Shown here: one piece after another, positions 1-64,000 of the stretch | Position numbering within the stretch: the stretch's first letter is position 1 | How the letters are laid out: every line of letters starts with the position of its first letter | Source: Candidatus Nanoarchaeia archaeon | GTDB taxonomy: Archaea > Nanobdellota > Nanobdellia > Woesearchaeales > JANQNE01 | NCBI GenBank assembly: GCA_028279725.1 | Contig: JANQNE010000002.1 | Location: 1 to 64,000 of the forward strand | Direction of reading: 5' to 3' | DNA: 64,000 nt | Made by a program: the position numbers and the translations under genes | The notes under the pieces: model-generated | What the model saw: the letters and a program-made list of their open reading frames with translations, nothing else | What the model was told of the DNA's origin: nothing | Databases searched by the model: none

Positions 1-2
1 GT

Positions 3-1310
3 GAAGTCGTAGTATTCCTGAACGATGTTCCTCTGATAAACGGAACAAACCTTACGATCACAAGATTAGGAACTGTTACATTAAGTGATGGAACTACACA
101 GGTTACAGCCTGGCAGTATGAAGCTAACCTGACTGGACAATGGGACGGAACAATGTATGATGGAGATGTACTGACAATCGGATATGATTTCAACATAACT
201 GATGAGGGAATATATACACTGCCATCAGAAATAGTAGGTTTAGATCCAGCCACAGGTGAAGAGATCGCAGCGTCAGCTATAGGTGTGATCAAGGTAGATC
301 TTCCTGAGAAGACAATACCTTTTGAGATCACAGATGATGAGCTTAAGCTAGTTACACCAGTAACAGTAGGAAATCCTGCAACATGGACAAAGACATTTAC
401 AGCTTATAATCCAAATGCAAAACAAGTAAGAACAACATTCAGGACAGAAGTTTTTGCTGATGCTGTTCAGTTCTATGCAACATATTATGATGTATTTGGA
501 AATAAGGTTGAAGAGATCATAGAGAAGGATGGAGATGAAGTGTTCTGGCAGACAACTGTCGATCCTTTAGAGACAAGAGTCTATGAGATCAGGATAATGA
601 CTCCGCCTATCTTAGAGGTTGACAGGAAAGTAGAAGTGTTAGAAAAGCTGCCTGACAAGAAGGTTAAGCTGAAGATGGACACTTATCTGAGAAGCTTTGC
701 AAAAGAAGATTATACTGGAATCAAGATGAGAGTTCCAATAGCTTATGAAAAGATATTGGAGATAAAAGATGCTTTCGGAAACAAGCTGCCATATAACGGA
801 GGAGCAGACAGTATCTCGATAGATGTTCCTGATATGGAAGGAGAAAGCATGAAGACAATAACGATAACATATACTGAGAGCTATCCGGCAATTGTCGTAA
901 CTACAGACAAGGAAAGGTATAAGGCTAATAATCCCGTTGGGATGTCAATACTTGTCATCAATGGCGGAGAAGAATTATCTCATCCGTTCATAGAGACAGA
1001 AGTATATGACCCTAGGATGGACATATTGCATACATCAGTTGTTGATATAGGCTCATTAGAGCCATTGGCTAAGACTGAGACATCTCAGGAATTCTTAGTT
1101 CCGATGTCAGCACCTACAGGAATGTATGTAGCTAATGTAAGATTCAGAGAAGACTTTGCGACAATCAGCCAGGGAGTAGCTAACTTCTATGTCTTGGGAA
1201 AAAGATTAGCTAATCTAAGGACAATAGAAGTGTTCCTGATAGTTATCTTAGGAATGGTATTGGTCGGCTTAGTTGTAAGAAGAGCTAAGGAAGTCAATAA
1301 GGAAGAGTAA
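3..1310 (+). CDS. Secreted/surface beta-sandwich protein with C-terminal TM anchor (5' truncated by window)
   Basis: Reading frame is open from position 3 (EVVVFLNDVPLINGTNLTITRLGTV...) into the track ORF at 153; C-term hydrophobic helix LRTIEVFLIVILGMVLVGLVV followed by RRAKE. Confidence 0.8.
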   Translation, partial: EVVVFLNDVPLINGTNLTITRLGTVTLSDGTTQVTAWQYEANLTGQWDGTMYDGDVLTIGYDFNITDEGIYTLPSEIVGLDPATGEEIAASAIGVIKVDLPEKTIPFEITDDELKLVTPVTVGNPATWTKTFTAYNPNAKQVRTTFRTEVFADAVQFYATYYDVFGNKVEEIIEKDGDEVFWQTTVDPLETRVYEIRIMTPPILEVDRKVEVLEKLPDKKVKLKMDTYLRSFAKEDYTGIKMRVPIAYEKILEIKDAFGNKLPYNGGADSISIDVPDMEGESMKTITITYTESYPAIVVTTDKERYKANNPVGMSILVINGGEELSHPFIETEVYDPRMDILHTSVVDIGSLEPLAKTETSQEFLVPMSAPTGMYVANVRFREDFATISQGVANFYVLGKRLANLRTIEVFLIVILGMVLVGLVVRRAKEVNKEE

Positions 1311-1320
1311 GTTAAAAAGA

Positions 1321-1350
1321 GGTGCTGAGAAATCAAAGATTTCTGGCACC
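1321..1350 (+). other. Intergenic hairpin (possible terminator/processing site)
   Basis: GGTGC-TG-AGAAATC-AAA-GATTTCT-G-GCACC: 12 bp paired, followed by AT-rich TTAAATTaaaAATTTAA. Confidence 0.6.
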
Positions 1351-1380
1351 CTTAAATTAAAAATTTAAGAGGTGTAGATT

Positions 1381-1590
1381 ATGTATGTATTTGGATTTAA
1401 CATACCAATATTAGAATTACTTGTTGTTTTCTCAATCGTAGTTGTAGCTTATCTGATCCTGCTTGAGATAGAGTTCAGGCAGCTTAGGAAGATCGCCCAT
1501 AAGTTTGAGGATGAAGAGACTGAGCTTGCTAAGGAAATTAAAGACCTTAGAGCAGAGATAAATGCACTGCACGGGAAAAGGAAAAAATAA
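1381..1590 (+). CDS. Small single-TM coiled-coil protein
   Basis: ORF with N-terminal hydrophobic helix then charged heptad-like region; AAGAGGTG Shine-Dalgarno just upstream. Confidence 0.75.
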   Translation: MYVFGFNIPILELLVVFSIVVVAYLILLEIEFRQLRKIAHKFEDEETELAKEIKDLRAEINALHGKRKK

Positions 1591-1599
1591 TTCTTTATA

Positions 1600-1968
1600 A
1601 TGATATATTCACCGTCTGAAACTCCAGGGGAAGTTTTTTCTTTAATAACTGCGCTAGTCATAGCTGGCATTGTAGGTGGGTATTTTGCGCATATTTATTT
1701 TCCTTTATTGGTGCTGTTGTTCTGGATACAATATACCATGGTGCTGTCTTTTTTTCAGTTTAAGAAGAAGCATAAATATGGTTATTCAAGCTTTACAGAG
1801 ATCTTATTGCATCCGCAGATAAGGTTTTTTCTTTATGAGTTCAAGGCAATAACCGGGATAATACTTTTGTTTTTGTATGGTATGAACTATGTTGTTGCAG
1901 GGATCCTGGTTGCGTGGTGGCTGTTTTCTTTGAATTTCTATATATACTATAAGAAAAAGAGCAAGTAG
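1600..1968 (+). CDS. Hypothetical multi-TM membrane protein
   Basis: Hydrophobic 122 aa ORF in tight succession with previous gene. Confidence 0.7.
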   Translation: MIYSPSETPGEVFSLITALVIAGIVGGYFAHIYFPLLVLLFWIQYTMVLSFFQFKKKHKYGYSSFTEILLHPQIRFFLYEFKAITGIILLFLYGMNYVVAGILVAWWLFSLNFYIYYKKKSK

Positions 1969-1970
1969 TC

Positions 1971-2366
1971 TTATCTTTTCTTCAGTTTTCTGGATGTTGT
2001 GAAGAGCTTTATTACGATGAATGATATTATGATGATGGAGATTATAGAAGCTATGTCTTTTATGTTCTGGAAAGCTGGGACAAGGTATACGAAGAATACT
2101 GCTATTGCGATGGCTGCTAATAGATAGCCTATGGCCCAGATTACAGTCCTGTGAGGCTTGTCTATGATCTCTGAGATCCCGTAGATACATGCGAATAAGT
2201 ATGCTGTTAACGGGAGGATTCCCAGGTATCTGTTTACTTCTATGGCTATGTAGTAGATCAGGATTGCTGATATTATCAGAAATAAGAAGGATTTTACAGG
2301 ATTTTTTGAGAATCTTCTCTTTAGTTTTGATCTCCAGCTGCGGAATTTTCGTTTTAGGAAGTTCAT
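1971..2366 (-). CDS. Hypothetical multi-TM membrane protein
   Basis: 131 aa with basic N-terminus and several hydrophobic helices; convergent with preceding gene. Confidence 0.7.
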   Translation of the reverse strand: MNFLKRKFRSWRSKLKRRFSKNPVKSFLFLIISAILIYYIAIEVNRYLGILPLTAYLFACIYGISEIIDKPHRTVIWAIGYLLAAIAIAVFFVYLVPAFQNIKDIASIISIIIISFIVIKLFTTSRKLKKR

Positions 2367-2509
2367 AGGTGTTCTGAGGTGTTTTTGCTTATATATTTTG
2401 CTGAATAGAAAGCAGCGTTACTATGTTCCTGGCTTTTGTCTGGAAAACAAAAGCTTTATATATAAGTTATGTTATTAATTATATTAATTTTAAATATTTG
2501 TGTTATTGA

Positions 2510-2534
2510 AATAAGTTAACTAATATAACTTATT
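2510..2534. promoter_or_regulatory. Candidate operator for RHH autoregulation
   Basis: Perfect inverted repeat AATAAGTTA-ACTAATA-TAACTTATT between TATA (about 2455-2463, TTTATATAT) and RHH start at 2552; extra half-site ATAAGTTAT at about 2462. Confidence 0.5.
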
Positions 2535-2551
2535 CGTTTTTTAGAGGAAAG

Positions 2552-2683
2552 ATGGGGAGAGTTAACATAGAAATCTCGGATGACCTGCACAAAAAGGCCA
2601 AGGTAGCGTGTGCTATGAAGGACATCACTCTTATTCAGTTCATAAATCAGGCAATAGATGAAAAACTCAAGAGAAAGGAATAA
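2552..2683 (+). CDS. Ribbon-helix-helix (CopG/Arc-like) DNA-binding microprotein, 43 aa
   Basis: MGRVNIEISDDLHKKAKVACAMKDITLIQFINQAIDEKLKRKE*: beta-strand plus two helices typical of RHH; TTAGAGGAAAG SD; not in supplied ORF track. Confidence 0.8.
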   Translation: MGRVNIEISDDLHKKAKVACAMKDITLIQFINQAIDEKLKRKE

Positions 2684-2684
2684 A

Positions 2685-5600
2685 ATGAGAAAGATAAAAG
2701 CAATGGCATTGGTTATCGGAATCGTTCTTGTGCTTAGCATGGGCAGTGCTGTCGCAGCTCCAAAGTATAACTGGAACTGGATAGGTGAGATGCTGCTTAA
2801 TCTTTCTGGTGAGATCGCTGAGATAAAAGAGACTACAGCAGAGACTATCGATATCGTTAAGGATACACAGGATATACTGAATGAGGATATCTACCCTGAG
2901 ATAGCTGAAAACAGGGCTATATTGGATGCTGTCATAGAAAGAGAAGAGACTGCGTGGAATAAATTAGTGGAGATGGATCAGAAGGCGGATGAACATTATG
3001 CTCAGCTTGTAGAAAATCAGGAGAAGTTAGATGATGCTGATGATGAGGTGCTGGAGGAATTACAGGGCCAGAAGAAAGAGATAGCAGATATGAGGATGGA
3101 TATCGATGAAAAGCTAAGCGAGATATCTTCCAGTGTACAGCCAAGCCTTTTGGCTATACATGAAGACATTACAGAACTGAGGGGAGAAATAGGTGATAGT
3201 GAAGAGGTGATAGTTCTATTACATGAACTAGAGGAGGAGATGCTTAATCTTGACTCTGATATCGTAAATATGAGAGAGGTAGATGATGACAGGTATGCTC
3301 TGATAAATGGCAGACTGGATGAGATATCTGATAGTATGGGAAAGATCGACAGGATAGACAAGAATACAAAGAAGATAAAGAAAAGCGTCAATAGTGTCAA
3401 GAAATATCTTAAAGGAGATATAACAGAGATCCTGAAGAATATAGACAATACAACTGTCCAGACAAAGGAAAGTGTTGAGGAAGTTAATGAAAAGCTGAAT
3501 GCGATAAGAGATTATCTGCACTATACAGTATATCCTGAAATAGAGGAGAATAAGCAGAGGCTGGATGAGATAGTTGCGAAGCAGGAGATAGCATGGAATG
3601 ATATAGTATATGTCAAGAATAAGGTTGATGAGAACGGAAATGAGATAGCTTCTAATAAAGATGCTGTGCTGAATATGGAGAAGGAGATCGTTGAGCAGCT
3701 TTATGTGAATGAGATCACTATCAAGCAGATGGACGGCAGTGTTTCTGAGCTTCTTGGTGAGCTTAGCTTGAGTGTTATGGCAAGATTTGATGAGTTTAAT
3801 GTAGATATCATAGCAGTGAAGTCTAAGCTGAACCAGATAAAGTCTGATACTGAAGGGATAGGAGCTTCGCAGGATGAGATCAGGGAGTCATTGGCAGAAC
3901 TTCAGGGTGATATGGATAAGGTTGATCTTAATCTTGACAGTATATTAAGATATACAAGCTCGCTGTTTGATCTTTTAGATTGTGAGAATGAAGAGAGTGT
4001 TATGTGTGATAAGCTTGATGAGCTTAGCGAATCTGTGAATAGTGTGAATGCAAATACACAAGAGCTTAAAGAAGGTCAGATAACTATCAAGAACTATGTT
4101 GACGGATTAGAGGAAGCTGATACAGAGATAAAGGACAGGCTTGAATATCTGGGAAAATCATTCAACTGCGAGAGTGCAGTTCCGAATGATGTATGCTTTA
4201 GATTAACACTTCTTGAAAACTATCTTGAGAATCTGGGAGAAGATTCAGCTGCGATAGCAGAATATGCAGAGACATTAGAAGATATAAAACTGGATCTTGA
4301 AGGAAAGATCGATGTTGTTATTGCTAAAGCAGATGAAGCTAAGTTTGAGACAGAGACAATAAAACAGGCAGTCAATGAACTGCTGTATGTTACAGATGAG
4401 AATTTTGAGAGTGTGAATGGAAAGCTTGATCTTCTGGAAGCAGAGGTAAGAGAGATAACGACGAGCGGAATCAAGCTTGATTTTGATACTTTCTTAGTGC
4501 TGGAGGATATATTAGCTCTTGTAGGAGATGCAAGCGTGAAGGTAGATAATATCGATAATTATATGAGCGGAGAGCTTAAAGAAGAGATAATACAGGTTAT
4601 AGTTGAAGAGAGTGAGGATGTGAAAGAGATAGTACAGGAAGAAAGTGAAGAAGTGAAGGAAGCTGTAGAAGAAGCTAAGGAAGAAGTTGTTGAAGCAGTT
4701 GAAGAGAATACTGAAGAGATTATAGAGAAGATAAATGAAAGCACTGAGGAGATCGTGGAAAAGGTTGAAGAGGAAAGTGAAGAAGTGAAAGAAGCTGTTG
4801 AGGAAGCTAAAGAGGAAGTTGTTGAAGTTGTTGAGTTTGAAGCAGATAAGACAAGAGAAGAGCTTATGGCTGAGATAAAAGACAGTGCTGATAGTGTTAC
4901 AGCAGCACTTAATGAAAACAGCGGAAAGCTTGACGGAATACTGCAGAACTGGGGAATCAATGATGTGTCTAATATAATGGAGAAATTAGAAGATAATATG
5001 GAGATGATCGTCAATCTGCATAATGTGTTGGTTGTGCTTAATGAGACTGAGAAGGTAAGGTATGAGGAATCACAAGGTGTGATAAATTCAATAAAGGAAT
5101 GGACAGGGTTGTTTGATAATACAGCAGAGAACAATTTCAATGCTGTCCAAGACAGTATAAATGGACTGGAGGATAAATTGATAGAGACATTAGAGCTGAA
5201 CAACGAGATATTGGATAATGTGTATGAATTTGGAGAGAATGATCTGGTTTATGATGATATTGCTGACCTTATAGCACAGAATGCTCAGATATTAAATATT
5301 GTCGAGGAGATGAATCTTACTACAGCAGAGATAAAGGATAAGATTAATGCGATAGAGACTTCACTTGATGATGTGGATGCAGAGATAGATGAGCTGAAAC
5401 AAGGATGGAATGCAGACAGTGAAGAGAAGATACTTGGCAGGCTGAGCATAATAGAAGCTAAGATAGATTATCTGAATGTGAGCGAGAATACAAGCGATCT
5501 TGCTGAGCTGGTCGAATTGGTGAGAGAGGAGATCGGTTTTGCTGGAAAATCTGTGAATGTATATGATATGATGGTTGAGCTGGAGAGCAAGATAGTTGAT

Positions 5601-6353
5601 GTTGAAAGCAGTGTAAAGATCGCAGTGGAGACAGAAGGATTGGAGACAAGAGAAGTGCTTGAGGAGAAGATAACTGAAGAATCTTTGAGTGTATTGAGCT
5701 CGATAAATGAGAACCAGATAATATTATATGAGCTGTTGAACAAGCTTGATGAGTTTGATGCAGAAGAGATAGGGATGATAGTTGAGAGCAACAGGGATAA
5801 ATTAGTTGAGCTGAGGAACTGGCTTGCTGAGTTTAATGAAACTGAGGAAATGAGATATGAAGAGTCTAAGAAGCTATCAGAGAAATTACTGAACCTGATC
5901 GGTATAAGGAACACTACAGAGAATCAGAGGCATGCTGAGACTTTAGGAAAATTAGATGATCTGCAGGAGAATATAGATGGTTTGGAAGCTCTTGCAAATG
6001 ATATATTGACTGAAGCTGGAACATCTGAAGAGGATCTTTATGATGAATTAGCTGCTATGATAGATGAGCTTTCTGCAGTATTAGGGGAGGCAGGAATGTT
6101 TACAGATGCCGGTGATATAAGGCTTTTCAAAGGAAAGAATTATGTGACAATAACAGATGAGCCTGTGAACTCATCAATAGAAGAAGTGTTTTCAGATATA
6201 ATGAATGGCGTTAAAAGAGTGGAGTACTTTGATGAGGATGGCTGGCTGATATTTAACCCAGATGCTCCATTTGGAAATACTTTGACTGAAGTGCATGCTG
6301 GAAAAAGCTATTGGATAATAATGAAAGGTGATGCTGTATTAACAATAAACTAA
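2685..6353 (+). CDS. Giant secreted coiled-coil protein with C-terminal GK.YWI-type domain
   Basis: Signal peptide MRKIKAMALVIGIVLVLSMGSAVAA; ~1100 aa heptad-rich; C-term GKNYVTITDEPVNSSIEEVFSDI...EVHAGKSYWIIMKGDAVLTIN. Start placed at 2685 rather than 2658 because of the signal peptide. Confidence 0.85.
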   Translation: MRKIKAMALVIGIVLVLSMGSAVAAPKYNWNWIGEMLLNLSGEIAEIKETTAETIDIVKDTQDILNEDIYPEIAENRAILDAVIEREETAWNKLVEMDQKADEHYAQLVENQEKLDDADDEVLEELQGQKKEIADMRMDIDEKLSEISSSVQPSLLAIHEDITELRGEIGDSEEVIVLLHELEEEMLNLDSDIVNMREVDDDRYALINGRLDEISDSMGKIDRIDKNTKKIKKSVNSVKKYLKGDITEILKNIDNTTVQTKESVEEVNEKLNAIRDYLHYTVYPEIEENKQRLDEIVAKQEIAWNDIVYVKNKVDENGNEIASNKDAVLNMEKEIVEQLYVNEITIKQMDGSVSELLGELSLSVMARFDEFNVDIIAVKSKLNQIKSDTEGIGASQDEIRESLAELQGDMDKVDLNLDSILRYTSSLFDLLDCENEESVMCDKLDELSESVNSVNANTQELKEGQITIKNYVDGLEEADTEIKDRLEYLGKSFNCESAVPNDVCFRLTLLENYLENLGEDSAAIAEYAETLEDIKLDLEGKIDVVIAKADEAKFETETIKQAVNELLYVTDENFESVNGKLDLLEAEVREITTSGIKLDFDTFLVLEDILALVGDASVKVDNIDNYMSGELKEEIIQVIVEESEDVKEIVQEESEEVKEAVEEAKEEVVEAVEENTEEIIEKINESTEEIVEKVEEESEEVKEAVEEAKEEVVEVVEFEADKTREELMAEIKDSADSVTAALNENSGKLDGILQNWGINDVSNIMEKLEDNMEMIVNLHNVLVVLNETEKVRYEESQGVINSIKEWTGLFDNTAENNFNAVQDSINGLEDKLIETLELNNEILDNVYEFGENDLVYDDIADLIAQNAQILNIVEEMNLTTAEIKDKINAIETSLDDVDAEIDELKQGWNADSEEKILGRLSIIEAKIDYLNVSENTSDLAELVELVREEIGFAGKSVNVYDMMVELESKIVDVESSVKIAVETEGLETREVLEEKITEESLSVLSSINENQIILYELLNKLDEFDAEEIGMIVESNRDKLVELRNWLAEFNETEEMRYEESKKLSEKLLNLIGIRNTTENQRHAETLGKLDDLQENIDGLEALANDILTEAGTSEEDLYDELAAMIDELSAVLGEAGMFTDAGDIRLFKGKNYVTITDEPVNSSIEEVFSDIMNGVKRVEYFDEDGWLIFNPDAPFGNTLTEVHAGKSYWIIMKGDAVLTIN

Positions 6354-8296
6354 TCATATGGAGCCTTGTATTGCTTTTTTGTGCCAGTTTTGCAGCTGCA
6401 GCTCCTTTGAATCCTGCAACATACTGGGGATATGTAGAGATAAATGAAGAGAAAGCACCAGATGGAACTGTCCTTATAGTCGAGACTGAAGATGGGGAGA
6501 TACTTGCAAATCAGACACTTCCATTGGATGTAGGTTATCTGGGAAGCTATAATGTTATCCTTAATCTTGATGATCCTCATACTTCTGAAGATGAAGGAGG
6601 AGATGAAGGAGAAGTCTTAGTGTGGTATGTTGACGGGATAAGAGCTCTTGAACCTCTTATCGGAGAAGATATACTTGAAGAAGGCAGTGTAAACAATGAT
6701 TTTACTATAATAGGGATAAGGAACCCTAAGCTAGTCCCTAGCTATTCATATCCAAGCAGAGTATTGTTGGGAGAGATGGTCAATCTTACAATACTTATGG
6801 ATAACCAGGGAGATGGAAAAGGGACAGCTGCTATAATGATGGGAGCGATAGAAGGTGTCAGTGATAGTGTGAGCGAGAGCGGAATAGAGCTGAATATAGA
6901 TGAGATTGTCGTGAGCAATATAGTTTTAGACCCTCAGAAATGTGGAGTGCATAATATAAATGTGCTTATCGATTATTATAATGAGGCTGATGATCTTGTG
7001 GAGAGTCTGGGATCTGATCTTGAGTTTGAGGTTGAAGGAAATGATCTTATTGTACAATCTGTAGATGCGCAAACGTACTCTGCATTTGAAGGAGAAGATG
7101 TTCCTATAACTCTGGCTGTGAAGAATACAGGTGATGAGGATGTCGGCGGATTTACTGTTGAACTATATGAAGTGTTAGCTGACAGAGAGAACAAGCTTGA
7201 GACTATCGAGATGAGCAGCGGTGTGTCTGTCGGAGAAGTTGTTACTGTAAGCTATAATTATGATACTGGCGGAAGAAATCTTTCCCAGATAAAAGCAAAG
7301 GTTGTTATGGATAAGCCTGAATGCAATGTTGAGAACAATGAGATGCTTTCCAGGGAGATAAAGATCTTTGAGGAGCCTGTGGAAGAAGTAGTGGAAGAAG
7401 TAGTTGAGGACAGGCCTGTTCAGCAGCCTATAGTGGAGTTTTATGAAGAGACTGAGCCTGTTGTTGATGATGGTGCTCCTGTGGGCTATATGTTCCTTCC
7501 AAATATAACTTCAGAAGAGAATCCTATCGATAAGGTTCTTGTGATAATACTGATAGTGCTGATAGGAGGAAACCTGATATTTTTTACGATCTACAAAGGC
7601 AATCTAAAAATAACACTTCCGAGTTTGCCAAAATTGCCTAAGAAAGATAAAGAAGAAGTAGATGTAGAAAAAGTAAATGAAGTGATCGAGCAGGACAGGA
7701 TAAGAGAAGATGCGCCTGCTGAAGAGGATAATACAGAGGAGGAGAAAAGAGAAGAGATAAAGAAGCATATAGAGACAATAGTGAACAAGGAGAAGGGAAA
7801 GCAGAAGAGGAAAGAGCTGGTTAAGAATAAGGTTGCGAAAGTAAAAAGTAATCTTTCCAAGAAGAAGATTGAGAGAGTGCTTATGCAGAAAGGTGATGAG
7901 AAGAAGGGAAGCTTTATGCCTTATGAGTATCTTGTGGATGCAAGCAAGATCATAAGCTTTATACACAATAATAGAAAGCCAAGGTATGAGCTGATTGAGT
8001 CGTTAGGGAAGAAGTATCCTTTGTTTTTAGTTGATCTTGGGATAAGGGCTGTGTACAGCTCAAAGAATCTGGATCATAACTATTCTAACAAGAACTTTGA
8101 CAGGGTAAAGCCGGATGAGAATATCTATGCTTATGTAACTTACTGGAATCTTGTGAAAGCTGTTAAGATCATGGCAGAGAAATTAGCTATTGAAAGGATG
8201 GATAAGTACAATAACAAAGAGATAAAGTCAATCTTATTCAACAAGTGGAAGAAGGACCAGCCTTTGGTAGCGTTTTTGTATAAAGAATTTTTTTAA
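6338..8296 (+). CDS. Exported CARDB/Ig-like membrane protein with long cytoplasmic tail
   Basis: Track ORF begins at TTG 6371 mid signal peptide; frame is open from ATT 6338 giving (M)NNKLIIWSLVLLFCASFAAAAPLNP; GGTG SD 7 nt upstream of ATT; TM near KVLVIILIVLIGGNLIFFTIYK. Confidence 0.75.
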   Translation: MNNKLIIWSLVLLFCASFAAAAPLNPATYWGYVEINEEKAPDGTVLIVETEDGEILANQTLPLDVGYLGSYNVILNLDDPHTSEDEGGDEGEVLVWYVDGIRALEPLIGEDILEEGSVNNDFTIIGIRNPKLVPSYSYPSRVLLGEMVNLTILMDNQGDGKGTAAIMMGAIEGVSDSVSESGIELNIDEIVVSNIVLDPQKCGVHNINVLIDYYNEADDLVESLGSDLEFEVEGNDLIVQSVDAQTYSAFEGEDVPITLAVKNTGDEDVGGFTVELYEVLADRENKLETIEMSSGVSVGEVVTVSYNYDTGGRNLSQIKAKVVMDKPECNVENNEMLSREIKIFEEPVEEVVEEVVEDRPVQQPIVEFYEETEPVVDDGAPVGYMFLPNITSEENPIDKVLVIILIVLIGGNLIFFTIYKGNLKITLPSLPKLPKKDKEEVDVEKVNEVIEQDRIREDAPAEEDNTEEEKREEIKKHIETIVNKEKGKQKRKELVKNKVAKVKSNLSKKKIERVLMQKGDEKKGSFMPYEYLVDASKIISFIHNNRKPRYELIESLGKKYPLFLVDLGIRAVYSSKNLDHNYSNKNFDRVKPDENIYAYVTYWNLVKAVKIMAEKLAIERMDKYNNKEIKSILFNKWKKDQPLVAFLYKEFF

Positions 8297-8337
8297 ATTT
8301 TTTCTCCCAAATTTTTTAGAAAAATTTGATAAAAATA

Positions 8338-8368
8338 GTGGAATTCCTCACTGCGTTCGGAATGCCAC
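8338..8368. other. Intergenic hairpin between convergent genes
   Basis: GTGGaATTCC-tcactgcgttc-GGAATgCCAC, 9 bp paired with one mismatch. Confidence 0.5.
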
Positions 8369-8370
8369 GA

Positions 8371-9798
8371 TTAAATCTTTCCCCCTATAAGGCTACGCAG
8401 CATGTGGCCTGTAATTTTTACATCTATTTTCTTTTTTAATTCTAATCTTTCTTTTATACCGACTATTAAAGGATAGGTTCCTAACTGGCGGCAGAATGTG
8501 GTGTTTCCGTCGTGGATCTCTGTGATGAGGTCTTTTAGGATAGTGTCTTTTGGAGCAAGTTTTTTCAGCATAGGAAGATCTATTTCTTGTCTGATTTGGT
8601 TTCTCCATTTCCAGTAATATTTTTTGTTCTTTTTTATGAACTTGTTCTTGCACTGCTCGTATAAAGGTGTGTTTGGGTATGCTACTACTTGCCTTATGTT
8701 GATTCTTCTTATTAGGAGATTTTCTTCTAATATCTTTTTTAGATAGTGCATGTTGGCTTCATGTGTTTGTTTTGATTCATCTTTTAGTCCGAATAATATG
8801 TTTATGCCTGGGAGAAGCTTTGGCATTCCGTTTTTTCCTTTTTCTGCTCCGAATTTATTTAGGATCCTGATCGCTTTTAGGGTTGTTTCCGGATCTGAGT
8901 TAAGGTTGTTTGCTTTGATCACATCTTTGTCAAAGCTTTCTACACCGAATGCAGCTACGTTTCCTTCTGTGCAGTATTTTACTATGATTTTTGTTTTTTC
9001 TTCTGTGACTGACGCTGGATTTATGTTGTCAATATGCAGTGTTTTTGGCTTTAGTTTACTGATCTCTTTTAGAAGGGATTCTATCTCTTTTGCAGTTGGT
9101 GCAAAGAAGTCAGACTGTTTTCCTAGCCTGAAATGTTTGATTCCTTCTTTGGATAGTGCTTGAATTTCTTTGATTATGTCTTTCTGATCTCTTTTTATCA
9201 GCCCTTTTGTGGGTTCTGTGCAGAATGAGCATCCTTTTTTTCTTGGACAGCCTCTTGCTGTTTCTATCTCTGCTATGGTGTTTGGGAAAGAAGGGTGCTG
9301 CTTGATTATTTCAGCTCCTTTTACTGCGAAGTCTTTTATCTTACTGTAGTTGTTGGTGTCTAAGTAGTTTTCTTCGATTTCGTCGAATATGTCTAAGTTT
9401 ACTTTTTCTGCTAATTTTCCACCTTCTAATCTTGAGCCGTGTATTGATCCTGCAGGTCCTGTAAGTATTTTTCTGCATCTGAATTGTTTTATCAGTTCTG
9501 TTATCTCTTTTAGTGTTCCTGGAACAGCTGAAAGATATTTTCCTGGTGTGTGGATGCCTGCGATGACTATGAGTTCTTTTGTGTTTTTTATTATATCTTG
9601 GATGTTGTGATTAGTTTTGTTGTATGTTGTTATGTCTGTCTTTAAGCTTGGCTTGTGGGGAGTTCTTAGGTCATCTATTGTTATGTAGTTAACTTTTTCT
9701 TTTAGAGCTCCGGCTATGTATCTTGGATATGTGCCTATGTATGGCGGAACTCCTAATCCTGCTGGTTCATCTGTATAGCAGTCTAATATAGTGTACAT
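8371..9798 (-). CDS. Radical SAM protein (archaeal B12-binding/radical SAM-like family)
   Basis: ETARGCPRKKGCSFCTEP cysteine motif; N-term MYTILDCYTDEPAGLGVPPYIGTYPRYIAGAL as in archaeal radical SAM proteins. Confidence 0.8.
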   Translation of the reverse strand: MYTILDCYTDEPAGLGVPPYIGTYPRYIAGALKEKVNYITIDDLRTPHKPSLKTDITTYNKTNHNIQDIIKNTKELIVIAGIHTPGKYLSAVPGTLKEITELIKQFRCRKILTGPAGSIHGSRLEGGKLAEKVNLDIFDEIEENYLDTNNYSKIKDFAVKGAEIIKQHPSFPNTIAEIETARGCPRKKGCSFCTEPTKGLIKRDQKDIIKEIQALSKEGIKHFRLGKQSDFFAPTAKEIESLLKEISKLKPKTLHIDNINPASVTEEKTKIIVKYCTEGNVAAFGVESFDKDVIKANNLNSDPETTLKAIRILNKFGAEKGKNGMPKLLPGINILFGLKDESKQTHEANMHYLKKILEENLLIRRINIRQVVAYPNTPLYEQCKNKFIKKNKKYYWKWRNQIRQEIDLPMLKKLAPKDTILKDLITEIHDGNTTFCRQLGTYPLIVGIKERLELKKKIDVKITGHMLRSLIGGKI

Positions 9799-9830
9799 AG
9801 GGGACGTTAATAGGTTATAGAATAAAAAGG

Positions 9831-10124
9831 TTATGGGTTATCTATGATGTATGTCCATATTTTCTTGTTTTCAGAATCATGCCTTAGGCATGAGACTCTT
9901 CCCTTGAGATTTACGCCTACTCTTAGAGGTTTGGGGATAAGGAAGTATTTTGTGCAGCCTTTTTTTCCTCTTTCATATATTGCAGATTCGATATTTGCAT
10001 TATCTTCAGAAACCAGATGGATGTTGTCCATGCATCCTTTTAATTTCTCTACATCCTCAATAGGCATCTTGATGTGCAGTATAACGTCATTGCCTAGTCT
10101 TTCAGAACCGATGATTGAAGCCAT
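9831..10124 (-). CDS. Conserved hypothetical small protein
   Basis: 97 aa, MASIIGSERLGNDVILHIKMPIEDVEKL...KYFLIPKPLR; SD AAGAGGT upstream of 10124. Confidence 0.6.
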   Translation of the reverse strand: MASIIGSERLGNDVILHIKMPIEDVEKLKGCMDNIHLVSEDNANIESAIYERGKKGCTKYFLIPKPLRVGVNLKGRVSCLRHDSENKKIWTYIIDNP

Positions 10125-10207
10125 TTTACCTCTTTTTTTCTAATGAACAACCACCCACATATAAAATTTTGCTCTATATTGTTTATACTAATATATATTT
10201 TAAGGAA

Positions 10208-10280
10208 AAATATAGCCTAAAAATGCTGAAATTGGGCTATATTTCTGGGATAACCTATATTAACTTGGTATTTTTATCCC
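10208..10280 (+). promoter_or_regulatory. Structured 5' leader (two consecutive hairpins) upstream of operon
   Basis: AAATATAGCC(10208)...GGCTATATTT(10244) and GGGATAA(10247)...TTATCCC(10280), then SD AGAGGTGAG and ATG 10299. Confidence 0.45.
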
Positions 10281-10298
10281 CTGTTAGAGGTGAGGGTT

Positions 10299-10877
10299 AT
10301 GTTTCATAAAAAGAAGATAATGTTAATTCTGTTCATGGTTGTAGTATTCTCTGTCTTTGTTGTTGCGAGCAAGGTGATAAAAGAGGAGACTAAAGTTATC
10401 TCTGACAAAGTTCAGGAGGTAGAGGATTGTGAGTATATTTCCTGGCAGGAAGAAGTTTCTGCTTATGGGATCTGTGTTCAGGAATATGCTGAAGTGATCT
10501 GTGATGATGAGCCTCTTAATGAAAGCTGCAGTGATGTGATAAGGAAGATAAATTATACATGTGCGAATGGCACTGAGATTGTTGAGAAGACAGATAAGAA
10601 GTGTGATAAGAAAGCAGTTCTTGTTAATGATATTGTTAAAGTTGATACTTCTGAATATGAATGTTCGACTACAGAAGAAGGAAATGATGTAGTTGTTGTA
10701 TGCGACAGCAAGTATGACGGCAATGGTGATGGGGAGTGTAGTTCTGGTGAGAGCTGCATGAAGTTTGTTGTTGATGGAGATAAGTATCAGAAGTATGAGA
10801 AGAACTCAAGGGATGATTTTGTCTCATCTGATGATAGCTTTTTCTTAGAAAAGGCATCTGTGGAGGTGCTAAAATGA
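10299..10877 (+). CDS. Secreted Cys/Asp-rich hypothetical protein
   Basis: MFHKKKIMLILFMVVVFSVFVVASKVI signal/TM; SD AGAGGTGAG favours ATG 10299 over GTG 10290. Confidence 0.7.
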   Translation: MFHKKKIMLILFMVVVFSVFVVASKVIKEETKVISDKVQEVEDCEYISWQEEVSAYGICVQEYAEVICDDEPLNESCSDVIRKINYTCANGTEIVEKTDKKCDKKAVLVNDIVKVDTSEYECSTTEEGNDVVVVCDSKYDGNGDGECSSGESCMKFVVDGDKYQKYEKNSRDDFVSSDDSFFLEKASVEVLK

Positions 10878-12052
10878 GACGCGTGATGTTGTTTTTTGGA
10901 ATGATGGTTTTGATGAGCAGTTTTGTCTCTGCAATCCTGGTATTTGAATACACAGATAATGACTCAACTTACCCTTATAGGGAGAACAACTATATTGATC
11001 AGTTGGGCAGTAATTTCTCAGTTAATCAATCTGTAATTATAACTAATATAACTGTTCTCATGAAGGAGATTGGTTCTCCATCAGGCAATTTATGGATTTC
11101 ACTTCAGACATGTTCAGGTAATGACCCTTCTGGAACAGTAATAGCAAATTCATCAGTTGTTGATGGAAGTGCGATTGGAACTTCAGCTGTAACAGTCAAT
11201 TTTCCTTTTTCCAGCGGAGATATTTTGATAAATACAGAATATTGCATGTTTTTAGATGGAGGTACTGCTGATGCTTCTAATTATTGGAGAGGGCACTATG
11301 GTAATGATAATGAAGCAAATCCTTTATTTTTCTCAACCAATAATGGGGCTTCCTGGGCAAATGATGGAACAAGACAATTAGTCTTTGCTGTGCATGGGAG
11401 GTTAGAAGGAGATGCAGCTCCTATTATTTCAAACATCAACTGCACTTCATGTAATGTTCCTTATGGTGATACTTCTTCTCCTTACACTACTTCAGATACA
11501 ACTCCTACATTTAAGATGGATACAGATATAGATTCTATCTGTAGAATCGGTGATGAGGATGATAGTTATAGCACTATGGAGAGTTTCAGGAATTGCAGTA
11601 CAACAGGAGCAAAAAATCATACATGTTCTTTAATGGTATTTGATGAACTTATTTACTCCACAGATTATGTCTATATTGTGTGTGCAAGCATAGATAACTC
11701 TTCACTTACGAACTCCACAGGAACATTACAGATGAACATAACTGATTTAGATTCAAATACAACTGCTGCTATAGATACAGGAATAGCAAAAAGTGTTATA
11801 TCCGGAGCTACAACATACTCCAGCCAGAAGATCTATCTTAGGGATATAAATAATAACCAAGTGTCTGCCACAGCAGATAGAGTGGTTGTGGATGGAAGCC
11901 AGAGGTGGATATTCAACTATGCTCTGGAGAGTGAGAGTTTGCTTGGGCTGTTTAATCTTACTCCAGCAGTCTATGTGCTGGATATGGCAAACATCTCAAT
12001 GTCAGATATAGAAAGCCAGGTGTCAACATTGATCAACTCAACAGATAGTTGA
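10874..12052 (+). CDS. Secreted beta-sandwich/Ig-like protein
   Basis: Signal peptide MRRVMLFFGMMVLMSSFVSA; Thr/Ser/Asn-rich; ATGA overlap with previous gene; GGAGGTG SD. Confidence 0.75.
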   Translation: MRRVMLFFGMMVLMSSFVSAILVFEYTDNDSTYPYRENNYIDQLGSNFSVNQSVIITNITVLMKEIGSPSGNLWISLQTCSGNDPSGTVIANSSVVDGSAIGTSAVTVNFPFSSGDILINTEYCMFLDGGTADASNYWRGHYGNDNEANPLFFSTNNGASWANDGTRQLVFAVHGRLEGDAAPIISNINCTSCNVPYGDTSSPYTTSDTTPTFKMDTDIDSICRIGDEDDSYSTMESFRNCSTTGAKNHTCSLMVFDELIYSTDYVYIVCASIDNSSLTNSTGTLQMNITDLDSNTTAAIDTGIAKSVISGATTYSSQKIYLRDINNNQVSATADRVVVDGSQRWIFNYALESESLLGLFNLTPAVYVLDMANISMSDIESQVSTLINSTDS

Positions 12053-12062
12053 GGCCTTTAGA

Positions 12063-12593
12063 ATGAAAGAAGCTCAGCTGAAACAACTGATCGTAATTGT
12101 GTTCTTTTTGTTAGTTTTTTCAGTTGTAGTTATTGCTTTGAATGTTACTGGGGTTGATGGTGTGAATAATCTAAAATCAGATCTTGCTGCAATAGTCGGA
12201 GGGAAGAATATCTTTTCAGATTCATACACTGTAAAATACCTTGATCATCACAGGAATTTATCTGATGTTGAATTCAAGGAAGTTAGTGATGAAGGAAGTT
12301 CTGCATCATTGAAAAAAGGAAATGCTGAGGGCAAGATTGAGGGATTTGTTCTTGATGGAAAGAAATATGCAGTCCATCTTGTTGGGTGCGATCATGAAGG
12401 AGATACCTGCAATATAAGAGTAAATGGGATGCTGGTGAAAGATATTCCAGCAGATCAGGAGACGATAATCCCTTTAGCTGGAGATCATAAGATTGTAGTT
12501 AAGAAAATAGAGCTTGATTACTGCGATGAAAGAGAAGTGTGCGATTATATGTTTCAAGCGTATGATAGAGTAGATGTAGAGGTGTTAGGATGA
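12063..12593 (+). CDS. Membrane-anchored secreted hypothetical protein
   Basis: N-terminal TM QLIVIVFFLLVFSVVVIALNV; 176 aa; adjacent same-strand genes. Confidence 0.7.
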   Translation: MKEAQLKQLIVIVFFLLVFSVVVIALNVTGVDGVNNLKSDLAAIVGGKNIFSDSYTVKYLDHHRNLSDVEFKEVSDEGSSASLKKGNAEGKIEGFVLDGKKYAVHLVGCDHEGDTCNIRVNGMLVKDIPADQETIIPLAGDHKIVVKKIELDYCDEREVCDYMFQAYDRVDVEVLG

Positions 12594-12820
12594 CTGCAGC
12601 TCTTGCAAGGCTTTCTATAGCAAATTTAGACAATGATAACTATCAGGATGTTGTTGTTGGCTATTTAGTTGATGATGAGGATGATGGATGGATCAGTGCT
12701 GTTGGCAAGAACTGGTGGGGGAATACCAAAGAGAAGTGGAAGAAGAATATTGGTTATAAGGTGTTGGCGAATCCTTCTATCTTAGAAACTTATGAAGAAG
12801 TAAGGGGTGAGAATTTATGA
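12590..12820 (+). pseudogene. Truncated FG-GAP/VCBS repeat gene fragment, near-duplicate of 14206-14400
   Basis: TAALARLSIANLDNDNYQDVVVGYLVDDEDDGWISAVGKNWWGNTKEKWKKNIGYKVLANPSI matches the 908 aa ORF with one substitution (L/P); homology ends at about 12782. Confidence 0.75.
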
Positions 12821-12821
12821 T

Positions 12822-13130
12822 TTATTTTTTACGTTGTTTAACTTTTTTGATAATCCAATCTCCTCCAAAGAAAACTATTAATGAGGTGATAATCGGTAAG
12901 ATGAATGTATAACTCATAAAATAATATTTATCCAAGAAATTGTTTTCAAAATAAGTTATTTCACACTTAATGTCTATCTTACCACCTAATGGACATTTAA
13001 GATTTGGATTTGGGTTACATGAACTTTTACATGACATGATCTCCATTTGACCTAATAAATTTATGAAAAGAAATGATAAAACAAAAATTAACACAAAAAT
13101 CCCAATTTTTTTGAGGTTTTGATTACCCAT
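12822..13130 (-). CDS. Small two-TM membrane protein with CxxxC/C motifs
   Basis: 102 aa, N-term and C-term hydrophobic helices, MSCKSSCNPNPNLKCPLGGKIDIKC loop. Confidence 0.6.
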   Translation of the reverse strand: MGNQNLKKIGIFVLIFVLSFLFINLLGQMEIMSCKSSCNPNPNLKCPLGGKIDIKCEITYFENNFLDKYYFMSYTFILPIITSLIVFFGGDWIIKKVKQRKK

Positions 13131-13171
13131 AAGTGTATATTAATGGTTTTAATATAAAAACTTTACTAAAA

Positions 13172-15859
13172 ATGATGAAAAATTCAAAAATTACTCGATT
13201 AGAACTCATTTATGTGTTAGTAATTATTAGTCTTGCAACTTTAGCTTACGGCACCGGCATTCCTTACACCCCTAGCCCGGCCCAGGATTATTTGGTTGAT
13301 GGATATGACTCTTTGCCTTTTAAGGATCAAAGAGGTGATGAAAGTTGGTCTTTGAATATTAATACCAATTACGAGCCAGATAGAAATTGGGATACAAATT
13401 TTTATGATAATGCTGGTGGGTCGATATCATATAAATGTCTTAGTTATGCTTCTAGTACTACAAATGATTGGTTTAATCTACAATATGGTATACCTATGAA
13501 TAATTATAGAAGTTATATAAGTGGGAGATATGAAAATGGGACAAATCCTAGGTTTTTAGAAGCGAATTACCACGAAAGTATTAACGGCAATCATTATTCA
13601 TATACTCCTTTATTATACAAATTGAAGGTAATAAGCGCATATAGAGATCCCATAACAAATGAGAGGATCCCTTACAGACTAAAGGGGTACGCTGACACAC
13701 TTACAAATCCTCCTTCAGATTGGATAAATTATGATGATCCTAAACTTTCCAATCCTCAAGAGTTTAATTATACCTATCAAGAAGATTTGTTTAATATTGG
13801 TGAGTTCAAGGAGATATCAATAGATTTGGAAATATTTAGAGGAACTGATGATGAAAACAGATTAAAAGAAGCAATGGAAAAATATGGTGCTCTCCTTAGT
13901 TTTACAGAAAACCTAGAAAGTTCAATTAATATTCATTCAATGGCATTAGTTGGGCATGGCGAAGATGGAAGCGGGACTTATTTTATAGCACATGATAATT
14001 ATGGTTCTGGAGGAAGTGGAGGGTACAGTGAATATAAAAAATTGTACATTGAAGATATTGATCAAGCATTTGCTTTTATTCCAAAGGGTGACTGGCCAAC
14101 ATACCACCATGACAATAGACGTACTGGATTCACTTTATTAAAAGGTGATATGGAAAAGGGAAAGACTCAGAGGAAGGCTATCAATCTGGTGTTGGGAACT
14201 CGAGGTACTACAGCAGCACTTGCTCGTCCGAGTATTGCTAATCTTGATAATGACAACTATCAGGATGTTGTTGTCGGCTATCTTGTTGATGATGAGGATG
14301 ATGGATGGATCAGTGCTGTTGGCAAGAACTGGTGGGGAAATACTAAAGAGAAGTGGAAGAAGAACATTGGTTATAAGGTGTTGGCGAATCCATCTATAGG
14401 GAATTTGGATGATGATAAAGAACTTGAAGTTATTGTTGGATTGTATAATGGAACTTTAATATTGATAGATCCTGATGGAAGCAAGGATCCTTATATGACA
14501 GGCTATACTGTTGATAAAAAGTATTCTGCTATTGGCGGAAGTGATGTAAGGGGAAGATTGGGTTTTACTGCGATAGCTAACCTAGATAATGAAGGAAGAA
14601 ATGAGATCATATTTGCTGACAATAGTTATAATTATGACTGGAACGGAACTTTGTATGTTTTGGGTTATGAAGGCAATAATCTTGTAGAGAAAGATATGAT
14701 AAACTTGACTGAAGGTATCGGTGGAGCAGATGGTGGAGCTCATGGTGCTGTAGCTATCGCTGATGTCGATAATGATGATAAAGAAGAGATTGTTGTGCCA
14801 GGATTCTATGGGATAAAAGTCTATGATTATGATTCTGGAACTTTGAGCCTCAAGTGTAATAACACTCATTCCTATATCAGCGCTGCTCCTGTTATATATG
14901 ATATTGATAGAGATAATGAATACGAGATAATCTATACTACAGCTGATTATGACTGTGATTATGGAGGCTGTTCTAATAACCTATATGTTATAGATGCTGA
15001 TTCCTGCACTGAAGAGAAAACTAAAAGCCTGGATATCTATTCATTGGTATCTCCTGCTATAGCTAATTTTGATTCTGATTCAAACCTAGAAATTATAATC
15101 CTGGGGAGGACTGCTGAATACGGAGATTATGATGAAGTGCAGCTTTTTGAATATGGAAGCAGCATAACTGAAGAATGGACTTATCCAAAATCAGGAAGCA
15201 TACAGCTTGTAGATAGTGCTCCTAATATTGTCGATATCGATGGAGATGGAGATTATGAGATCATAATCGCAAGCACTACTTCAAGCATAATGATACTAAA
15301 TAATACTGGAGAGATATTTGACGAATTTGATGTTGAAGGAACTATAGGCAGCACTCCTGTTATAGGGGACCTTAGCGGGAAAGGAGTTGCAGAGCTTACT
15401 GTCAAAAGATCTGGCTCTCCGGTAAATATCTTAACAACACTGACTGGAACAAACCGCATGCCTGAACTAAATCAAATAGGTGATATAACTGCAATAGCAG
15501 GAGATTTGATTAACATAAACGCTTCTGGACAAGTGGCTGCAACAGACCCAGATGGAGATAATACCACTATCTATTACAGCTCACCTCTCAATGAGTCTGG
15601 GCTGTGGCAGACTACTGTCAATGACACAGGAAATTATTCAATATTGGTGGAAGCTAGTGATGGGAATTTGTCAGATTATCAGTATGTTGATATCACTGTA
15701 TTCAGCAATGAAACTACTTTATCAAATACTTTTGCAGATAATACGACCAAAAAACTATTGAATTTCACAGGAACAGAAAATAAAACAATTACGATAAGGC
15801 TACCAAAAGATGCCTGGGTTATCCATACGAAGATGAAAGTGGAGGGGATGGCACCGTGA
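13172..15859 (+). CDS. Secreted papain-like (C1/C39-type) peptidase domain fused to FG-GAP/VCBS beta-propeller
   Basis: Signal peptide after MMKNSKITRLELIYVLVIISLATLAYG; candidate triad KCLSYASSTTNDWF / HSMALVGHGEDGSGTYFIAHDNYG; then WPTYHHDNRRTGF and repeated DxDxD FG-GAP repeats. Confidence 0.7.
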   Translation: MMKNSKITRLELIYVLVIISLATLAYGTGIPYTPSPAQDYLVDGYDSLPFKDQRGDESWSLNINTNYEPDRNWDTNFYDNAGGSISYKCLSYASSTTNDWFNLQYGIPMNNYRSYISGRYENGTNPRFLEANYHESINGNHYSYTPLLYKLKVISAYRDPITNERIPYRLKGYADTLTNPPSDWINYDDPKLSNPQEFNYTYQEDLFNIGEFKEISIDLEIFRGTDDENRLKEAMEKYGALLSFTENLESSINIHSMALVGHGEDGSGTYFIAHDNYGSGGSGGYSEYKKLYIEDIDQAFAFIPKGDWPTYHHDNRRTGFTLLKGDMEKGKTQRKAINLVLGTRGTTAALARPSIANLDNDNYQDVVVGYLVDDEDDGWISAVGKNWWGNTKEKWKKNIGYKVLANPSIGNLDDDKELEVIVGLYNGTLILIDPDGSKDPYMTGYTVDKKYSAIGGSDVRGRLGFTAIANLDNEGRNEIIFADNSYNYDWNGTLYVLGYEGNNLVEKDMINLTEGIGGADGGAHGAVAIADVDNDDKEEIVVPGFYGIKVYDYDSGTLSLKCNNTHSYISAAPVIYDIDRDNEYEIIYTTADYDCDYGGCSNNLYVIDADSCTEEKTKSLDIYSLVSPAIANFDSDSNLEIIILGRTAEYGDYDEVQLFEYGSSITEEWTYPKSGSIQLVDSAPNIVDIDGDGDYEIIIASTTSSIMILNNTGEIFDEFDVEGTIGSTPVIGDLSGKGVAELTVKRSGSPVNILTTLTGTNRMPELNQIGDITAIAGDLININASGQVAATDPDGDNTTIYYSSPLNESGLWQTTVNDTGNYSILVEASDGNLSDYQYVDITVFSNETTLSNTFADNTTKKLLNFTGTENKTITIRLPKDAWVIHTKMKVEGMAP

Positions 15860-18681
15860 AAATAATGAAATTATTAGTATTTGGAATAATCATCTCAATC
15901 CTCAGTATTTCCTCACTTGCTGATCAAAATCTTGTAGAAAGAAAGGCTAGGCTTAACATATATACTACTGATAATGAAAATGAATTTGTTGCTCAGCTGT
16001 ATGCAAAGCCTGTCAATATGAAAGATATTAACGGAGAGTTCAGGCCTTATGAAGAAGTTACTAAATTTTATGAAGATAATGATGAGCTAGTTCTAGAATG
16101 GAACAATAAAAGTGTGAAACTGAAGATCTATACTATTGATGATAATAAGAAGTTTTTGAAATCTCTTTCCCAGGAAGAAAAGAACAATCTTAAGTTTAAA
16201 ACAAAAATAAAAAAAGAAAGAGGAAGCTATTACTACACCCATAACCTCAGTAAATCAAAACAGCCAGAAGCAGTTGGTTATGATGTAGTGACAGAGAATG
16301 TTGACTGTATAAAGAGAGGCTTTGACCTTATCTGCGGTGAGCAGAGGATAAGCTTCAATGATGCTGTTTATCTACAAAACCTGACAGTTAATCTCTCAGA
16401 TGATAAAGTTGAGTTTTCAGGTGATGACCTTAGCTATATAGACCCTTCAGTAGATCTGGATATTGATGATATTTCAGAGACTACAGGCTATGTAAAACGA
16501 AGACATACAGATAACTATTATTATGGATATTATACTGAGACTGGATTTAAGGTAGGACATGATTATAGCGGCTCTAAATACTGCAGAGGATATATGAACT
16601 GGTCTCTTGATGATATAAATACTTCCTGGGAAATAACAGATGTTAAGCTTACATGGAATGATTACAAGGAAGAGGGTACTGAGGATACAGTTAAATTTTA
16701 TAAGATGGTCCAGACAGATCTTAGTGACTGGACTCCTAGTGATCAGCAAGGGAGAGAGGATCTGTATGATGCAATAGGGGACAGTACTAATTACTACACA
16801 GATTCTTCTCCAGATGAAGATGAATATAATGTAGCTGAGCTTGGCTCTTCAGCTGCTTCGCAGATGAATTCTGATAAAAGCAACGGATATGGATTCTATA
16901 TCGGAGTTAAGGGTGGAGAAGGAAATGAAGAGACAAGAGTTGGAATAGATATAAAAGATCCTTCGTATCCTGCTTATCTGAATCTGACTTATGTTTTTGC
17001 TGATCTAACTCCTCCAAACACTACTGCAAATGCCACTTCACCTCCGAATGGATCAGGATATGCTTTTGGAAATGCAACAGCAGAATATGTAGGGATAACA
17101 TTTTCCTGCACTGATAATGGAGGGCCTGGAAATGCTTCTGGATGTGATACTACATATTATTGCACAGATACAAATAATACATGCACACCGGATAGTGTAT
17201 ATTCATCGCAATTTACCATTTATAGTCATGGTACAACATACTTGAGATTTCACAGTGAGGACATCAAAGGAAATGATGAAACAGTGCAGAACAAAATAGT
17301 AATAATCGACAGAAGCCCTAATGTTTCGAGTATGATGGTCCTCCCTTTGAATCCTACTGCAGGAGATGATCTATTCTGCAACTATTCTTTTTCAAGCCCT
17401 GGGAGCTATAATGAGAAAGATTCAACTTATGACTGGAAGAAAAATGGAGTTAGTCAGGGTATCAACTCCCAAGTTATTAGGAAAGAAAACCTTACTATTG
17501 GAGATAATTGGTCATGTGAATTTACTCCGAGCAATGGGTTAGCGAATGGGACTAAAGGGATAAGTCCTAATGTGACTATACTTGGAACTATAAAAAATCC
17601 TAAAATATATGTTGGGAGTACTTTAGTCTGGAATTCAAGCGGTTATTATAGTGATGAGGAAATGATAACTGGATTTGCAGATGAGATAAATTCAGAAATA
17701 ATTGATTGTATTCCAGATGCTGAAGGTTATTGCAATATTTCAATAACATTCAGCTCAGAAGACAGCGGAAAGCTGAATATCTCAGAGGTCAGTACATACC
17801 ATAGGTCAAGAAGAGAGACTTTGAATGTGACTTCGATAAAGCTGATACATTCTGATGGAACAGATCATATATTTGAGATTGTAGTAGAGAATGATGGGGA
17901 TATAACCTTGGATAATATCTCCTGGGCATTTGATACTGATGATGGAACTATGATCTATAGCGATCAAAACATGGCATTGCAGCCTGGAGAGGATGTATTT
18001 GTATATCTGAGGCATAACTATAGCTTAGCGGGTGATCTTGATGTAACTCTAAATGTTACGTCTGGAAATATCTCAGCTTCAAGGACTGAGGAGGTTCATA
18101 TAGGTGATCTTATGATCACAAACTTCAGCGAGATTCATCAGAATGGCACATTGAGTGTGTTTGAATTTTATATACAAAATACAGGAAGTTCTAATCTTAC
18201 TGGGATAAACTGGAGCCTTGATACTGGGGATGCTGTAATAAATTCAAATGAGCTGATAGATCTTACAGCAAATGAGGCAGCTATGGTCTATGTTGAATAT
18301 AATTATACTCAATATGGCACTTTTACAGCGGAAGCATCTTCTACAGACGGATTTTACTACGATAGTAAGTCTATTACAGTTGATGCTTTGCTTGTGGATA
18401 CATCAGACTTGAGTTTGCTGCATAATGCTAGTACTCATAATGTATTCTTCTTTAAGATCACGAATAAGTATCAGGCGGCATTATCAGACATCAACTGGAC
18501 TTTTGATACTGATGATGGTGTTGTGATAAGCGCAAATCAGCTTTTTAACCTTACGCCAGATGAAGAGATCTTTGTAATGCTGGAGCATAATTTTTCTTCT
18601 TCAGGAAGCTACAATGTAAATGCAACAGCGATCTATGATGGGTTTGAAGATTGGTCAAACTATACCTTTACAATCAGTTAA
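15856..18681 (+). CDS. Secreted multidomain protein with CARDB-like repeats
   Basis: Signal peptide; repeats NDGDITLDNISWAFDTDDGTMI / NTGSSNLTGINWSLDTGDAVI / NKYQAALSDINWTFDTDDGVVI; ATGA-type overlap with previous gene. Confidence 0.8.
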   Translation: MKIMKLLVFGIIISILSISSLADQNLVERKARLNIYTTDNENEFVAQLYAKPVNMKDINGEFRPYEEVTKFYEDNDELVLEWNNKSVKLKIYTIDDNKKFLKSLSQEEKNNLKFKTKIKKERGSYYYTHNLSKSKQPEAVGYDVVTENVDCIKRGFDLICGEQRISFNDAVYLQNLTVNLSDDKVEFSGDDLSYIDPSVDLDIDDISETTGYVKRRHTDNYYYGYYTETGFKVGHDYSGSKYCRGYMNWSLDDINTSWEITDVKLTWNDYKEEGTEDTVKFYKMVQTDLSDWTPSDQQGREDLYDAIGDSTNYYTDSSPDEDEYNVAELGSSAASQMNSDKSNGYGFYIGVKGGEGNEETRVGIDIKDPSYPAYLNLTYVFADLTPPNTTANATSPPNGSGYAFGNATAEYVGITFSCTDNGGPGNASGCDTTYYCTDTNNTCTPDSVYSSQFTIYSHGTTYLRFHSEDIKGNDETVQNKIVIIDRSPNVSSMMVLPLNPTAGDDLFCNYSFSSPGSYNEKDSTYDWKKNGVSQGINSQVIRKENLTIGDNWSCEFTPSNGLANGTKGISPNVTILGTIKNPKIYVGSTLVWNSSGYYSDEEMITGFADEINSEIIDCIPDAEGYCNISITFSSEDSGKLNISEVSTYHRSRRETLNVTSIKLIHSDGTDHIFEIVVENDGDITLDNISWAFDTDDGTMIYSDQNMALQPGEDVFVYLRHNYSLAGDLDVTLNVTSGNISASRTEEVHIGDLMITNFSEIHQNGTLSVFEFYIQNTGSSNLTGINWSLDTGDAVINSNELIDLTANEAAMVYVEYNYTQYGTFTAEASSTDGFYYDSKSITVDALLVDTSDLSLLHNASTHNVFFFKITNKYQAALSDINWTFDTDDGVVISANQLFNLTPDEEIFVMLEHNFSSSGSYNVNATAIYDGFEDWSNYTFTIS

Positions 18682-18749
18682 ATATATAATTTGATCGGCT
18701 CTTCATCTAATTTCTTAAACATATATTTCAGTGCGTCTTTATCGTTCAT
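18678..18749 (-). CDS. Putative 23 aa microprotein
   Basis: MNDKDALKYMFKKLDEEPIKLYI*, strong SD TGAGGTGAAACC before ATG; convergent overlap with end of 941 aa gene. Confidence 0.35.
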   Translation of the reverse strand: MNDKDALKYMFKKLDEEPIKLYI

Positions 18750-18826
18750 GGTTTCACCTCAATGGTCTTTTTAGAATAATGACGCCATTTCAGCGCCAAA
18801 CAGAGAACTAACTTACCATCCAGTCG

Positions 18827-18855
18827 GGTGACTACAAATGTTAGAGGTAGTCACC
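18827..18855. other. Perfect 9 bp inverted repeat 3' of the NTase gene
   Basis: GGTGACTAC-aaatgttagag-GTAGTCACC. Confidence 0.6.
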
Positions 18856-18870
18856 TATATGTGCTGCTTC

Positions 18871-19503
18871 TTATATTGATTTGTGAAGCTTGTCGAAGTA
18901 TTTTTTTGGGATGTAGAAGTCTTTCTTCAGCCTTTGCATGGTCTCTTCAAGATCGAGGATTGTCCATCTGTCTTTTTGTCTTATCGCTTCGTCAACTATA
19001 ATACTCCAATCAACTTCTGATTTTTTTAAGAGCATCTGGATGTCTGCGTAGTCATTCTCTCTGTTGGTCACGGATTTAAGGATTACCAGATCTTCGATTG
19101 AAATGACCATGACTGTAAGCGTGTAATCTTTCCTTGTGAAATCATGCCTTTCTCTGCTCCTGTCTTTCATCTCTTCTGTAAACTCTGTGCTGAATATATT
19201 CTTTACAAACAGATCAAATCTGGCGTCTCCTCTTTCAAACATTAATGGCTTATCCTTATTTTCAATCCTGTCTTGATCATATACACCTGCAAGCGCTCTT
19301 TTCTTAAATCCAAGCTCATTTATCGCTTTGATAAATACTTTCATATCATCTTCTCTTTCAAATAGTATATCAATGTCTTTTGTAGATTCTTTATATCCAT
19401 AATACATCAGAGCAGTACCTCCAAACGCATAACATACTATGTCTCCTTCTATCTTTGAGCTTACCAATTCAAACAATTCATCCTGTTCTTGTTTTCCAAT
19501 CAT
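18871..19503 (-). CDS. Nucleotidyltransferase-fold protein (AbiEii/DUF6036-like, candidate toxin)
   Basis: FGGTALMYYGYKESTKDIDILFE (GG...DxD), RFDLFV, and IEDLVILKSVTNRENDYADIQMLL. Confidence 0.65.
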   Translation of the reverse strand: MIGKQEQDELFELVSSKIEGDIVCYAFGGTALMYYGYKESTKDIDILFEREDDMKVFIKAINELGFKKRALAGVYDQDRIENKDKPLMFERGDARFDLFVKNIFSTEFTEEMKDRSRERHDFTRKDYTLTVMVISIEDLVILKSVTNRENDYADIQMLLKKSEVDWSIIVDEAIRQKDRWTILDLEETMQRLKKDFYIPKKYFDKLHKSI

Positions 19504-20096
19504 TCTTTTAACCTCTTAAGATCCCCTCTTGAGAAAGGTATCTGGCAATTCCATTCTTTATCTACCATATCTGACTTTTCTTGTGATATCCTTATAGTCT
19601 TTCTTGACTTCTTTGATTTTAACGAATCATAGATATTCTTAGGCATCCTTCTTGTCTTTATGGACCTTCTTGCTAGGTCATATAAGCAGCCCAACTCTAC
19701 CTGTATATCATACTTTTTAGCTAAAAGGCTTAATCTTTTCCAATTTCTTACATGGTTAAACAAAGATAGTGCTGCCAATAATGTCCTTCTGTTTTTCAGC
19801 TTTATCGCATCGATAAGTGCATTTTCTATACCATATTTTCCATGAGCTACATGCTTAAATGAAGGAAATACTTTTATCTTTGAGTATTTGTTGATAATGT
19901 CAAACATTCCTCTGGATTTTGTCTGCTTGTATGTTGTTATCTTGTATATTCTTTTTTGGTCTCTTCCTCCAGATACAGATATATATCCTTGTTTCTTAAG
20001 TTGTGATAATTTATTCAATACACTCTGCCTTTTCAATCTAAGCAGATCACATAATTCTTCAATAGTCCTAAGTCCTTCAATCTTTTTTAAGTCCAT
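19500..20096 (-). CDS. Winged-HTH regulator (AbiEi-like candidate antitoxin)
   Basis: N-term LRTIEELCDLLRLKRQSVLNKLSQLKKQGYISVSGGRDQKRIYKIT wHTH; 4 nt overlap with downstream NTase gene. Confidence 0.65.
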   Translation of the reverse strand: MDLKKIEGLRTIEELCDLLRLKRQSVLNKLSQLKKQGYISVSGGRDQKRIYKITTYKQTKSRGMFDIINKYSKIKVFPSFKHVAHGKYGIENALIDAIKLKNRRTLLAALSLFNHVRNWKRLSLLAKKYDIQVELGCLYDLARRSIKTRRMPKNIYDSLKSKKSRKTIRISQEKSDMVDKEWNCQIPFSRGDLKRLKE

Positions 20097-20169
20097 ATTG
20101 GTTATCTATATTAACTATTATTTAAATGTTTCTATTTTTTTGTTATCCATAATGTGATTTTCTAGAATG

Positions 20170-21492
20170 TCATGCCTTAAAATCGATGATCCTGAACCAG
20201 ATTATGCCTAATATTGATGCGACTGTTGATGATATCAATATTGCGATCCAGACTCCTGTGAGGCCATAGGATGCGGATAGGATGTATGCAAGAGGGACCA
20301 TTATCACGATCGATCTTAGTGTGTTGATTGTTAATGGAGGTATTGGTTTTCCTGCTCCGAGGAATGAAGCTACAATGCCTATTATTATACCGAACATAAG
20401 ATAGGTTACAATATTTATCATGAAGAATGAGGAGACATAGCTGATCACATTCACGTTGCTGTTGAACAATGCTGCCAATGGCCCGGAGAATACAAAAAAT
20501 AATATTCCCATCACTAATCCAAAAGTTCCTGCGATAGCTGAAGCATTGAATGTTATCTTTCTCGCTCTTTTGATCTTTTTTGCACCTATATTCTGGCCGA
20601 TTATAGTTATCAGTGCTGTCATCATACCCATGATAGGCATCACTGCAAATCCCTCTACCCTGAATATTATCCCGAAAGCTGCGATAGCTTCTGCTCCGAA
20701 TGCTGCAATTATCCCTGTCAATAAGAAAAGGCTTAGTGATCCGATTATCTGCGAGACTGAGCTTGGCATGCCCATATAGATTATCTCTTTGATCAGCCTG
20801 AAGTTTAACCTGAAGTATTTTAGGTTTAGTTTTATCACTGATCTTCCTTTTAGCAGATAAGCAAAGACTCCGATGAATCCTGCTGTCCTGGCTATGACTG
20901 TTGCGATAGCTGCTCCTCTTATCCCAAAGCCTAATGTGAATATGAAGATAGGATCAAGGATTATGTTTAGTATAGCAGAACCTCCCATCACATACATCGG
21001 AACTTTCATATCTCCTTCTCCTCTTAAGATATTGTTTCCTATGAATGCAAGGAACATCATAATGCTTCCTGCGAATATTATGTTTGAATACTGAAGGACT
21101 AAAGTAATCAAGTTAGAGTCTTTTGTTATAAGGCTGAAAAGCTGTTTTCCAAATAACAGGCCGCTAAACGTAAAGATCATAGAGAATAATATTGCCAAAA
21201 GTATGGAATGTTCTGCTGTGTTGTTAGCTTTTTTATAGTTTTTAGCTCCTATACTTCTTGCAATGACTGAAGTTGTACCTATGCCTAACCCAGAAGCAAG
21301 AGCTATCATCAATATTATCACTGGAAATGATATGGATACAGCTGCAAGTGCTTCTGCGCTTAATCTTCCTACGAATATTCCGTCAACTATGTTGAATGAA
21401 GTCTGAAGAAGGAAGGCTATTATCATAGGAGCTGATAGCTTAAGGATCATCTTGTTTATGCTGCCTTTGATTATCTCTGTCCTATTGTTCAT
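20170..21492 (-). CDS. MATE-family multidrug/Na+ efflux protein
   Basis: 12-TM; KLSAPMIIAFLLQTSFNIVDGIFVGRLSAEALAAVSISFP...; start moved to MNNRTEIIKGSINKM at 21492 with leaderless-type TATA. Confidence 0.85.
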   Translation of the reverse strand: MNNRTEIIKGSINKMILKLSAPMIIAFLLQTSFNIVDGIFVGRLSAEALAAVSISFPVIILMIALASGLGIGTTSVIARSIGAKNYKKANNTAEHSILLAILFSMIFTFSGLLFGKQLFSLITKDSNLITLVLQYSNIIFAGSIMMFLAFIGNNILRGEGDMKVPMYVMGGSAILNIILDPIFIFTLGFGIRGAAIATVIARTAGFIGVFAYLLKGRSVIKLNLKYFRLNFRLIKEIIYMGMPSSVSQIIGSLSLFLLTGIIAAFGAEAIAAFGIIFRVEGFAVMPIMGMMTALITIIGQNIGAKKIKRARKITFNASAIAGTFGLVMGILFFVFSGPLAALFNSNVNVISYVSSFFMINIVTYLMFGIIIGIVASFLGAGKPIPPLTINTLRSIVIMVPLAYILSASYGLTGVWIAILISSTVASILGIIWFRIIDFKA

Positions 21493-21514
21493 GCTAACTT
21501 GTTTTTGAGTAGGG

Positions 21515-21549
21515 TTTATATAGCTTTCCAAAGAGGAAAGCTTTTTATA
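21515..21549. promoter_or_regulatory. Back-to-back BRE/TATA divergent promoters with shared palindrome
   Basis: TTTATATAGCTTTCC-AAAGA-GGAAAGCTTTTTATA; distances to starts 21492(-) and 21572(+) fit leaderless transcripts. Confidence 0.65.
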
Positions 21550-21571
21550 CCAGAACCCTGTATTTTTGGGT

Positions 21572-22207
21572 ATGGGAGCGGGATTTATCGTGTTTACAGC
21601 TGTTAACTCTGTTTTGTTTATCTTGATATGCCTATACTTCTTCAATACATATATCTTTAACAGGGATCCTGCAAGAGAGATACCATCAGGAAAAAAGTTG
21701 GTGAGTCCTGCTGATGGCAAGGTTATAGATGTGATGGATATTGATGGAAGTGATGCTGGAGGGATAAAGATAAGGAAAGGATTGGGAAAAATATATACAC
21801 TTACAAAAGATGTTGCAGATAGATGCTATCTTATATCTATATTCATGAATCCTCTTGATGTCCATGTGAACAGAGCTCCTATTGAAGGAAAGGTAGAGAA
21901 AGTGAGTTATGAGAAAGGAAAGTTTTTTCCTGTGACCCATGTTAAGAACGGGCTTATCAATGAGAAGAATGAAGTTTTGATAAATCATGATGAGATAGGA
22001 AAGATAAAAGTTATCCAGATAGCAGGTTTTTTGGCGAGAAAGATAGACTGCTGGGTCAAGGAAGGGCAGAAAGTCGTAAAAGGGCAGAGGATAGGAAAGA
22101 TAAAATTAGGAAGTCAGGTCACTTTAATAATACCTAAGAGTGTTAATCTGAAGGTTTCTAAAGGAGAGAAAGTTCAAGGAGGCAGCACAGTAATAGCTGA
22201 ATATTAA
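21572..22207 (+). CDS. asd: Archaetidylserine/phosphatidylserine decarboxylase family protein
   Basis: FNRDPAREIPSGKKLVSPADGKVIDV, NPLDVHVNRAPIEGKV, LGSQV self-cleavage-type motif. Confidence 0.85.
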   Translation: MGAGFIVFTAVNSVLFILICLYFFNTYIFNRDPAREIPSGKKLVSPADGKVIDVMDIDGSDAGGIKIRKGLGKIYTLTKDVADRCYLISIFMNPLDVHVNRAPIEGKVEKVSYEKGKFFPVTHVKNGLINEKNEVLINHDEIGKIKVIQIAGFLARKIDCWVKEGQKVVKGQRIGKIKLGSQVTLIIPKSVNLKVSKGEKVQGGSTVIAEY

Positions 22208-22208
22208 A

Positions 22209-22646
22209 ATGGATATGATAAATCAACTAATAACAAATGAAGTCTTTATTGTCTGTTTTGTTTCATGGTTTGCTTCGCAGTTTATCAAGACAACGATAAC
22301 TTTGTTTAAGGATAAGAGATTTGATATAAAGCAGCTGCTTATCGGTATGGGTGGGATGCCTAGCTCCCATACAGCTGTAGTGTGCGGGATGACAGCTTCT
22401 GTGCTTTTGGTGGAAGGAGTTACAACATTATTTATAGTTACACTGATGTTTGCTATAGTTATAGTAAGAGATTCTATGGGTGTGAGAAGAGAGTCTGGAA
22501 AGCATGCAGCTTTGCTGAATAAGCTTACAAGCCTGATGTATAAGAAAAAAGAGAAGACAAAGCTTAATGAGCTTACAGGACATACTCCTCTGCAGGTCCT
22601 TCTTGGAGCAGTTATTGGGATATTGGTCGCGGTGCTGATAATATGA
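22209..22646 (+). CDS. Divergent PAP2 family (DUF212/YuiD-like) membrane phosphatase
   Basis: GMGGMPSSHTAVVCGMTASVLLVEG...RDSMGVRRESGKHA. Confidence 0.8.
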   Translation: MDMINQLITNEVFIVCFVSWFASQFIKTTITLFKDKRFDIKQLLIGMGGMPSSHTAVVCGMTASVLLVEGVTTLFIVTLMFAIVIVRDSMGVRRESGKHAALLNKLTSLMYKKKEKTKLNELTGHTPLQVLLGAVIGILVAVLII

Positions 22647-23167
22647 TTGAACTGATAATAAAGACCTTTTATTTTATGCTGCCTGCTTATTTTGCAAATA
22701 TGGCTCCTGTGATATGCAAGAAATTCTTTAAGTTTCTGGCTGTTCCTATTGATTTCAATAAGAAATTATCTGGAAAGCCGATGTTTGGAAAGAACAAGAC
22801 ATATAGGGGATTGATTGTTGCTGTTGTCTTTGCTATGATAGTTGCATATGTACAATCTGTTCTTGATCTTGGGATCAATGTATATGGCTATTCAGACTGG
22901 TATCTGTTCGGATTCCTGATGGGCTCTGGAGCAATAATAGGGGATCTTGTAGAGAGTTTCTTTAAGAGGAGAATGGGAATAGATTCTGGAAAACCGTGGA
23001 TTCCTTTTGATCAACTAGATTACACCATAGGAGCTTTACTTTTTGTAAGCTTTATATTTTTTCCAGGACTGGATGTAATGATAACAGCTTTGGTGATGAA
23101 CTTTTTCCTGCATATAATCGTGAATCATGCTGCTTTTTGGCTTAAGATAAGGAATGAAAAATGGTAA
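22643..23167 (+). CDS. carS: CDP-archaeol synthase
   Basis: FMLPAYFANMAPVICKK...KLSGKPMFGKNKTYRGL...SFFKRRMGIDSGKPWIPFDQLDYTIGALL. Confidence 0.88.
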   Translation: MIELIIKTFYFMLPAYFANMAPVICKKFFKFLAVPIDFNKKLSGKPMFGKNKTYRGLIVAVVFAMIVAYVQSVLDLGINVYGYSDWYLFGFLMGSGAIIGDLVESFFKRRMGIDSGKPWIPFDQLDYTIGALLFVSFIFFPGLDVMITALVMNFFLHIIVNHAAFWLKIRNEKW

Positions 23168-23691
23168 CTTTGGCTAACAAGATAACTTTTTTCAGGATAG
23201 CTCTTATACCTTTGTTTACGATATTTCTGACTCTTGATGTAAGCTACAGGAAGATAGTTGCTGTGATGATATTTATCTTTTTGATGCTTACTGATGCTTT
23301 GGACGGTTATTTTGCAAGAAAGAGGAAAGAAGTTACAACTGTCGGCAAGTTTATAGATCCTTTGGCAGATAAATTGATCGTAAGTGCTGCTCTTATATTT
23401 TTAGTTGCTGATGGAAGTGTTGATGCATGGATGGTGTTTGTGATAATAGCAAGGGAATTTGCAGTTACAGGGCTTAGGCTGGTTGCTGTTGGGAAAAAGA
23501 TAGTTATTAAGGCAAGCAGCCTGGGCAAATTAAAGACAGTTACGCAGGTTGTTGCGATAATAGCTGTTCTTTTGGAATTAAACTATTCATGGCATGCTAT
23601 GCTTGTCGCAACAATAATAACTATATTGTCTGGAATCGATTATTTCAGAGCTTCAAGAAAACTAATAAAGGAGATTGAAAATGAGATATGA
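23161..23691 (+). CDS. CDP-alcohol phosphatidyltransferase (PgsA-like archaetidyl transferase)
   Basis: DALDGYFARKRKEVTTVGKFIDPLADK = CDP-OH-P transferase motif. Confidence 0.88.
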   Translation: MVTLANKITFFRIALIPLFTIFLTLDVSYRKIVAVMIFIFLMLTDALDGYFARKRKEVTTVGKFIDPLADKLIVSAALIFLVADGSVDAWMVFVIIAREFAVTGLRLVAVGKKIVIKASSLGKLKTVTQVVAIIAVLLELNYSWHAMLVATIITILSGIDYFRASRKLIKEIENEI

Positions 23692-24307
23692 TCTTCATAT
23701 ACATACAAAATATTCTAAATGCGCAAGTCTTGATCCTTTAGATATACTGAAGATCGCTAAGAAGAGGGAGTTGGATGGGATTGCAGTTACTGATCATAAT
23801 ACCATGGAAGGGGCTTTGAAAGTTTCTAAATTAAATAAGGATAAGGATTTTGAAGTTGTTGTGGGATCAGAGATAAAGACAAATCTGGGAGATGTTCTTG
23901 TCTATTATCAGACAGAAGAGATAAAAGAAAGGGAGTTTCCTTCTGTGCTTGATAAGATCAAAGAGCAGGGAGGTTTTGCATGTGTTGCACATCCTTGCAG
24001 GATAGTTCCGTGGAACAAGTTCAAAGGGGATTTTTCTAAAGTTGACTGCTGTGTTGAAACATTTAATTCAAGGACACTGCCTTTTGAGAATGTGCGTGCT
24101 TCTAAGATAGCAAAGAAGCATAATCTTGTCGGATTAGGAGGGAGTGATGCTCACTTCAAGTTTGATATCGGAAAAGGATATACTTTATTTGACGGTGATC
24201 TGAAGAAGTCTGTCCATATAAAGAGAGTTAAGACTGGAGGAACTACCAGATATGGAATTATCTCAGGGTTAATGAGCTTTCTTAAAAAAAGAATAATAAG
24301 GCATTAG
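23681..24307 (+). CDS. PHP-domain phosphoesterase
   Basis: RYDLHIHTKYSKCASLDP...ITDHNTMEG...HPCR...GGSDAH. Confidence 0.85.
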   Translation: MRYDLHIHTKYSKCASLDPLDILKIAKKRELDGIAVTDHNTMEGALKVSKLNKDKDFEVVVGSEIKTNLGDVLVYYQTEEIKEREFPSVLDKIKEQGGFACVAHPCRIVPWNKFKGDFSKVDCCVETFNSRTLPFENVRASKIAKKHNLVGLGGSDAHFKFDIGKGYTLFDGDLKKSVHIKRVKTGGTTRYGIISGLMSFLKKRIIRH

Positions 24308-24734
24308 ATATAAGTAAGAATGTCAGATAAGGTATGAATGTTCTTAGGATGATAAAATACCACTTTTTCTTTATTATCTTATGGGCAAGCAGAGTTCCTG
24401 CCGGAAGTCCATATATGAAGATAAGAACTGAGATTAGTACGAACAATTGGTTTAGGGGTGCGCTTAGGTAGAAGAATAATCCTAATAGTGCGAATCTTAT
24501 AATATCTGAGATCTTATTTAGGAATAAGTCTAATAATGAGAGAAGGCAGATTATTGTAATTATCATGTTTATTCTGTAGTATGAGAACACCAATAGTGCG
24601 ACAATTGCAACGAACAAAACAGTTCTTAGCAATATGAAGTATTTTTTCCCGGCTTTAAGTTCTTCAGGAGCTATAAGTGCAAGAAATACACCTGAGAATA
24701 ATCCTAATCCAACGACTAAAGAAGCTATTTCCAT
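24282..24734 (-). CDS. Hypothetical multi-TM membrane protein
   Basis: Hydrophobic ORF, start at MEIASLVVG. Confidence 0.6.
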   Translation of the reverse strand: MEIASLVVGLGLFSGVFLALIAPEELKAGKKYFILLRTVLFVAIVALLVFSYYRINMIITIICLLSLLDLFLNKISDIIRFALLGLFFYLSAPLNQLFVLISVLIFIYGLPAGTLLAHKIIKKKWYFIILRTFIPYLTFLLISNALLFFF

Positions 24735-24976
24735 CTTGAATGGCCCCATTGTATAAGGAGATCTATACCTAGTTTGCTGATTTCTGTAGGTGTGTCACAT
24801 GCTCCAAAGCATGAACCAGACCAGATGATAACTTTTGCTTTTGTGTTTGATTCTATCTGCTCCTGGATGTCTTTAGCTTTTGGCTTTAATCCATCCGGCA
24901 GCTGGATACATACTGTTTTAGCTTTTTTATCCTTTATCTTACTGATCACTTTCTCTATGTTGAGTTCGTAGTTCAT
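24725..24976 (-). CDS. Stand-alone Dph2/Dph1 N-terminal domain (truncated diphthamide synthase-like)
   Basis: KTVCIQLPDGLKPKAKDIQEQIESNTKAKVIIWSGSCFGACDTPTEISKLGIDLLIQWGHSRWK*: Dph2 domain 1 signature, ends directly after the GHS motif. Confidence 0.7.
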   Translation of the reverse strand: MNYELNIEKVISKIKDKKAKTVCIQLPDGLKPKAKDIQEQIESNTKAKVIIWSGSCFGACDTPTEISKLGIDLLIQWGHSRWK

Positions 24977-25020
24977 AAAATAAAGAAAAGAAATAGGTTA
25001 TATAAAAGTTTTGGAACAAA

Positions 25021-25155
25021 TTATGAATATTCGTTCATAAGATCGTCAAGCTCGAACCTGTCGAAGTTTTTCCTGTTCATCAAAAGCCTTAGGTCATCTT
25101 TTGGCTTTTTGGCTTCTTTGATCTCGTTAATCATTTCTGAATCTTCATCAAACAT
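25021..25155 (-). CDS. 44 aa acidic microprotein
   Basis: MFDEDSEMINEIKEAKKPKDDLRLLMNRKNFDRFELDDLMNEYS*, SD GGGTGAT; between two operon genes. Confidence 0.55.
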   Translation of the reverse strand: MFDEDSEMINEIKEAKKPKDDLRLLMNRKNFDRFELDDLMNEYS

Positions 25156-25164
25156 GTTATCACC

Positions 25165-25350
25165 CTAATACACTATTACCTGCTTTTTGTGTTCAATCTC
25201 AGCAAGCCTGTTTTCTAATACTTTAACTCTCTGTTCAAGAGCTTCGTTCTTTCTCTTAAGGAAAAGAACCCAGTCTGTGAAAGAGACTTTTATTGCGTCG
25301 ATATCTCTCTTTACTTTTGAAAATGAATTTTTTATCTTTTCTATCACCAT
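25165..25350 (-). CDS. Small coiled-coil protein
   Basis: MVIEKIKNSFSKVKRDIDAIK...EALEQRVKVLENRLAEIEHKK. Confidence 0.6.
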   Translation of the reverse strand: MVIEKIKNSFSKVKRDIDAIKVSFTDWVLFLKRKNEALEQRVKVLENRLAEIEHKKQVIVY

Positions 25351-25352
25351 AA

Positions 25353-26909
25353 TCACCTCGCACCCATGTAATGTTTTTGAGCAGTTATCCTGCTTCTTAA
25401 GTCATGATTCTGAATTTTAAGTTTTGATTCTGCAGGGTGGAAATTATCCCTGTGCCCGTTCTTTGAATACTGCCTTAGATGTTTTATCTTGCTCATGCTG
25501 TAGAATGGTTCTCCGAAATCCAGCAAGTCTTTACAGACACGGTAGATCTCGTTTGCTTTTTTTGGCTTATGAGTTAGAGCAGCAGTCTTTAGTGCTGTGA
25601 AATTTCCTAGCTTTTCACGCTCAAGTATAAGCTCTCCTGGAAGTGCGTAATCTTTCATTATTGCGTCAAAGAAGTTCAAGTAGTCTGTTTCTTTCTTTGT
25701 GATTACCTTGTAGTTAGCTCCGGAGTATTTTTCACCGCTTCTTAAGATATCCCTTGCGACATCTTCGAAATTGAATTCTGATCTGTTCAATCCAGCTTCG
25801 TCAGCCATCTTGTTGGAAAGCCTGTAGAAGTCATAAGCTTTTCCTGGCTCGTTTTCTATATTTTCTGCGCATCTTTTAAGCGCTTCACTATTCAGTTCTG
25901 AAAGAACCCTTATAGACATCTCTTCAACTTCTGGATGTAATCCTCCATTATCGATTATTGAGTTTATCGCTCTGAAATTATGATATACAGTGTTTAGGCT
26001 GTGATTGTCCATGCTCTGCAAAGCCTCTATAGTTAATGATCTTATAGGGATTCTCTGGTTTTCTTTAAATGACCACTCTTTCAGTCCGTTAGTGTAAGGA
26101 TCCTGTATGCTTTCGTTTTTATTATCAAGATAGAAATCTGCGAAAACTTTAGCTCTTACATTATGGCCTTTTTTTATCGCATGGAATGCAAGCTTTTTTG
26201 CAGCAGCAAGGTATCTTTCTCCAACCTGGCTTTTTGACCCTTTTATACTGTCAATAAGTGTTTTTGGAGTTACTTTTTCAACCTCTTTTTCTGACAGTCC
26301 TGATGCAACAGATTTCAGTTCCCTGAAGAAAGGATCTGGTTCAGCTATTGCCCTGTCTACCTGATATCTGAATGAATCTAATTCTTTTACAGCTTTTAAG
26401 ATCGGGTCTCTTTTACCCTGGTCTTTCTCGCTGTTTGCTATATTTTCCAGGTTTTTTATTGCTGTACTTATTTCTCTTTCTTGTGACCTGTATATTTCCA
26501 CCAGGTCTTCGTTAGGAAAATCAAGCAGCTTGAATCCCATATATCTTCCATTTTCAATACGTACATTTCTAGCGAAGAAATCTATCGTGGAAAGTGTAGC
26601 TTCGATACCTTTTATATTGTCTTTTCTGTATGCTTTTTCTAATTTTCCGGCTTCATTTAACATATTTGTAAGATTTTCTCTGGCTTTTCCTCTTGTTTTT
26701 GAAGATGCCATATCAGGTGTCTTTTCAAGATCTATAGCTGCTTCACTTTGTTTTAGTCTGGCTTCATGTTCGTTTTCAGCTGTACAATACCATCTTACAT
26801 CATTTACAAGATCGTGAATACTGTCTGTGACATAACGATCTTCCATGTCTGAGTCTAGAATGTGATTTTTTAGCTGGTTTAGACCAGCAGCCTCTTTTTG
26901 ATTTGACAT
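25353..26909 (-). CDS. Large alpha-helical protein of unknown function
   Basis: 518 aa continuous helical ORF; SD AGAGGTG upstream of 26909. Confidence 0.75.
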   Translation of the reverse strand: MSNQKEAAGLNQLKNHILDSDMEDRYVTDSIHDLVNDVRWYCTAENEHEARLKQSEAAIDLEKTPDMASSKTRGKARENLTNMLNEAGKLEKAYRKDNIKGIEATLSTIDFFARNVRIENGRYMGFKLLDFPNEDLVEIYRSQEREISTAIKNLENIANSEKDQGKRDPILKAVKELDSFRYQVDRAIAEPDPFFRELKSVASGLSEKEVEKVTPKTLIDSIKGSKSQVGERYLAAAKKLAFHAIKKGHNVRAKVFADFYLDNKNESIQDPYTNGLKEWSFKENQRIPIRSLTIEALQSMDNHSLNTVYHNFRAINSIIDNGGLHPEVEEMSIRVLSELNSEALKRCAENIENEPGKAYDFYRLSNKMADEAGLNRSEFNFEDVARDILRSGEKYSGANYKVITKKETDYLNFFDAIMKDYALPGELILEREKLGNFTALKTAALTHKPKKANEIYRVCKDLLDFGEPFYSMSKIKHLRQYSKNGHRDNFHPAESKLKIQNHDLRSRITAQKHYMGAR

Positions 26910-26925
26910 TTTTTGGACACCTCTT

Positions 26926-27015
26926 TTAGATGAAACTTTTGAAAAAATCCTTAACTATATTCAATAATGTTTTGAATGTACCTGGTTCAACATCATAAAT
27001 CTGGATCTGTATCAT
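26926..27015 (-). CDS. 29 aa leader microprotein
   Basis: MIQIQIYDVEPGTFKTLLNIVKDFFKSFI*, AAGGCGAT SD-like; immediately upstream of 518 aa gene. Confidence 0.4.
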   Translation of the reverse strand: MIQIQIYDVEPGTFKTLLNIVKDFFKSFI

Positions 27016-27040
27016 ATTTTATCGCCTTTGTGAGTATAAA

Positions 27041-27102
27041 AACAGCTACTAGAGGGCTCTCGAGGGGGATGGGATGAGAAACAACACCTCTAGTTTGCTG
27101 TT
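27041..27102 (-). ncRNA. Structured 5' leader/ncRNA candidate
   Basis: AACAGC-TA-CTAGAG ... CTCTAG-TTT-GCTGTT long hairpin right after TATA TTTATATA (minus strand, ~27130-27140). Confidence 0.4.
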
Positions 27103-27238
27103 ATTACTAAAGAGTAAGTATGGCTTCTATATAAATCTTTCGTTTTTGTAGTCACTTATTGGTGACGAAATGTTTAAATAGGGTTAGAATTAAGGCTTTA
27201 GAAGGTCTGAAATGGCTATTTATTGGGGTCTGAGAAGG

Positions 27239-27580
27239 CTATAATCTGGCTCTACGGGCTTTAATTTCAGTATTATATGGGTATCTGGCATAGTGTTTGC
27301 AGCTCTTACAATAATAGACTATCTTTTGCTTTGTGAGGCGTACAGTGCAGTTTTCAGCAGGCATCAGATAGCAGTAGCAGTGCTTGCAGAACTGTTTTTT
27401 CAGGCTGGAAGGGATAGAAATCTTGTATTTCATAGCAATTTTTCTTGCTCTGTCTACATATTTATCTGAAAGTTTTGGGTATTCTTTGAATGCAGCTTTT
27501 GCTTCTTTGAACAATACTTTAATCCGTTCAAGAGCGATCTTCTGCTGTTCTATGGGCTTTTTCTGATGCTTTCTTTTCAT
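27239..27580 (-). CDS. rnp4: RNase P protein component 4 (Rpp21/Rpr2)
   Basis: RARKIAMKYKISIPSSLKKQFCKHCYCYLMPAENCTVRLTKQKIVYYCKSCKHYARYPYN. Confidence 0.85.
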   Translation of the reverse strand: MKRKHQKKPIEQQKIALERIKVLFKEAKAAFKEYPKLSDKYVDRARKIAMKYKISIPSSLKKQFCKHCYCYLMPAENCTVRLTKQKIVYYCKSCKHYARYPYNTEIKARRARL

Positions 27581-27656
27581 AACCGATGCTGTATTTTAGG
27601 TATATATAATAGTTTCTACAATTAACTTTAAATATAATGGCTTAATAAGATCGATT

Positions 27657-28919
27657 ATGATAAATTTCATCAAGAATCTCTTCAAGAAAAAGGAGATCGT
27701 TAAAGAAGAGGTAAAATTAGAGGATCTTTTTGACTGGTTCAGCGCTAAGATAAAGGAAGAGATAAAAGATATCAATTCTGAAGTAAAGGAAGAGACAGGG
27801 CAGCTAAAGCATGAGCTTTCTGGGATAAAGAAGAACCTCAGCTCACTTGAGGATGCTAAGCCTGATCCGAAGTTAAAAGTGCTGCCAAAGGTGAAGCAGA
27901 CAGTAGACGGGCATAGGGCTAATTATATCAGAAGGATAAAACTGTTTCTTGGAAGAGTAAAGTTTCCTGATGATATAGATTATCTTAATATCCCGGGATG
28001 CTGCAAGGTGATAGATGAAGAGCTTGACCATATCGCAAAGACGACTATGAAAAGCTTCTATGCTACACAACATCTCTATTATAAGGAGCTGGAAGAGGTC
28101 GGAAAGAACCTTAAGAATGTCTCTTCTGCTGTTGGCAGGATAAAGAAGATCTTCATGGATCCAAGGATAAGGGAATTTGGAACTGTAAAGAAAGATATCA
28201 AAGAGATAGAGAAAGGAAAGGATATGGCTGCTGAGGTAGGAAAAGAGATCGATGATGGAAAGAAGAGGGAGAAAGCTCTTGAGATACTTAAGGAGCAGAC
28301 TGATAAGAAGCTTATTGAAGTCAGAGGAAGCGAAGAATACAGGAACTATAATGATCTTGTAGAGGATGAGAAAGAGCTAAAGGATAAGAAAAGATTAGAG
28401 GAGAGCAAGCTGTTCAATATATTCTCTCCATTGGATGCTGCTTTGAAGAAGTACGAAAGGATAGCGATGGACGGAAGAGGGCAGATTGCAGGATATCTTG
28501 CGTACCCTTTGAAGGCGCTTTTAGATGATAAAGAGCTGCAGATACTGGGGATACTTGAGAATGTGAAGAAAAATATAGAGAACGGATCTATTGAGCTGAA
28601 GGATAAGAAAAAGATAAAGACCTTAGAATCTATAAAGAGGATAACTAAGGAAGAGCTTAAGAGTTTCATAAAGGAATATAAAAGGATAAATGATGAGATA
28701 GAAGATATACAGGGAGACCTGAAGTCTGCTGAGAGAGTAGTTACAGAAGAGAAGAGACTAAAAGACAAGCTTGTCAGACTGGGAGATGATATAAGGCTGG
28801 CTGATATGAAGATATTGACGTTAAAGGATAAGATGAAAGACATGGATCTTGAAAAGACAAGGAGAGATGTAGTGCATTCAGTAAGAAATCTTCTGGATAT
28901 TGAGCTTGAGATAAGATGA
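27657..28919 (+). CDS. Cytoplasmic coiled-coil protein
   Basis: 420 aa heptad-rich Glu/Lys ORF, overlaps next start. Confidence 0.75.
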   Translation: MINFIKNLFKKKEIVKEEVKLEDLFDWFSAKIKEEIKDINSEVKEETGQLKHELSGIKKNLSSLEDAKPDPKLKVLPKVKQTVDGHRANYIRRIKLFLGRVKFPDDIDYLNIPGCCKVIDEELDHIAKTTMKSFYATQHLYYKELEEVGKNLKNVSSAVGRIKKIFMDPRIREFGTVKKDIKEIEKGKDMAAEVGKEIDDGKKREKALEILKEQTDKKLIEVRGSEEYRNYNDLVEDEKELKDKKRLEESKLFNIFSPLDAALKKYERIAMDGRGQIAGYLAYPLKALLDDKELQILGILENVKKNIENGSIELKDKKKIKTLESIKRITKEELKSFIKEYKRINDEIEDIQGDLKSAERVVTEEKRLKDKLVRLGDDIRLADMKILTLKDKMKDMDLEKTRRDVVHSVRNLLDIELEIR

Positions 28920-29362
28920 TGCAAAAATTTGTAAAGAAATTCATGGATGATGAGATAAAAGGCGTGATCAAGGTAGGGGATGAATTCTATCTTGCTGATA
29001 AGGAGCTGGTCGAGATCAAAGACAAGGTTGAGCTGGATCCTTTTAGCGTGGGATTATATCTTGGAAGGAATAAAGGGAAGGACTTTGAGCCGAGTTCTGC
29101 TTTAGTTGAGCTGATCGCAAAGAGTTCTAAGAAGAAGGTATTTGTAAATAAGAAGTCAGAATGGTTGTTTTTATGCGGAAGGGATCTTTTTGGAAAAGGC
29201 ATAATAAAGAGCAATGTCAAGAAAGGATTGGTGTTGGTGCAGAGCGAAGATGATGAGAATCTTGGCTATGGGAAGCTAGTCGGAGATATATCTGAAAAGA
29301 ATAATGTTGTTCTAAAGAATGTGCTAGATAAAGGTGATTATCTTAGAAAAGAGATGAAGTGA
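28916..29362 (+). CDS. NIP7-like/PUA-domain RNA-binding protein
   Basis: EFYLADKEL...PFSVGLYLGRNKGKDFEPSSALVELIA...VNKKSEWLFLCGRDLFGKGI. Confidence 0.7.
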   Translation: MMQKFVKKFMDDEIKGVIKVGDEFYLADKELVEIKDKVELDPFSVGLYLGRNKGKDFEPSSALVELIAKSSKKKVFVNKKSEWLFLCGRDLFGKGIIKSNVKKGLVLVQSEDDENLGYGKLVGDISEKNNVVLKNVLDKGDYLRKEMK

Positions 29363-31495
29363 TCACTTTCTTTTTTTCTTAGCTTTTTTCTTAGGAGCTT
29401 TTTCTTCTTCGACAAAGAAATTAACTATGCTTTCTTTTATTCTGGTGAACCTGTTCTTCTTATTTTTCTTTCCTGTAAGGCCTGTGATTATCAGTGCTGC
29501 TATCACGATAACTATTGCAGTGATTGTCAAGATCAAAGGAAGCTTTGAGTATTCTTCTTTTGTAACTCCTTCTTCGAGCTGCTCTTCTTCTGGTCCTTTC
29601 TCTTCAGCTGGAGATTCTTCTTTCTGTTCAGCAGGCTGTTCTTTCTTCTCTTCCTGCTTATCTTCTTCAGCTGGCTGCTCTTCTTTTACTTCTTCTTTCT
29701 TCTCTTCAGCCAGCTCCTGAAGCCCTGATTCAACTCCTACTGCGAAGTATGAGAATCCAGGTGATACAGCCTCATAGCTGACTTTTTTTGAGTTCTGAGC
29801 TGTTATTGAAGTTTTAAGGTCATTCCATCTGTTCTCATGATATCTCTTCAATACGATCTTATCAGCACTAACTCCTTCGCTGTTCATCCAGTTTATAGGA
29901 ACGTCAAATCTAAATTTAACATCTTCAATATCTTCATCATCTATGTTTAGATTAACTATAAGGAAATACTGGTATATCTTGTCAGGAGCAGAGTCCTGCA
30001 TTGACTGAGGAAGAACATCTGTCTTCTCTATCCTTATATATGCATCATTTACATCAGCAAGAGTTGCAATCTCTATCTCGCTTACTGAAATCTCATCATC
30101 TGATAATGTCATAGTTACCGGAGTCTCTGCGTTGATAACAGGCCATGAAGCAGTCTCCTGAGCTGCTTTTGGCTTTCCGCCGCTTCCCCCTGAAGATGAA
30201 GCTGGCCTTTCGTCAACTTCTATTGTGAAAGACTGCAGATTAATATTTGATTGTGAGTCAACAACCTTTACAGTTACACTTTGGCTTCCAGTACTTGCAG
30301 GAGTCCATGATATCACTCCGCTGTTTTCGCTTATAATCATGCCATCCGGAGCAGTTGTAAGTGAAAATGTGAATGTATCTCCTTCTTCGTCTGAAGCGTC
30401 AACATCATAGCTGTATTCATCTCCAAGATATACTGAAGTTACAGCTGTGCTTGTGAATGTCGGAGGATCGTTGACCCTGTGAACATTAATTATCATCGAG
30501 TCTGTATCCATAACAACTGAATCAGTTACATTACATGTCAATACTCCTGAATAGCTTCCGTTCTCTGCTGTCAAGTTCAACAGATGAGTTATGGCGTTAA
30601 GGTCTAGTGTGATATTTGCGTTATCGTCTCCGCAGCTCCATGTAAGGTCAGCTAAAGCTGTATCTGCATCAGTTACATAATCATCTAAGTCTAAAGAGTT
30701 TGTTCCTGAATCTCCGATGTATATGCTAGCTGGAAGGTTTACGCTAGGATTTCCGTTAACTGTGAATGCTTCTGTATCAGAAGTTGCATCATAATCACCA
30801 TGAGCAGATGTCAGTAAAGTGTCATCTGATTTTTTATAGCTTGAAAAATCCACTAACAGGTTTCCGTTTCCTGCCTGTGATGGTGTTAGCTGAACATCAA
30901 ATGTAGTTGAACCAGCTGCAGCAAGGTTTGCTATAGAGAATGATGTTGTGTTTAAGTCAGCTTTTTGTGAGCTTAGATACCCAACAATATCTTTAGCATC
31001 TCCAGCTCCTGTGTTGTCTATCTGGACTGTAACTGTCTCTGCATTTCCGATTATCCTGTTGTCAGCTATAGCAGGTATTGTAGCGACAAGCTGAGGGTTA
31101 GCAACAGCTGCGTTGATAGTTATTGTCGCAAAAGTTGTCTGAGTTCCGTCAACACTAACATTGATCTGGGAAGCTCCTGTTCCTGTTGAGTTTAGATGCC
31201 AGGTGAAAGTATCGCTTCCATAGCTTGACAGATCCTGATAAAGCTCTTCTGATAAGTTATATATGTTTGATGAAAAGTTTATAGATACATTATTGTAAGT
31301 ACTGAAAGGATCCATCGGACCGCCTGATGGTGAGATCTGCAGCCTGACTACAAATTCATTTCCTACTGTTTCTGTAGCAGTGTTAGTCGTGAATGTAAGG
31401 TCTCCAGGCCATGCAGCTAATGCAAAGCCAGCTAACACTATAAGGTTGAACATCAAAAGTCCGATTTTCCATGTTTTTTGCATCTTTGATATCAT
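29363..31495 (-). CDS. Secreted Ig/cadherin-like protein with PGF-pre-PGF-like domain and C-terminal TM
   Basis: Signal peptide; SINLQSFTIEV Ig; PDKIYQYFLIVNLNIDDEDIEDVKFRFDVP...VSPGFSYFAVG; Glu/Lys-rich linker; LILTITAIVIVIAALIITGLTG. Confidence 0.8.
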   Translation of the reverse strand: MISKMQKTWKIGLLMFNLIVLAGFALAAWPGDLTFTTNTATETVGNEFVVRLQISPSGGPMDPFSTYNNVSINFSSNIYNLSEELYQDLSSYGSDTFTWHLNSTGTGASQINVSVDGTQTTFATITINAAVANPQLVATIPAIADNRIIGNAETVTVQIDNTGAGDAKDIVGYLSSQKADLNTTSFSIANLAAAGSTTFDVQLTPSQAGNGNLLVDFSSYKKSDDTLLTSAHGDYDATSDTEAFTVNGNPSVNLPASIYIGDSGTNSLDLDDYVTDADTALADLTWSCGDDNANITLDLNAITHLLNLTAENGSYSGVLTCNVTDSVVMDTDSMIINVHRVNDPPTFTSTAVTSVYLGDEYSYDVDASDEEGDTFTFSLTTAPDGMIISENSGVISWTPASTGSQSVTVKVVDSQSNINLQSFTIEVDERPASSSGGSGGKPKAAQETASWPVINAETPVTMTLSDDEISVSEIEIATLADVNDAYIRIEKTDVLPQSMQDSAPDKIYQYFLIVNLNIDDEDIEDVKFRFDVPINWMNSEGVSADKIVLKRYHENRWNDLKTSITAQNSKKVSYEAVSPGFSYFAVGVESGLQELAEEKKEEVKEEQPAEEDKQEEKKEQPAEQKEESPAEEKGPEEEQLEEGVTKEEYSKLPLILTITAIVIVIAALIITGLTGKKNKKNRFTRIKESIVNFFVEEEKAPKKKAKKKRK

Positions 31496-31518
31496 TTTAT
31501 CTTTGGATTATTTAATCT

Positions 31519-34500
31519 TTATGGGAATGTAACTGTTCTTGTAATTGTTATGTCATCACCATAAGCAGCGTTTCCTATGCTTACGCTGATGTCTCTACTT
31601 TCAGCAGCTCCTGAGTTTATCTCATACCAGTATGTCTGCATATCCAGTCCTGTGAATGTTGAATATGTGTATGCTGCGCTTGTATCACTGTTCTGTGTGT
31701 CTGCGATTGTCAGGCCATCTGTATCTACTGTGACTGTCAGATCGTCGAAATCGTTTGAATTTAGGTTTTCGATCCTAGCCCAGGCATAGAATGTTGCACC
31801 AGCTTCGTTTGCATCTGGATATAGTGCAGGATCAACCCATGTTAAAGCAAAGTTATCAGCAACAGACCAGATATTGATCGGTGTTGACTGCATGTTATTT
31901 GCTGTGTTTGAGTCTAATGAAGTTATGCTTGCTTCAACACTTAAGCTTTTTCCAGCTCCAGCAGCTGTTGGATTGTATGCGAACTGTATGTTCTGTGATG
32001 CTCCAGCAGCTAGGTTAACTGATTGTGAGTCTACATATGCTCCGTTTTCTTTGAATGTAATGTTTATTGTCTCTGATAATGATCCTTCGTTTGAAACGTT
32101 TGCTGTAACTAATACTGAATCTCCAATGTAAGCTGTTGCGCTTATGTTGTGTGATATTGAATTGACAGCAACATCATGGCTGACTGGTGCTGATGTAGCG
32201 TTCATAACAACTGAGCTGTTATGGCCAACGTCGTCTGTAGCGATTATTGCGAAATAATAAGCCTGTCCTGTAACTAGTCCTGTAGCTGTGAATGTTTCTG
32301 CTGTTCCAGCTGCTGCAGGTGTTACTGATTCTGATCCTGTTATATAACTAGCTGTGTTAAAGTCTGTAATGTTATTTATTGGTGAAGTTGACTGTTTCAT
32401 TATGTATGAAACTGCAGTTCCTGTCATGTTGTCATCTCCTGGAGCTGTCCAGTTAAGCTGGATCTCTCCTTCAGCTCCTGTTGAAGCTGCAGTGAGGTCA
32501 GTTATGTTTGCAGGAGCGATTATATCAGCTGTGAATGAAACTGATTCTGAACTGTTTGCGTTTCCGTAAATATCCTGGCATGACGTGTTGATTGTGTTGT
32601 TGCCGTGCTGTATTGCAACTGGAGTGCTTCCTGTTGTGTTGCTTGTGTATAATGACTGCTGAGCTCCTCCATTTATTGTGTAGTTGCAGTCTGCTAATTC
32701 ATTAGTTGAAGCGTTAAGTGTTACAGTTGATGTACTGTATAAAGTGCTTACTGGTGTATTTATTGTAACTAATGGTGAGGTTGAATCTACCAGGATGTCT
32801 ATTGAGCTCTGTCCTGTTGAAGCTAATTCATCATCACAGTATATTGTAAGTGTGAATGATCCGTCTTCTGTTGTGTCAACAGTTCCTATGTGTGATAGTG
32901 CAAATGAACTTGTTATTGTTCCTGATGCATTGTTGCTTAGTTCATATCTGCATGTTGCGTTTTCGTTTGTTGAAACGTTTATTGCGAATGTTTGTGACGT
33001 GAAGTTTGAATTATTAGCAGGGCTATTTATTGTTACGATTGGAGGAACGCTGTATATGTATGATGTTGTGTTGACTGTTGTTCCAGCTACTGTTCCGTCA
33101 TGCGGTGTGTATTCGAATGTTACATTATCTCCTTCTGAGAAGTTTCCTGCATTTAGTGATTGTGTAGTTTCTCCTGCGATAAGTGCTCCGTTCCTGAACC
33201 ATCTGAATGTTGAAGCGCTGGCATCATTATCTGCGTCTGTATAAGTTCCAGTTCCAGTTAAGTTGTCTGCTTCATTAGCAGGGTCTGGAAGGATTGTTAC
33301 GTTTGTTACTGAAGGTATGCTGTTCTGTATAACTGCAGCAGTTGAGTTGTATGTGTTAACTCCACCTTCATTATCAAATATTGTAAGTTGGCATGTCCAT
33401 GATTCTCCTTTGTTTGTTAATGAGCTGTCTAAGCTTAGTTTTGGATTAGATGTGCTCTGAGGATTCTTAGTTCCAGCTGTGAAATCAACTGAGTTATCAT
33501 CTGTGTCGAAATATTCGAATGGCGTTCTTACAATTGGAAGATCAGTTACATCTGTAGCTGAAGTTCCTTCTACTGTTTCTCCACCCCAGCCTACTCCGTC
33601 GACCATTATTCCGTCTGCGTCGTAGATCCTTGCAGAGTCAGCTGTGTTTGCAAGTCCTGTTCCTATTGTTGCCATTGTGCAGTCTGCGATAGGTGCATAG
33701 ATCCCACCATTGTCAGCAATCAAATAATGACCGCCTGGCGGAATCACAGCATCGCAGAGTGTGTCATTTCCATCTCCATCCCCAATGACCCAAGATGAGT
33801 TTATGACTATGTCCTGTGAAGTTGGATTGAATAATTCTACATATTCGTTCTGATCATCTACATTGTCATCATAGTTAACTTCTGAGATAACAAGATGACT
33901 GTTGTAAGGCCCACCGATCATGACTGGTGAGTTTAGTGTGTCATTTGTATTTACATTTGCAGTTCCGTTGAACCATGTTATGTTTGAGTATATTACATAT
34001 GTATCCTGATCTATGTCTGTTGCATCGAATGAGCATGTCAGATCTTCATCTGTATATGGTGTTGCAGGTGATGCAACTATGTTTGATGCAATAGGTGCGT
34101 CGTTTGAATCTATAACTGTCAAGTTCCATGTGTGTGAATCCTGTGCGTTAGATGTATCGTTTACATATACAGTGATTAAGATTGATCCTACATCATCATT
34201 TACTGGAGTCCATGTGAAAACTCCTGTTGCCGGATCTATTGTTGCATTTGGATGATCTGTGCTCCATGTAAGTGAATCTCCATGGATTATGTCATCGTCT
34301 GATGCATTGAAATCATAAGTATAAAGTGAATCTTCTGTTGCATTTACAGGAGGTGTTGTTGTGTTTATTATAGGAGCATCGTTTGTGTTGTTTACCTGTA
34401 ATGTATAGCCCTGAGTTGTTATTCCTCCGTTTCCATCATCAACTTGTACAGTAACTCCATTATTTCCAACATCTGCGTTTGTTGGAGTCCATGCTATAAG

Positions 34501-37500
34501 CCCTGTTGAGGAGTTTATTGTCATTCCAGCAGGATTTACTATAAGTGAATATGTTAATGTATCTTGGTCAACATCTGTAGCATCAACATCGTAGTTGTAT
34601 AGAGCATCTTCAAGAGTTGAAGTTGTCGGTGTTGATGTTATAATAGGAACATCGTTGACTGGTGTTATGTTTAATGATATCGGATTTGAATCAGCAGTCA
34701 GATTGCTTGGATCTTGTGCTGTCAAAGTGATTGACTCTGTTCCGAAGAAATTCAGAGCAGGTGTTATATTTACTATTCCTGATGTGCTGTTTATCGATAT
34801 TGTGAAGTTTGCAGATGATGTGCTTGTGAATGTTAATGTGTCTCCATCTATGTCTGTGAAGTATTGTGAAACATTAAGGCTTGCGTTTGATGTGTCTTCA
34901 GGCCATGTCATGTCTGGAATTGCTGAGATCAAGTTAGGAGCATCATTAACTGGTGTTATGTTTAAAGTTACATTATTGCTTACAGTTGAGTTTATTCCGT
35001 CTGAAGCTGTGAATATTATGTAGTTGATCCCCGTATAGTTTCCTGCAGGTGTTAAAGTTACAATTCCTGTGCTGTTGTCGATTGAAACAGCTACGTTAGC
35101 AGGTGTTGTTGATGTGTATCCTAATATGTCCAGGTCAACGTCAGCGAAATGCTGTGAAATGTTTAATGATGTGTCTACTGTATCTTCAGGCCAAGTTATA
35201 TTTTGTATAGGGCTAACAAGATAAGGTATATCATTTACTGGATTTACTATTACGCTCATCTGAGCAGTTGTGTCAACTTCTCCGTCTGAAACTGTGATTG
35301 TTAGGGGAATTGTTCCAAACCAATCTGCAACAGTTGTCCAGCTTAGTACTCCGTTTGCATCAATATTGAAATCTGTATCATTTACTGAATATGTTAATGT
35401 GTCTAAATCTATATCTGAAGCGTTTATATCATATGAGAATGTTGTATCTTCATCGATTGTCTGGTTAGCTAATGCGTGGTCGAATACCGGAGCGGAGTTC
35501 AGTATAGTTGCGCTGTCTGACTGATACCATGTTGAGTTTTCAGTTCCGTCAGAAACTTTTTGCTCACAGTTGATTACATCTGTCTTATCTAGTCCTGGAA
35601 GTGATAGATCTAGTGTGTTTGTATCTTCTCCTGTGATCTCTACGCTATTTTCAAACCATCTGTAATATGATGCTGCTTCTGAATCTCCATCTTCATCATA
35701 ATATGTTCCTGAGTTACACATCAAAATATCGTTTGTATATGGTGATGTTGTGTTTAGTATTGGATTTGCTGTTAAATATGGAGCAGTATTTAATATTGTA
35801 ACTGAATCGTTAAGTGGAATTCCTGTGTCATCTCCATCATCAGGTGTTACCTGGCATGTGATTGTTTCAGTTTTTACAAAATTTGAATCTGCTAATGTGC
35901 TTGATGTCTCTCCGTTTATGATATCGTCGTTATTGAACCAAGCGTAGCTGTATCCTGCTGAATCACCATCTATGTCATTCCATCCGCCTGGAGTGCATGT
36001 AATAGTTGTGTTTGTATAAGCAGGATCTGTAACACTAACATCAGTTATTGATGGTGCAGTGTTTAGTATAGTTACTGAATCTGATTGTGATGTTCCTGAG
36101 TCAGTTCCGTCAGTTGGTGTTGCGATGCAAGTTACTGCAACGTCTTTATCACATCCTGAGACTGAATCACAGTCTAGTGTAGCAGCTGTCTGACTGTCAA
36201 CTCTTGTTCCGTCAAACTGCCATTCATAATCATATCCTTCTGTATCTCCATCGATATCATTCCATCCAGCAGGTGTGCATGTGATTGTATCATCTGTGTA
36301 TGCAGGATCTGTTACTGAGACAGAAGTTATTGAAGGTGCTGTGTTTGAAACAGTTACTGTGTCACTTTGTGAAGTGCCATTTGTTTCTCCATCATTTGGT
36401 GTGATTATACATGTTACATCTACGTCTCTATCACATCCTGAAACTGAATCACAGTCTAGTGTTGCAGCTGTCTGACTGTCTACTCTTGTTCCGTCAAACT
36501 GCCATTCATAATCATACCCTTCTGTATCTCCATCGATATCATTCCATCCAGCAGGAGTGCATGAGATTGTTGAGTCTGTATAAACAGGATCTGTGATTGT
36601 TGCACTTGTTATTGAAGGTGCTGTATTTGTTATTGTAACTGAATCTGATTGTGATGTTCCTGAGTCAGTTCCGTCAGTTGGTGTTGCGATGCAAGTTACT
36701 TCAACTGCTTTATCACATCCTGAAACTGAGCTGCAATCTAGTGTAGCAGCTGTCTGGTCGTTGACAGTTGTGCTGTCGAACTGCCATTCATAAGTATAAT
36801 CTTCTGTATCTCCATCTGCATCAGTCCATCCTGATGGAGTACATGTTAGTGTATCATCTGTATAAGCAGGATCTGTTATCGATACTGAGCTTATGATAGG
36901 AGCAGTATTAACTATTGTTACTTCATTTGAGAATTTTTCTGCAGAGCTTAGATCTCCGTCAGTTACTTGTTGTGAACATTTTACATCTACATCTTTATCA
37001 CATCCAGAAACTGATCCGCAGTCTAAGATGTCTGATGTCTGTCCGCTTACTTCTGTATCATCAAAATACCATCTGTATGAGGATTGTAATCCTGCGACAT
37101 CTTCTGTGTCTGGGTCTGATCCTGTTCCAGGAACACAGATTATTGAATCTTCTGTATTATATGAAAGTGTTGCTATTGAAGGGTCTGTCACGTCAGGAGC
37201 CCTGTTTGTCTTTTCTACTGTTATAGTGAATGAACTTGAGACACTTGTATAAGCGTCGTGAGCATATATAGTAACATCATATGTTCCTTCGTCTTCATAT
37301 CCTGTCTGCCATGTGAAAAGACCATCTGAATCGATTGATGCGCCAGGCATGGTTGTCATATTTGGACCTGTTGGTCCTGTAACATAAGCAAAGGAGTAAT
37401 GTATTGTGTCTCCTGTTGGATCAGAAGCGACTGCCTGTATAGATACCTCTTCTGTCTCGCTTACAGTTACATCGCTTATAGGCTCTATTGTTGGATCATA

Positions 37501-37968
37501 GTTCTGTTTGATCCAGTTGACTCTTCCTACTTTGTAATAATCTCCAACTTTTCCGAAATATAAGAACACTATGCTGTTTCCTTTTTTATCAGAAACTCTG
37601 CATTCCCATCTTTTGCTTGCTTTCCATTCACAGTCTGTCCTGAAATTTCCATAAGTTAGACCATTACAGTCTGTTCCTTTTTGACAATAATACAGATCAT
37701 CGTCGAAGAATACAGGATCTGTGTCTGGCTTATATCCTGGAGATGAATATGTTGTATCATATACCAGGTCTGTATCAAGTACAAATGTTACCTTGTCATC
37801 TCTTCCTCCTGAGTATTTTGAAACTCCTCCAACATTGATTGTTGATGGAATAGGCTCATTAGTCTCCAGATCTCTAGCATAAGTCTCAAATAAGATAGCT
37901 GTTGCCGGAGCAGCAACTACTAAGATCATCATAAGTCCTAGTATCCATGTTAGTTTATTTATCTTCAT
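31519..37968 (-). CDS. Giant (~2150 aa) surface protein: Ig-like repeats, cadherin-like repeats, lamin-tail domain, FN3, CARDB
   Basis: Signal peptide MKINKLTWILGLMMILVVAAPATA; tandem DPxYTDxTIxCTPAGWNDIDGDTEGYDYEWQFDG units; LTD-like HLVISEVNYDDNVDDQNEYVELFNP; FN3 ANITDLTAASTGAEGEIQLNWTAP. Confidence 0.85.
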   Translation of the reverse strand: MKINKLTWILGLMMILVVAAPATAILFETYARDLETNEPIPSTINVGGVSKYSGGRDDKVTFVLDTDLVYDTTYSSPGYKPDTDPVFFDDDLYYCQKGTDCNGLTYGNFRTDCEWKASKRWECRVSDKKGNSIVFLYFGKVGDYYKVGRVNWIKQNYDPTIEPISDVTVSETEEVSIQAVASDPTGDTIHYSFAYVTGPTGPNMTTMPGASIDSDGLFTWQTGYEDEGTYDVTIYAHDAYTSVSSSFTITVEKTNRAPDVTDPSIATLSYNTEDSIICVPGTGSDPDTEDVAGLQSSYRWYFDDTEVSGQTSDILDCGSVSGCDKDVDVKCSQQVTDGDLSSAEKFSNEVTIVNTAPIISSVSITDPAYTDDTLTCTPSGWTDADGDTEDYTYEWQFDSTTVNDQTAATLDCSSVSGCDKAVEVTCIATPTDGTDSGTSQSDSVTITNTAPSITSATITDPVYTDSTISCTPAGWNDIDGDTEGYDYEWQFDGTRVDSQTAATLDCDSVSGCDRDVDVTCIITPNDGETNGTSQSDTVTVSNTAPSITSVSVTDPAYTDDTITCTPAGWNDIDGDTEGYDYEWQFDGTRVDSQTAATLDCDSVSGCDKDVAVTCIATPTDGTDSGTSQSDSVTILNTAPSITDVSVTDPAYTNTTITCTPGGWNDIDGDSAGYSYAWFNNDDIINGETSSTLADSNFVKTETITCQVTPDDGDDTGIPLNDSVTILNTAPYLTANPILNTTSPYTNDILMCNSGTYYDEDGDSEAASYYRWFENSVEITGEDTNTLDLSLPGLDKTDVINCEQKVSDGTENSTWYQSDSATILNSAPVFDHALANQTIDEDTTFSYDINASDIDLDTLTYSVNDTDFNIDANGVLSWTTVADWFGTIPLTITVSDGEVDTTAQMSVIVNPVNDIPYLVSPIQNITWPEDTVDTSLNISQHFADVDLDILGYTSTTPANVAVSIDNSTGIVTLTPAGNYTGINYIIFTASDGINSTVSNNVTLNITPVNDAPNLISAIPDMTWPEDTSNASLNVSQYFTDIDGDTLTFTSTSSANFTISINSTSGIVNITPALNFFGTESITLTAQDPSNLTADSNPISLNITPVNDVPIITSTPTTSTLEDALYNYDVDATDVDQDTLTYSLIVNPAGMTINSSTGLIAWTPTNADVGNNGVTVQVDDGNGGITTQGYTLQVNNTNDAPIINTTTPPVNATEDSLYTYDFNASDDDIIHGDSLTWSTDHPNATIDPATGVFTWTPVNDDVGSILITVYVNDTSNAQDSHTWNLTVIDSNDAPIASNIVASPATPYTDEDLTCSFDATDIDQDTYVIYSNITWFNGTANVNTNDTLNSPVMIGGPYNSHLVISEVNYDDNVDDQNEYVELFNPTSQDIVINSSWVIGDGDGNDTLCDAVIPPGGHYLIADNGGIYAPIADCTMATIGTGLANTADSARIYDADGIMVDGVGWGGETVEGTSATDVTDLPIVRTPFEYFDTDDNSVDFTAGTKNPQSTSNPKLSLDSSLTNKGESWTCQLTIFDNEGGVNTYNSTAAVIQNSIPSVTNVTILPDPANEADNLTGTGTYTDADNDASASTFRWFRNGALIAGETTQSLNAGNFSEGDNVTFEYTPHDGTVAGTTVNTTSYIYSVPPIVTINSPANNSNFTSQTFAINVSTNENATCRYELSNNASGTITSSFALSHIGTVDTTEDGSFTLTIYCDDELASTGQSSIDILVDSTSPLVTINTPVSTLYSTSTVTLNASTNELADCNYTINGGAQQSLYTSNTTGSTPVAIQHGNNTINTSCQDIYGNANSSESVSFTADIIAPANITDLTAASTGAEGEIQLNWTAPGDDNMTGTAVSYIMKQSTSPINNITDFNTASYITGSESVTPAAAGTAETFTATGLVTGQAYYFAIIATDDVGHNSSVVMNATSAPVSHDVAVNSISHNISATAYIGDSVLVTANVSNEGSLSETINITFKENGAYVDSQSVNLAAGASQNIQFAYNPTAAGAGKSLSVEASITSLDSNTANNMQSTPINIWSVADNFALTWVDPALYPDANEAGATFYAWARIENLNSNDFDDLTVTVDTDGLTIADTQNSDTSAAYTYSTFTGLDMQTYWYEINSGAAESRDISVSIGNAAYGDDITITRTVTFP
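36050..36890 (-). repeat. Tandem ~280 bp coding repeats in giant surface protein gene
   Basis: Three near-identical units encoding SITDPxYTDxTI.CTPxGWxDxDGDTE.Y.YEWQFD...QTAATLDC.SVSGCD. Confidence 0.85.
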
Positions 37969-37969
37969 T

Positions 37970-38659
37970 TTAGTAATCGTCATCCTGTCCTGGATCTGGT
38001 TCTGTGTCAGGCAACGTGTCTGGTGGTGTTATCGGGATCGGTATTGTATCGTCCGGTGTTCCTGATGTATCAGGAGGTGTTATCGGGACATCTGCTGAGT
38101 CAGTACCTTCATTTGTGTTTGGCAGGCTGTCCTGAACTGCTGAAGGCTGGCTTCCTTCTGTTATAGCGAATATTCTGCTCTGTGAGTTTTGGCTTTTTAC
38201 TTCCCATTCATAATCTCCTGGAGCAAGGCCTGTTTCTGTGAATCTTGTTGTATCTCCTCCTGTAACATATCCTGAGTCTGACCTTACAAGAGTTCCTCCT
38301 GGCCTTTTTATCGTGTATCTTGCGAAACCATCTTTTTCTGCAAATACTCTTGCAATCGCATCTTTTCCGTCTTTTAGTATCTTTGACAGTGAAATGCTTG
38401 ATTTTGGTTTAGGCTTAGGCTTATCTGTTGAGATCATAGGATTTGCTTCTTTGCTGCAGGCAGAGAAATTCAAACCTATATATAGTGCGATAAGTGATAA
38501 TATTCCAGCTTTCTTCATTCCTGATGTTCTTGGCTGATTATTTTTGACTGGAACTACAGCAACTTCTTTTGGCTTAATAGATCCGTACATGTCTCTAGCA
38601 TAGTCACAAATCCTGTCTTTCATATATCCAATCTTTTGTGTTAAGGTTGCGTACTTCAT
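37970..38659 (-). CDS. Membrane/lipobox-like protein with Pro-Asp-rich tail
   Basis: KKAGILSLIALYIGLNFSACSKE hydrophobic + Cys; C-term ITPPDTSGTPDDTIPIPITPPDTLPDTEPDPGQDDDY. Confidence 0.7.
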   Translation of the reverse strand: MKYATLTQKIGYMKDRICDYARDMYGSIKPKEVAVVPVKNNQPRTSGMKKAGILSLIALYIGLNFSACSKEANPMISTDKPKPKPKSSISLSKILKDGKDAIARVFAEKDGFARYTIKRPGGTLVRSDSGYVTGGDTTRFTETGLAPGDYEWEVKSQNSQSRIFAITEGSQPSAVQDSLPNTNEGTDSADVPITPPDTSGTPDDTIPIPITPPDTLPDTEPDPGQDDDY

Positions 38660-38660
38660 C

Positions 38661-41600
38661 TTAGTAGTTCTCATCCTGTTCTGATTCTATAGGTGTGTCT
38701 GGTGATCCTGTATCTGTCTCTCCATCTCCACTGCCGTCCAGATCTGTCTGATTGTCACTAGGTGTTGAAGGTGAGCTGTCGTTGTGCTCTTCGTAAAGCC
38801 TTCTATCTCTTTCTTCTGGTGATTCGTAGAAGAAATTGTAGTAGACAGCGCCTGCGATTATAGCAGCTTTAGTAAGAGCTGTAGCAGTTGTCCTTACAGG
38901 ATGTTTTTTGAAATTTGCAAGACTGAATCTTCCAGTCTCCTGATCATAAAATTCTCCTGCAAGCAATATTCCTGTCCCTTTTGCAAGTCCGCTCATAGCT
39001 TTTGCGATAGGGTTTTTGTTTTCAGCAAATTCTGAGCTTACCGGATTGATAAATTGATTATAATGTGACAGATTTTCTTTCTCTACAGGTGCAAGATCTG
39101 TTTCTGCGAAGAATGTAGGATAATCTGCTTTGATCTCTTCAAATCTAGCCTGCTGCTGCCTGAATCTTTTTGCAGCTTTCTCGACCTTTCCTTCCAAGAA
39201 CAGCTGTTTGTTCTTTTCAAGCTTTTCTTTCTCTTTTTTAGCTATCTTCTTCAGCTTGTCATTTTTCTTGCTGTCTTCAAGGCTTGAGTTTATCTCTTCT
39301 CCGGTCTTTTTCAGCTGTGTTTCATCTGCATTGTATTTTTTTGCTTCAGTTATCTTGTGTCCAGCTTTTTCATATTTCTCTTTGTTGATAAGCTGTCCGG
39401 CTTCTGCAATAAGCAAGTTTGATATGTCTCTTCCAAGAGAATCCCTTATCTCTGATGTTGATGAATGCTCTGCCATCTGCTCGTATTTTTCTATAAGATG
39501 GCCAACATCTGACCTTTTCTTCTCTTCTATGCTTTTGTTTACAGCTTCTGCTTTTTCTTTTGCAAGCTTTCCGAACTTTGAGCTGTATGTATCTATGTCA
39601 GGCCTTAGTTCAGCAGCTTTCTGGTATTTTTCGAAAGCAGCTTCAGTATCTCCGGCTTTTTCTAGCGCCTTCCCTTCTTTGTAGACCTGTCTTGCGAATT
39701 CTGACCTGATCTTCTTGTTTGCTCTTTTGTCTGCCCTGTTTTCAGGATTAAGCTCCTGGATCTTTTCGTTAAGATATTTAGCAGCTTCGAATTTCTTATC
39801 TTTTCTCAGCTCTTCTACCCTGTTACGTGCTTTTTCTGTGATCTTCTTATCGATAGAATGGTTCTGTCTTGTGACCATCGTTATAAGGTCTCTAATATTA
39901 TACTGTTTTGGAACAGCAACTTTCTGTGTTCTTTTATTCTCTCCCCTGTCAAACGGCCTAGGAGCTACTGTTATCTCTCCGTCGTCATTAGGAAGCATGT
40001 TGTTAAGATCGACAGGCTCTTTTCCTTCTCTGTCGAAGAAATACTTTTCATCTTTTCCTTTGAAGACTTCTGTGAGTATGTCTTCATCTCCGATGTAGTA
40101 TGCTGTATCAGGAAGTGCTCCATCTCCTATTACAACCTTTAGTGCTTTTTCAAATGTTATATGGTATTTAGATGAATCAATACCTGAGCTTAATTTTACG
40201 AAATTTCCTTCTGGATCTATGAATATCTCTGATAACTCTTCTTTGTCAAGATTTTTCTCGTATACTTTTACCCCTTCTTCTGACCATCCTTCTCTCTGAT
40301 TTCTTGTCGTATCAACTTTTGTAGCTTCTATTATTTCTCTGTCTATATCTTTGCCCTGGTTTTCCATCAAGAATGAATATGCTGCCCACATGGCAAGATT
40401 GTTCTGGCCTTTAGCTTTTCCGAGCTTTCCTTCCTTTAAAGCTTCCTGAGCATTCTTAAAATAGTGCTCTATCTCGTCGAAGTCAGCTTTTGACTGGAAC
40501 TCCTTGTAGTTTTCGATATTCTTTTCAATTGATGATACAGTCTCAACAACTTCTTTTTCAGCTGAGAAATCAGAACTTTTGTATGTATCTTTCAGGGTGT
40601 TAAGATCTTTGATAGCTTTCCCAAATACTTTTTTCTTCTCATCAGCTTCTGTTGCCGGGAGTTCTGAATTCTTATTTGCTTCTTCCAGAATCGTGCTTAA
40701 CTCATCATCTTTTTCCTGAGTAAATCTTCTGTAATCTTCCCCATATTCGATTATCTTCCTTACTTCTTCAGCATCTTTTTCTGACAGACTGATCATAGCT
40801 CTCTTGCTGTATTTTCCGTTATCTATGCTGTACCTGTATACTGCGATCCTGGCTTCATCTCCGTCGATGAATGTTGCAGTTCCTGCATGGTTAAGCTTTT
40901 TCAATGCTTCCATGCCTGCTGAGTCTGTCACTATATTTTTGCTTAGGATCTTGTGAACATTAAAATCATCAAGGACAGTCATGTCATCTTTTTCAGGAGG
41001 GAAATATCCTTCGATCTTCTCTCCTTTTTTCTCTTCATCTTTTATGATAGCTTCTCTTACATCTGTCTTAAGTGAATCATATTTTGCTTTTGTCCGCAGC
41101 ATCCTCTGGCTGTAAGCCTGCTTTGTCTGGTCCATCACATTATTGATCATGTCCTGAACCTCGTTGCTTTCTTTTCCAATAGAAACGACTAATCCTCCTT
41201 CTTCCTCTACAAATTCAGATGTAAGCTTAACATCTTTGTGGCCTTCCTCATCCCATGTGTATCTTTTGTCTGACTGGAGATAGATCTTTGTGTCTCCGAT
41301 ATAAGCTTCTTCTGGAAGAGTTCCTTTGATGCTTTTTACAGCATTTTCGATAGAACAAGTAACTTTTTCTCCGTCCGGGCCGATAAGAACTTCAACACTA
41401 TGATCATTAAGTTTTGTTATCTCTGCCTGTCTTGCTTTGCTCAGGCTTTTCAGATATTTTTCTCCAGCGTCCTGGATTATTGCCTGTTTTGGTTTTTGAG
41501 CAGTTGCTGTGTTCTGGTTTGGAGCGCCGTCAACATTGGCTGCAATGACTAAGGCTGCAGTAGTTCCTAGCTCTTTTTTATGTTCCCATGCTCCTTTTAG

Positions 41601-41747
41601 AATACTTTTTCCTGCGTCATATAATCTGCCTAAAAGCCCTTTAGCATCATAAGCGTGAGAATTACCAATAGCTCTGTCTTCTGTCATTGGGTTATAGTCT
41701 CTTGGCAGCATTTTATCTCCGAGTTTACAGCTGTAACTATTACCCAA
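38661..41747 (-). CDS. Large helical/TPR-like protein with C-terminal TM and acidic tail
   Basis: 1028 aa; EKAGDTEAAFEKYQKAAELRPDID TPR-like; TTATALTKAAIIAGAVYYNFFYE TM; ends SEQDENY. Start may be TTG 41747 or ATG 41711. Confidence 0.75.
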   Translation of the reverse strand: MGNSYSCKLGDKMLPRDYNPMTEDRAIGNSHAYDAKGLLGRLYDAGKSILKGAWEHKKELGTTAALVIAANVDGAPNQNTATAQKPKQAIIQDAGEKYLKSLSKARQAEITKLNDHSVEVLIGPDGEKVTCSIENAVKSIKGTLPEEAYIGDTKIYLQSDKRYTWDEEGHKDVKLTSEFVEEEGGLVVSIGKESNEVQDMINNVMDQTKQAYSQRMLRTKAKYDSLKTDVREAIIKDEEKKGEKIEGYFPPEKDDMTVLDDFNVHKILSKNIVTDSAGMEALKKLNHAGTATFIDGDEARIAVYRYSIDNGKYSKRAMISLSEKDAEEVRKIIEYGEDYRRFTQEKDDELSTILEEANKNSELPATEADEKKKVFGKAIKDLNTLKDTYKSSDFSAEKEVVETVSSIEKNIENYKEFQSKADFDEIEHYFKNAQEALKEGKLGKAKGQNNLAMWAAYSFLMENQGKDIDREIIEATKVDTTRNQREGWSEEGVKVYEKNLDKEELSEIFIDPEGNFVKLSSGIDSSKYHITFEKALKVVIGDGALPDTAYYIGDEDILTEVFKGKDEKYFFDREGKEPVDLNNMLPNDDGEITVAPRPFDRGENKRTQKVAVPKQYNIRDLITMVTRQNHSIDKKITEKARNRVEELRKDKKFEAAKYLNEKIQELNPENRADKRANKKIRSEFARQVYKEGKALEKAGDTEAAFEKYQKAAELRPDIDTYSSKFGKLAKEKAEAVNKSIEEKKRSDVGHLIEKYEQMAEHSSTSEIRDSLGRDISNLLIAEAGQLINKEKYEKAGHKITEAKKYNADETQLKKTGEEINSSLEDSKKNDKLKKIAKKEKEKLEKNKQLFLEGKVEKAAKRFRQQQARFEEIKADYPTFFAETDLAPVEKENLSHYNQFINPVSSEFAENKNPIAKAMSGLAKGTGILLAGEFYDQETGRFSLANFKKHPVRTTATALTKAAIIAGAVYYNFFYESPEERDRRLYEEHNDSSPSTPSDNQTDLDGSGDGETDTGSPDTPIESEQDENY

Positions 41748-41768
41748 ACACCTTCTATCTAGAACACC

Positions 41769-41784
41769 AATTTTAGCTAAAATT
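41769..41784. promoter_or_regulatory. Perfect 16 bp palindrome in promoter region of 1028 aa gene
   Basis: AATTTTAGCTAAAATT, between TATA (TTTATATATTAG, minus, ~41812-41823) and the gene start. Confidence 0.45.
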
Positions 41785-41860
41785 ATCTAAAGCTTATAGG
41801 TCTTAGGCAGAACTAATATATAAAGTTTTTGGTTTTGTTGTTATCTAGAAGTAGTAAATG

Positions 41861-43054
41861 TTATATTTCGTCCTTAAAACGCTTGTAGGAGTCTTCTAAT
41901 GCTTCTATTGCAGGGAGGGTCTTTCCTTCTAAGAATTCTAATGCTGCTCCTCCGCCTGTAGAGACATGGTCTATCTTGTGGTCCAGCTTTAGTTTTTCCA
42001 ATGCTTCTACGCTTTCACCGCCTCCGATTATTGTTTTTGCTTTTGATGCTGCAACTGCTTTTGCTATCTCATCTGTCCCTTTTGCAAATTTTTTGAATTC
42101 AAAAACACCCATAGGTCCGTTCCAGAAAACAGTTGATGCTTCTTTTATTATTTTTTTGAAGTCCTTGATAGTTTGCGGGCCTATGTCTAAGCCTAACCAG
42201 TTTGATTCTATGTGTTCAACTTTTACAGAATCTGCTTTTGCATCTTCATCAAACCTGTCTGCGATTATGCAATCAGTTGGCAGGATTATTTTTTTGTTCT
42301 TTAGAAGTTTTTTTGCAAGCTTTAATTGGTCATCTTCTACTTTTGAAAGCCCAGTGTCTAATCCTTTTGCTTTCAGGAATGTGTACATCATAGCTCCGCC
42401 GATAAGGATCTTGTCTGCTTTTTTCAGGAGGTTGTTTATTACTCCGATCTTGTCTGAAACCTTTGCTCCTCCAAGAATTACGATGAAAGGCTTTTTTGGT
42501 TCTTGTAGTAGTAGTGTAAGTGTGTTTATCTCTTTCTCCAGCAATGGGCCTGCGCAGCCCGGTATGTATCTTGTTATCGCGTGTACAGATGAATGTGCCC
42601 TGTGGGATGCTCCGAATGCATCATTCACATAGAAGTCTGCTAAGCTTGCTAATTCTTTTGCAAATGCTTTGCTGTCTTTTGTCTCTTCTTCATAGAACCT
42701 TAAGTTTTCTAAGAGCATTATGTCTCCTGCTGCAAGCTTATGGGTATTTTTTACCATGCCAGGACCTACAGTGTCGTGGAATTTCATCACATCTTTTTTT
42801 AGGATCTCACTTAATCTTTCTGCAACCTTGTTCATCTTTAGCTTAGGGATTACTTTTCCTTTTGGCCTTCCAAGATGAGACATCAGGATGATCCTTGCTT
42901 TATGTTTTATCAAGTAGTTTAAGGTGTCTAGTGATTTTCTTATCCTGCTGTCATTTAGAACCAGGCCTTTTTCATTTAAGGGAACATTGAAGTCTACCCT
43001 TACAAGAACTTTCTTATTGGTTATGTGGAAATCCTTTAGAGTGAAAAGACTCAT
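41861..43054 (-). CDS. pgk: Phosphoglycerate kinase
   Basis: KVLVRVDFNVPLNEKG, SHLGRPKGK, FYVNDAFGASHRAHSS, GGAKVSDKIGV, NGPMGVFE; start set by ATGA overlap with gap. Confidence 0.95.
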   Translation of the reverse strand: MSLFTLKDFHITNKKVLVRVDFNVPLNEKGLVLNDSRIRKSLDTLNYLIKHKARIILMSHLGRPKGKVIPKLKMNKVAERLSEILKKDVMKFHDTVGPGMVKNTHKLAAGDIMLLENLRFYEEETKDSKAFAKELASLADFYVNDAFGASHRAHSSVHAITRYIPGCAGPLLEKEINTLTLLLQEPKKPFIVILGGAKVSDKIGVINNLLKKADKILIGGAMMYTFLKAKGLDTGLSKVEDDQLKLAKKLLKNKKIILPTDCIIADRFDEDAKADSVKVEHIESNWLGLDIGPQTIKDFKKIIKEASTVFWNGPMGVFEFKKFAKGTDEIAKAVAASKAKTIIGGGESVEALEKLKLDHKIDHVSTGGGAALEFLEGKTLPAIEALEDSYKRFKDEI

Positions 43055-44061
43055 TTTTGCTTTGCGATCATCCTGACCATATCGATCATCCTGTTGGAAT
43101 AACCCCATTCATTGTCATACCACGCTACAACTCTAACAAAGTTTCCTTTTCCGCCAATAACTTTTGTAAGCTTTGAGTCGAAGATGGATGATGCAGGGTT
43201 TCCTAAGATGTCTGTAGATACAAGATCTTCTTCTGAGTATTCAAGGACTCCTTTGAGGTATCCTTTTGAAGCTGATTCCATAGCTTCGTTTATCTCTTCA
43301 GCTGTTACATCCCTGTTAAGCTCAACTATGAAGTCTGTCAGGCTGCCGCAGGGTACAGGAACTCTTACTGACATTCCGTCCATCTTGTCTTTCATCTCAG
43401 GGACAGCTAAAGCAGTTGCTTTTGTAGCTCCAGTTGATGTTGGGATAATATTTACTGCAGCTGCTCTTGATCTTCTAAGGTCTTTGTGAGGAGTATCAAG
43501 TATCCTTTGGTCTCCGGTGTATGCGTGTACAGTGTTCATGAATCCACGCTTTATTCCGAACCTGTCTTCAAGAACTCTTACTACAGGTGTCAAGCAGTTT
43601 GTTGTGCATGATGCAGTTGAGATTACGTCGTCTTTTTGACTGTAGTTCTTGTCATTTACTCCGATGACTATTGTGCTGACTGGGTCATCTCCTTTTGCTG
43701 GTGCAGAGATTATTACTTTCTTTGCTCCAGCTGTTATGTGTTTTGAAGCAAGCTCTTTTTTTGTGAAGAATCCTGTTGATTCGATGACTACATCTATCTT
43801 TAGTTTTTTCCAAGGAAGCTTTTCAGGGTCTTTTTCTGCTGAGACCTTTATCTCTTTGCCTCCGACAATCAAAGCGTCGTCTTTAGCTTCTACATCAGCA
43901 GGGAATTTTCCATGCACAGAATCATATTTTAACAGATTAGCCAGTGTTTTTGTATCTGTAAGATCATTTATAGCTACGAACTCTATGTCTTTATTCTTAA
44001 AACCAGCCTTCAGGACCATACGTCCGATACGGCCAAAACCATTGATTGCTACTCTAACCAT
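43051..44061 (-). CDS. gap: Glyceraldehyde-3-phosphate dehydrogenase, bacterial-type (class I)
   Basis: VRVAINGFGRIGRMVLKAG, ISTASCTTNCLTPVVRVL, RAAAVNIIPTSTGATKA, WYDNEWGYSNRMIDM. Confidence 0.95.
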   Translation of the reverse strand: MVRVAINGFGRIGRMVLKAGFKNKDIEFVAINDLTDTKTLANLLKYDSVHGKFPADVEAKDDALIVGGKEIKVSAEKDPEKLPWKKLKIDVVIESTGFFTKKELASKHITAGAKKVIISAPAKGDDPVSTIVIGVNDKNYSQKDDVISTASCTTNCLTPVVRVLEDRFGIKRGFMNTVHAYTGDQRILDTPHKDLRRSRAAAVNIIPTSTGATKATALAVPEMKDKMDGMSVRVPVPCGSLTDFIVELNRDVTAEEINEAMESASKGYLKGVLEYSEEDLVSTDILGNPASSIFDSKLTKVIGGKGNFVRVVAWYDNEWGYSNRMIDMVRMIAKQK

Positions 44062-44114
44062 ATTTGAACACCTCAGTTGAGAAAGTAATGTTTTTATTTA
44101 AAAACCTTTTGTAT

Positions 44115-45215
44115 TTAATAGGATAATTCTGGTTCTGGGAAAGGCTTTAGGTCGAGCTGGAATCTTGCTGCTCTTTTGACCAATCTACTGAGCTTATCTA
44201 ACCAACTTTTGTGCTCTCCGTTCAATAAGTCATCTATCATGCCTTCATCTTCTATAGTTCCATCGTAGTCGATACTTGAGTCTGAATGCCTGATCGGAAG
44301 TATAGTGAGTTTTGAGTTATCTCTGCAGAGCATCTTTGACAGGATCCCTGCTCCTTCTTTTATGGAAAGCTTTCCGCTTAAGTATCTTGTAAGAAGGCTT
44401 GGTGCATCAAACTGGGGGTATTTTTTCAGATTCTCCATAGTACTTTCCTGAACCATAGGAGAAAGCATCTTCCTTAAGCTGTAGCACGTGTTTATGAGAT
44501 TTAAGTCTAATCTTTTTGGATCTGCGAGAAGCATAGATGAGATCCTGTAGCCGTCTCTTTTTGTGAATATTGTCCTGAAGCCGTCTTTAAATTTATGTTT
44601 TGTATCGTTGATCAAGAAGAGGTATTTCCTGTGGAATGCGTGACGCCATTTAGGAAGCTCTTTCATGTTTGCGAAAGGAAAGACAATACCTGATCCTGGA
44701 ATATATTCTGCTGCGTTTCTTATGAACTCATCTATGCATTCTGTTGATGTTCCTGGTGAGTCAGATGCCATGAATAATGCGTAGTCGTTGTTCTTGTATG
44801 CTTCTGTGCTGATGTATCCTCTTAATCCATTAGCACAGATAGACGTCTGTTCTGCGTTTTTTCTTTCTACATTGAATTCGTGCAGAACATGATCTTCAAG
44901 AGGTTCGTACTGATTGATTATTTTGTATCTTTTTCTTGATGTTGCTATGAATGGATCAAGCCTTTCTTCTAATTTTTCCTGGTCTCCTACTATTACAATA
45001 TCATCTACAGAATCTGCGTTTTCTAGTTTCTCCATGGTGAACTGTATCAAAGGCTTTTGGGTAAATGTCTTTCTGTCAACCCTTGCCCTGAACTCTTTTA
45101 ATGGCTTGTAAGAATCATGCTTGTAATGATAGTGCTCTCTGTAGTCTCTTTCGATCATCTCCCTGTATTCTTTTGTTATAGGCTGCTGACCAGCCATCAG
45201 GACTACACTTACCAT
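44115..45215 (-). CDS. NTP-transferase (MobA-like/GT-A fold) family protein
   Basis: N-term VSVVLMAGQQP..., KPLIQFTMEKLENADSVDDIVIVGDQ, FMASDSPGT. Confidence 0.55.
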   Translation of the reverse strand: MVSVVLMAGQQPITKEYREMIERDYREHYHYKHDSYKPLKEFRARVDRKTFTQKPLIQFTMEKLENADSVDDIVIVGDQEKLEERLDPFIATSRKRYKIINQYEPLEDHVLHEFNVERKNAEQTSICANGLRGYISTEAYKNNDYALFMASDSPGTSTECIDEFIRNAAEYIPGSGIVFPFANMKELPKWRHAFHRKYLFLINDTKHKFKDGFRTIFTKRDGYRISSMLLADPKRLDLNLINTCYSLRKMLSPMVQESTMENLKKYPQFDAPSLLTRYLSGKLSIKEGAGILSKMLCRDNSKLTILPIRHSDSSIDYDGTIEDEGMIDDLLNGEHKSWLDKLSRLVKRAARFQLDLKPFPEPELSY

Positions 45216-45277
45216 ATTGAATTCCGAATAGAACTATCACCTTTATTGTGTTAATCAGGAGTTGTTTATAAGCTTTT

Positions 45278-45379
45278 ATACTTTCTTCACTTTTGCGACG
45301 AAAAAGCTACGTCACTCGCCAGAGCTCGTTCCTAAGTTTTTTGTCGTATTCATACTTTCTTCACTTTTGCGACGAAAAA
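45278..45379. repeat. 28 bp direct repeat flanking a palindromic spacer
   Basis: ATACTTTCTTCACTTTTGCGACGAAAAA at 45278-45305 and 45352-45379. Confidence 0.8.
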
Positions 45380-46291
45380 ACCTTCTGTGTCGTTGTCTTG
45401 AGGCCATAATCGCAGGCATTTCTTCACTTCTGGACTGTATTTTTTATCTTCAAATTCTGTTATTGCAGGAGATCTTTTTAATTTTAAGTTGATGTCTTGC
45501 AGTTTTGCATCTTTGAATTGTGAGAGCAGATGGTCAACGACTGCTTCGTCTTCTTCTGGCTCTAAAGAGCATGTAGAGTATACTAAAGTTCCACCTTTTT
45601 TCAGCATCTTGAAAGCAGTTGTGATTATTTGTTTTTGGATGCCGGCTAATCTTTTGATCATCGTCGGATTCCAGATGTTAATAGTCTTGTATGATTTTCT
45701 TATAGTGCCTGTTCCAGAACAAGGAGCGTCTACAAGAATCCTGTCGAACTCTAAGTTTTTGAACCACTGGCCCTGCATCAAAGTTATTATTGTGTTGCTG
45801 ATGCCCATCCTCTGGATGTTAATGCCTAGTGCAGCGATCCTTTCTCCTTTGTAGTCGTTTGCTATAAGAACTCCTTTGTTCTTCATGTACTGTGCTATCT
45901 GTGATGCTTTTGATCCTGGTGCTGCGCACATGTCCAATACTTTTTCTCCAGGCTTTGGGTCAAGGACAATAGGAGGGATCATGGAAGCAGCCTCCTGGAT
46001 GTAGATATATCCCAGGGTGTGTTCTGAAAGATTTCCTACATCTCTGCGCTCTCCTTCTATCCAGAACCCTTCTTTACACCAGGGAATCGGTGTTAGAGTC
46101 CAGCCTTTTTTTTCGATCCTCTCTCTTATGTCTTTTACTGAAGCTTTTAGGGTGTTTATTCTTATCGAACGCCTTAGAAATTCGAATGACCATTTAATGA
46201 ATTCGTCGTAGTTTGGGCATATAGACTTATATCTCTCTACGAATTTTGGCTTTAGGTCTGATTCATTCAGTTCAGATACTTTTTTCTTCAT
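45350..46291 (-). CDS. NSUN/Trm4-like RNA cytosine-C5 methyltransferase
   Basis: LDMCAAPGSKASQIAQYM, VDAPCSGTGT, VYSTCSLEPEEDE. Confidence 0.9.
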   Translation of the reverse strand: MKKKVSELNESDLKPKFVERYKSICPNYDEFIKWSFEFLRRSIRINTLKASVKDIRERIEKKGWTLTPIPWCKEGFWIEGERRDVGNLSEHTLGYIYIQEAASMIPPIVLDPKPGEKVLDMCAAPGSKASQIAQYMKNKGVLIANDYKGERIAALGINIQRMGISNTIITLMQGQWFKNLEFDRILVDAPCSGTGTIRKSYKTINIWNPTMIKRLAGIQKQIITTAFKMLKKGGTLVYSTCSLEPEEDEAVVDHLLSQFKDAKLQDINLKLKRSPAITEFEDKKYSPEVKKCLRLWPQDNDTEGFFVAKVKKV

Positions 46292-46341
46292 AATGCTTAG
46301 AGGGAGAGGTTAGTTAATATATGTTTTGGTTATAAATAGAA

Positions 46342-47619
46342 ATGGAAAAGCATTTAAGATTTTATGCCTTACCAGCTTGTATGAAAATAGAAGATCTACT
46401 TTTTGTAAATGATTTTACAGCTTTAGCTGTATGCGGATATTTTCTTAATAATGAGATTGTAAGCAAGAATGAGGGTGTTTTTGAGAGCGCTCTTTTGAAG
46501 AGAAACTATGGTTTTGGAAAGGCATCTATGTCTGATCTTACAAGGATGCTAGCTGCTTTAAACCCAAAACATTCTATTACACCTAAGGGTCTTGCAAGAA
46601 CCTTAGATAATCTTGTTGAACTGAATATACTGGGTATTGAGGATGGAGAAGAGATACATTCAGCAGATGAACCTTTTAACAGGAAAAGCTGGTATTACTC
46701 TTTTGTGCAGGACCCTAAGATTCAAGAGCTGATGCAGTACATAGTCCAGGCGAGTGTCAAGAACGGATTTGATTATAAGGCTTCTATAGGAAAGGCCTTT
46801 AGTGATGAGGGGAAAAAGCATAATGTTACACGGTGGGAGATATTGAAATTATTGGCTGATAAAAACAGCATGATAAACGAGATAGTCGAAAGTACTCCTG
46901 TTAAATATGATAATTTCTATTTTCATGCAAGACCTCTTGCAAAGGCAAAGCTTATTGTAGCTCCTTATCTTGGGACAGAGGATAGAAGAGCCAGATACTC
47001 TTTTACTGAAAAGGCTACTGAATTTGCAGAACAGACAGACGGCATGTATCCTCAGTATAATGAGAGGGTGAAGAAGATGAAGAAATACATACCTTTTGGC
47101 GCTGAGTTTACAAGGAAAGATGCTGCTTCTTTATTTCCTAAATTAAATGTGAAAACTGTAAACAGTTTTATGGCTAATCTTGAAGACAGAGGGATAATAT
47201 GTCAGGTCAATAAATCACAAGTCTCTAAAAAATTTAGGCTGAGCTCAAAAGGAAGAAGATTTTATCAGGATATCATATTGCCTGTGGAAAGTTATTTTTC
47301 AACTGGAAGAGTTCCTTCAGTAGATCCAGATATTGCGCTTTTAAGAAAAGCGCTAAAGAATGAAAGCAGCTATAATCCAAATATGAATACAATCTCTGAT
47401 GCGAAGAACCTTTTTCTTAATAATTCTTATTTGAGCGCTACAAGGCTGGCTGACAGGCTAGGTCTGGTCAAGGCTGACTGGGTGATAAGGGATCTGAAGA
47501 AAGATGCCTATATAGAAATTACAGGAGAGAAATCAGGGGCTTTTGAATATTATAGGGCTACAAAGCTTTTGAAGATTGAGTCTAAGATGAAGAAAAGCGC
47601 CATGAATAATGGCCACTAG
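46342..47619 (+). CDS. Winged-HTH-like regulator, 425 aa
   Basis: Multiple wHTH-like segments (MSDLTRMLAALNPKHSITPKGLARTLDNLVELNIL; RKDAASLFPKLNVKTVNSFMANLEDRGII). Confidence 0.55.
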   Translation: MEKHLRFYALPACMKIEDLLFVNDFTALAVCGYFLNNEIVSKNEGVFESALLKRNYGFGKASMSDLTRMLAALNPKHSITPKGLARTLDNLVELNILGIEDGEEIHSADEPFNRKSWYYSFVQDPKIQELMQYIVQASVKNGFDYKASIGKAFSDEGKKHNVTRWEILKLLADKNSMINEIVESTPVKYDNFYFHARPLAKAKLIVAPYLGTEDRRARYSFTEKATEFAEQTDGMYPQYNERVKKMKKYIPFGAEFTRKDAASLFPKLNVKTVNSFMANLEDRGIICQVNKSQVSKKFRLSSKGRRFYQDIILPVESYFSTGRVPSVDPDIALLRKALKNESSYNPNMNTISDAKNLFLNNSYLSATRLADRLGLVKADWVIRDLKKDAYIEITGEKSGAFEYYRATKLLKIESKMKKSAMNNGH

Positions 47620-49289
47620 ATCTTTTTTGTCATATAAGGCCCTTGTAATTTATATCCTATTTTTTTGTAGTAGTTTCTTACTCCGATTCCTGAGATTATG
47701 ACTATCTTGTTCTTGTAATAGACTTTTGAGATACGTTCTGCTTCTTTTAGAAGAGCTTTTCCTATGCCTAAATGCTGGATGTCTCCTTTTTTCCCTAATG
47801 AAGTTGCTGTTCCATAGACATGAAGCTCTCTTATGAGAGCAGATTCTTCTGTGATCTCTTTTCTTAATTTAGTTGAAGGGAATCTTAACCTGCAGAAACC
47901 GATTATGCAGTCGTTTGCTTCTGCTGAAATGAAAAATTCATGCCCTCCAGATGCATAGTAGTATTGTGTTTTTAGTTCGTAGTCTTTGATTGGTTTTTTT
48001 GATCTTCCAACTTCTCTGCAGCGGATGCATCTGCATTTTGGCTTTAGTTTTTCGAATATGTATTGTCTTAGGTTGGTCATGTCAACGCCGGCAGAAGTCA
48101 TGTGTGTAGGAATATCTCTTTGGACTCTCATTATCCTAACGTATTCCGGAACATATTTCTTGAATTCTGCGATGAGTTTTGCTGCCTGTTTTGTTGTCAA
48201 TGGCCTGTATTTTCCTTTTTTCCAGATCCTGTAAAGTTTTGAGTTTGGGACAACCATGCAAGGGTATATTTTTAGCATGTCTGGCTGGAAATAAGGAGTT
48301 TCGAAAAGCATACGCATGCCTAAAAGGTCATCTTCTTTTTTTACGCCAGGAAGTCCTGGCATGTAGTGTGCGTTTATCTTGAAGCCCAGGTCTTTTAGGG
48401 TTTGTATTGAGTTTATTGTATCAGTTGTTGTGTGTCCACGCTCAATCTTTTCTAGAACATCATCGTATACAGACTGGACTCCGAGTTCTACTCTTGTTGT
48501 GCCGAGTTCAAGCATGAAGTTGCCGTGCTTTAGAAGGCCATAGTCTGGACGGGTTTCTATGGTTATTCCGATGCATTTTATTGTTGCAGATTCGTTTCTT
48601 TTCTGTTCTCGTTTTAGTTCTGATTTCTTTTTTAGCTCTTGGATCTTCTTTTGTATGCTTTTTGTACGCTTTTCTGAGTTTATGTCTCCCGGCAGTTCAA
48701 AGAACTCTTTAAATTTCTTGAAGTTAAGCTTGTTTTTTCTGAAGAATATATTTGAGAAGTCGTTCATAGCTTTTAAGCAATAAGTTACAAAGTCTTTTTG
48801 GTATCTTTTTTGGAATGATGGGAATGTTCCTCCCATTATTATGAGCTCTATCTTTTCAGGATTATGTCCTATTGCTATGAACTGCTCTAACCTGTTGAAT
48901 GTCTGCATGTATGGATCAAATCTGTTTCTTAGTCCACGTCTTGTAGCTGGCTCTTTTCCTGTGTATGACTGAGGAACATTTGATTCAACATTAGAAGGAC
49001 ACATTATACATGCGCCGTGAGGGCATTTTTTGGGTCTGGACATAACTGCAACAGGAGCAACTCCTGAAAGAGTTCTTGTTGGTTTTATCGATAATAGTTT
49101 TCCGAACTTTTTTAGGTCATCTTTTGTTGCGATGCTTGCTATGTCTATATTGTTAGGTATCTTTGATCCTTTATGCTTTCTTATGATCTTTAATTTAAGC
49201 TTGTTGAACTTAGACTGGTCAGTGATCTTATTTTTTCTAAGCTCTTCAAGGATCTCTTTGCATACTGTTGTGAATTCGCTCATTATCAT
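47616..49289 (-). CDS. elp3: Elp3 tRNA uridine(34) acetyltransferase
   Basis: CPHGACIMCPSNVESNVPQSYTGKEPATRRGLRNRFDPY radical SAM + C-term GNAT LGIGKALLKEAERI. Confidence 0.93.
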   Translation of the reverse strand: MIMSEFTTVCKEILEELRKNKITDQSKFNKLKLKIIRKHKGSKIPNNIDIASIATKDDLKKFGKLLSIKPTRTLSGVAPVAVMSRPKKCPHGACIMCPSNVESNVPQSYTGKEPATRRGLRNRFDPYMQTFNRLEQFIAIGHNPEKIELIIMGGTFPSFQKRYQKDFVTYCLKAMNDFSNIFFRKNKLNFKKFKEFFELPGDINSEKRTKSIQKKIQELKKKSELKREQKRNESATIKCIGITIETRPDYGLLKHGNFMLELGTTRVELGVQSVYDDVLEKIERGHTTTDTINSIQTLKDLGFKINAHYMPGLPGVKKEDDLLGMRMLFETPYFQPDMLKIYPCMVVPNSKLYRIWKKGKYRPLTTKQAAKLIAEFKKYVPEYVRIMRVQRDIPTHMTSAGVDMTNLRQYIFEKLKPKCRCIRCREVGRSKKPIKDYELKTQYYYASGGHEFFISAEANDCIIGFCRLRFPSTKLRKEITEESALIRELHVYGTATSLGKKGDIQHLGIGKALLKEAERISKVYYKNKIVIISGIGVRNYYKKIGYKLQGPYMTKKI

Positions 49290-49324
49290 CCAGAATTAAG
49301 TTTGATTTATAAATCTGTTGCAGA

Positions 49325-50587
49325 TCAAAGGAGCTTGAACAGCTCACCTGTTACATCAAAGTCAACCCTTTTCTGGAGTTCAGGGTTTTCTTTAGCCCAG
49401 TCCTGCATATATCTTATGAGTTTTGATGTGTGTTCATGCTTTATACCATAATCCGGATTTTCGATCAGATTCTGGACGATCTTGTTTGCGACTCTTATTT
49501 TCAGATATAGTTCAACTTCTTTTTGAGAATATTGGCTGCTGAGGATATTTCTTTCTGATGTTATCTTGTGGAGCAGGTTACCGAATTCTGCTGTACTATA
49601 CCAGCCTTCCTGTTCTGTTGTCTTATCTCCTTTTGTGTATCTTCCTTTGTACTCAGGCTTATATGAAGCAGCGATCCTTTCTATGCCCCCTGAAAGCATC
49701 TTCTCAAAATCTTCTACCTTTTTCATATCTTCATCTAATGTGTCTTTTGGTTCATAGGGGCTCAGGGTCCTGCCTGATGGGATGAATTTCTTGAATACGT
49801 TGTTTTTTATCATATAGGGGTTATCTATCACGTTTTCAACATCGTAGTCGAAAAGAGCTGCATCCTGTGTTGGGCTGCTGCTCCAGTCTAACAAAAATCT
49901 TTCATCAACCCCATACTTGAATCCAGGTGTTGCTATGTAAAGGCTTTCATTATTTGTAGCGATGTTGAACTCATAGGAGACTAGTGTCAGCAGTGTTTTT
50001 CCGACTCCTGATATGAAATCTATATTAAACCTCATCCCTGTGAAATATTCTGCGATAACTGAGCTGACTAAGCTGTTGCTTATACAATGGTTTATGAATT
50101 CAGTCGGATCCCTTAGATGTGCTAAAGATTTCATGGAAGCATAGACAGGCCTTTGCCCCAGAAGATCCTCATGAGTCTTTACTATCCTGTTCTTCATGCT
50201 TCCTACGACAAACTCTACATCTTCATCTGATAGCTTTATCCTGTGGCTTCTTTTTCCTGTGACTATGTGTCTTTCATATCTTGTCTTATCGCTCATGGGC
50301 TTTCTTATCGGAGTTCCTAGCTCTTTGATCATCTGAGCCATATTTTCCGGCCTGTACTTCCTTCTTTCCAGCTCAAGTTCTATCGCAAGGTCCAGGTTTT
50401 CTCTTGATTCCTGTGGAATAAAATCTCTTATGTTCTGGTATTCATCAGGAGAGGTGAACCTCTTCATAAGAGCAAGATCAAGGTTGTGCAGGACTATTGG
50501 ACTAAAAGAGTTGATGATCTTGTAGTAGTGCAGAAGAGGGCATTCTCTGACTACGTCTTTCAGATCCTGCTTCTTTTTCTCATCCAT
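49325..50587 (-). CDS. Hypothetical protein, 420 aa
   Basis: Long ORF, no motif recognised. Confidence 0.65.
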   Translation of the reverse strand: MDEKKKQDLKDVVRECPLLHYYKIINSFSPIVLHNLDLALMKRFTSPDEYQNIRDFIPQESRENLDLAIELELERRKYRPENMAQMIKELGTPIRKPMSDKTRYERHIVTGKRSHRIKLSDEDVEFVVGSMKNRIVKTHEDLLGQRPVYASMKSLAHLRDPTEFINHCISNSLVSSVIAEYFTGMRFNIDFISGVGKTLLTLVSYEFNIATNNESLYIATPGFKYGVDERFLLDWSSSPTQDAALFDYDVENVIDNPYMIKNNVFKKFIPSGRTLSPYEPKDTLDEDMKKVEDFEKMLSGGIERIAASYKPEYKGRYTKGDKTTEQEGWYSTAEFGNLLHKITSERNILSSQYSQKEVELYLKIRVANKIVQNLIENPDYGIKHEHTSKLIRYMQDWAKENPELQKRVDFDVTGELFKLL

Positions 50588-50645
50588 AATTTTTTGTTGT
50601 TCAGAACTATTTTATAAATATTACTTAAAGCTTTTAAAAGAAAGC

Positions 50646-50668
50646 AAGAAGAGAATTATCCTCTTCTT
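50646..50668. terminator. Terminator-like hairpin
   Basis: AAGAAGAG-aattatc-CTCTTCTT perfect 8 bp followed by T-rich tract on + strand. Confidence 0.35.
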
Positions 50669-50684
50669 TTGTTTTTTTGTTCAT

Positions 50685-50754
50685 CCTTGGAGTCTTTTTC
50701 GTGATAAATGCGTGATTTATCACGTTTTCTTTGAGCTCGTCAAACTCTACAAGG
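50685..50754. repeat. Composite palindromic intergenic element
   Basis: Ends CCTTGgAGT / ACTCtaCAAGG; core CGTGATAAAT-gcgtg-ATTTATCACG perfect 10 bp. Confidence 0.6.
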
Positions 50755-50773
50755 CTTTTGTTTCTCAAAGCTA

Positions 50774-50965
50774 TCACTTGGATTCTTCAATCTTTATGCA
50801 CTGGACAGGGCATGTGTCAGCAGCAGCCTGGTTACAGCCGACTTCTTCTAACTCTGTCTTTTTTGGCTTTGATTTTCCGTCGTCAGCCATCTCCCAGTTG
50901 TCGCAGGCAGCAGTGCAGGCACCGCAGCCGATGCATTTTTCCCTTTCATGTATTATCTTTATCAT
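50774..50965 (-). CDS. Ferredoxin (single [4Fe-4S]-type)
   Basis: CIGCGACTAACDNWEMADDGK...GCNQAAADTCPVQCI. Confidence 0.9.
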   Translation of the reverse strand: MIKIIHEREKCIGCGACTAACDNWEMADDGKSKPKKTELEEVGCNQAAADTCPVQCIKIEESK

Positions 50966-51792
50966 CGTTGCACCTCTTTCTCAAGAATAAGCTGGAATTC
51001 TGAGATTTGTTTTGTCTTTGTTCCTTGTTTGATTGTTAGCGGATAAAAGGCCTTTACACCTACAGTCGTGTTTCCTATCGTAATGTCTGATATGAAGTCT
51101 CCTGCTTCTATGGTGTAGTCCTGTGTGTTAAATGCTTTGAAGTTGTTGATGCAACTGTGTATGTTTATGTCTATGTAGGATTCCATGTCAGCTTTGCTTA
51201 GATATCCTTGCTTTAATCTTTGTTCTGCAGTTATCTTTAGGCAGCTTTCTACGAACTTGGAAACTTCTGTGTATTCTGTTCCTGAGGATGCTGTTTCTGC
51301 CAATATAGGAGTTATTGAGTATGATGCTAAGATTGTTGATATCATAAATGTGAATGTGTATACTAAAGCTAAGAACATAGGAGCAAAGAAAAGCCCTACG
51401 AGATGATGCTTGTGCCTTTCATGCTCATAGAAGTATATGAGGAAAGGTATGTTGAAGCAGACAAAGTAGATTATGCTTGTGTATATCGAGCTTAATGTTG
51501 TGAGTTTACCGATCTGGTCTGCTATGACTAAAAATACAGAGATGCCAATGACTGTCGGCAAAGGGATTATAGTTCCTGCTAAAACTTCTTTTTTCTCTTT
51601 ATGTGTTATCTTTTCTATGAATCTTGCTGACAGATGGCCGAACAGGTATGCGATTATCGCTGTTATGAAATAGTTTGCCATGTTTGGAGCTGACACATAG
51701 AAGAGCACTAATGGAGTTGAAAGTATGAATACTGAGACCATCAGCAGTATAAGCATTATGAAATACATTCCATGCTGTGATCTTTCTTCCAT
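50962..51792 (-). CDS. Hypothetical multi-TM membrane protein
   Basis: Several hydrophobic helices; start at MEERSQHGMYFIM with AGAGG SD rather than 51816. Confidence 0.7.
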   Translation of the reverse strand: MEERSQHGMYFIMLILLMVSVFILSTPLVLFYVSAPNMANYFITAIIAYLFGHLSARFIEKITHKEKKEVLAGTIIPLPTVIGISVFLVIADQIGKLTTLSSIYTSIIYFVCFNIPFLIYFYEHERHKHHLVGLFFAPMFLALVYTFTFMISTILASYSITPILAETASSGTEYTEVSKFVESCLKITAEQRLKQGYLSKADMESYIDINIHSCINNFKAFNTQDYTIEAGDFISDITIGNTTVGVKAFYPLTIKQGTKTKQISEFQLILEKEVQR

Positions 51793-51812
51793 CTTATTTT
51801 GCCTCTTTTTTT

Positions 51813-51902
51813 GCATAACACGCTTCGTTTGCTTCTTTTTTGATGTGTCTCAGATTTATTTGTTTTCTGATGTTTTTTCTTTGACTTCGCTTGGTGTTAT
51901 GC
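51813..51902. repeat. Repeat element copy 1 with terminal inverted repeats
   Basis: GCATAACAC...GTGTTATGC; aligned along its length with 59126-59209. Confidence 0.8.
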
Positions 51903-54507
51903 TTTTCCTACTTCTTATCAATTTGTCTAATTCTCCATAGATCAGGACTGATGATGCTACCAATACTGCATAAAGCCATTCAATGCCTGATAAGGCAGTT
52001 GTGCCGAAAGTTTTTGACAGTACAGGGATGTATATGACTGCGAACTGAAGTGCTATTGAGATCGCCATAGCTATGATAAGCTTCATGTTTGAGAATACAC
52101 CTATCTTGAACAGCGATGTGTTTTCTGAACGGCAGTTGAGGACATTGAACATCTGGAACATCATCAATGTTGTAAATGCCATTGTCTGAGCTTTTATGAG
52201 ATTGTTAGTTGGATCGTATAGTCTGAAGACGATCAGTGTTCCAACCATCATTATGATTCCTATGAAGATCATCCTTCTTATTATGAATCTTGATAATATC
52301 CTTTCTTCTTTTTTTCTTGGCTTTCTGTTCATTATGTTAGGATCAGCAGGGTCAACTCCTAATGCGAGAGCTGGAAGGCCGTCTGTGAGAAGATTTATCC
52401 AAAGGATCTGGATAGCTACTAATGGAAGGGGCATGCCTAAGATTATAGCTACAAATACTGTGAGAACTTCTCCTAAGTTGCTTGATAAAAGATATTCAAC
52501 GAATTTTTTTATGTTGTCGTAGATGCCTCTGCCTTCTTCTACAGCGTTTACTATAGAAGTGAAATTATCATCTGTAAGTATCATCTCAGACGCTTCTTTT
52601 GCAACATCTGTTCCTGAGATCCCCATCGAAATTCCGATGTCTGCTTTTTTTAGAGCTGGAGCATCGTTAACTCCATCTCCTGTCATAGCAACAACATATC
52701 CTTTTCTTTTCAGAGCTTCAACAATCTGTAATTTATGTTTTGGATCGACTCTTGCGTATATAGAGATATTATCTATGTGTTCATCAAGATGTTCTATGGA
52801 CTCTAGCTCGTGGCCGTCTATCGCTCTTCCTTCTAGTCCAAGCTCTTTTCCTATAGCTTCAGCTGTCTTCTTGTAGTCTCCTGTGATCATGATGACTTTA
52901 ATACCAGCACTGCTGCATTTTGCTATGGATTCTTTAGCTTCTTCTCTTGGCGGATCTATCATAGCCTGAAGCCCTACAAAGATAAGGTCTTTTTCTTCAA
53001 GCTTATCGCTCTGCTTGTATGCAAAGCCGAGAACTCTTAGTGCTTCTGAAGCAAAGTTTTCGTTTGTCTCTAATATCTTTTTCTTGTCTTCTCTTGTTAT
53101 CCTTCTTACATGCCCATCTTCTAGGATCCTGTCGCATAGCTCCAGGATTATGTCAGGAGCTCCTTTTGTGAATATTGTCTTTTTACCTTCTATAGAATGC
53201 TGTGTTGACATACGTTTTCTTTCTGATGAGAACTGTATCTCTCCTAATCTTGGGGAATCATGTGTTAGAAGCTCTGATTTAAGGTTAGCTTTTGCTGCGC
53301 TTACAATTAAAGCAGCTTCAGTAGGATCTCCTATGACATTTTCTTCAGAAAGCTTTGCATCGTTGCACATCGCTCCGATCTTTAGCAATAGGTTAAAGTT
53401 TTTTGTGTCGATGATCTTGTCTTTATATGAGAAGACTCCTTCTGACTTGTAGCCGCTGCCAGTTATGTCTATTATTTTGTTGTTGACAAAGAGTTTTTTT
53501 ACTGTCATCTCATTGTGAGTTAATGTTCCTGTCTTATCTGTGCAGATGACTGTTGTTGATCCTAATGTTTCTACACTGGGAAGCTTTCTTATCAGAGCAT
53601 GACGCTTGACCATACGCTGTACTCCTAAAGCTAAGCTGATGGTTACTACAGCAGGAAGCCCTTCTGGGATAGCTGCAACTGCTAATGAGATCGCTGCTAT
53701 GAACATCTCTCCTGCTTCTTTTCCGAACAGGATCCCTGCAAGGAAAACAACTACACAAACAACTATTGCAGCTCCTCCAAGAAGTTCCCCTAATTTTTTC
53801 AGCTTATGCTGGAGCGGGGTCATCTGAGGCTTTTCTTTCTGGATCATCTCTGCTATCTTTCCTATCTCTGAGTTCATTCCTGTCCTTACTGCTACAGCTT
53901 TAGCTCTTCCGTTTGTAACTATAGTTGATGAGAAGACCATGTTTTTCTGTTCAGCTATGTTTGTTTTGTCTGTTATGTCAAGATTTTTTTCAACTGGAGT
54001 TGATTCTCCTGTAAGAGCAGCTTCCTGGGTCTGTAAGTTTACTGATTCAATAAGCCTCGAATCTGCCGGGATCTTTTCTCCTGTTTCCAGCAGGAGAATG
54101 TCTCCTGGAACTATCTCTTTTGCATCAATCTTGATCTCTTTTCCATCTCTTATGACAGCAGCTTTTAATGAAGCCATCTTCTTTAATGCTTCAATCGCTT
54201 TTTCAGCTTTGAATTCCTGTATGAATCCTAAGATCGAGTTTAGGATAAGGATAATTCCTATGACTAAAGCGTCTAATCTTTCTCCTAAAAGTAATGAGAT
54301 TATTACTGCTGCCAGAAGTATCCCTACTATGAAGCTTTTGAACTGGTCGAAGAATATCTTTACTGGAGAAACTTTGGCTTTCTTCTTAATCTCATTAGGG
54401 CCATATCTTGCAAATCTTGATACAGCTTCAGCTCTTGTGAGGCCTTCTTTTGTTGTGTTAAGCTCTTTCAATACATCTTTGATCTTTGAGGATTGGTATT
54501 GCATCAT
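51856..54507 (-). CDS. P-type cation (Ca2+-type) ATPase
   Basis: TVICTDKTGTLTHNEMTV, GDGVNDAPALKKADIGI, TGESTPVEK, PEGLPAVVTISLALG. Confidence 0.95.
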   Translation of the reverse strand: MMQYQSSKIKDVLKELNTTKEGLTRAEAVSRFARYGPNEIKKKAKVSPVKIFFDQFKSFIVGILLAAVIISLLLGERLDALVIGIILILNSILGFIQEFKAEKAIEALKKMASLKAAVIRDGKEIKIDAKEIVPGDILLLETGEKIPADSRLIESVNLQTQEAALTGESTPVEKNLDITDKTNIAEQKNMVFSSTIVTNGRAKAVAVRTGMNSEIGKIAEMIQKEKPQMTPLQHKLKKLGELLGGAAIVVCVVVFLAGILFGKEAGEMFIAAISLAVAAIPEGLPAVVTISLALGVQRMVKRHALIRKLPSVETLGSTTVICTDKTGTLTHNEMTVKKLFVNNKIIDITGSGYKSEGVFSYKDKIIDTKNFNLLLKIGAMCNDAKLSEENVIGDPTEAALIVSAAKANLKSELLTHDSPRLGEIQFSSERKRMSTQHSIEGKKTIFTKGAPDIILELCDRILEDGHVRRITREDKKKILETNENFASEALRVLGFAYKQSDKLEEKDLIFVGLQAMIDPPREEAKESIAKCSSAGIKVIMITGDYKKTAEAIGKELGLEGRAIDGHELESIEHLDEHIDNISIYARVDPKHKLQIVEALKRKGYVVAMTGDGVNDAPALKKADIGISMGISGTDVAKEASEMILTDDNFTSIVNAVEEGRGIYDNIKKFVEYLLSSNLGEVLTVFVAIILGMPLPLVAIQILWINLLTDGLPALALGVDPADPNIMNRKPRKKEERILSRFIIRRMIFIGIIMMVGTLIVFRLYDPTNNLIKAQTMAFTTLMMFQMFNVLNCRSENTSLFKIGVFSNMKLIIAMAISIALQFAVIYIPVLSKTFGTTALSGIEWLYAVLVASSVLIYGELDKLIRSRKSITPSEVKEKTSENK

Positions 54508-55136
54508 CTATACCTCCAGATAAGGTGATTAATCAGTGCTCCGACAAGGAAAGCCGGGATGCAGAATATCATTACGAATGCGATGAATAAAAGTGCGTAG
54601 AAGATTATAGATTCTGTCAATGAGCAGGTTATGACTCTTCCTAAGCTGTAGCAGTTAAGCTTTCCTGAATCTGAGATCGTTATAAGCATCATGATAATCA
54701 CTGAAATGAATGATATGATCATCACAGGGATAGATCCAACTAGCCCTCCTTTTTGCCATGGCTTAAGGCTGTGCCAGTAGTGCCTGATCTTTTCTTTTAT
54801 CCTTGTTATCTTCTCTTCTCTTGCTTCTGATTTCTTTTTTTCTAATATGCGCCTTTTTGCAAGAAGTATCTTTTTTATCGCTTCATCGACCTGCTCTCTC
54901 TTGTGGCCTATCGCTATAAGATAGTTTCTTATCTCATGAGGCTTAAGCCCGAATTTTAGCTCTTTGTTGATGTATTTTGCGATGTCATAGATTTGCTCAT
55001 GCTTTATCCTATGGATTATAGGATCTATGATTGTTCTTGAATGGCCATGGGAAAGAAGCTGCTTTCTAATATGATCTATGCTGAATCCCCTAAGCAAGTT
55101 TTCTTTTACATACTTTATTATGTCTTCTTTTTCCAT
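54504..55136 (-). CDS. Membrane protein with N-terminal UBA-like helical repeats
   Basis: VKENLLRGFSIDHIRKQLLSHGHSRTIIDPIIHRI / INKELKFGLKPHEIRNYLIAIGHKREQVDEAIKKI; C-term TM helices. Confidence 0.7.
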   Translation of the reverse strand: MEKEDIIKYVKENLLRGFSIDHIRKQLLSHGHSRTIIDPIIHRIKHEQIYDIAKYINKELKFGLKPHEIRNYLIAIGHKREQVDEAIKKILLAKRRILEKKKSEAREEKITRIKEKIRHYWHSLKPWQKGGLVGSIPVMIISFISVIIMMLITISDSGKLNCYSLGRVITCSLTESIIFYALLFIAFVMIFCIPAFLVGALINHLIWRYR

Positions 55137-55137
55137 C

Positions 55138-56022
55138 TTATATCGTGAGCAGCCTTACTAAGTAGATATAAGTCAGTACTGCGAATATTATAAGGAGTAT
55201 AAGTATGAGCACTCCTGTGATCTCCAGAGCCTCTTTTATCTTCGGATGGGCTTTCATCTTGAACTTATTATGATAATGAGCTATTGTGCATGAGATTATG
55301 TATACTATCAGGAAAATTATCAATGTGTTAAGGAAGACACTCCATCCTGAGATCGCTTTGTATTCCGGAAGTCCGTCTTTGAATAATGTTTTTATGTTAC
55401 TGTCTTCTGTTTTTGTCTGGTTAATGCAGCTGTAGTCTTCTTCAGTCATATAATATCTGCAGTTTTTTGATGGGTATAATGAGATCGTTTCACATGGCAG
55501 ATTGAACAGCGGATCCAGCTTATAGACTTTTGAAAACGTCATGGGAAAGTTTATGGTTATTATTGTCTTATATTTCTCTATGATGTTCTTCTGTATCCCT
55601 GATGATCTTTTTTGCAATGATAAGAGCCTTGCCTGAAGATCTTCTCCTAATTCAACGTCTCTGCTTACTACTTCTATGTCTTCTGATATTGTTGCTGAAT
55701 TGCACAGGCTTTTTCCTATTGCAGGAAGATAGTAGATATTTATCGAAAAGTGCAGGATAAGCATGATGACTACTATTATAGGAAGGATGAGTTTTCCTTT
55801 AGTTGGATGGAGGAAACGTTCTGCTTCTTCAACAAACTGCTCTGTTTTTCTTAGCTCTTCATAAGCCAGATCAATGGCTTTGTGGATCTCATGATGAGCA
55901 AAACCCCTGTTTGCAAGGTCATCTTTTATCGATAAGATATCATGTCCGTTGCCAAGCCTTCCTTTTATATGCGATTTTATCGCATGATGCCTTTTTTCCT
56001 GTACACTCATTAGCTGCGCCAT
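55138..56022 (-). CDS. Membrane protein with N-terminal UBA-like helical repeat
   Basis: IKGRLGNGHDILSIKDDLANRGFAHHEIHKAIDLAYEEL; four hydrophobic helices. Confidence 0.7.
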   Translation of the reverse strand: MAQLMSVQEKRHHAIKSHIKGRLGNGHDILSIKDDLANRGFAHHEIHKAIDLAYEELRKTEQFVEEAERFLHPTKGKLILPIIVVIMLILHFSINIYYLPAIGKSLCNSATISEDIEVVSRDVELGEDLQARLLSLQKRSSGIQKNIIEKYKTIITINFPMTFSKVYKLDPLFNLPCETISLYPSKNCRYYMTEEDYSCINQTKTEDSNIKTLFKDGLPEYKAISGWSVFLNTLIIFLIVYIISCTIAHYHNKFKMKAHPKIKEALEITGVLILILLIIFAVLTYIYLVRLLTI

Positions 56023-56023
56023 T

Positions 56024-56176
56024 TTATGATGATAGGTTGATATCCTCGTCTTTTGCTTTTTTGTTTTCTAACTCTATTTGTTTCTTGAAATGTTTTTCAT
56101 CTAATGTCTTTACTTTTTCTGTGTATTCATCCCAGTCCAGATATTTTTTTCCGAATAATCTTTCAAAAATTTTCAT
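56024..56176 (-). CDS. 50 aa charged microprotein
   Basis: MKIFERLFGKKYLDWDEYTEKVKTLDEKHFKKQIELENKKAKDEDINLSS*, SD AAGAGGTG. Confidence 0.6.
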   Translation of the reverse strand: MKIFERLFGKKYLDWDEYTEKVKTLDEKHFKKQIELENKKAKDEDINLSS

Positions 56177-56187
56177 TTTAACACCTC

Positions 56188-56364
56188 TTAGCTGCTCTTT
56201 AAAAAGGGAAGACTGGCGTGGGGGCTCACTGCTTTCACTCCCCTCACACCAGTCAGAGCCAAGTTTTTCGCCAAAAAAACCATGACGAACCCTCTACTCG
56301 TATTGTTCCCCAACGTACTTATTTGTTTGAATGTGAAATTTTTTTCAAGGCTTTTTAGATTCAT
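56188..56364 (-). other. Short ORF overlapping a strong hairpin; coding status uncertain
   Basis: MNLKSLEKNFTFKQISTLGNNTSRGFVMVFLAKNLALTGVRGVKAVSPHASLPFLKSS; GAGGTG SD and ATGA coupling, but sequence contains 56211-56254 hairpin. Confidence 0.3.
56211..56254. other. Strong hairpin (RNA structure candidate)
   Basis: GACTGGcGTGGGGG...CCCTCACaCCAGTC, 13 bp including one G-U, one mismatch. Confidence 0.6.
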
Positions 56365-56525
56365 CTGGACACCTCGAAGTCTACATACCATCGGTTTGAT
56401 TTTGGATCGAATTTGAAAACTACATCGTGTTTTTTTGATTTGTCTATAGCGAACAGGATAGGCATAGGAATAGTTGTCTCAAAGCTAGAACCTCGTTTGT
56501 ATAGTTTTCGTCGGATTTCAGTCAT
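56361..56525 (-). CDS. AbrB/SpoVT-like small protein, 54 aa
   Basis: MTEIRRKLYKRGSSFETTIPMPILFAIDKSKKHDVVFKFDPKSNRWYVDFEVSR*; not in supplied ORF track. Confidence 0.75.
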   Translation of the reverse strand: MTEIRRKLYKRGSSFETTIPMPILFAIDKSKKHDVVFKFDPKSNRWYVDFEVSR

Positions 56526-56678
56526 TTTTTGGATTTATACTTATATAATTACTATTTATTATATAAATTAAAATACTAACTAATATATAAATGTTTTGAT
56601 TATTGTTTTTCTTTATATAAATGCTTATAAAAATACTTATTAATAAGGTTTATAAGAGAGAAAGCGCTAACAGCTGGA

Positions 56679-56873
56679 ATGAAGCCTAAATTTAAGGAGA
56701 AGGAGCATAAGAATTATCTTGATATGTTTTGCAGGTTAATCGGTGATCTCAGGGATAATGGGTTTGAGAGACAATCAGCTAAATATGTTTCAATGATGAG
56801 AGAGGCAGTCAATACTGCGAGAGATGCAGGGTATGCTAGTTTAGCATCAGAGTATTCCGGGTTATTGAGATAA
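56679..56873 (+). CDS. Small hypothetical helical protein
   Basis: 64 aa ORF; TATA-like TTTATAAG about 28 nt upstream (leaderless-like). Confidence 0.5.
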   Translation: MKPKFKEKEHKNYLDMFCRLIGDLRDNGFERQSAKYVSMMREAVNTARDAGYASLASEYSGLLR

Positions 56874-56938
56874 TCTGGGTGTTTTTATAAATTCTAACAG
56901 TTAACCTTTTTAATGACTTATACACTACAGCTAGAAAA

Positions 56939-58342
56939 ATGGCGGAAATCAAGATATGCGGGATAACAAACCAAAAAGATGGCAAAGAAGCTGTTGAATT
57001 GGGAGCGGATTATATCGGATTTGTTTTCTATGATAAAAGTCCAAGGAATATAACTCCAAGGATGGCTAAGAAGATAGGCAGAAGCCTTATAGGTGTTAAG
57101 AAAGTTGGCCTGTTTGTCAATGAAGATCCTAAAAAGGTGAATAATATAGCTGATCTTGTAGGCCTTGATGTTATACAGTTCCATGGGGATGAAAGCCCTG
57201 AATACTGCAGACAGTTTAATGGAAGGGAAGTATGGAAGGCGATAAGAGTTAAGGATGAAGGAAGCATCTCAGAGATAGCCAGATTTAAGACAGTGGATGC
57301 TGTTGTGTTGGATAAGTATGTTGATGGAAAGATGGGAGGAACTGGAGAGAGCTTTGACTGGGATCTTGCTGAAAAAGCTAAGGGCCTTGATAAGCAGATA
57401 GTTCTTGCAGGGGGATTAAATCCTGCTAATGTTGCTGATGCTATACTTAAAGTTAATCCTCTTGTAGTTGATGTAAGTTCAGGTGTTGAAGAGGCGAAAG
57501 GAAAGAAATCATATGAGAAGATGAAGAAGTTTATCGATACTGCGAGAACTCCTTCTGTGTTATTGAAGATTGTCGGAAGCAAGAGAAATGAGGTGGACCT
57601 TCTGTATAATACCGGAAAAGCTGAGGCATATTCTAAGAATGCTATGCCAAGAGATAAGAGAATGAAAAGCTTTTATGATGCAGTTTCTAAGAGGCATAAT
57701 AGGTATGTGCCGAATCTTATCGCTGAGTTCAAGCAGGCATCTCCTTCAAAGGGAGATATAAGATCAGGGGCAACTCCTGAACAGATCGCTAAGATATATT
57801 CTAAGTATGGTGCTAGCGCTATATCTGTTCTTACTGACCAGCCTTTTTTCAAAGGAGATATCGAGTACATACCAAGGATAAAAAAGGTTACAAATCTTCC
57901 TGTGCTTAGGAAGGATTTTATAATAGATGAAGCCCAGATATATGAAGCAAGATGCCATGGAGCAGATGCGATACTTCTGATAGCAGCGATACTTGAGACT
58001 ACACAGATGAAGGATTATATGGCTTTGGCAGAAAGTCTTGGTATGGACTGTTTGGTTGAATCACATAATAAGTATGAGTTAGATAAATCGATGGAAGCTG
58101 GGGCAAAGATATTGGGAATAAATAACAGGAATCTTCATAATTCTAAGGTTGATCTTAAAACGACAGCTGATCTTCTGTATTATATACCTGAGGACAGGGT
58201 TGTTGTTACAGAAAGCGGAATACATACTTATGAAGATGTTAGTAGGATGGCTCCTTTGAGAGTTAAGTCTATGTTAGTGGGAGAATCTTTGATGAAAGAG
58301 AGGAATATTCCTGCGAAGATGAAAGAGTTGCTGGGGAAATGA
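56939..58342 (+). CDS. trpF-trpC: Phosphoribosylanthranilate isomerase-indole-3-glycerol phosphate synthase fusion
   Basis: TrpF: KICGITNQKDGKEAVELGADYIGFVF; TrpC: LIAEFKQASPSKGDI, VLTDQPFFKGDIEYI, ILGINNRNLHNSKVDL. Confidence 0.93.
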   Translation: MAEIKICGITNQKDGKEAVELGADYIGFVFYDKSPRNITPRMAKKIGRSLIGVKKVGLFVNEDPKKVNNIADLVGLDVIQFHGDESPEYCRQFNGREVWKAIRVKDEGSISEIARFKTVDAVVLDKYVDGKMGGTGESFDWDLAEKAKGLDKQIVLAGGLNPANVADAILKVNPLVVDVSSGVEEAKGKKSYEKMKKFIDTARTPSVLLKIVGSKRNEVDLLYNTGKAEAYSKNAMPRDKRMKSFYDAVSKRHNRYVPNLIAEFKQASPSKGDIRSGATPEQIAKIYSKYGASAISVLTDQPFFKGDIEYIPRIKKVTNLPVLRKDFIIDEAQIYEARCHGADAILLIAAILETTQMKDYMALAESLGMDCLVESHNKYELDKSMEAGAKILGINNRNLHNSKVDLKTTADLLYYIPEDRVVVTESGIHTYEDVSRMAPLRVKSMLVGESLMKERNIPAKMKELLGK

Positions 58343-59130
58343 AAACAGCTATAGTTGTTTCTGTGAAAGACAAAGCTGGGATGAATATCAAAGAAAGGCT
58401 GCTTGAGCTTTTTGATTTTAGTGAGAAGAATGGAGTTTATTCTTTTGGAGATCTAAGTTTGTATACTGTTGAGAAAGATACTATTGTCTGTGAGCATATT
58501 GATAAAGAGATAGATGCAGATGTTTTTATCTTTGCGACAAGACATCAAGGAAATGGCGGGCTGAGCTTGAGTGTGCACACTCCTGGAAACTGGGCTAGAG
58601 CTGAGTATGGAGGAGAAGATAGAAAGCTTTGTGTTTGTTGGGCTAATCTTAACAGGAAGATATATCTTGATCTTTTGGAGAAAGCCGGGGATATTGATGT
58701 TACGTTAGAATGTACTCATCATGGTCCGCTTATTGATAAGCCTACAGTTTATGTTGAGATAGGAAGCAGCGAGAATGAATGGGAGAATAAAGAGGCTGCT
58801 GAAATAATTGCAAAGACTATAGTTGATGTTATGGTCGATGATATTCCAAATAATGGAGTTGTTTTTGGGATAGGCGGGCCTCATTATTGTAATAATTTTA
58901 ATAAACTTTTGAGGAGGACAGAGTTTGCTGTCGGCCATGTTTGCCCAAAACATATGCTTGAGAAACTGGATAAAGAGATGATTAAAGAGGCTATAGCTAA
59001 GACTAAGGAAGGGGTTGAATTTGTTTTGCTTGATTGGAAAGGTTTAGGTGGAGAAAAACAGAGGATCATGGGGATTCTTGATGAGCTGGGTGTTGCTTAT
59101 AAGAGAACAGATCAGCTGGATAAAGCATAG
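58339..59130 (+). CDS. dtdA: D-aminoacyl-tRNA deacylase (DtdA/GEK1)
   Basis: ATRHQGNGGLSLSVHTPGNW, ECTHHGPLIDKPTVYVEIGSSENEW, GIGGPHYCNNF. Confidence 0.93.
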   Translation: MKTAIVVSVKDKAGMNIKERLLELFDFSEKNGVYSFGDLSLYTVEKDTIVCEHIDKEIDADVFIFATRHQGNGGLSLSVHTPGNWARAEYGGEDRKLCVCWANLNRKIYLDLLEKAGDIDVTLECTHHGPLIDKPTVYVEIGSSENEWENKEAAEIIAKTIVDVMVDDIPNNGVVFGIGGPHYCNNFNKLLRRTEFAVGHVCPKHMLEKLDKEMIKEAIAKTKEGVEFVLLDWKGLGGEKQRIMGILDELGVAYKRTDQLDKA

Positions 59131-59209
59131 CACGCTTCGTTATTTTTTTGATATGTTTCAGATTCCAGTGTTTTTTGATGTTTATCTGAGAACTACGCTT
59201 GGTGCTATG
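59126..59209. repeat. Repeat element copy 2 with terminal inverted repeats
   Basis: CATAGCAC...GTGCTATG; shares CACGCTTCGTT, TTTTTTGATRTGTYTCAGATT, CGCTTGGTG with 51813-51902. Confidence 0.8.
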
Positions 59210-59266
59210 GGATAAAGGGTAAAGTTTTTAAACAGAGTAAGTATTGGTTGTTCTAGAGGTGATAAT

Positions 59267-59467
59267 ATGTGCCTATGCGACAAATGTTCTAAACTTGTAG
59301 CATTCTTTGTGCTAGCATTAGGAGTTTTGTTCTTACTGCAAGATCTTAATGTATGGAACTTTTGGGGAATCAGCTGGTATTCAGCTATATTGATCTTAGC
59401 TGGACTGACAGGATTCTGTTCAAGCTGCTGCCCAGAATGCCAGGTTGCCACAAAGAAAAAGAAATAA
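59267..59467 (+). CDS. Small two-TM protein (LiaI/LiaF-like TM region)
   Basis: LVAFFVLALGVLFLLQDLNVWNFWGISWYSAILILAGLTGF. Confidence 0.65.
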   Translation: MCLCDKCSKLVAFFVLALGVLFLLQDLNVWNFWGISWYSAILILAGLTGFCSSCCPECQVATKKKK

Positions 59468-59492
59468 AAAATAAGATTTTATTTTTTTTATT

Positions 59493-59708
59493 TTATTCTT
59501 CTGAAAGACCGCCTAAGTCTTCAGATTCAATACCTTCTATATCTGCTTTAAGCTTGTCAAGGTCTTCCTGAGTCAGTGAAGAAGTCTTTTTTTCTTCAGC
59601 AGGCATCTCAACTTCTATCTTTTCAGATTCTTTTTTTACTTCTGCCTGTTGAGCACATCCTACAATAAGAAGGCTTGCTATTATCGCTATCAAGATCAGT
59701 TTTTTCAT
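59493..59708 (-). CDS. Small lipoprotein-like protein
   Basis: MKKLILIAIIASLLIVGCAQQAEV lipobox, then acidic tail. Confidence 0.75.
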   Translation of the reverse strand: MKKLILIAIIASLLIVGCAQQAEVKKESEKIEVEMPAEEKKTSSLTQEDLDKLKADIEGIESEDLGGLSEE

Positions 59709-59709
59709 C

Positions 59710-60480
59710 TTATTCACCTCTTAGCATCATCTTGTATGCCTGGTCTAGATTTCTATGTGCGCTGAGCAGATTTGTCCTTGCTGTCCGCAGGTAGTTGTTT
59801 CCTTCTGCAAACTTTATCAGAGGAGTACCTGGGGTTACAACTTCTTCGTATGATGATTCTGCTTTATCTACATTGCTCTGTGCTTCCTCTATGTCTTCTT
59901 TAGCTGCGTCAAGCTTTGCTATTATGTTTTCATCATCTGTCTCTTCCCTAAGCTTTGATTCATAGTCTTCTATTGTGCCTATCTTTTCATTTGCTATGTG
60001 TACCCACATCTTTCCTGTGTTTCTTGCGACATCTGCGATAAGCTCAAAGTATTTTCCGACCATCTTAAGGAAGACCAATCCGAGCTCTAGCTGATTTTCG
60101 ATCCCATCTACGTCAGACCTTAGCCCGTCAACCTTTTCTAGATTCTTTTCTACATCTTCTTTGATAAGGTCTTTTATGTCTGCAGGAATCTCTGAGTTTT
60201 CTTCTGCTTCTAGATCTTTCCAGTTCAGCCATGCTTCAGCTTCATCTAAAGCAGAGTTAAGAACATCTTTTCCTGTTTCAATTATATTTTGCTTGTTCTC
60301 TTCTGTCTTCTCTGCTGCATATTCAATCTTTGCATCCCTGTGTATCTGCTTCTTATCTTTGCTTACCTGTTTAAGGTCTCTCCATTCCTGTTTTGCTTCA
60401 GATGCAGTCAGTGCGCTCACTGCTATTGTCTGCAATACTAAAACAACAAGAAGGAAGAATACTGTAAATAATTTTTTCAT
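59710..60480 (-). CDS. Secreted coiled-coil protein
   Basis: Signal peptide MKKLFTVFFLLVVLVLQTIAVSALTASEA; helical remainder. Confidence 0.75.
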   Translation of the reverse strand: MKKLFTVFFLLVVLVLQTIAVSALTASEAKQEWRDLKQVSKDKKQIHRDAKIEYAAEKTEENKQNIIETGKDVLNSALDEAEAWLNWKDLEAEENSEIPADIKDLIKEDVEKNLEKVDGLRSDVDGIENQLELGLVFLKMVGKYFELIADVARNTGKMWVHIANEKIGTIEDYESKLREETDDENIIAKLDAAKEDIEEAQSNVDKAESSYEEVVTPGTPLIKFAEGNNYLRTARTNLLSAHRNLDQAYKMMLRGE

Positions 60481-60491
60481 TTTATCCCCTC

Positions 60492-62171
60492 CTAAAATTG
60501 GCTTCTCTTAGTATATTTTGTGTGTAAGAATTTTTCTGCTTTTTCGCTTAAAGGATGATCAAGGTATTCTTTGTATATCTTTCTGACTATCGGGTTTTCG
60601 TGTGATTTCTTGAATTCCATGTTGGATTCTTCTTTGTAGATAGCTTTGATCCTTTTCTTTAGGATATCTTTTGATATGTGAGGAGGCTGCCCGCCACCGC
60701 CAATACAGCCGCCAGGGCATGCCATCATCTCGATGAAATGATATTTGTCTTTATTTTCTAATAATTTTCTGTTGTTTGCTCCTCCGTGGGCAACTGCGAA
60801 CTTTATTGTCTTTCCTTTTACTTTTACTGTTCCTTCTTTTATTCCGTCCATGCCCCTTATCTCGTTGAATTCAACTTTTTCTAAAGTTTTTTGGTTTCCG
60901 AACTCATAAGCAGTCCTTAGTGCTGCTTCCATCACTCCTCCAGTTGCTCCGAATATAGCTCCTGCACCTGTTGCGATGCCTAAAGCTGGGTCGAAATTTT
61001 CGTCTTTTATATTTTTGAAATCTATCTTATTGAATCTTATTAATTTAGCAGCTTCTCTTGTTGTCAGAACATAATCAACTCCAGTCTCAAGTTCTGGCCT
61101 TGTTGATTCGAATTTTTTTGCTGTGCAAGGCATTATGCTTACAACGATGATATCTTTTGGATCGATGTTTGCTTTTTTTGCGTAATAGGATTTTGTGAGC
61201 ATACCAAGCATCTCGTGCGGGCTTTTACATGTTGACATGTTGTTGTTTTTGATAAGATCAGGATAGAAGTGCTCCATCATAAGGATCCAGCCTGGACAGC
61301 ATGTTGTTATCATAGGGAATGGACCGCCATTCTCGAATCTTTTTATGAATTCAGAAGCTTCTTCCATTATTGTCATGTCTGCCCCTAAGTTTACATCGAA
61401 AACTTTGTCGAATCCGCACTTTCTTAATGCAGCCACCATCTTTCCTGTGACTAATGTTCCAGGTTCTAGGCCGAACTCTTCTCCTAGTGCAGCTCTTATC
61501 GAAGGAGCTGTCTGTACTATAACGTGTTTTTTCTTATTTTTTAATACTTCCATGACTTCATGGAGATGTTCTCTTTCATGTATAGCACCAACTGGGCAGT
61601 GTAAGATACATTGTCCGCATTTGATGCATGCGACGTCTGCAAGATTATGTTCACAGTAAGGAGCGACGTGCTCGTTGTAGCCTCTTGATGCAAAGTCGAT
61701 TGCGTATACTGCCTGGATCTCTGCGCATGTTCTTATGCAACGTCCGCAGTTTATGCATTTATTGTCATTTCTTACTACTGATGATCCCAGATCTTCTTTG
61801 TATTTTCTTATAGGCTCGAATCTTATCCCTGTCAATCCTATCTCTTCTAACATTCCGCATAAGTCATGTGCGTCTTTGTCTATCGAACATGTTGTTATAT
61901 GGCCTGCCATTATTAGCTCTATGTTCATCTTTCTTGCTTTCAGGACTTTTTCTGAGTTTGTGATAATTTTAGAATTTTCTTTTGGTTTTTCTGTGCAGGA
62001 AGTTACAAGCTTTCCGTCAACTTCTACCAAACAGACTCTGCATCTTCCTCCTGGCTTAAGGCCTTCCTGATAGCAAAGAGTTGGGATGTTGATGTTGTTT
62101 TCTCTGCAGATCTCTAATAGTGATTTGCCAGGATCAACTTCAATATTTTTGTTGTTTAGTGATATTTTCAT
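60492..62171 (-). CDS. hydA: [FeFe]-hydrogenase catalytic subunit (HydA, NAD-linked trimeric type)
   Basis: [2Fe-2S] N-term; CINCGRCIRTC and CIKCGQCILHCP; H-cluster L1 TTCCPGW, L2 MPCTAKKFE, L3 MACPGGCIGGGGQP. Confidence 0.95.
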   Translation of the reverse strand: MKISLNNKNIEVDPGKSLLEICRENNINIPTLCYQEGLKPGGRCRVCLVEVDGKLVTSCTEKPKENSKIITNSEKVLKARKMNIELIMAGHITTCSIDKDAHDLCGMLEEIGLTGIRFEPIRKYKEDLGSSVVRNDNKCINCGRCIRTCAEIQAVYAIDFASRGYNEHVAPYCEHNLADVACIKCGQCILHCPVGAIHEREHLHEVMEVLKNKKKHVIVQTAPSIRAALGEEFGLEPGTLVTGKMVAALRKCGFDKVFDVNLGADMTIMEEASEFIKRFENGGPFPMITTCCPGWILMMEHFYPDLIKNNNMSTCKSPHEMLGMLTKSYYAKKANIDPKDIIVVSIMPCTAKKFESTRPELETGVDYVLTTREAAKLIRFNKIDFKNIKDENFDPALGIATGAGAIFGATGGVMEAALRTAYEFGNQKTLEKVEFNEIRGMDGIKEGTVKVKGKTIKFAVAHGGANNRKLLENKDKYHFIEMMACPGGCIGGGGQPPHISKDILKKRIKAIYKEESNMEFKKSHENPIVRKIYKEYLDHPLSEKAEKFLHTKYTKRSQF

Positions 62172-63280
62172 CTTAGTTCTTTTTCAAAATCTTTTCTGAA
62201 ATGTTTTAGGCTTGTTAAAATATGATTAGTGCAGCTCTGGCCTAGGCCGCAAAGTGATGTCTGGCCGATGTGTTCTCCTAATTCTTGCAGGAGGTTTAGG
62301 TCTTGTGCTGTGGCTTTTCCTTGTCTTATTTTTTTTATTAGCAGGAGAATCCTTACAGAACCTTCTCTGCAAGGTGTACATTTTCCGCATGATTCATAAG
62401 CGAAGAATTTTGAGATTACATATGCTAAGTCAACGATAGATCTTGTGTTGTCTACTACGATCATAGTGCATGATCCGCTTACACAGTCTTCACCACAGAT
62501 GTTGTCGTGTGTTAGTTCTATGTCTTTGTAAGGCATGCATCCTCCGAAGCATCCGAAGTATACTGATTTTACAGGATTTTTTGGTTTTGCAAGCTTCATA
62601 GCTTCTGAAAGTTTTATTCCTGCAGGAAGTTCGTAGACTCCTGGTTTTGTAACATCTCCAGAGATGCAGAATAATCTTAGTAATGAGTTCCAGTTATCTA
62701 AGAGTATTGCATGGGCTGCTGCTGTCAATGTTTCTACGTTGTTTATTACTGTTGGTTTTCCATAAAGCCCTTCTACTGGAGGGTATGGTGGCTTGAGGTA
62801 AGGCTGGCCTCTAAAGCCTTCAATAGATTTTATGATTGCTGTTTCTTCTCCGCAGACATATGCTCCTGCTCCTAAGATTATTTCTATGTTGACTTTTGTC
62901 TTTGCTTTTCTGATAACTTTTGTTATTGTTTTTTCCAGTTTTGATTTTAGGTTTTCATATTCTCCTCTTAGGTAGATATAAGCTTGTTTTGCTCCAATTG
63001 TTTCAGATGCTATTAGGATTCCTTCGATAAGTGTTTCCGGGTTTTTCTGCATAATAAATTTGTCTTTGAAAGTTCCTGGCTCTCCTTCATCAGCGTTGCA
63101 GATGACATATTTTTCTTTTGACTTTTGTTTTAGTGCGAATTCCCATTTTTTCCCTGTTGGAAATGAAGCTCCTCCTCTTCCTGTCAGACCTTTTTTGTTT
63201 AGCAAGCTAATAGTTTTCTTTGGTCCAAGGTTTCTTGCTTTTTTCAGAGCTTTTAGTTCTGTTTTTTCTAGGATCTGCAT
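62168..63280 (-). CDS. hydB: NuoF/HydB-like NADH-binding flavoprotein subunit (minimal)
   Basis: GLTGRGGASFPTGKKWEFAL, CNADEGEPGTFKDKFIMQ, GAGAYVCGEETAII, CGKCTPCREGSVR...CGLGQSC. Confidence 0.93.
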   Translation of the reverse strand: MQILEKTELKALKKARNLGPKKTISLLNKKGLTGRGGASFPTGKKWEFALKQKSKEKYVICNADEGEPGTFKDKFIMQKNPETLIEGILIASETIGAKQAYIYLRGEYENLKSKLEKTITKVIRKAKTKVNIEIILGAGAYVCGEETAIIKSIEGFRGQPYLKPPYPPVEGLYGKPTVINNVETLTAAAHAILLDNWNSLLRLFCISGDVTKPGVYELPAGIKLSEAMKLAKPKNPVKSVYFGCFGGCMPYKDIELTHDNICGEDCVSGSCTMIVVDNTRSIVDLAYVISKFFAYESCGKCTPCREGSVRILLLIKKIRQGKATAQDLNLLQELGEHIGQTSLCGLGQSCTNHILTSLKHFRKDFEKELR

Positions 63281-63675
63281 TTTTTTAGGATTGTTTTTAC
63301 TTTTTCTTTTGTTAAGTTTGTAATCGCTTTTCCGTTTAGAAGCATTGCAGGAGCTTTATCACAGCATCCGATGCATGATGTCTTGTATAAAGAGATCTTC
63401 TTGTCTTTTGTAGTCTGGCCGAACTCTATATTTAGCTCTTTTTCTAAGAAGTTTTCTAGATCTAGCTCTCCGTTTAGATAGCATGAAGGTGATCCGCATA
63501 TTTCTATGATGTTTTTGCCTTGTTTTTCTGTGTGAAGCATAGTGTAGAAGGTTGCGACAGCGTAGAGTCTTGAGACTGGGACTTTAGTCTTTTTGCTGAT
63601 CTTTTTTAGAATATCTTCTGATAAATAGCCGTGCTTTTTGTGCTCTTTTCTAAGAATAGGAAGTATCAAGTCCAT
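63268..63675 (-). CDS. hydC: NuoE/HydC-like [2Fe-2S] subunit
   Basis: VSRLYAVATFYTMLHTEKQGKNIIEICGSPSCYLNG ... CIGCCDKAPAMLLNGK. Confidence 0.92.
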   Translation of the reverse strand: MDLILPILRKEHKKHGYLSEDILKKISKKTKVPVSRLYAVATFYTMLHTEKQGKNIIEICGSPSCYLNGELDLENFLEKELNIEFGQTTKDKKISLYKTSCIGCCDKAPAMLLNGKAITNLTKEKVKTILKKCRS

Positions 63676-63725
63676 TTTAACCCCTTTTAGAAAATAAAGA
63701 GTTGGGGGATTTATTAATGTTTGGA

Positions 63726-64000
63726 TTATTCTTTTACAAGCTCAACTATATAATATGAGGTTCCGCCTTTATCTACCTCTACCTTAGATCTTGAATAATG
63801 TTTTATGCCTGTCCTTTCTGTTAGTATCTGTGCGTCACATTCCATGCTTCCCATTGTGAACTTATCTTTTTTTGGATCAAGTTCTCTTTCTTCCTGCTCT
63901 GCTTTTAATCTGTCTGCAGCATATTTGAATGACAGAGCGTATATACATTGAGTCCTTATTGAATGAACAACTCCAAGTTTATCATTTCCATCTGCGTCTT
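63726..64000 (-). CDS. Hypothetical protein (5' truncated by window)
   Basis: Frame open to window end: DADGNDKLGVVHSIRTQCIYALSFKYAADRLKAEQEERELDPKKDKFTMGSMECDAQILTERTGIKHYSRSKVEVDKGGTSYYIVELVKE*. Confidence 0.65.
   Translation of the reverse strand, partial: DADGNDKLGVVHSIRTQCIYALSFKYAADRLKAEQEERELDPKKDKFTMGSMECDAQILTERTGIKHYSRSKVEVDKGGTSYYIVELVKE

Follow-up and report, generated by a model that had tools for sequence, protein, structure and literature searches.

In polymorphic toxin systems the C-terminal toxin domains vary, and papain-like peptidases are found among them (Zhang et al. 2012, PMC3482391). The effector-immunity modules of the Vibrio cholerae type VI secretion system (T6SS) undergo sequential displacement (PMC5361080), and displacement of rhs C-termini is credited to Jackson et al. 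2009, as cited in PMC5361080. Among archaea, the SPEARE proteins of Nanohaloarchaeota are presented, in the parts of PMC6642349 that deal with them, as large secreted proteins, which contain a serine protease and adhesion domains and are proposed to act on other cells.

Here we analyse a propeller gene of Woesearchaeales and relatives, at which whole N-terminal cassettes appear, from sequence comparison, to be displaced recurrently. This recurrent displacement is the larger finding, and it indicates that recombinational displacement is not confined to the 3' end of a gene but can also act at the 5' end. A description of such a propeller system with exchange of heads was not found in the open literature, most subscription journals being outside the scope of the search. 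The ways in which small archaea that probably depend on hosts adhere to, attack or compete with other cells are poorly understood, and the majority of their genes carry no annotation. An exchange site with discarded heads alongside marks proteins in fast turnover and enables direct tests.

The propeller locus and its direct repeat

The window, that is, the whole stretch of 64,000 nucleotides analysed here, belongs to a genome of 1.42 Mb (a metagenome-type assembly in 12 contigs), which harbours exactly one propeller locus; a search of this genome for a second one found none. The locus begins with a conserved plus-strand gene (12063-12593), coding for a protein of 176 amino acids with one N-terminal membrane segment. 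Homologues occupy the same position in the relatives G014, G053 and G031 (26-41% identity) and at most other loci, and the C-terminus of the window protein is shorter than theirs by one or two residues. In relatives, this upstream gene forms the left border of the cassette site.

The central gene encodes, on the plus strand, a protein of 895 amino acids. Residues 1-307 (13172-14092) comprise the papain-like head with an N-terminal signal or membrane segment, and the conserved remainder (14093-15859, plus strand) is an FG-GAP-like propeller with a C-terminal part, which gives a weak match to FG-GAP_3. The first propeller codon (14093, coding for the Trp of WPTYHHDNRRTGFTLLKGD) constitutes the right border of the cassette in the window. 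A PKD protein of 941 amino acids follows (15856-18681, plus strand; Pfam PKD, E 1.5e-5) as part of a conserved operon, and a PKD-type gene lies downstream of the propeller in relatives, too. The signal segment, the PKD and propeller partners and the hydrolase heads together point to a location at the cell surface or exterior.

Upstream of the head, a minus-strand gene (12822-13130) codes for a protein of 102 amino acids with two membrane segments according to hydropathy. Judged by position and hydropathy, it is probably the small gene of the present cassette. No further copy was detected elsewhere in the window genome, and the protein did not match the membrane-protein profile of other cassettes, kinship with their small genes being unrecognisable. 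The region between the two divergent genes (13131-13171, GC 0.146) contains TATA-like stretches and possibly serves as a two-way promoter. An earlier reading, made from this sequence alone, had described the intervening DNA as AT-rich, and the values bear this out: GC amounts to 0.259 in the minus-strand gene and to 0.337 in the papain domain (the 2.7th percentile of 921-bp windows), compared with 0.380 in the whole window and 0.384 in the propeller.

A direct repeat of approximately one propeller blade flanks this block. Its plus-strand copies (12593-12780 and, within the propeller, 14210-14397), which the sequence-only reading had located correctly to within one or two bases, comprise 188 nt each, start 1617 nt apart and share 88% identity (blastn E 2.6e-65). 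A recount over the 62 codons agrees with that reading in finding a single replacement (L/P), all remaining codon differences being synonymous. The resulting estimates (NG86 dN 0.042, dS 0.62, dN/dS ~0.06) sustain its proposal that both copies were under protein-level selection before one of them was truncated. Three points go further: the differences cluster in the first 15 codons, copy 1 is cut at both ends, since the first 34 residues of the conserved propeller domain are missing from it, and the event has recurrent counterparts, as outlined below. In mid-repeat, a run of 17 codons is identical (run-length p ~0.03), and the copies share a run of 53 bp without any difference.

Copy 1 makes up most of an orphan reading frame of 76 codons (12590-12820, plus strand), the ATG of which overlaps the stop codon of the upstream gene. 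By its sequence, this orphan appears to be the worn remnant of a displaced cassette, consisting of a start codon fused to a propeller fragment. Its right end is formed by a ribosome-binding-like motif and ATGA (GGGGTGAGAATTTATGA, 12804-12820, plus strand). At 7 of 10 junctions between an orphan and the next gene, the orphan ends with the TGA of an ATGA, mostly preceded by a G-rich ribosome-binding-like motif, and the junction in G221 is a four-base overlap. The window keeps both motif and ATGA, yet the next gene expected there is replaced by one on the opposite strand.

Heads, small genes and cassette borders

Together with the window genome (G000), 20 genomes of the order and class contain the propeller. 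All genomes compared are draft or metagenome assemblies, among which there is no close relative of the window species; the named relatives are Woesearchaeota or Nanoarchaeota MAGs. Wherever it can be read, the propeller bears one of three unrelated N-terminal heads. Papain-like heads occur in G000, G014, G128, G352 and the operon C22 of G240; S8 subtilase heads in G156, G239, G287 and the G240 operons C6, C18, C29 and C34; and heads resembling phospholipase C (PLC) in G031, G053, G147, G157, G159, G215, G221, G292, G497 and G618, as well as, in displaced form, in G128.

The assignment of the S8 heads relies on Pfam matches (E down to 1e-45), while the papain-like and PLC-like heads and most small genes are not recognised by Pfam or NCBIfam. 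An alignment of six papain-like heads shows Cys89, His255 and Asp275 (895-residue numbering) to be invariant, which makes these residues candidates for the catalytic Cys-His-Asn/Asp set of papain-like peptidases. The best matches in a PDB profile search were actinidin, ananain and Der p 1 (with weak E-values), cathepsins ranked first in a Foldseek search with a low-confidence model, and all of these best matches are papain-family cysteine peptidases, albeit distant ones. The window head thus resembles a papain-like peptidase domain, as a distant assignment. PLC-like heads carry the motif HxxxDxxQPxH, and their six best PDB profile matches are all phospholipases C, again distant. The predicted structures are poor (pLDDT 44 for the papain-like and 38 for the PLC-like head), and therefore the fold evidence is supportive only.

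A small gene usually precedes the head. Its product is secreted or a lipoprotein with seven of the eight S8 heads and of membrane type with the majority of PLC-like and papain heads. Deviating cases are a lipoprotein in G014, a Cys-rich secreted protein in G215 and a membrane protein beside the S8 head of the G240 operon C34, and in G352 no small gene was seen 5' of the head.

The borders of the exchanged segment emerge most clearly from five paralogous operons of G240. The upstream gene is 86-93% identical among them at the DNA level up to about its stop codon, and the following 1.3-2.1 kb with small gene and head share almost nothing, the sole similarity in this block being two pieces of less than 90 bp common to S8 heads. 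Similarity restarts, within 15 bases, at the first codon of WPTxxHDNRRTGFTLLKGD, and from the propeller start onwards identity amounts to 91-92% among the operon C22, with its papain head, and the operons C29 and C34, which carry two different kinds of S8 head. The cassette therefore extends from the end of the upstream gene to the first propeller codon. Likewise, the congeneric species G287 and G292 agree in the upstream gene (72%), the orphan (82%), the propeller (78%) and the PKD protein (73%), while G287 carries an S8 head and G292 a PLC-like head, each with an unrelated small gene. A frame change interrupts the G287 fusion, which may reflect either a sequence error or an inactive S8 head.

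In one comparison, heads and propellers also group differently. The S8 heads of the G240 operon C18 and of the first G239 unit (G239-1) are sisters (support 0.995) with 57% identity, whereas their propellers share 34-38% and cluster by genome. Since the adjoining lipoproteins are related as well (35% identity), small gene and head travelled together at least once.

The sequence-only reading had further held that the event in the window created the peptidase-propeller fusion, and this part has to be abandoned. In G014, which belongs to another family of the same order, papain domain, linker and propeller form a single reading frame (48% identity to the window protein in the N-terminal domain, 55% in the propeller), preceded by a homologue of the upstream gene. 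Because the fusion exists there collinearly, the window event did not generate it; rather, a ready-made 5' end arrived. The look at related genomes thus cut both ways: the fusion was already present in G014, and the same kind of event recurs elsewhere with other heads.

Proposed displacement and its alternatives

Nine genomes (G000, G128, G159, G215, G221, G239, G287, G292 and G497) contain truncated propeller fragments 5' of the main gene, and the orphan/main repeats are 64-95% identical. Three of these genomes keep whole arrays of displaced cassettes. In G239, an S8 head with a propeller fragment of 111 residues is followed by a small gene and an S8 head with full propeller. In G128, a fragment precedes a PLC-like head with fragment, a papain head with fragment and a papain head with long propeller, and in G497 the order is fragment, decayed PLC-like head, variant PLC-like head with fragment (94% to the main copy) and PLC-like head with full propeller. 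Without exception, the module is N-terminal and the displaced copies are located upstream of the main gene.

The fragment adjoining the upstream gene is headless in G000, G221, G287 and G292. A headless plain propeller was considered as the state before insertion, an idea prompted by the headless start that the orphans of G287 and G292 share. In G221, the orphan opens with residues (MKRMVKKWFTRVG) like those at the beginning of a cassette small gene, and this suggests that a deletion reached from within such a gene to a point inside the propeller. On this sequence evidence, deletion of a displaced head appears to be the better reading, with a headless ancestor possible in the genus of G287 and G292.

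We regard it as highly probable that cassettes are interchangeable at this locus and are swapped there by displacement. A cassette would comprise a small gene for a secreted or membrane protein and an N-terminal enzyme head, and would end at the propeller start. An incoming cassette would bring along part of the 5' region of the donor's propeller, and this 5' part would recombine with the resident 3' part to yield a whole propeller gene with a new head, the old cassette and a truncated propeller fragment being pushed upstream. Displaced cassettes would then decay, and one that adjoins the upstream gene would lose its small gene and head by deletion, whereby a start codon would be joined to the fragment. 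In the window, 12590-12820 would represent such a remnant and 12822-14092 a newer papain-type cassette with its own, diverged propeller start. Counted against this scheme are the small gene of the window, which is inverted and not recognisably akin to those of other cassettes, the remoteness of the papain and PLC assignments, and a genome set that consists of draft or metagenome assemblies with no close relative of the window species.

What such swapping is for can be read in two ways. By analogy, the function that we would name first, if tentatively, is that of a surface or secreted hydrolase, which may act on cells of a host, prey or rival, the small gene being a putative inhibitor or immunity partner. 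The G240 operon C6 contains a lipoprotein, a stretch of which is 40% identical over 117 amino acids to the prodomain of the neighbouring S8 head; this could be a hint of an inhibitor-like partner or the relic of a displaced S8 gene, the latter with a parallel in the operon C29, where a small gene ends in a copy of the adjacent prodomain start (see below). Alternatively, the head swap may be real and serve nutrition or surface maintenance, with digestive enzymes mounted on a common scaffold, no conflict between cells and small genes acting as chaperones or self-protection. The chances of this reading approach even. The heads are all general hydrolases, and a prodomain, such as the one S8-linked lipoprotein resembles, can assist folding as well as inhibit. 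Arrays, co-travelling small genes and several divergent heads per genome speak against it, as they typify conflict systems, an argument by analogy only (PMC5361080).

The arrays might instead constitute a phase or antigenic store, in which recombination between the repeat copies excises the 1617-bp block or upstream heads recombine in. As 1617 is divisible by three, excision would leave an open frame from 12590 to 15859, and intact displaced heads occur in G239 and G128. The predicted product would be a propeller that lacks both papain domain and signal segment, repeats with 64-95% identity are a poor substrate for frequent switching, and the four genomes named above have lost the displaced head that would adjoin the upstream gene; taken together, a reversible switch is unlikely.

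How the two copies came together is best judged from their divergence. A decaying local duplicate is expected to show a dN/dS near 0.5. The orphan/main ratios, which derive from short stretches and a simple method, are ~0.06 in G000, 0.09 in G239, 0.17 in G159, 0.11 in G215, 0.2 in G128 and 0.07-0.08 in G287 and for the newest fragment of G497; the oldest, decayed G497 fragment reaches ~0.55. With ratios far under 0.5, the copies diverged mainly as working alleles before they were joined, most simply, it would seem, in different strains or loci. This weighs heavily against an origin by tandem duplication or template switching inside the genome, in which the upstream one of two copies of the propeller 5' part would be decaying. 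Such a duplication requires no donor, and a perfect local copy does exist in a related locus: the end of the small gene in the G240 operon C29 reproduces 142 bp of the neighbouring prodomain start. Apart from the ratios (0.06 here and 0.06-0.2 in most pairs), local duplication leaves the differing heads on conserved flanks unexplained, and we deem it quite improbable.

Five of the seven orphan/main pairs first tested, and also G497, contain long identical tracts, which extend over the 17 codons noted above in G000 and over 28-42 codons in G128, G159, G239 and G287 (p below 1e-4) and have a p of 0.003 in G497. Such tracts are expected near a crossover or conversion tract, or if recombination needs a patch of identity. 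The pairs of G215 and G292 showed no identical tract when tested; this and the decay of old fragments are counted against cassette displacement. Homology-facilitated recombination of linear DNA yields products like those of a Campbell-type crossover with a circle. The data support a repeat that would have formed by homology between incoming and resident DNA, be the donor circular or linear, with copies that had diverged beforehand. We thus infer homologous recombination with DNA from another strain, and of the integration put forward by the sequence-only reading, the diverged allele leaving a 5' fragment holds, in line with the low dN/dS, the sharp borders and the recurrence in relatives.

That the assembler placed the propeller starts of two strains one behind the other is very improbable, for in spite of a metagenome-type assembly in 12 contigs and the identical 53-bp run, similar fragments occur in eight other, independently assembled genomes, and the flanks of the orphan are distinct on both sides. 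Overall, cassette displacement is likely to be the best explanation, with the window orphan as a remnant and the papain cassette as the more recent arrival.

Relation to known systems

The individual heads resemble papain peptidases, S8 subtilases and zinc-dependent phospholipases C, but are fused to a propeller here. As a whole, the locus may, with some reserve, be viewed as an archaeal polymorphic-effector system of reversed polarity, in which N-terminal hydrolase heads on a common propeller are swapped between lineages, together with cognate inhibitors, by recombination at the propeller, arrays build up upstream, and the products might be used against hosts, prey or rivals.

With the SPEARE proteins, as portrayed in the relevant parts of PMC6642349, the propeller proteins have in common that large secreted proteins of DPANN archaea pair a protease with other domains. 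Pfam detected neither a laminin-G nor a type III restriction-like domain, both SPEARE features, in the window protein, and exchange by cassette displacement is not described for SPEARE in those parts of the report. No known secretion apparatus was identified for the propeller system. Like polymorphic toxins, it combines one scaffold with many unrelated enzyme domains and small adjacent genes; unlike them, it carries its diversity at the N-terminus, the heads being the putative toxins.

The closest parallels are found in the displacement of T6SS and rhs modules. In either case, an exchangeable module has sharp borders, as is evident here from the G240 operons and from G287 versus G292, a conserved part of the gene provides the recombination point, the old module stays behind as a truncated or orphan neighbour, arrays accumulate, and small partner genes accompany the modules. 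The propeller system differs in that its conserved part is a C-terminal propeller, it is archaeal and its partner genes are only putative immunity genes. Above all, the polarity is inverted: T6SS and rhs modules are C-terminal, and their displaced copies come to lie downstream, while at the Woesearchaeales locus the head is N-terminal and the displaced copies are found upstream.

Repeats in and around the G240 cassettes

Two paralogous operons of the related archaeal genome G240 carry repeats in or around their cassettes, the units composed of a small membrane or secreted gene and an exchangeable head. In G240-C29 a perfect direct repeat of 142 bp is shared by the end of the small gene and the prodomain start of the adjacent S8 head (locus sequence L118:2339-2869 and 2894-4608), and this repeat is a scar of very recent duplication or displacement. 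In G240-C6 a 92% identical repeat, which corresponds to the 3'-terminal part of a gene of beta-helix type, lies on both sides of the whole unit comprising upstream gene, cassette and propeller (L080:257-473 and 5134-5351), as though this unit in its entirety had entered through a similar event.

Free, fused and broken head genes

In two further relatives a free S8 protease gene is located upstream of the oldest propeller fragment (L114 in G128:C21 and L115 in G497:C3), where it occupies the usual place of the single-membrane-segment gene; it may represent an old displaced head, or else an alternative left anchor. A single open reading frame in G031 (L033:2245-6564) and G255 (L086:2930-5997) combines a PLC-like head with a multi-segment membrane region, which resembles the cassette small gene. 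The S8-propeller gene of G287 (L078:6016-7541) is split across two or three frames, which points either to a disrupted gene or to an error in sequencing.

Neighbouring genes

Short secreted proteins of the window (10290-10877) and of G239 (L083:9280-9876) have a YDGNGDGxCxSGESC stretch in common; the gene is found upstream of the locus in the window and downstream of it in G239, and its product is a predicted additional operon member. Just past the window operon stand two adjoining minus-strand genes (18871-20096). Their translations, inspected by eye only, resemble a protein of nucleotidyltransferase type in one case and its helix-turn-helix partner in the other, and the two may form a toxin-antitoxin-like pair.

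Follow-up and report, generated by a model that had tools for sequence, protein, structure and literature searches.

About 40 copies of a palindromic element of about 90 bp are dispersed in the genome of Candidatus Nanoarchaeia archaeon (1.42 Mb; hereafter the home genome), two of them within the window, as the whole stretch of 64,000 nucleotides analysed here is called. Copies form a family that extends into related genomes, keep their ends paired, can be flanked by target-site duplications or nested within one another, and lie mostly on the promoter side of genes. This is most probably a non-autonomous, MITE-like element that is mobilised in trans, held to a hairpin and promoter-proximal. 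It lacks coding capacity and has terminal inverted repeats and target-site duplications, as expected of a MITE, and we class it as a new MITE variant of DPANN archaea, which is palindromic, conserved in shape and situated on the promoter side of genes. Archaeal MITEs have received little study, those reviewed being from Sulfolobus, haloarchaea and a few others (PMC10969869). The literature searched, with most subscription journals and preprints outside its coverage, yielded no description of this element family and no MITE described for Woesearchaeota, Nanoarchaeota or other DPANN archaea.

Both window copies are located where the first-pass annotation had placed them (51813-51902 and 59125/59126-59209/59210; Table 1). 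It was also right that the two loci can be aligned across the element and are unrelated beyond its limits, and that one base pair of the terminal repeats has changed on both sides (CATAACAC/GTGTTATG versus CATAGCAC/GTGCTATG). In both copies the minus strand carries the GNA/GNA loop motif described below. Copy 1 indeed lies inside the 3′ end of the ATPase gene, as it holds the stop codon and codes for the last ~14 residues, which come after the Cation_ATPase_C domain has ended at residue 864 of 883. The start codon of the gene next downstream is probably at 51798, 15 bp from copy 1. The stop codon of the deacylase gene (TAG, 59128-59130) is supplied by copy 2, and minus the element the 3′ end of this gene would read ...GAT AAA GGG TAA. 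The TATA-like box outside copy 2 apparently serves a gene starting at 59267.

Table 1. Copies of the element in the 64-kb window and the features adjoining them.
Feature	Position	Strand	Remark
Element copy 1, 90 bp	51813..51902	minus	model match, E=5.4e-18
Arms of copy 1	51813-51821 and 51894-51902		
Element copy 2, 84 bp between duplications	59126..59209	minus	covariance-model match spans 59125-59210
P-type cation ATPase gene	51856..54507	minus	
Gene next downstream of ATPase	50962..51798	minus	without Pfam family
D-aminoacyl-tRNA deacylase gene	58339..59130	plus	PF04414
Left target duplication of copy 2, 8 bp	59118..59125		GGATAAAG
Right target duplication of copy 2, 8 bp	59210..59217		GGATAAAG
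TATA-like box	59224..59233	plus	GTTTTTAAAC, 15 bp outside copy 2

The original description as a two-copy element holds for the window only and not for the genome. A BLAST search with copy 2 recovered about 20 full or partial copies from the home genome, and the covariance-model scan that had been proposed as a check gave 39 matches there (E < 1e-4) and dozens in relatives; the outcome named as speaking against the element, no further copies and no conserved pairing in relatives, was not what was found. Among 60 relatives, the first covariance model, built from 19 copies, had 50 matches in the genome G007 and two in G060. With a broader model the element was found in 27 of the 359 genomes of the order that were searched (the home genome and 26 others), at up to about 60 copies per carrier genome, and its distribution among genomes is patchy. 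Matches in 380 genomes drawn from the phylum were confined to the same order. A pattern scan of public genomes returned the Nanoarchaeota MAG RS_12_14 ZL285.bin.14 (which is G007), one contig of Woesearchaeota and another, GC-rich one that had been binned as Actinobacteria. Plasmid and phage collections contained no match. The Actinobacteria-binned contig (VAXY01000204.1, L135:2874-2965) carries a GC-rich version related to the hairpin core, which has one additional inner hairpin and is enclosed by the inverted repeat TAGTGCCCCT...AGGGGCACTA; this contig is misbinned unless the element extends to bacteria. Positions of copies are mostly unshared between genomes, with only two junctions carrying the element in both the home genome and G007. 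Three contigs of G007 (C9, C25 and C34) have a copy within 20 bases of their start, which would be expected if the repeat broke the assembly. A solo right half, GACTACGCTTGGTGCTATGC, with no left half (L016, C7:110506-110522 of the home genome) is probably a truncated copy.

Copies vary little in length, most having 90-95 bp. The arms of the terminal inverted repeats comprise 9 bp (14 or more in G007), and before any filtering on the ends they match at 8 or 9 of 9 positions in nearly every full copy. In the first 19 copies, a set which like the covariance models favours paired copies, the 9-bp stem is 98% paired, seven of its nine pairs have changed on both sides, and none of 500 shuffles reached the pairing or covariation score. 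These values strongly support the earlier suggestion of selection on a stem. A second, inner helix covaries likewise (35 diverse copies). The layout, as read from 204 copies, consists from the outside of the 9-bp stem, two GC/GC pairs beside a one-sided 3-nt bulge, a loop and a helix of two pairs, which occurs as GT/AC, GC/GC, AC/GT or AT/AT. The loop has TNC/TNC on one strand, being GNA/GNA on the other, and 14 copies exhibit the variant TC/TC (GA/GA on the complementary strand). The pattern fits 142 copies, of which 128 have the N on both sides and 14 on neither, with no mixed copy. Because this nucleotide is never found on one side only, the sequences suggest that the loop probably forms sheared G.A pairs on the purine strand. 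The stem is free in sequence, with 92 different left arms in 204 copies. A coding element was considered because of an open frame in the interior of copy 2 and was rejected, as indels disrupt any common frame and the copies conserve none. In two copies of the home genome (L104:1501-1644 on C8 and L105:1501-1651 on C1) the loop holds, at an identical position, a ~55-nt insert of another kind, the double hairpin CACTCAGAA...TTCTGGTGTCC...AGAAACT...AGTTTCT...AGGATA, which may be another small mobile element.

If the copies acted as RNA, G.U pairs would be tolerated on the transcribed strand; A.C on one strand is G.T on the other. At stem positions 3-9, 1311 of 1358 pairs are Watson-Crick, 11 are G.T, 18 A.C and 18 other, a count that omits copies with fewer than seven Watson-Crick pairs and, as the models also favour paired copies, is biased in its absolute pairing rate and less so in the comparison of mismatch types. 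There is no excess of wobbles on either strand, G.T or A.C being no commoner than other mismatches, and copies occur in either orientation to flanking tandem genes (16:12 in the home genome, 15:9 in G007 and G060). Both observations favour a constraint that acts at the level of DNA, on a DNA hairpin and not on an RNA family. A structured RNA family, the copies of which would be transcribed, fold into the conserved hairpin and act as RNA gene or mRNA element, is therefore an improbable explanation. It would fit with the two covarying helices, with GNA/GNA in the loop, as is usual for sheared G.A pairs, with the fixed length of the element and with A.C mismatches, which are G.U when read on the minus strand, outnumbering G.T by 11 to 2 in G007. 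However, this bias is reversed in the home genome (10 to 5), and nested copies, target duplications and mixed orientation are difficult to reconcile with an RNA. Rfam 15 gave no match on the elements at gathering score either, and the undescribed 3′-end RNA family that the first-pass annotation had offered as one option is not supported. Complementary arms could also be expected if the element were an ordinary decaying MITE with an unselected hairpin, whose arms are corrected by repair (template-switch correction of quasi-palindromes). Such a process would leave exclusively Watson-Crick pairing with very few intermediates, as seen. Yet two features are left unexplained, the persistence of TNC/TNC or TC/TC in the loop of an element with drifting arms and the covariation of a short inner helix located past non-complementary bases, and we consider this explanation unlikely.

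Evidence for mobility is clearest in G007, where copies end in TATGTGCATAGC...GCTATGCACATA. Direct repeats of 8 bp or more flank 16 of 46 copies of this genome, compared to about 0.6 in shuffled pairings, elements are nested within elements, and inverted pairs occur about 10 bp apart. In the home genome few target duplications survive, the exact 8-bp GGATAAAG at copy 2 being an example, and copies are 0.76 identical to their nearest neighbour versus 0.92 in G007; the copies of the home genome are the older ones. Hairpins of the genome G316 are often paired within units bounded by GGCTCTGTCCCGAAT, and at L238 a 9-bp duplication can be read directly. Single hairpins are found in G319 within units ending in GGCTCTGTAGAAA, and some hairpins of G343 and G341, which belong to one genus, within AAGTCAAGTTG-type ends. 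G343 also has a decayed IS240-like element with two ORFs, which is bounded by similar AAGTCAAGTTG-type ends. From G007, G316, G319 and G343/G341 it follows that the same core occurs inside units with unrelated ends. The MITE-like, non-autonomous nature proposed at the outset is supported by target-site duplications, nesting and dispersal, and in one genus by outer ends in common with an IS6-like element. G316 also contains a separate large MITE family (loci L228-L257) with GGCTCTGTAGAAAA ends and no hairpin core, which exhibits 9-bp duplications (e.g., ATTGGTCTC at L230) and alongside which no transposase was found.

Neither a transposase of the tested families nor a longer element sharing the ends of the copies was found in the home genome and G007, and ends in common with an autonomous element are limited to one genus. 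Right ends without partner are about as numerous in the home genome as in a reversed-pattern control, and unpaired ends in G007 belong to units that are truncated or composite and lack a recurring ORF alongside. The Y1 (RAYT) transposase PF01797 had no match in six genomes, with control genomes being positive. An origin from IS256/Mutator was dismissed, as PF00872 gave only two weak matches, both to IS240-like proteins. The IS240-like domain PF13610 is encoded in four of 16 carrier genomes and one of 14 non-carriers tested, and is absent from the home genome, G007, G316 and G319; with these frequencies an IS240-like enzyme cannot yet be regarded as the general partner. An intact zinc-ribbon IS6/IS240-like transposase of 302 aa is present in G341 (L264:1015-1920), and in G343 one is split by a stop (L267:1459-2265). 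The ends of IS240-like elements match those of hairpin units in G343 only; the IS240-like genes of G241 were rejected as partner, their ends being unlike the hairpin units of this genome. The ends GGCTCTGT of G316 and G319 resemble IS6 ends. ORFs beside GGCTCTGT ends in G316 were likewise rejected, as they include no Pfam transposase and are mutually unrelated.

Most copies are intergenic, between the end of one gene and the promoter of the next, whose start codon is often about 50 bp from the element. On one side or both, a TATA-like box is located within one and the same 6-bp window for 36 of 44 G007 copies and for 28 of 40 copies of the home genome, proportions which are somewhat flattered as the best window was picked from the data, and control windows 30 bp further out contained 2 and 7, respectively. 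We infer a similar TATA offset in G316 when the unit's outer boundary is taken as reference. In G007 the stop codon upstream is at varying distances of roughly 1-43 bp, and the promoter of the neighbouring gene thus looks like the anchor, more so than the 3′ end. An immobile operator or insulator of a regulon upstream of promoters would account for this TATA spacing and for the frequent distance of about 50 bp to the start codon. Such a regulatory element is nevertheless very unlikely, considering that both orientations occur, that only two junctions are common to the home genome and G007, that copies are nested and flanked by target duplications, and that promoterless copies exist between convergent genes (e.g., L097:15299). 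As ~94% of the 64-kb window is coding, survival of copies only in safe gaps could yield part of the observed placement, beside a possible targeting of insertion to promoters.

For the preferred MITE-like element, spread would be brought about by a transposase acting in trans and producing target duplications of 8-9 bp, plausibly an IS6/IS240-like enzyme in the related genomes. The element would insert, or survive, in the space separating a gene's end from the following core promoter, upstream of TATA and at an almost constant distance from it. Selection would keep the hairpin with its free 9-bp outer stem, 3-nt bulge, two GC pairs, GNA/GNA (GA/GA) loop and short second helix. As the pairing is DNA-like and the element mobile, it is most likely used as a DNA hairpin or cruciform in transposition or replication. 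Against the MITE reading stands that the old, apparently immobile copies pair more strongly than a plain MITE needs, that few of those in the home genome retain duplications, and that a partner transposase or longer element was not found. More speculatively, the hairpin core could be a module recognised by shape, namely a single-stranded DNA hairpin with sheared G.A pairs that is read by a transposition or replication enzyme, inserts with constant spacing to archaeal promoter complexes and has been acquired by several unrelated sets of IS ends. If true, this would constitute a promoter-targeted, structure-reading MITE system in DPANN archaea. A mobile element that keeps its shape and not its sequence, placed at a set distance from TATA boxes, raises the questions whether transposons of archaea are able to target the transcription machinery like yeast Ty3, and whether DNA hairpins are read structurally outside IS200 and integron systems.

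Prokaryotic MITEs are likewise short and geneless, with terminal inverted repeats, target duplications and many dispersed intergenic copies (PMC10969869). In contrast to them, the element has a free stem sequence with conserved pairing, an internal hairpin core that recurs within units of unrelated outer ends, and a set distance from TATA. Duplications of 8 bp, as at the element, are known from the IS6 family, the review of which mentions only two IS6 MITEs, of 227 and 336 bp (PMC7986276). The outer ends shared with the IS240-like element of G343 also point to the IS6/IS26 family, whereas the 9-bp duplication in G316 and the four genomes lacking PF13610 differ from it. REP/BIME palindromes with RAYT are similarly dispersed and extragenic, with inverted pairs (PMC3733652, PMC2817692), and complementary stem changes were described in these much shorter palindromes (PMC3733652). 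They comprise 20-40 bp, unlike the element with its about 90 bp and ~70-nt interior. An invariant GTAG or CGTC tag like that of REP/RAYT was not present in the element alignments. Integron attC sites are imperfect hairpins near gene 3′ ends in which shape is conserved over sequence. They were discarded as a match, since the copies are dispersed in both orientations instead of forming a co-oriented array and no R-box consensus was seen. Rickettsia palindromic elements (mentioned in PMC10969869) differ in that nearly all copies of the present element are intergenic and their reading frame is unconserved; they are comparable in that such repeats can join coding sequence, as copy 1 does at the C-terminus of the ATPase.
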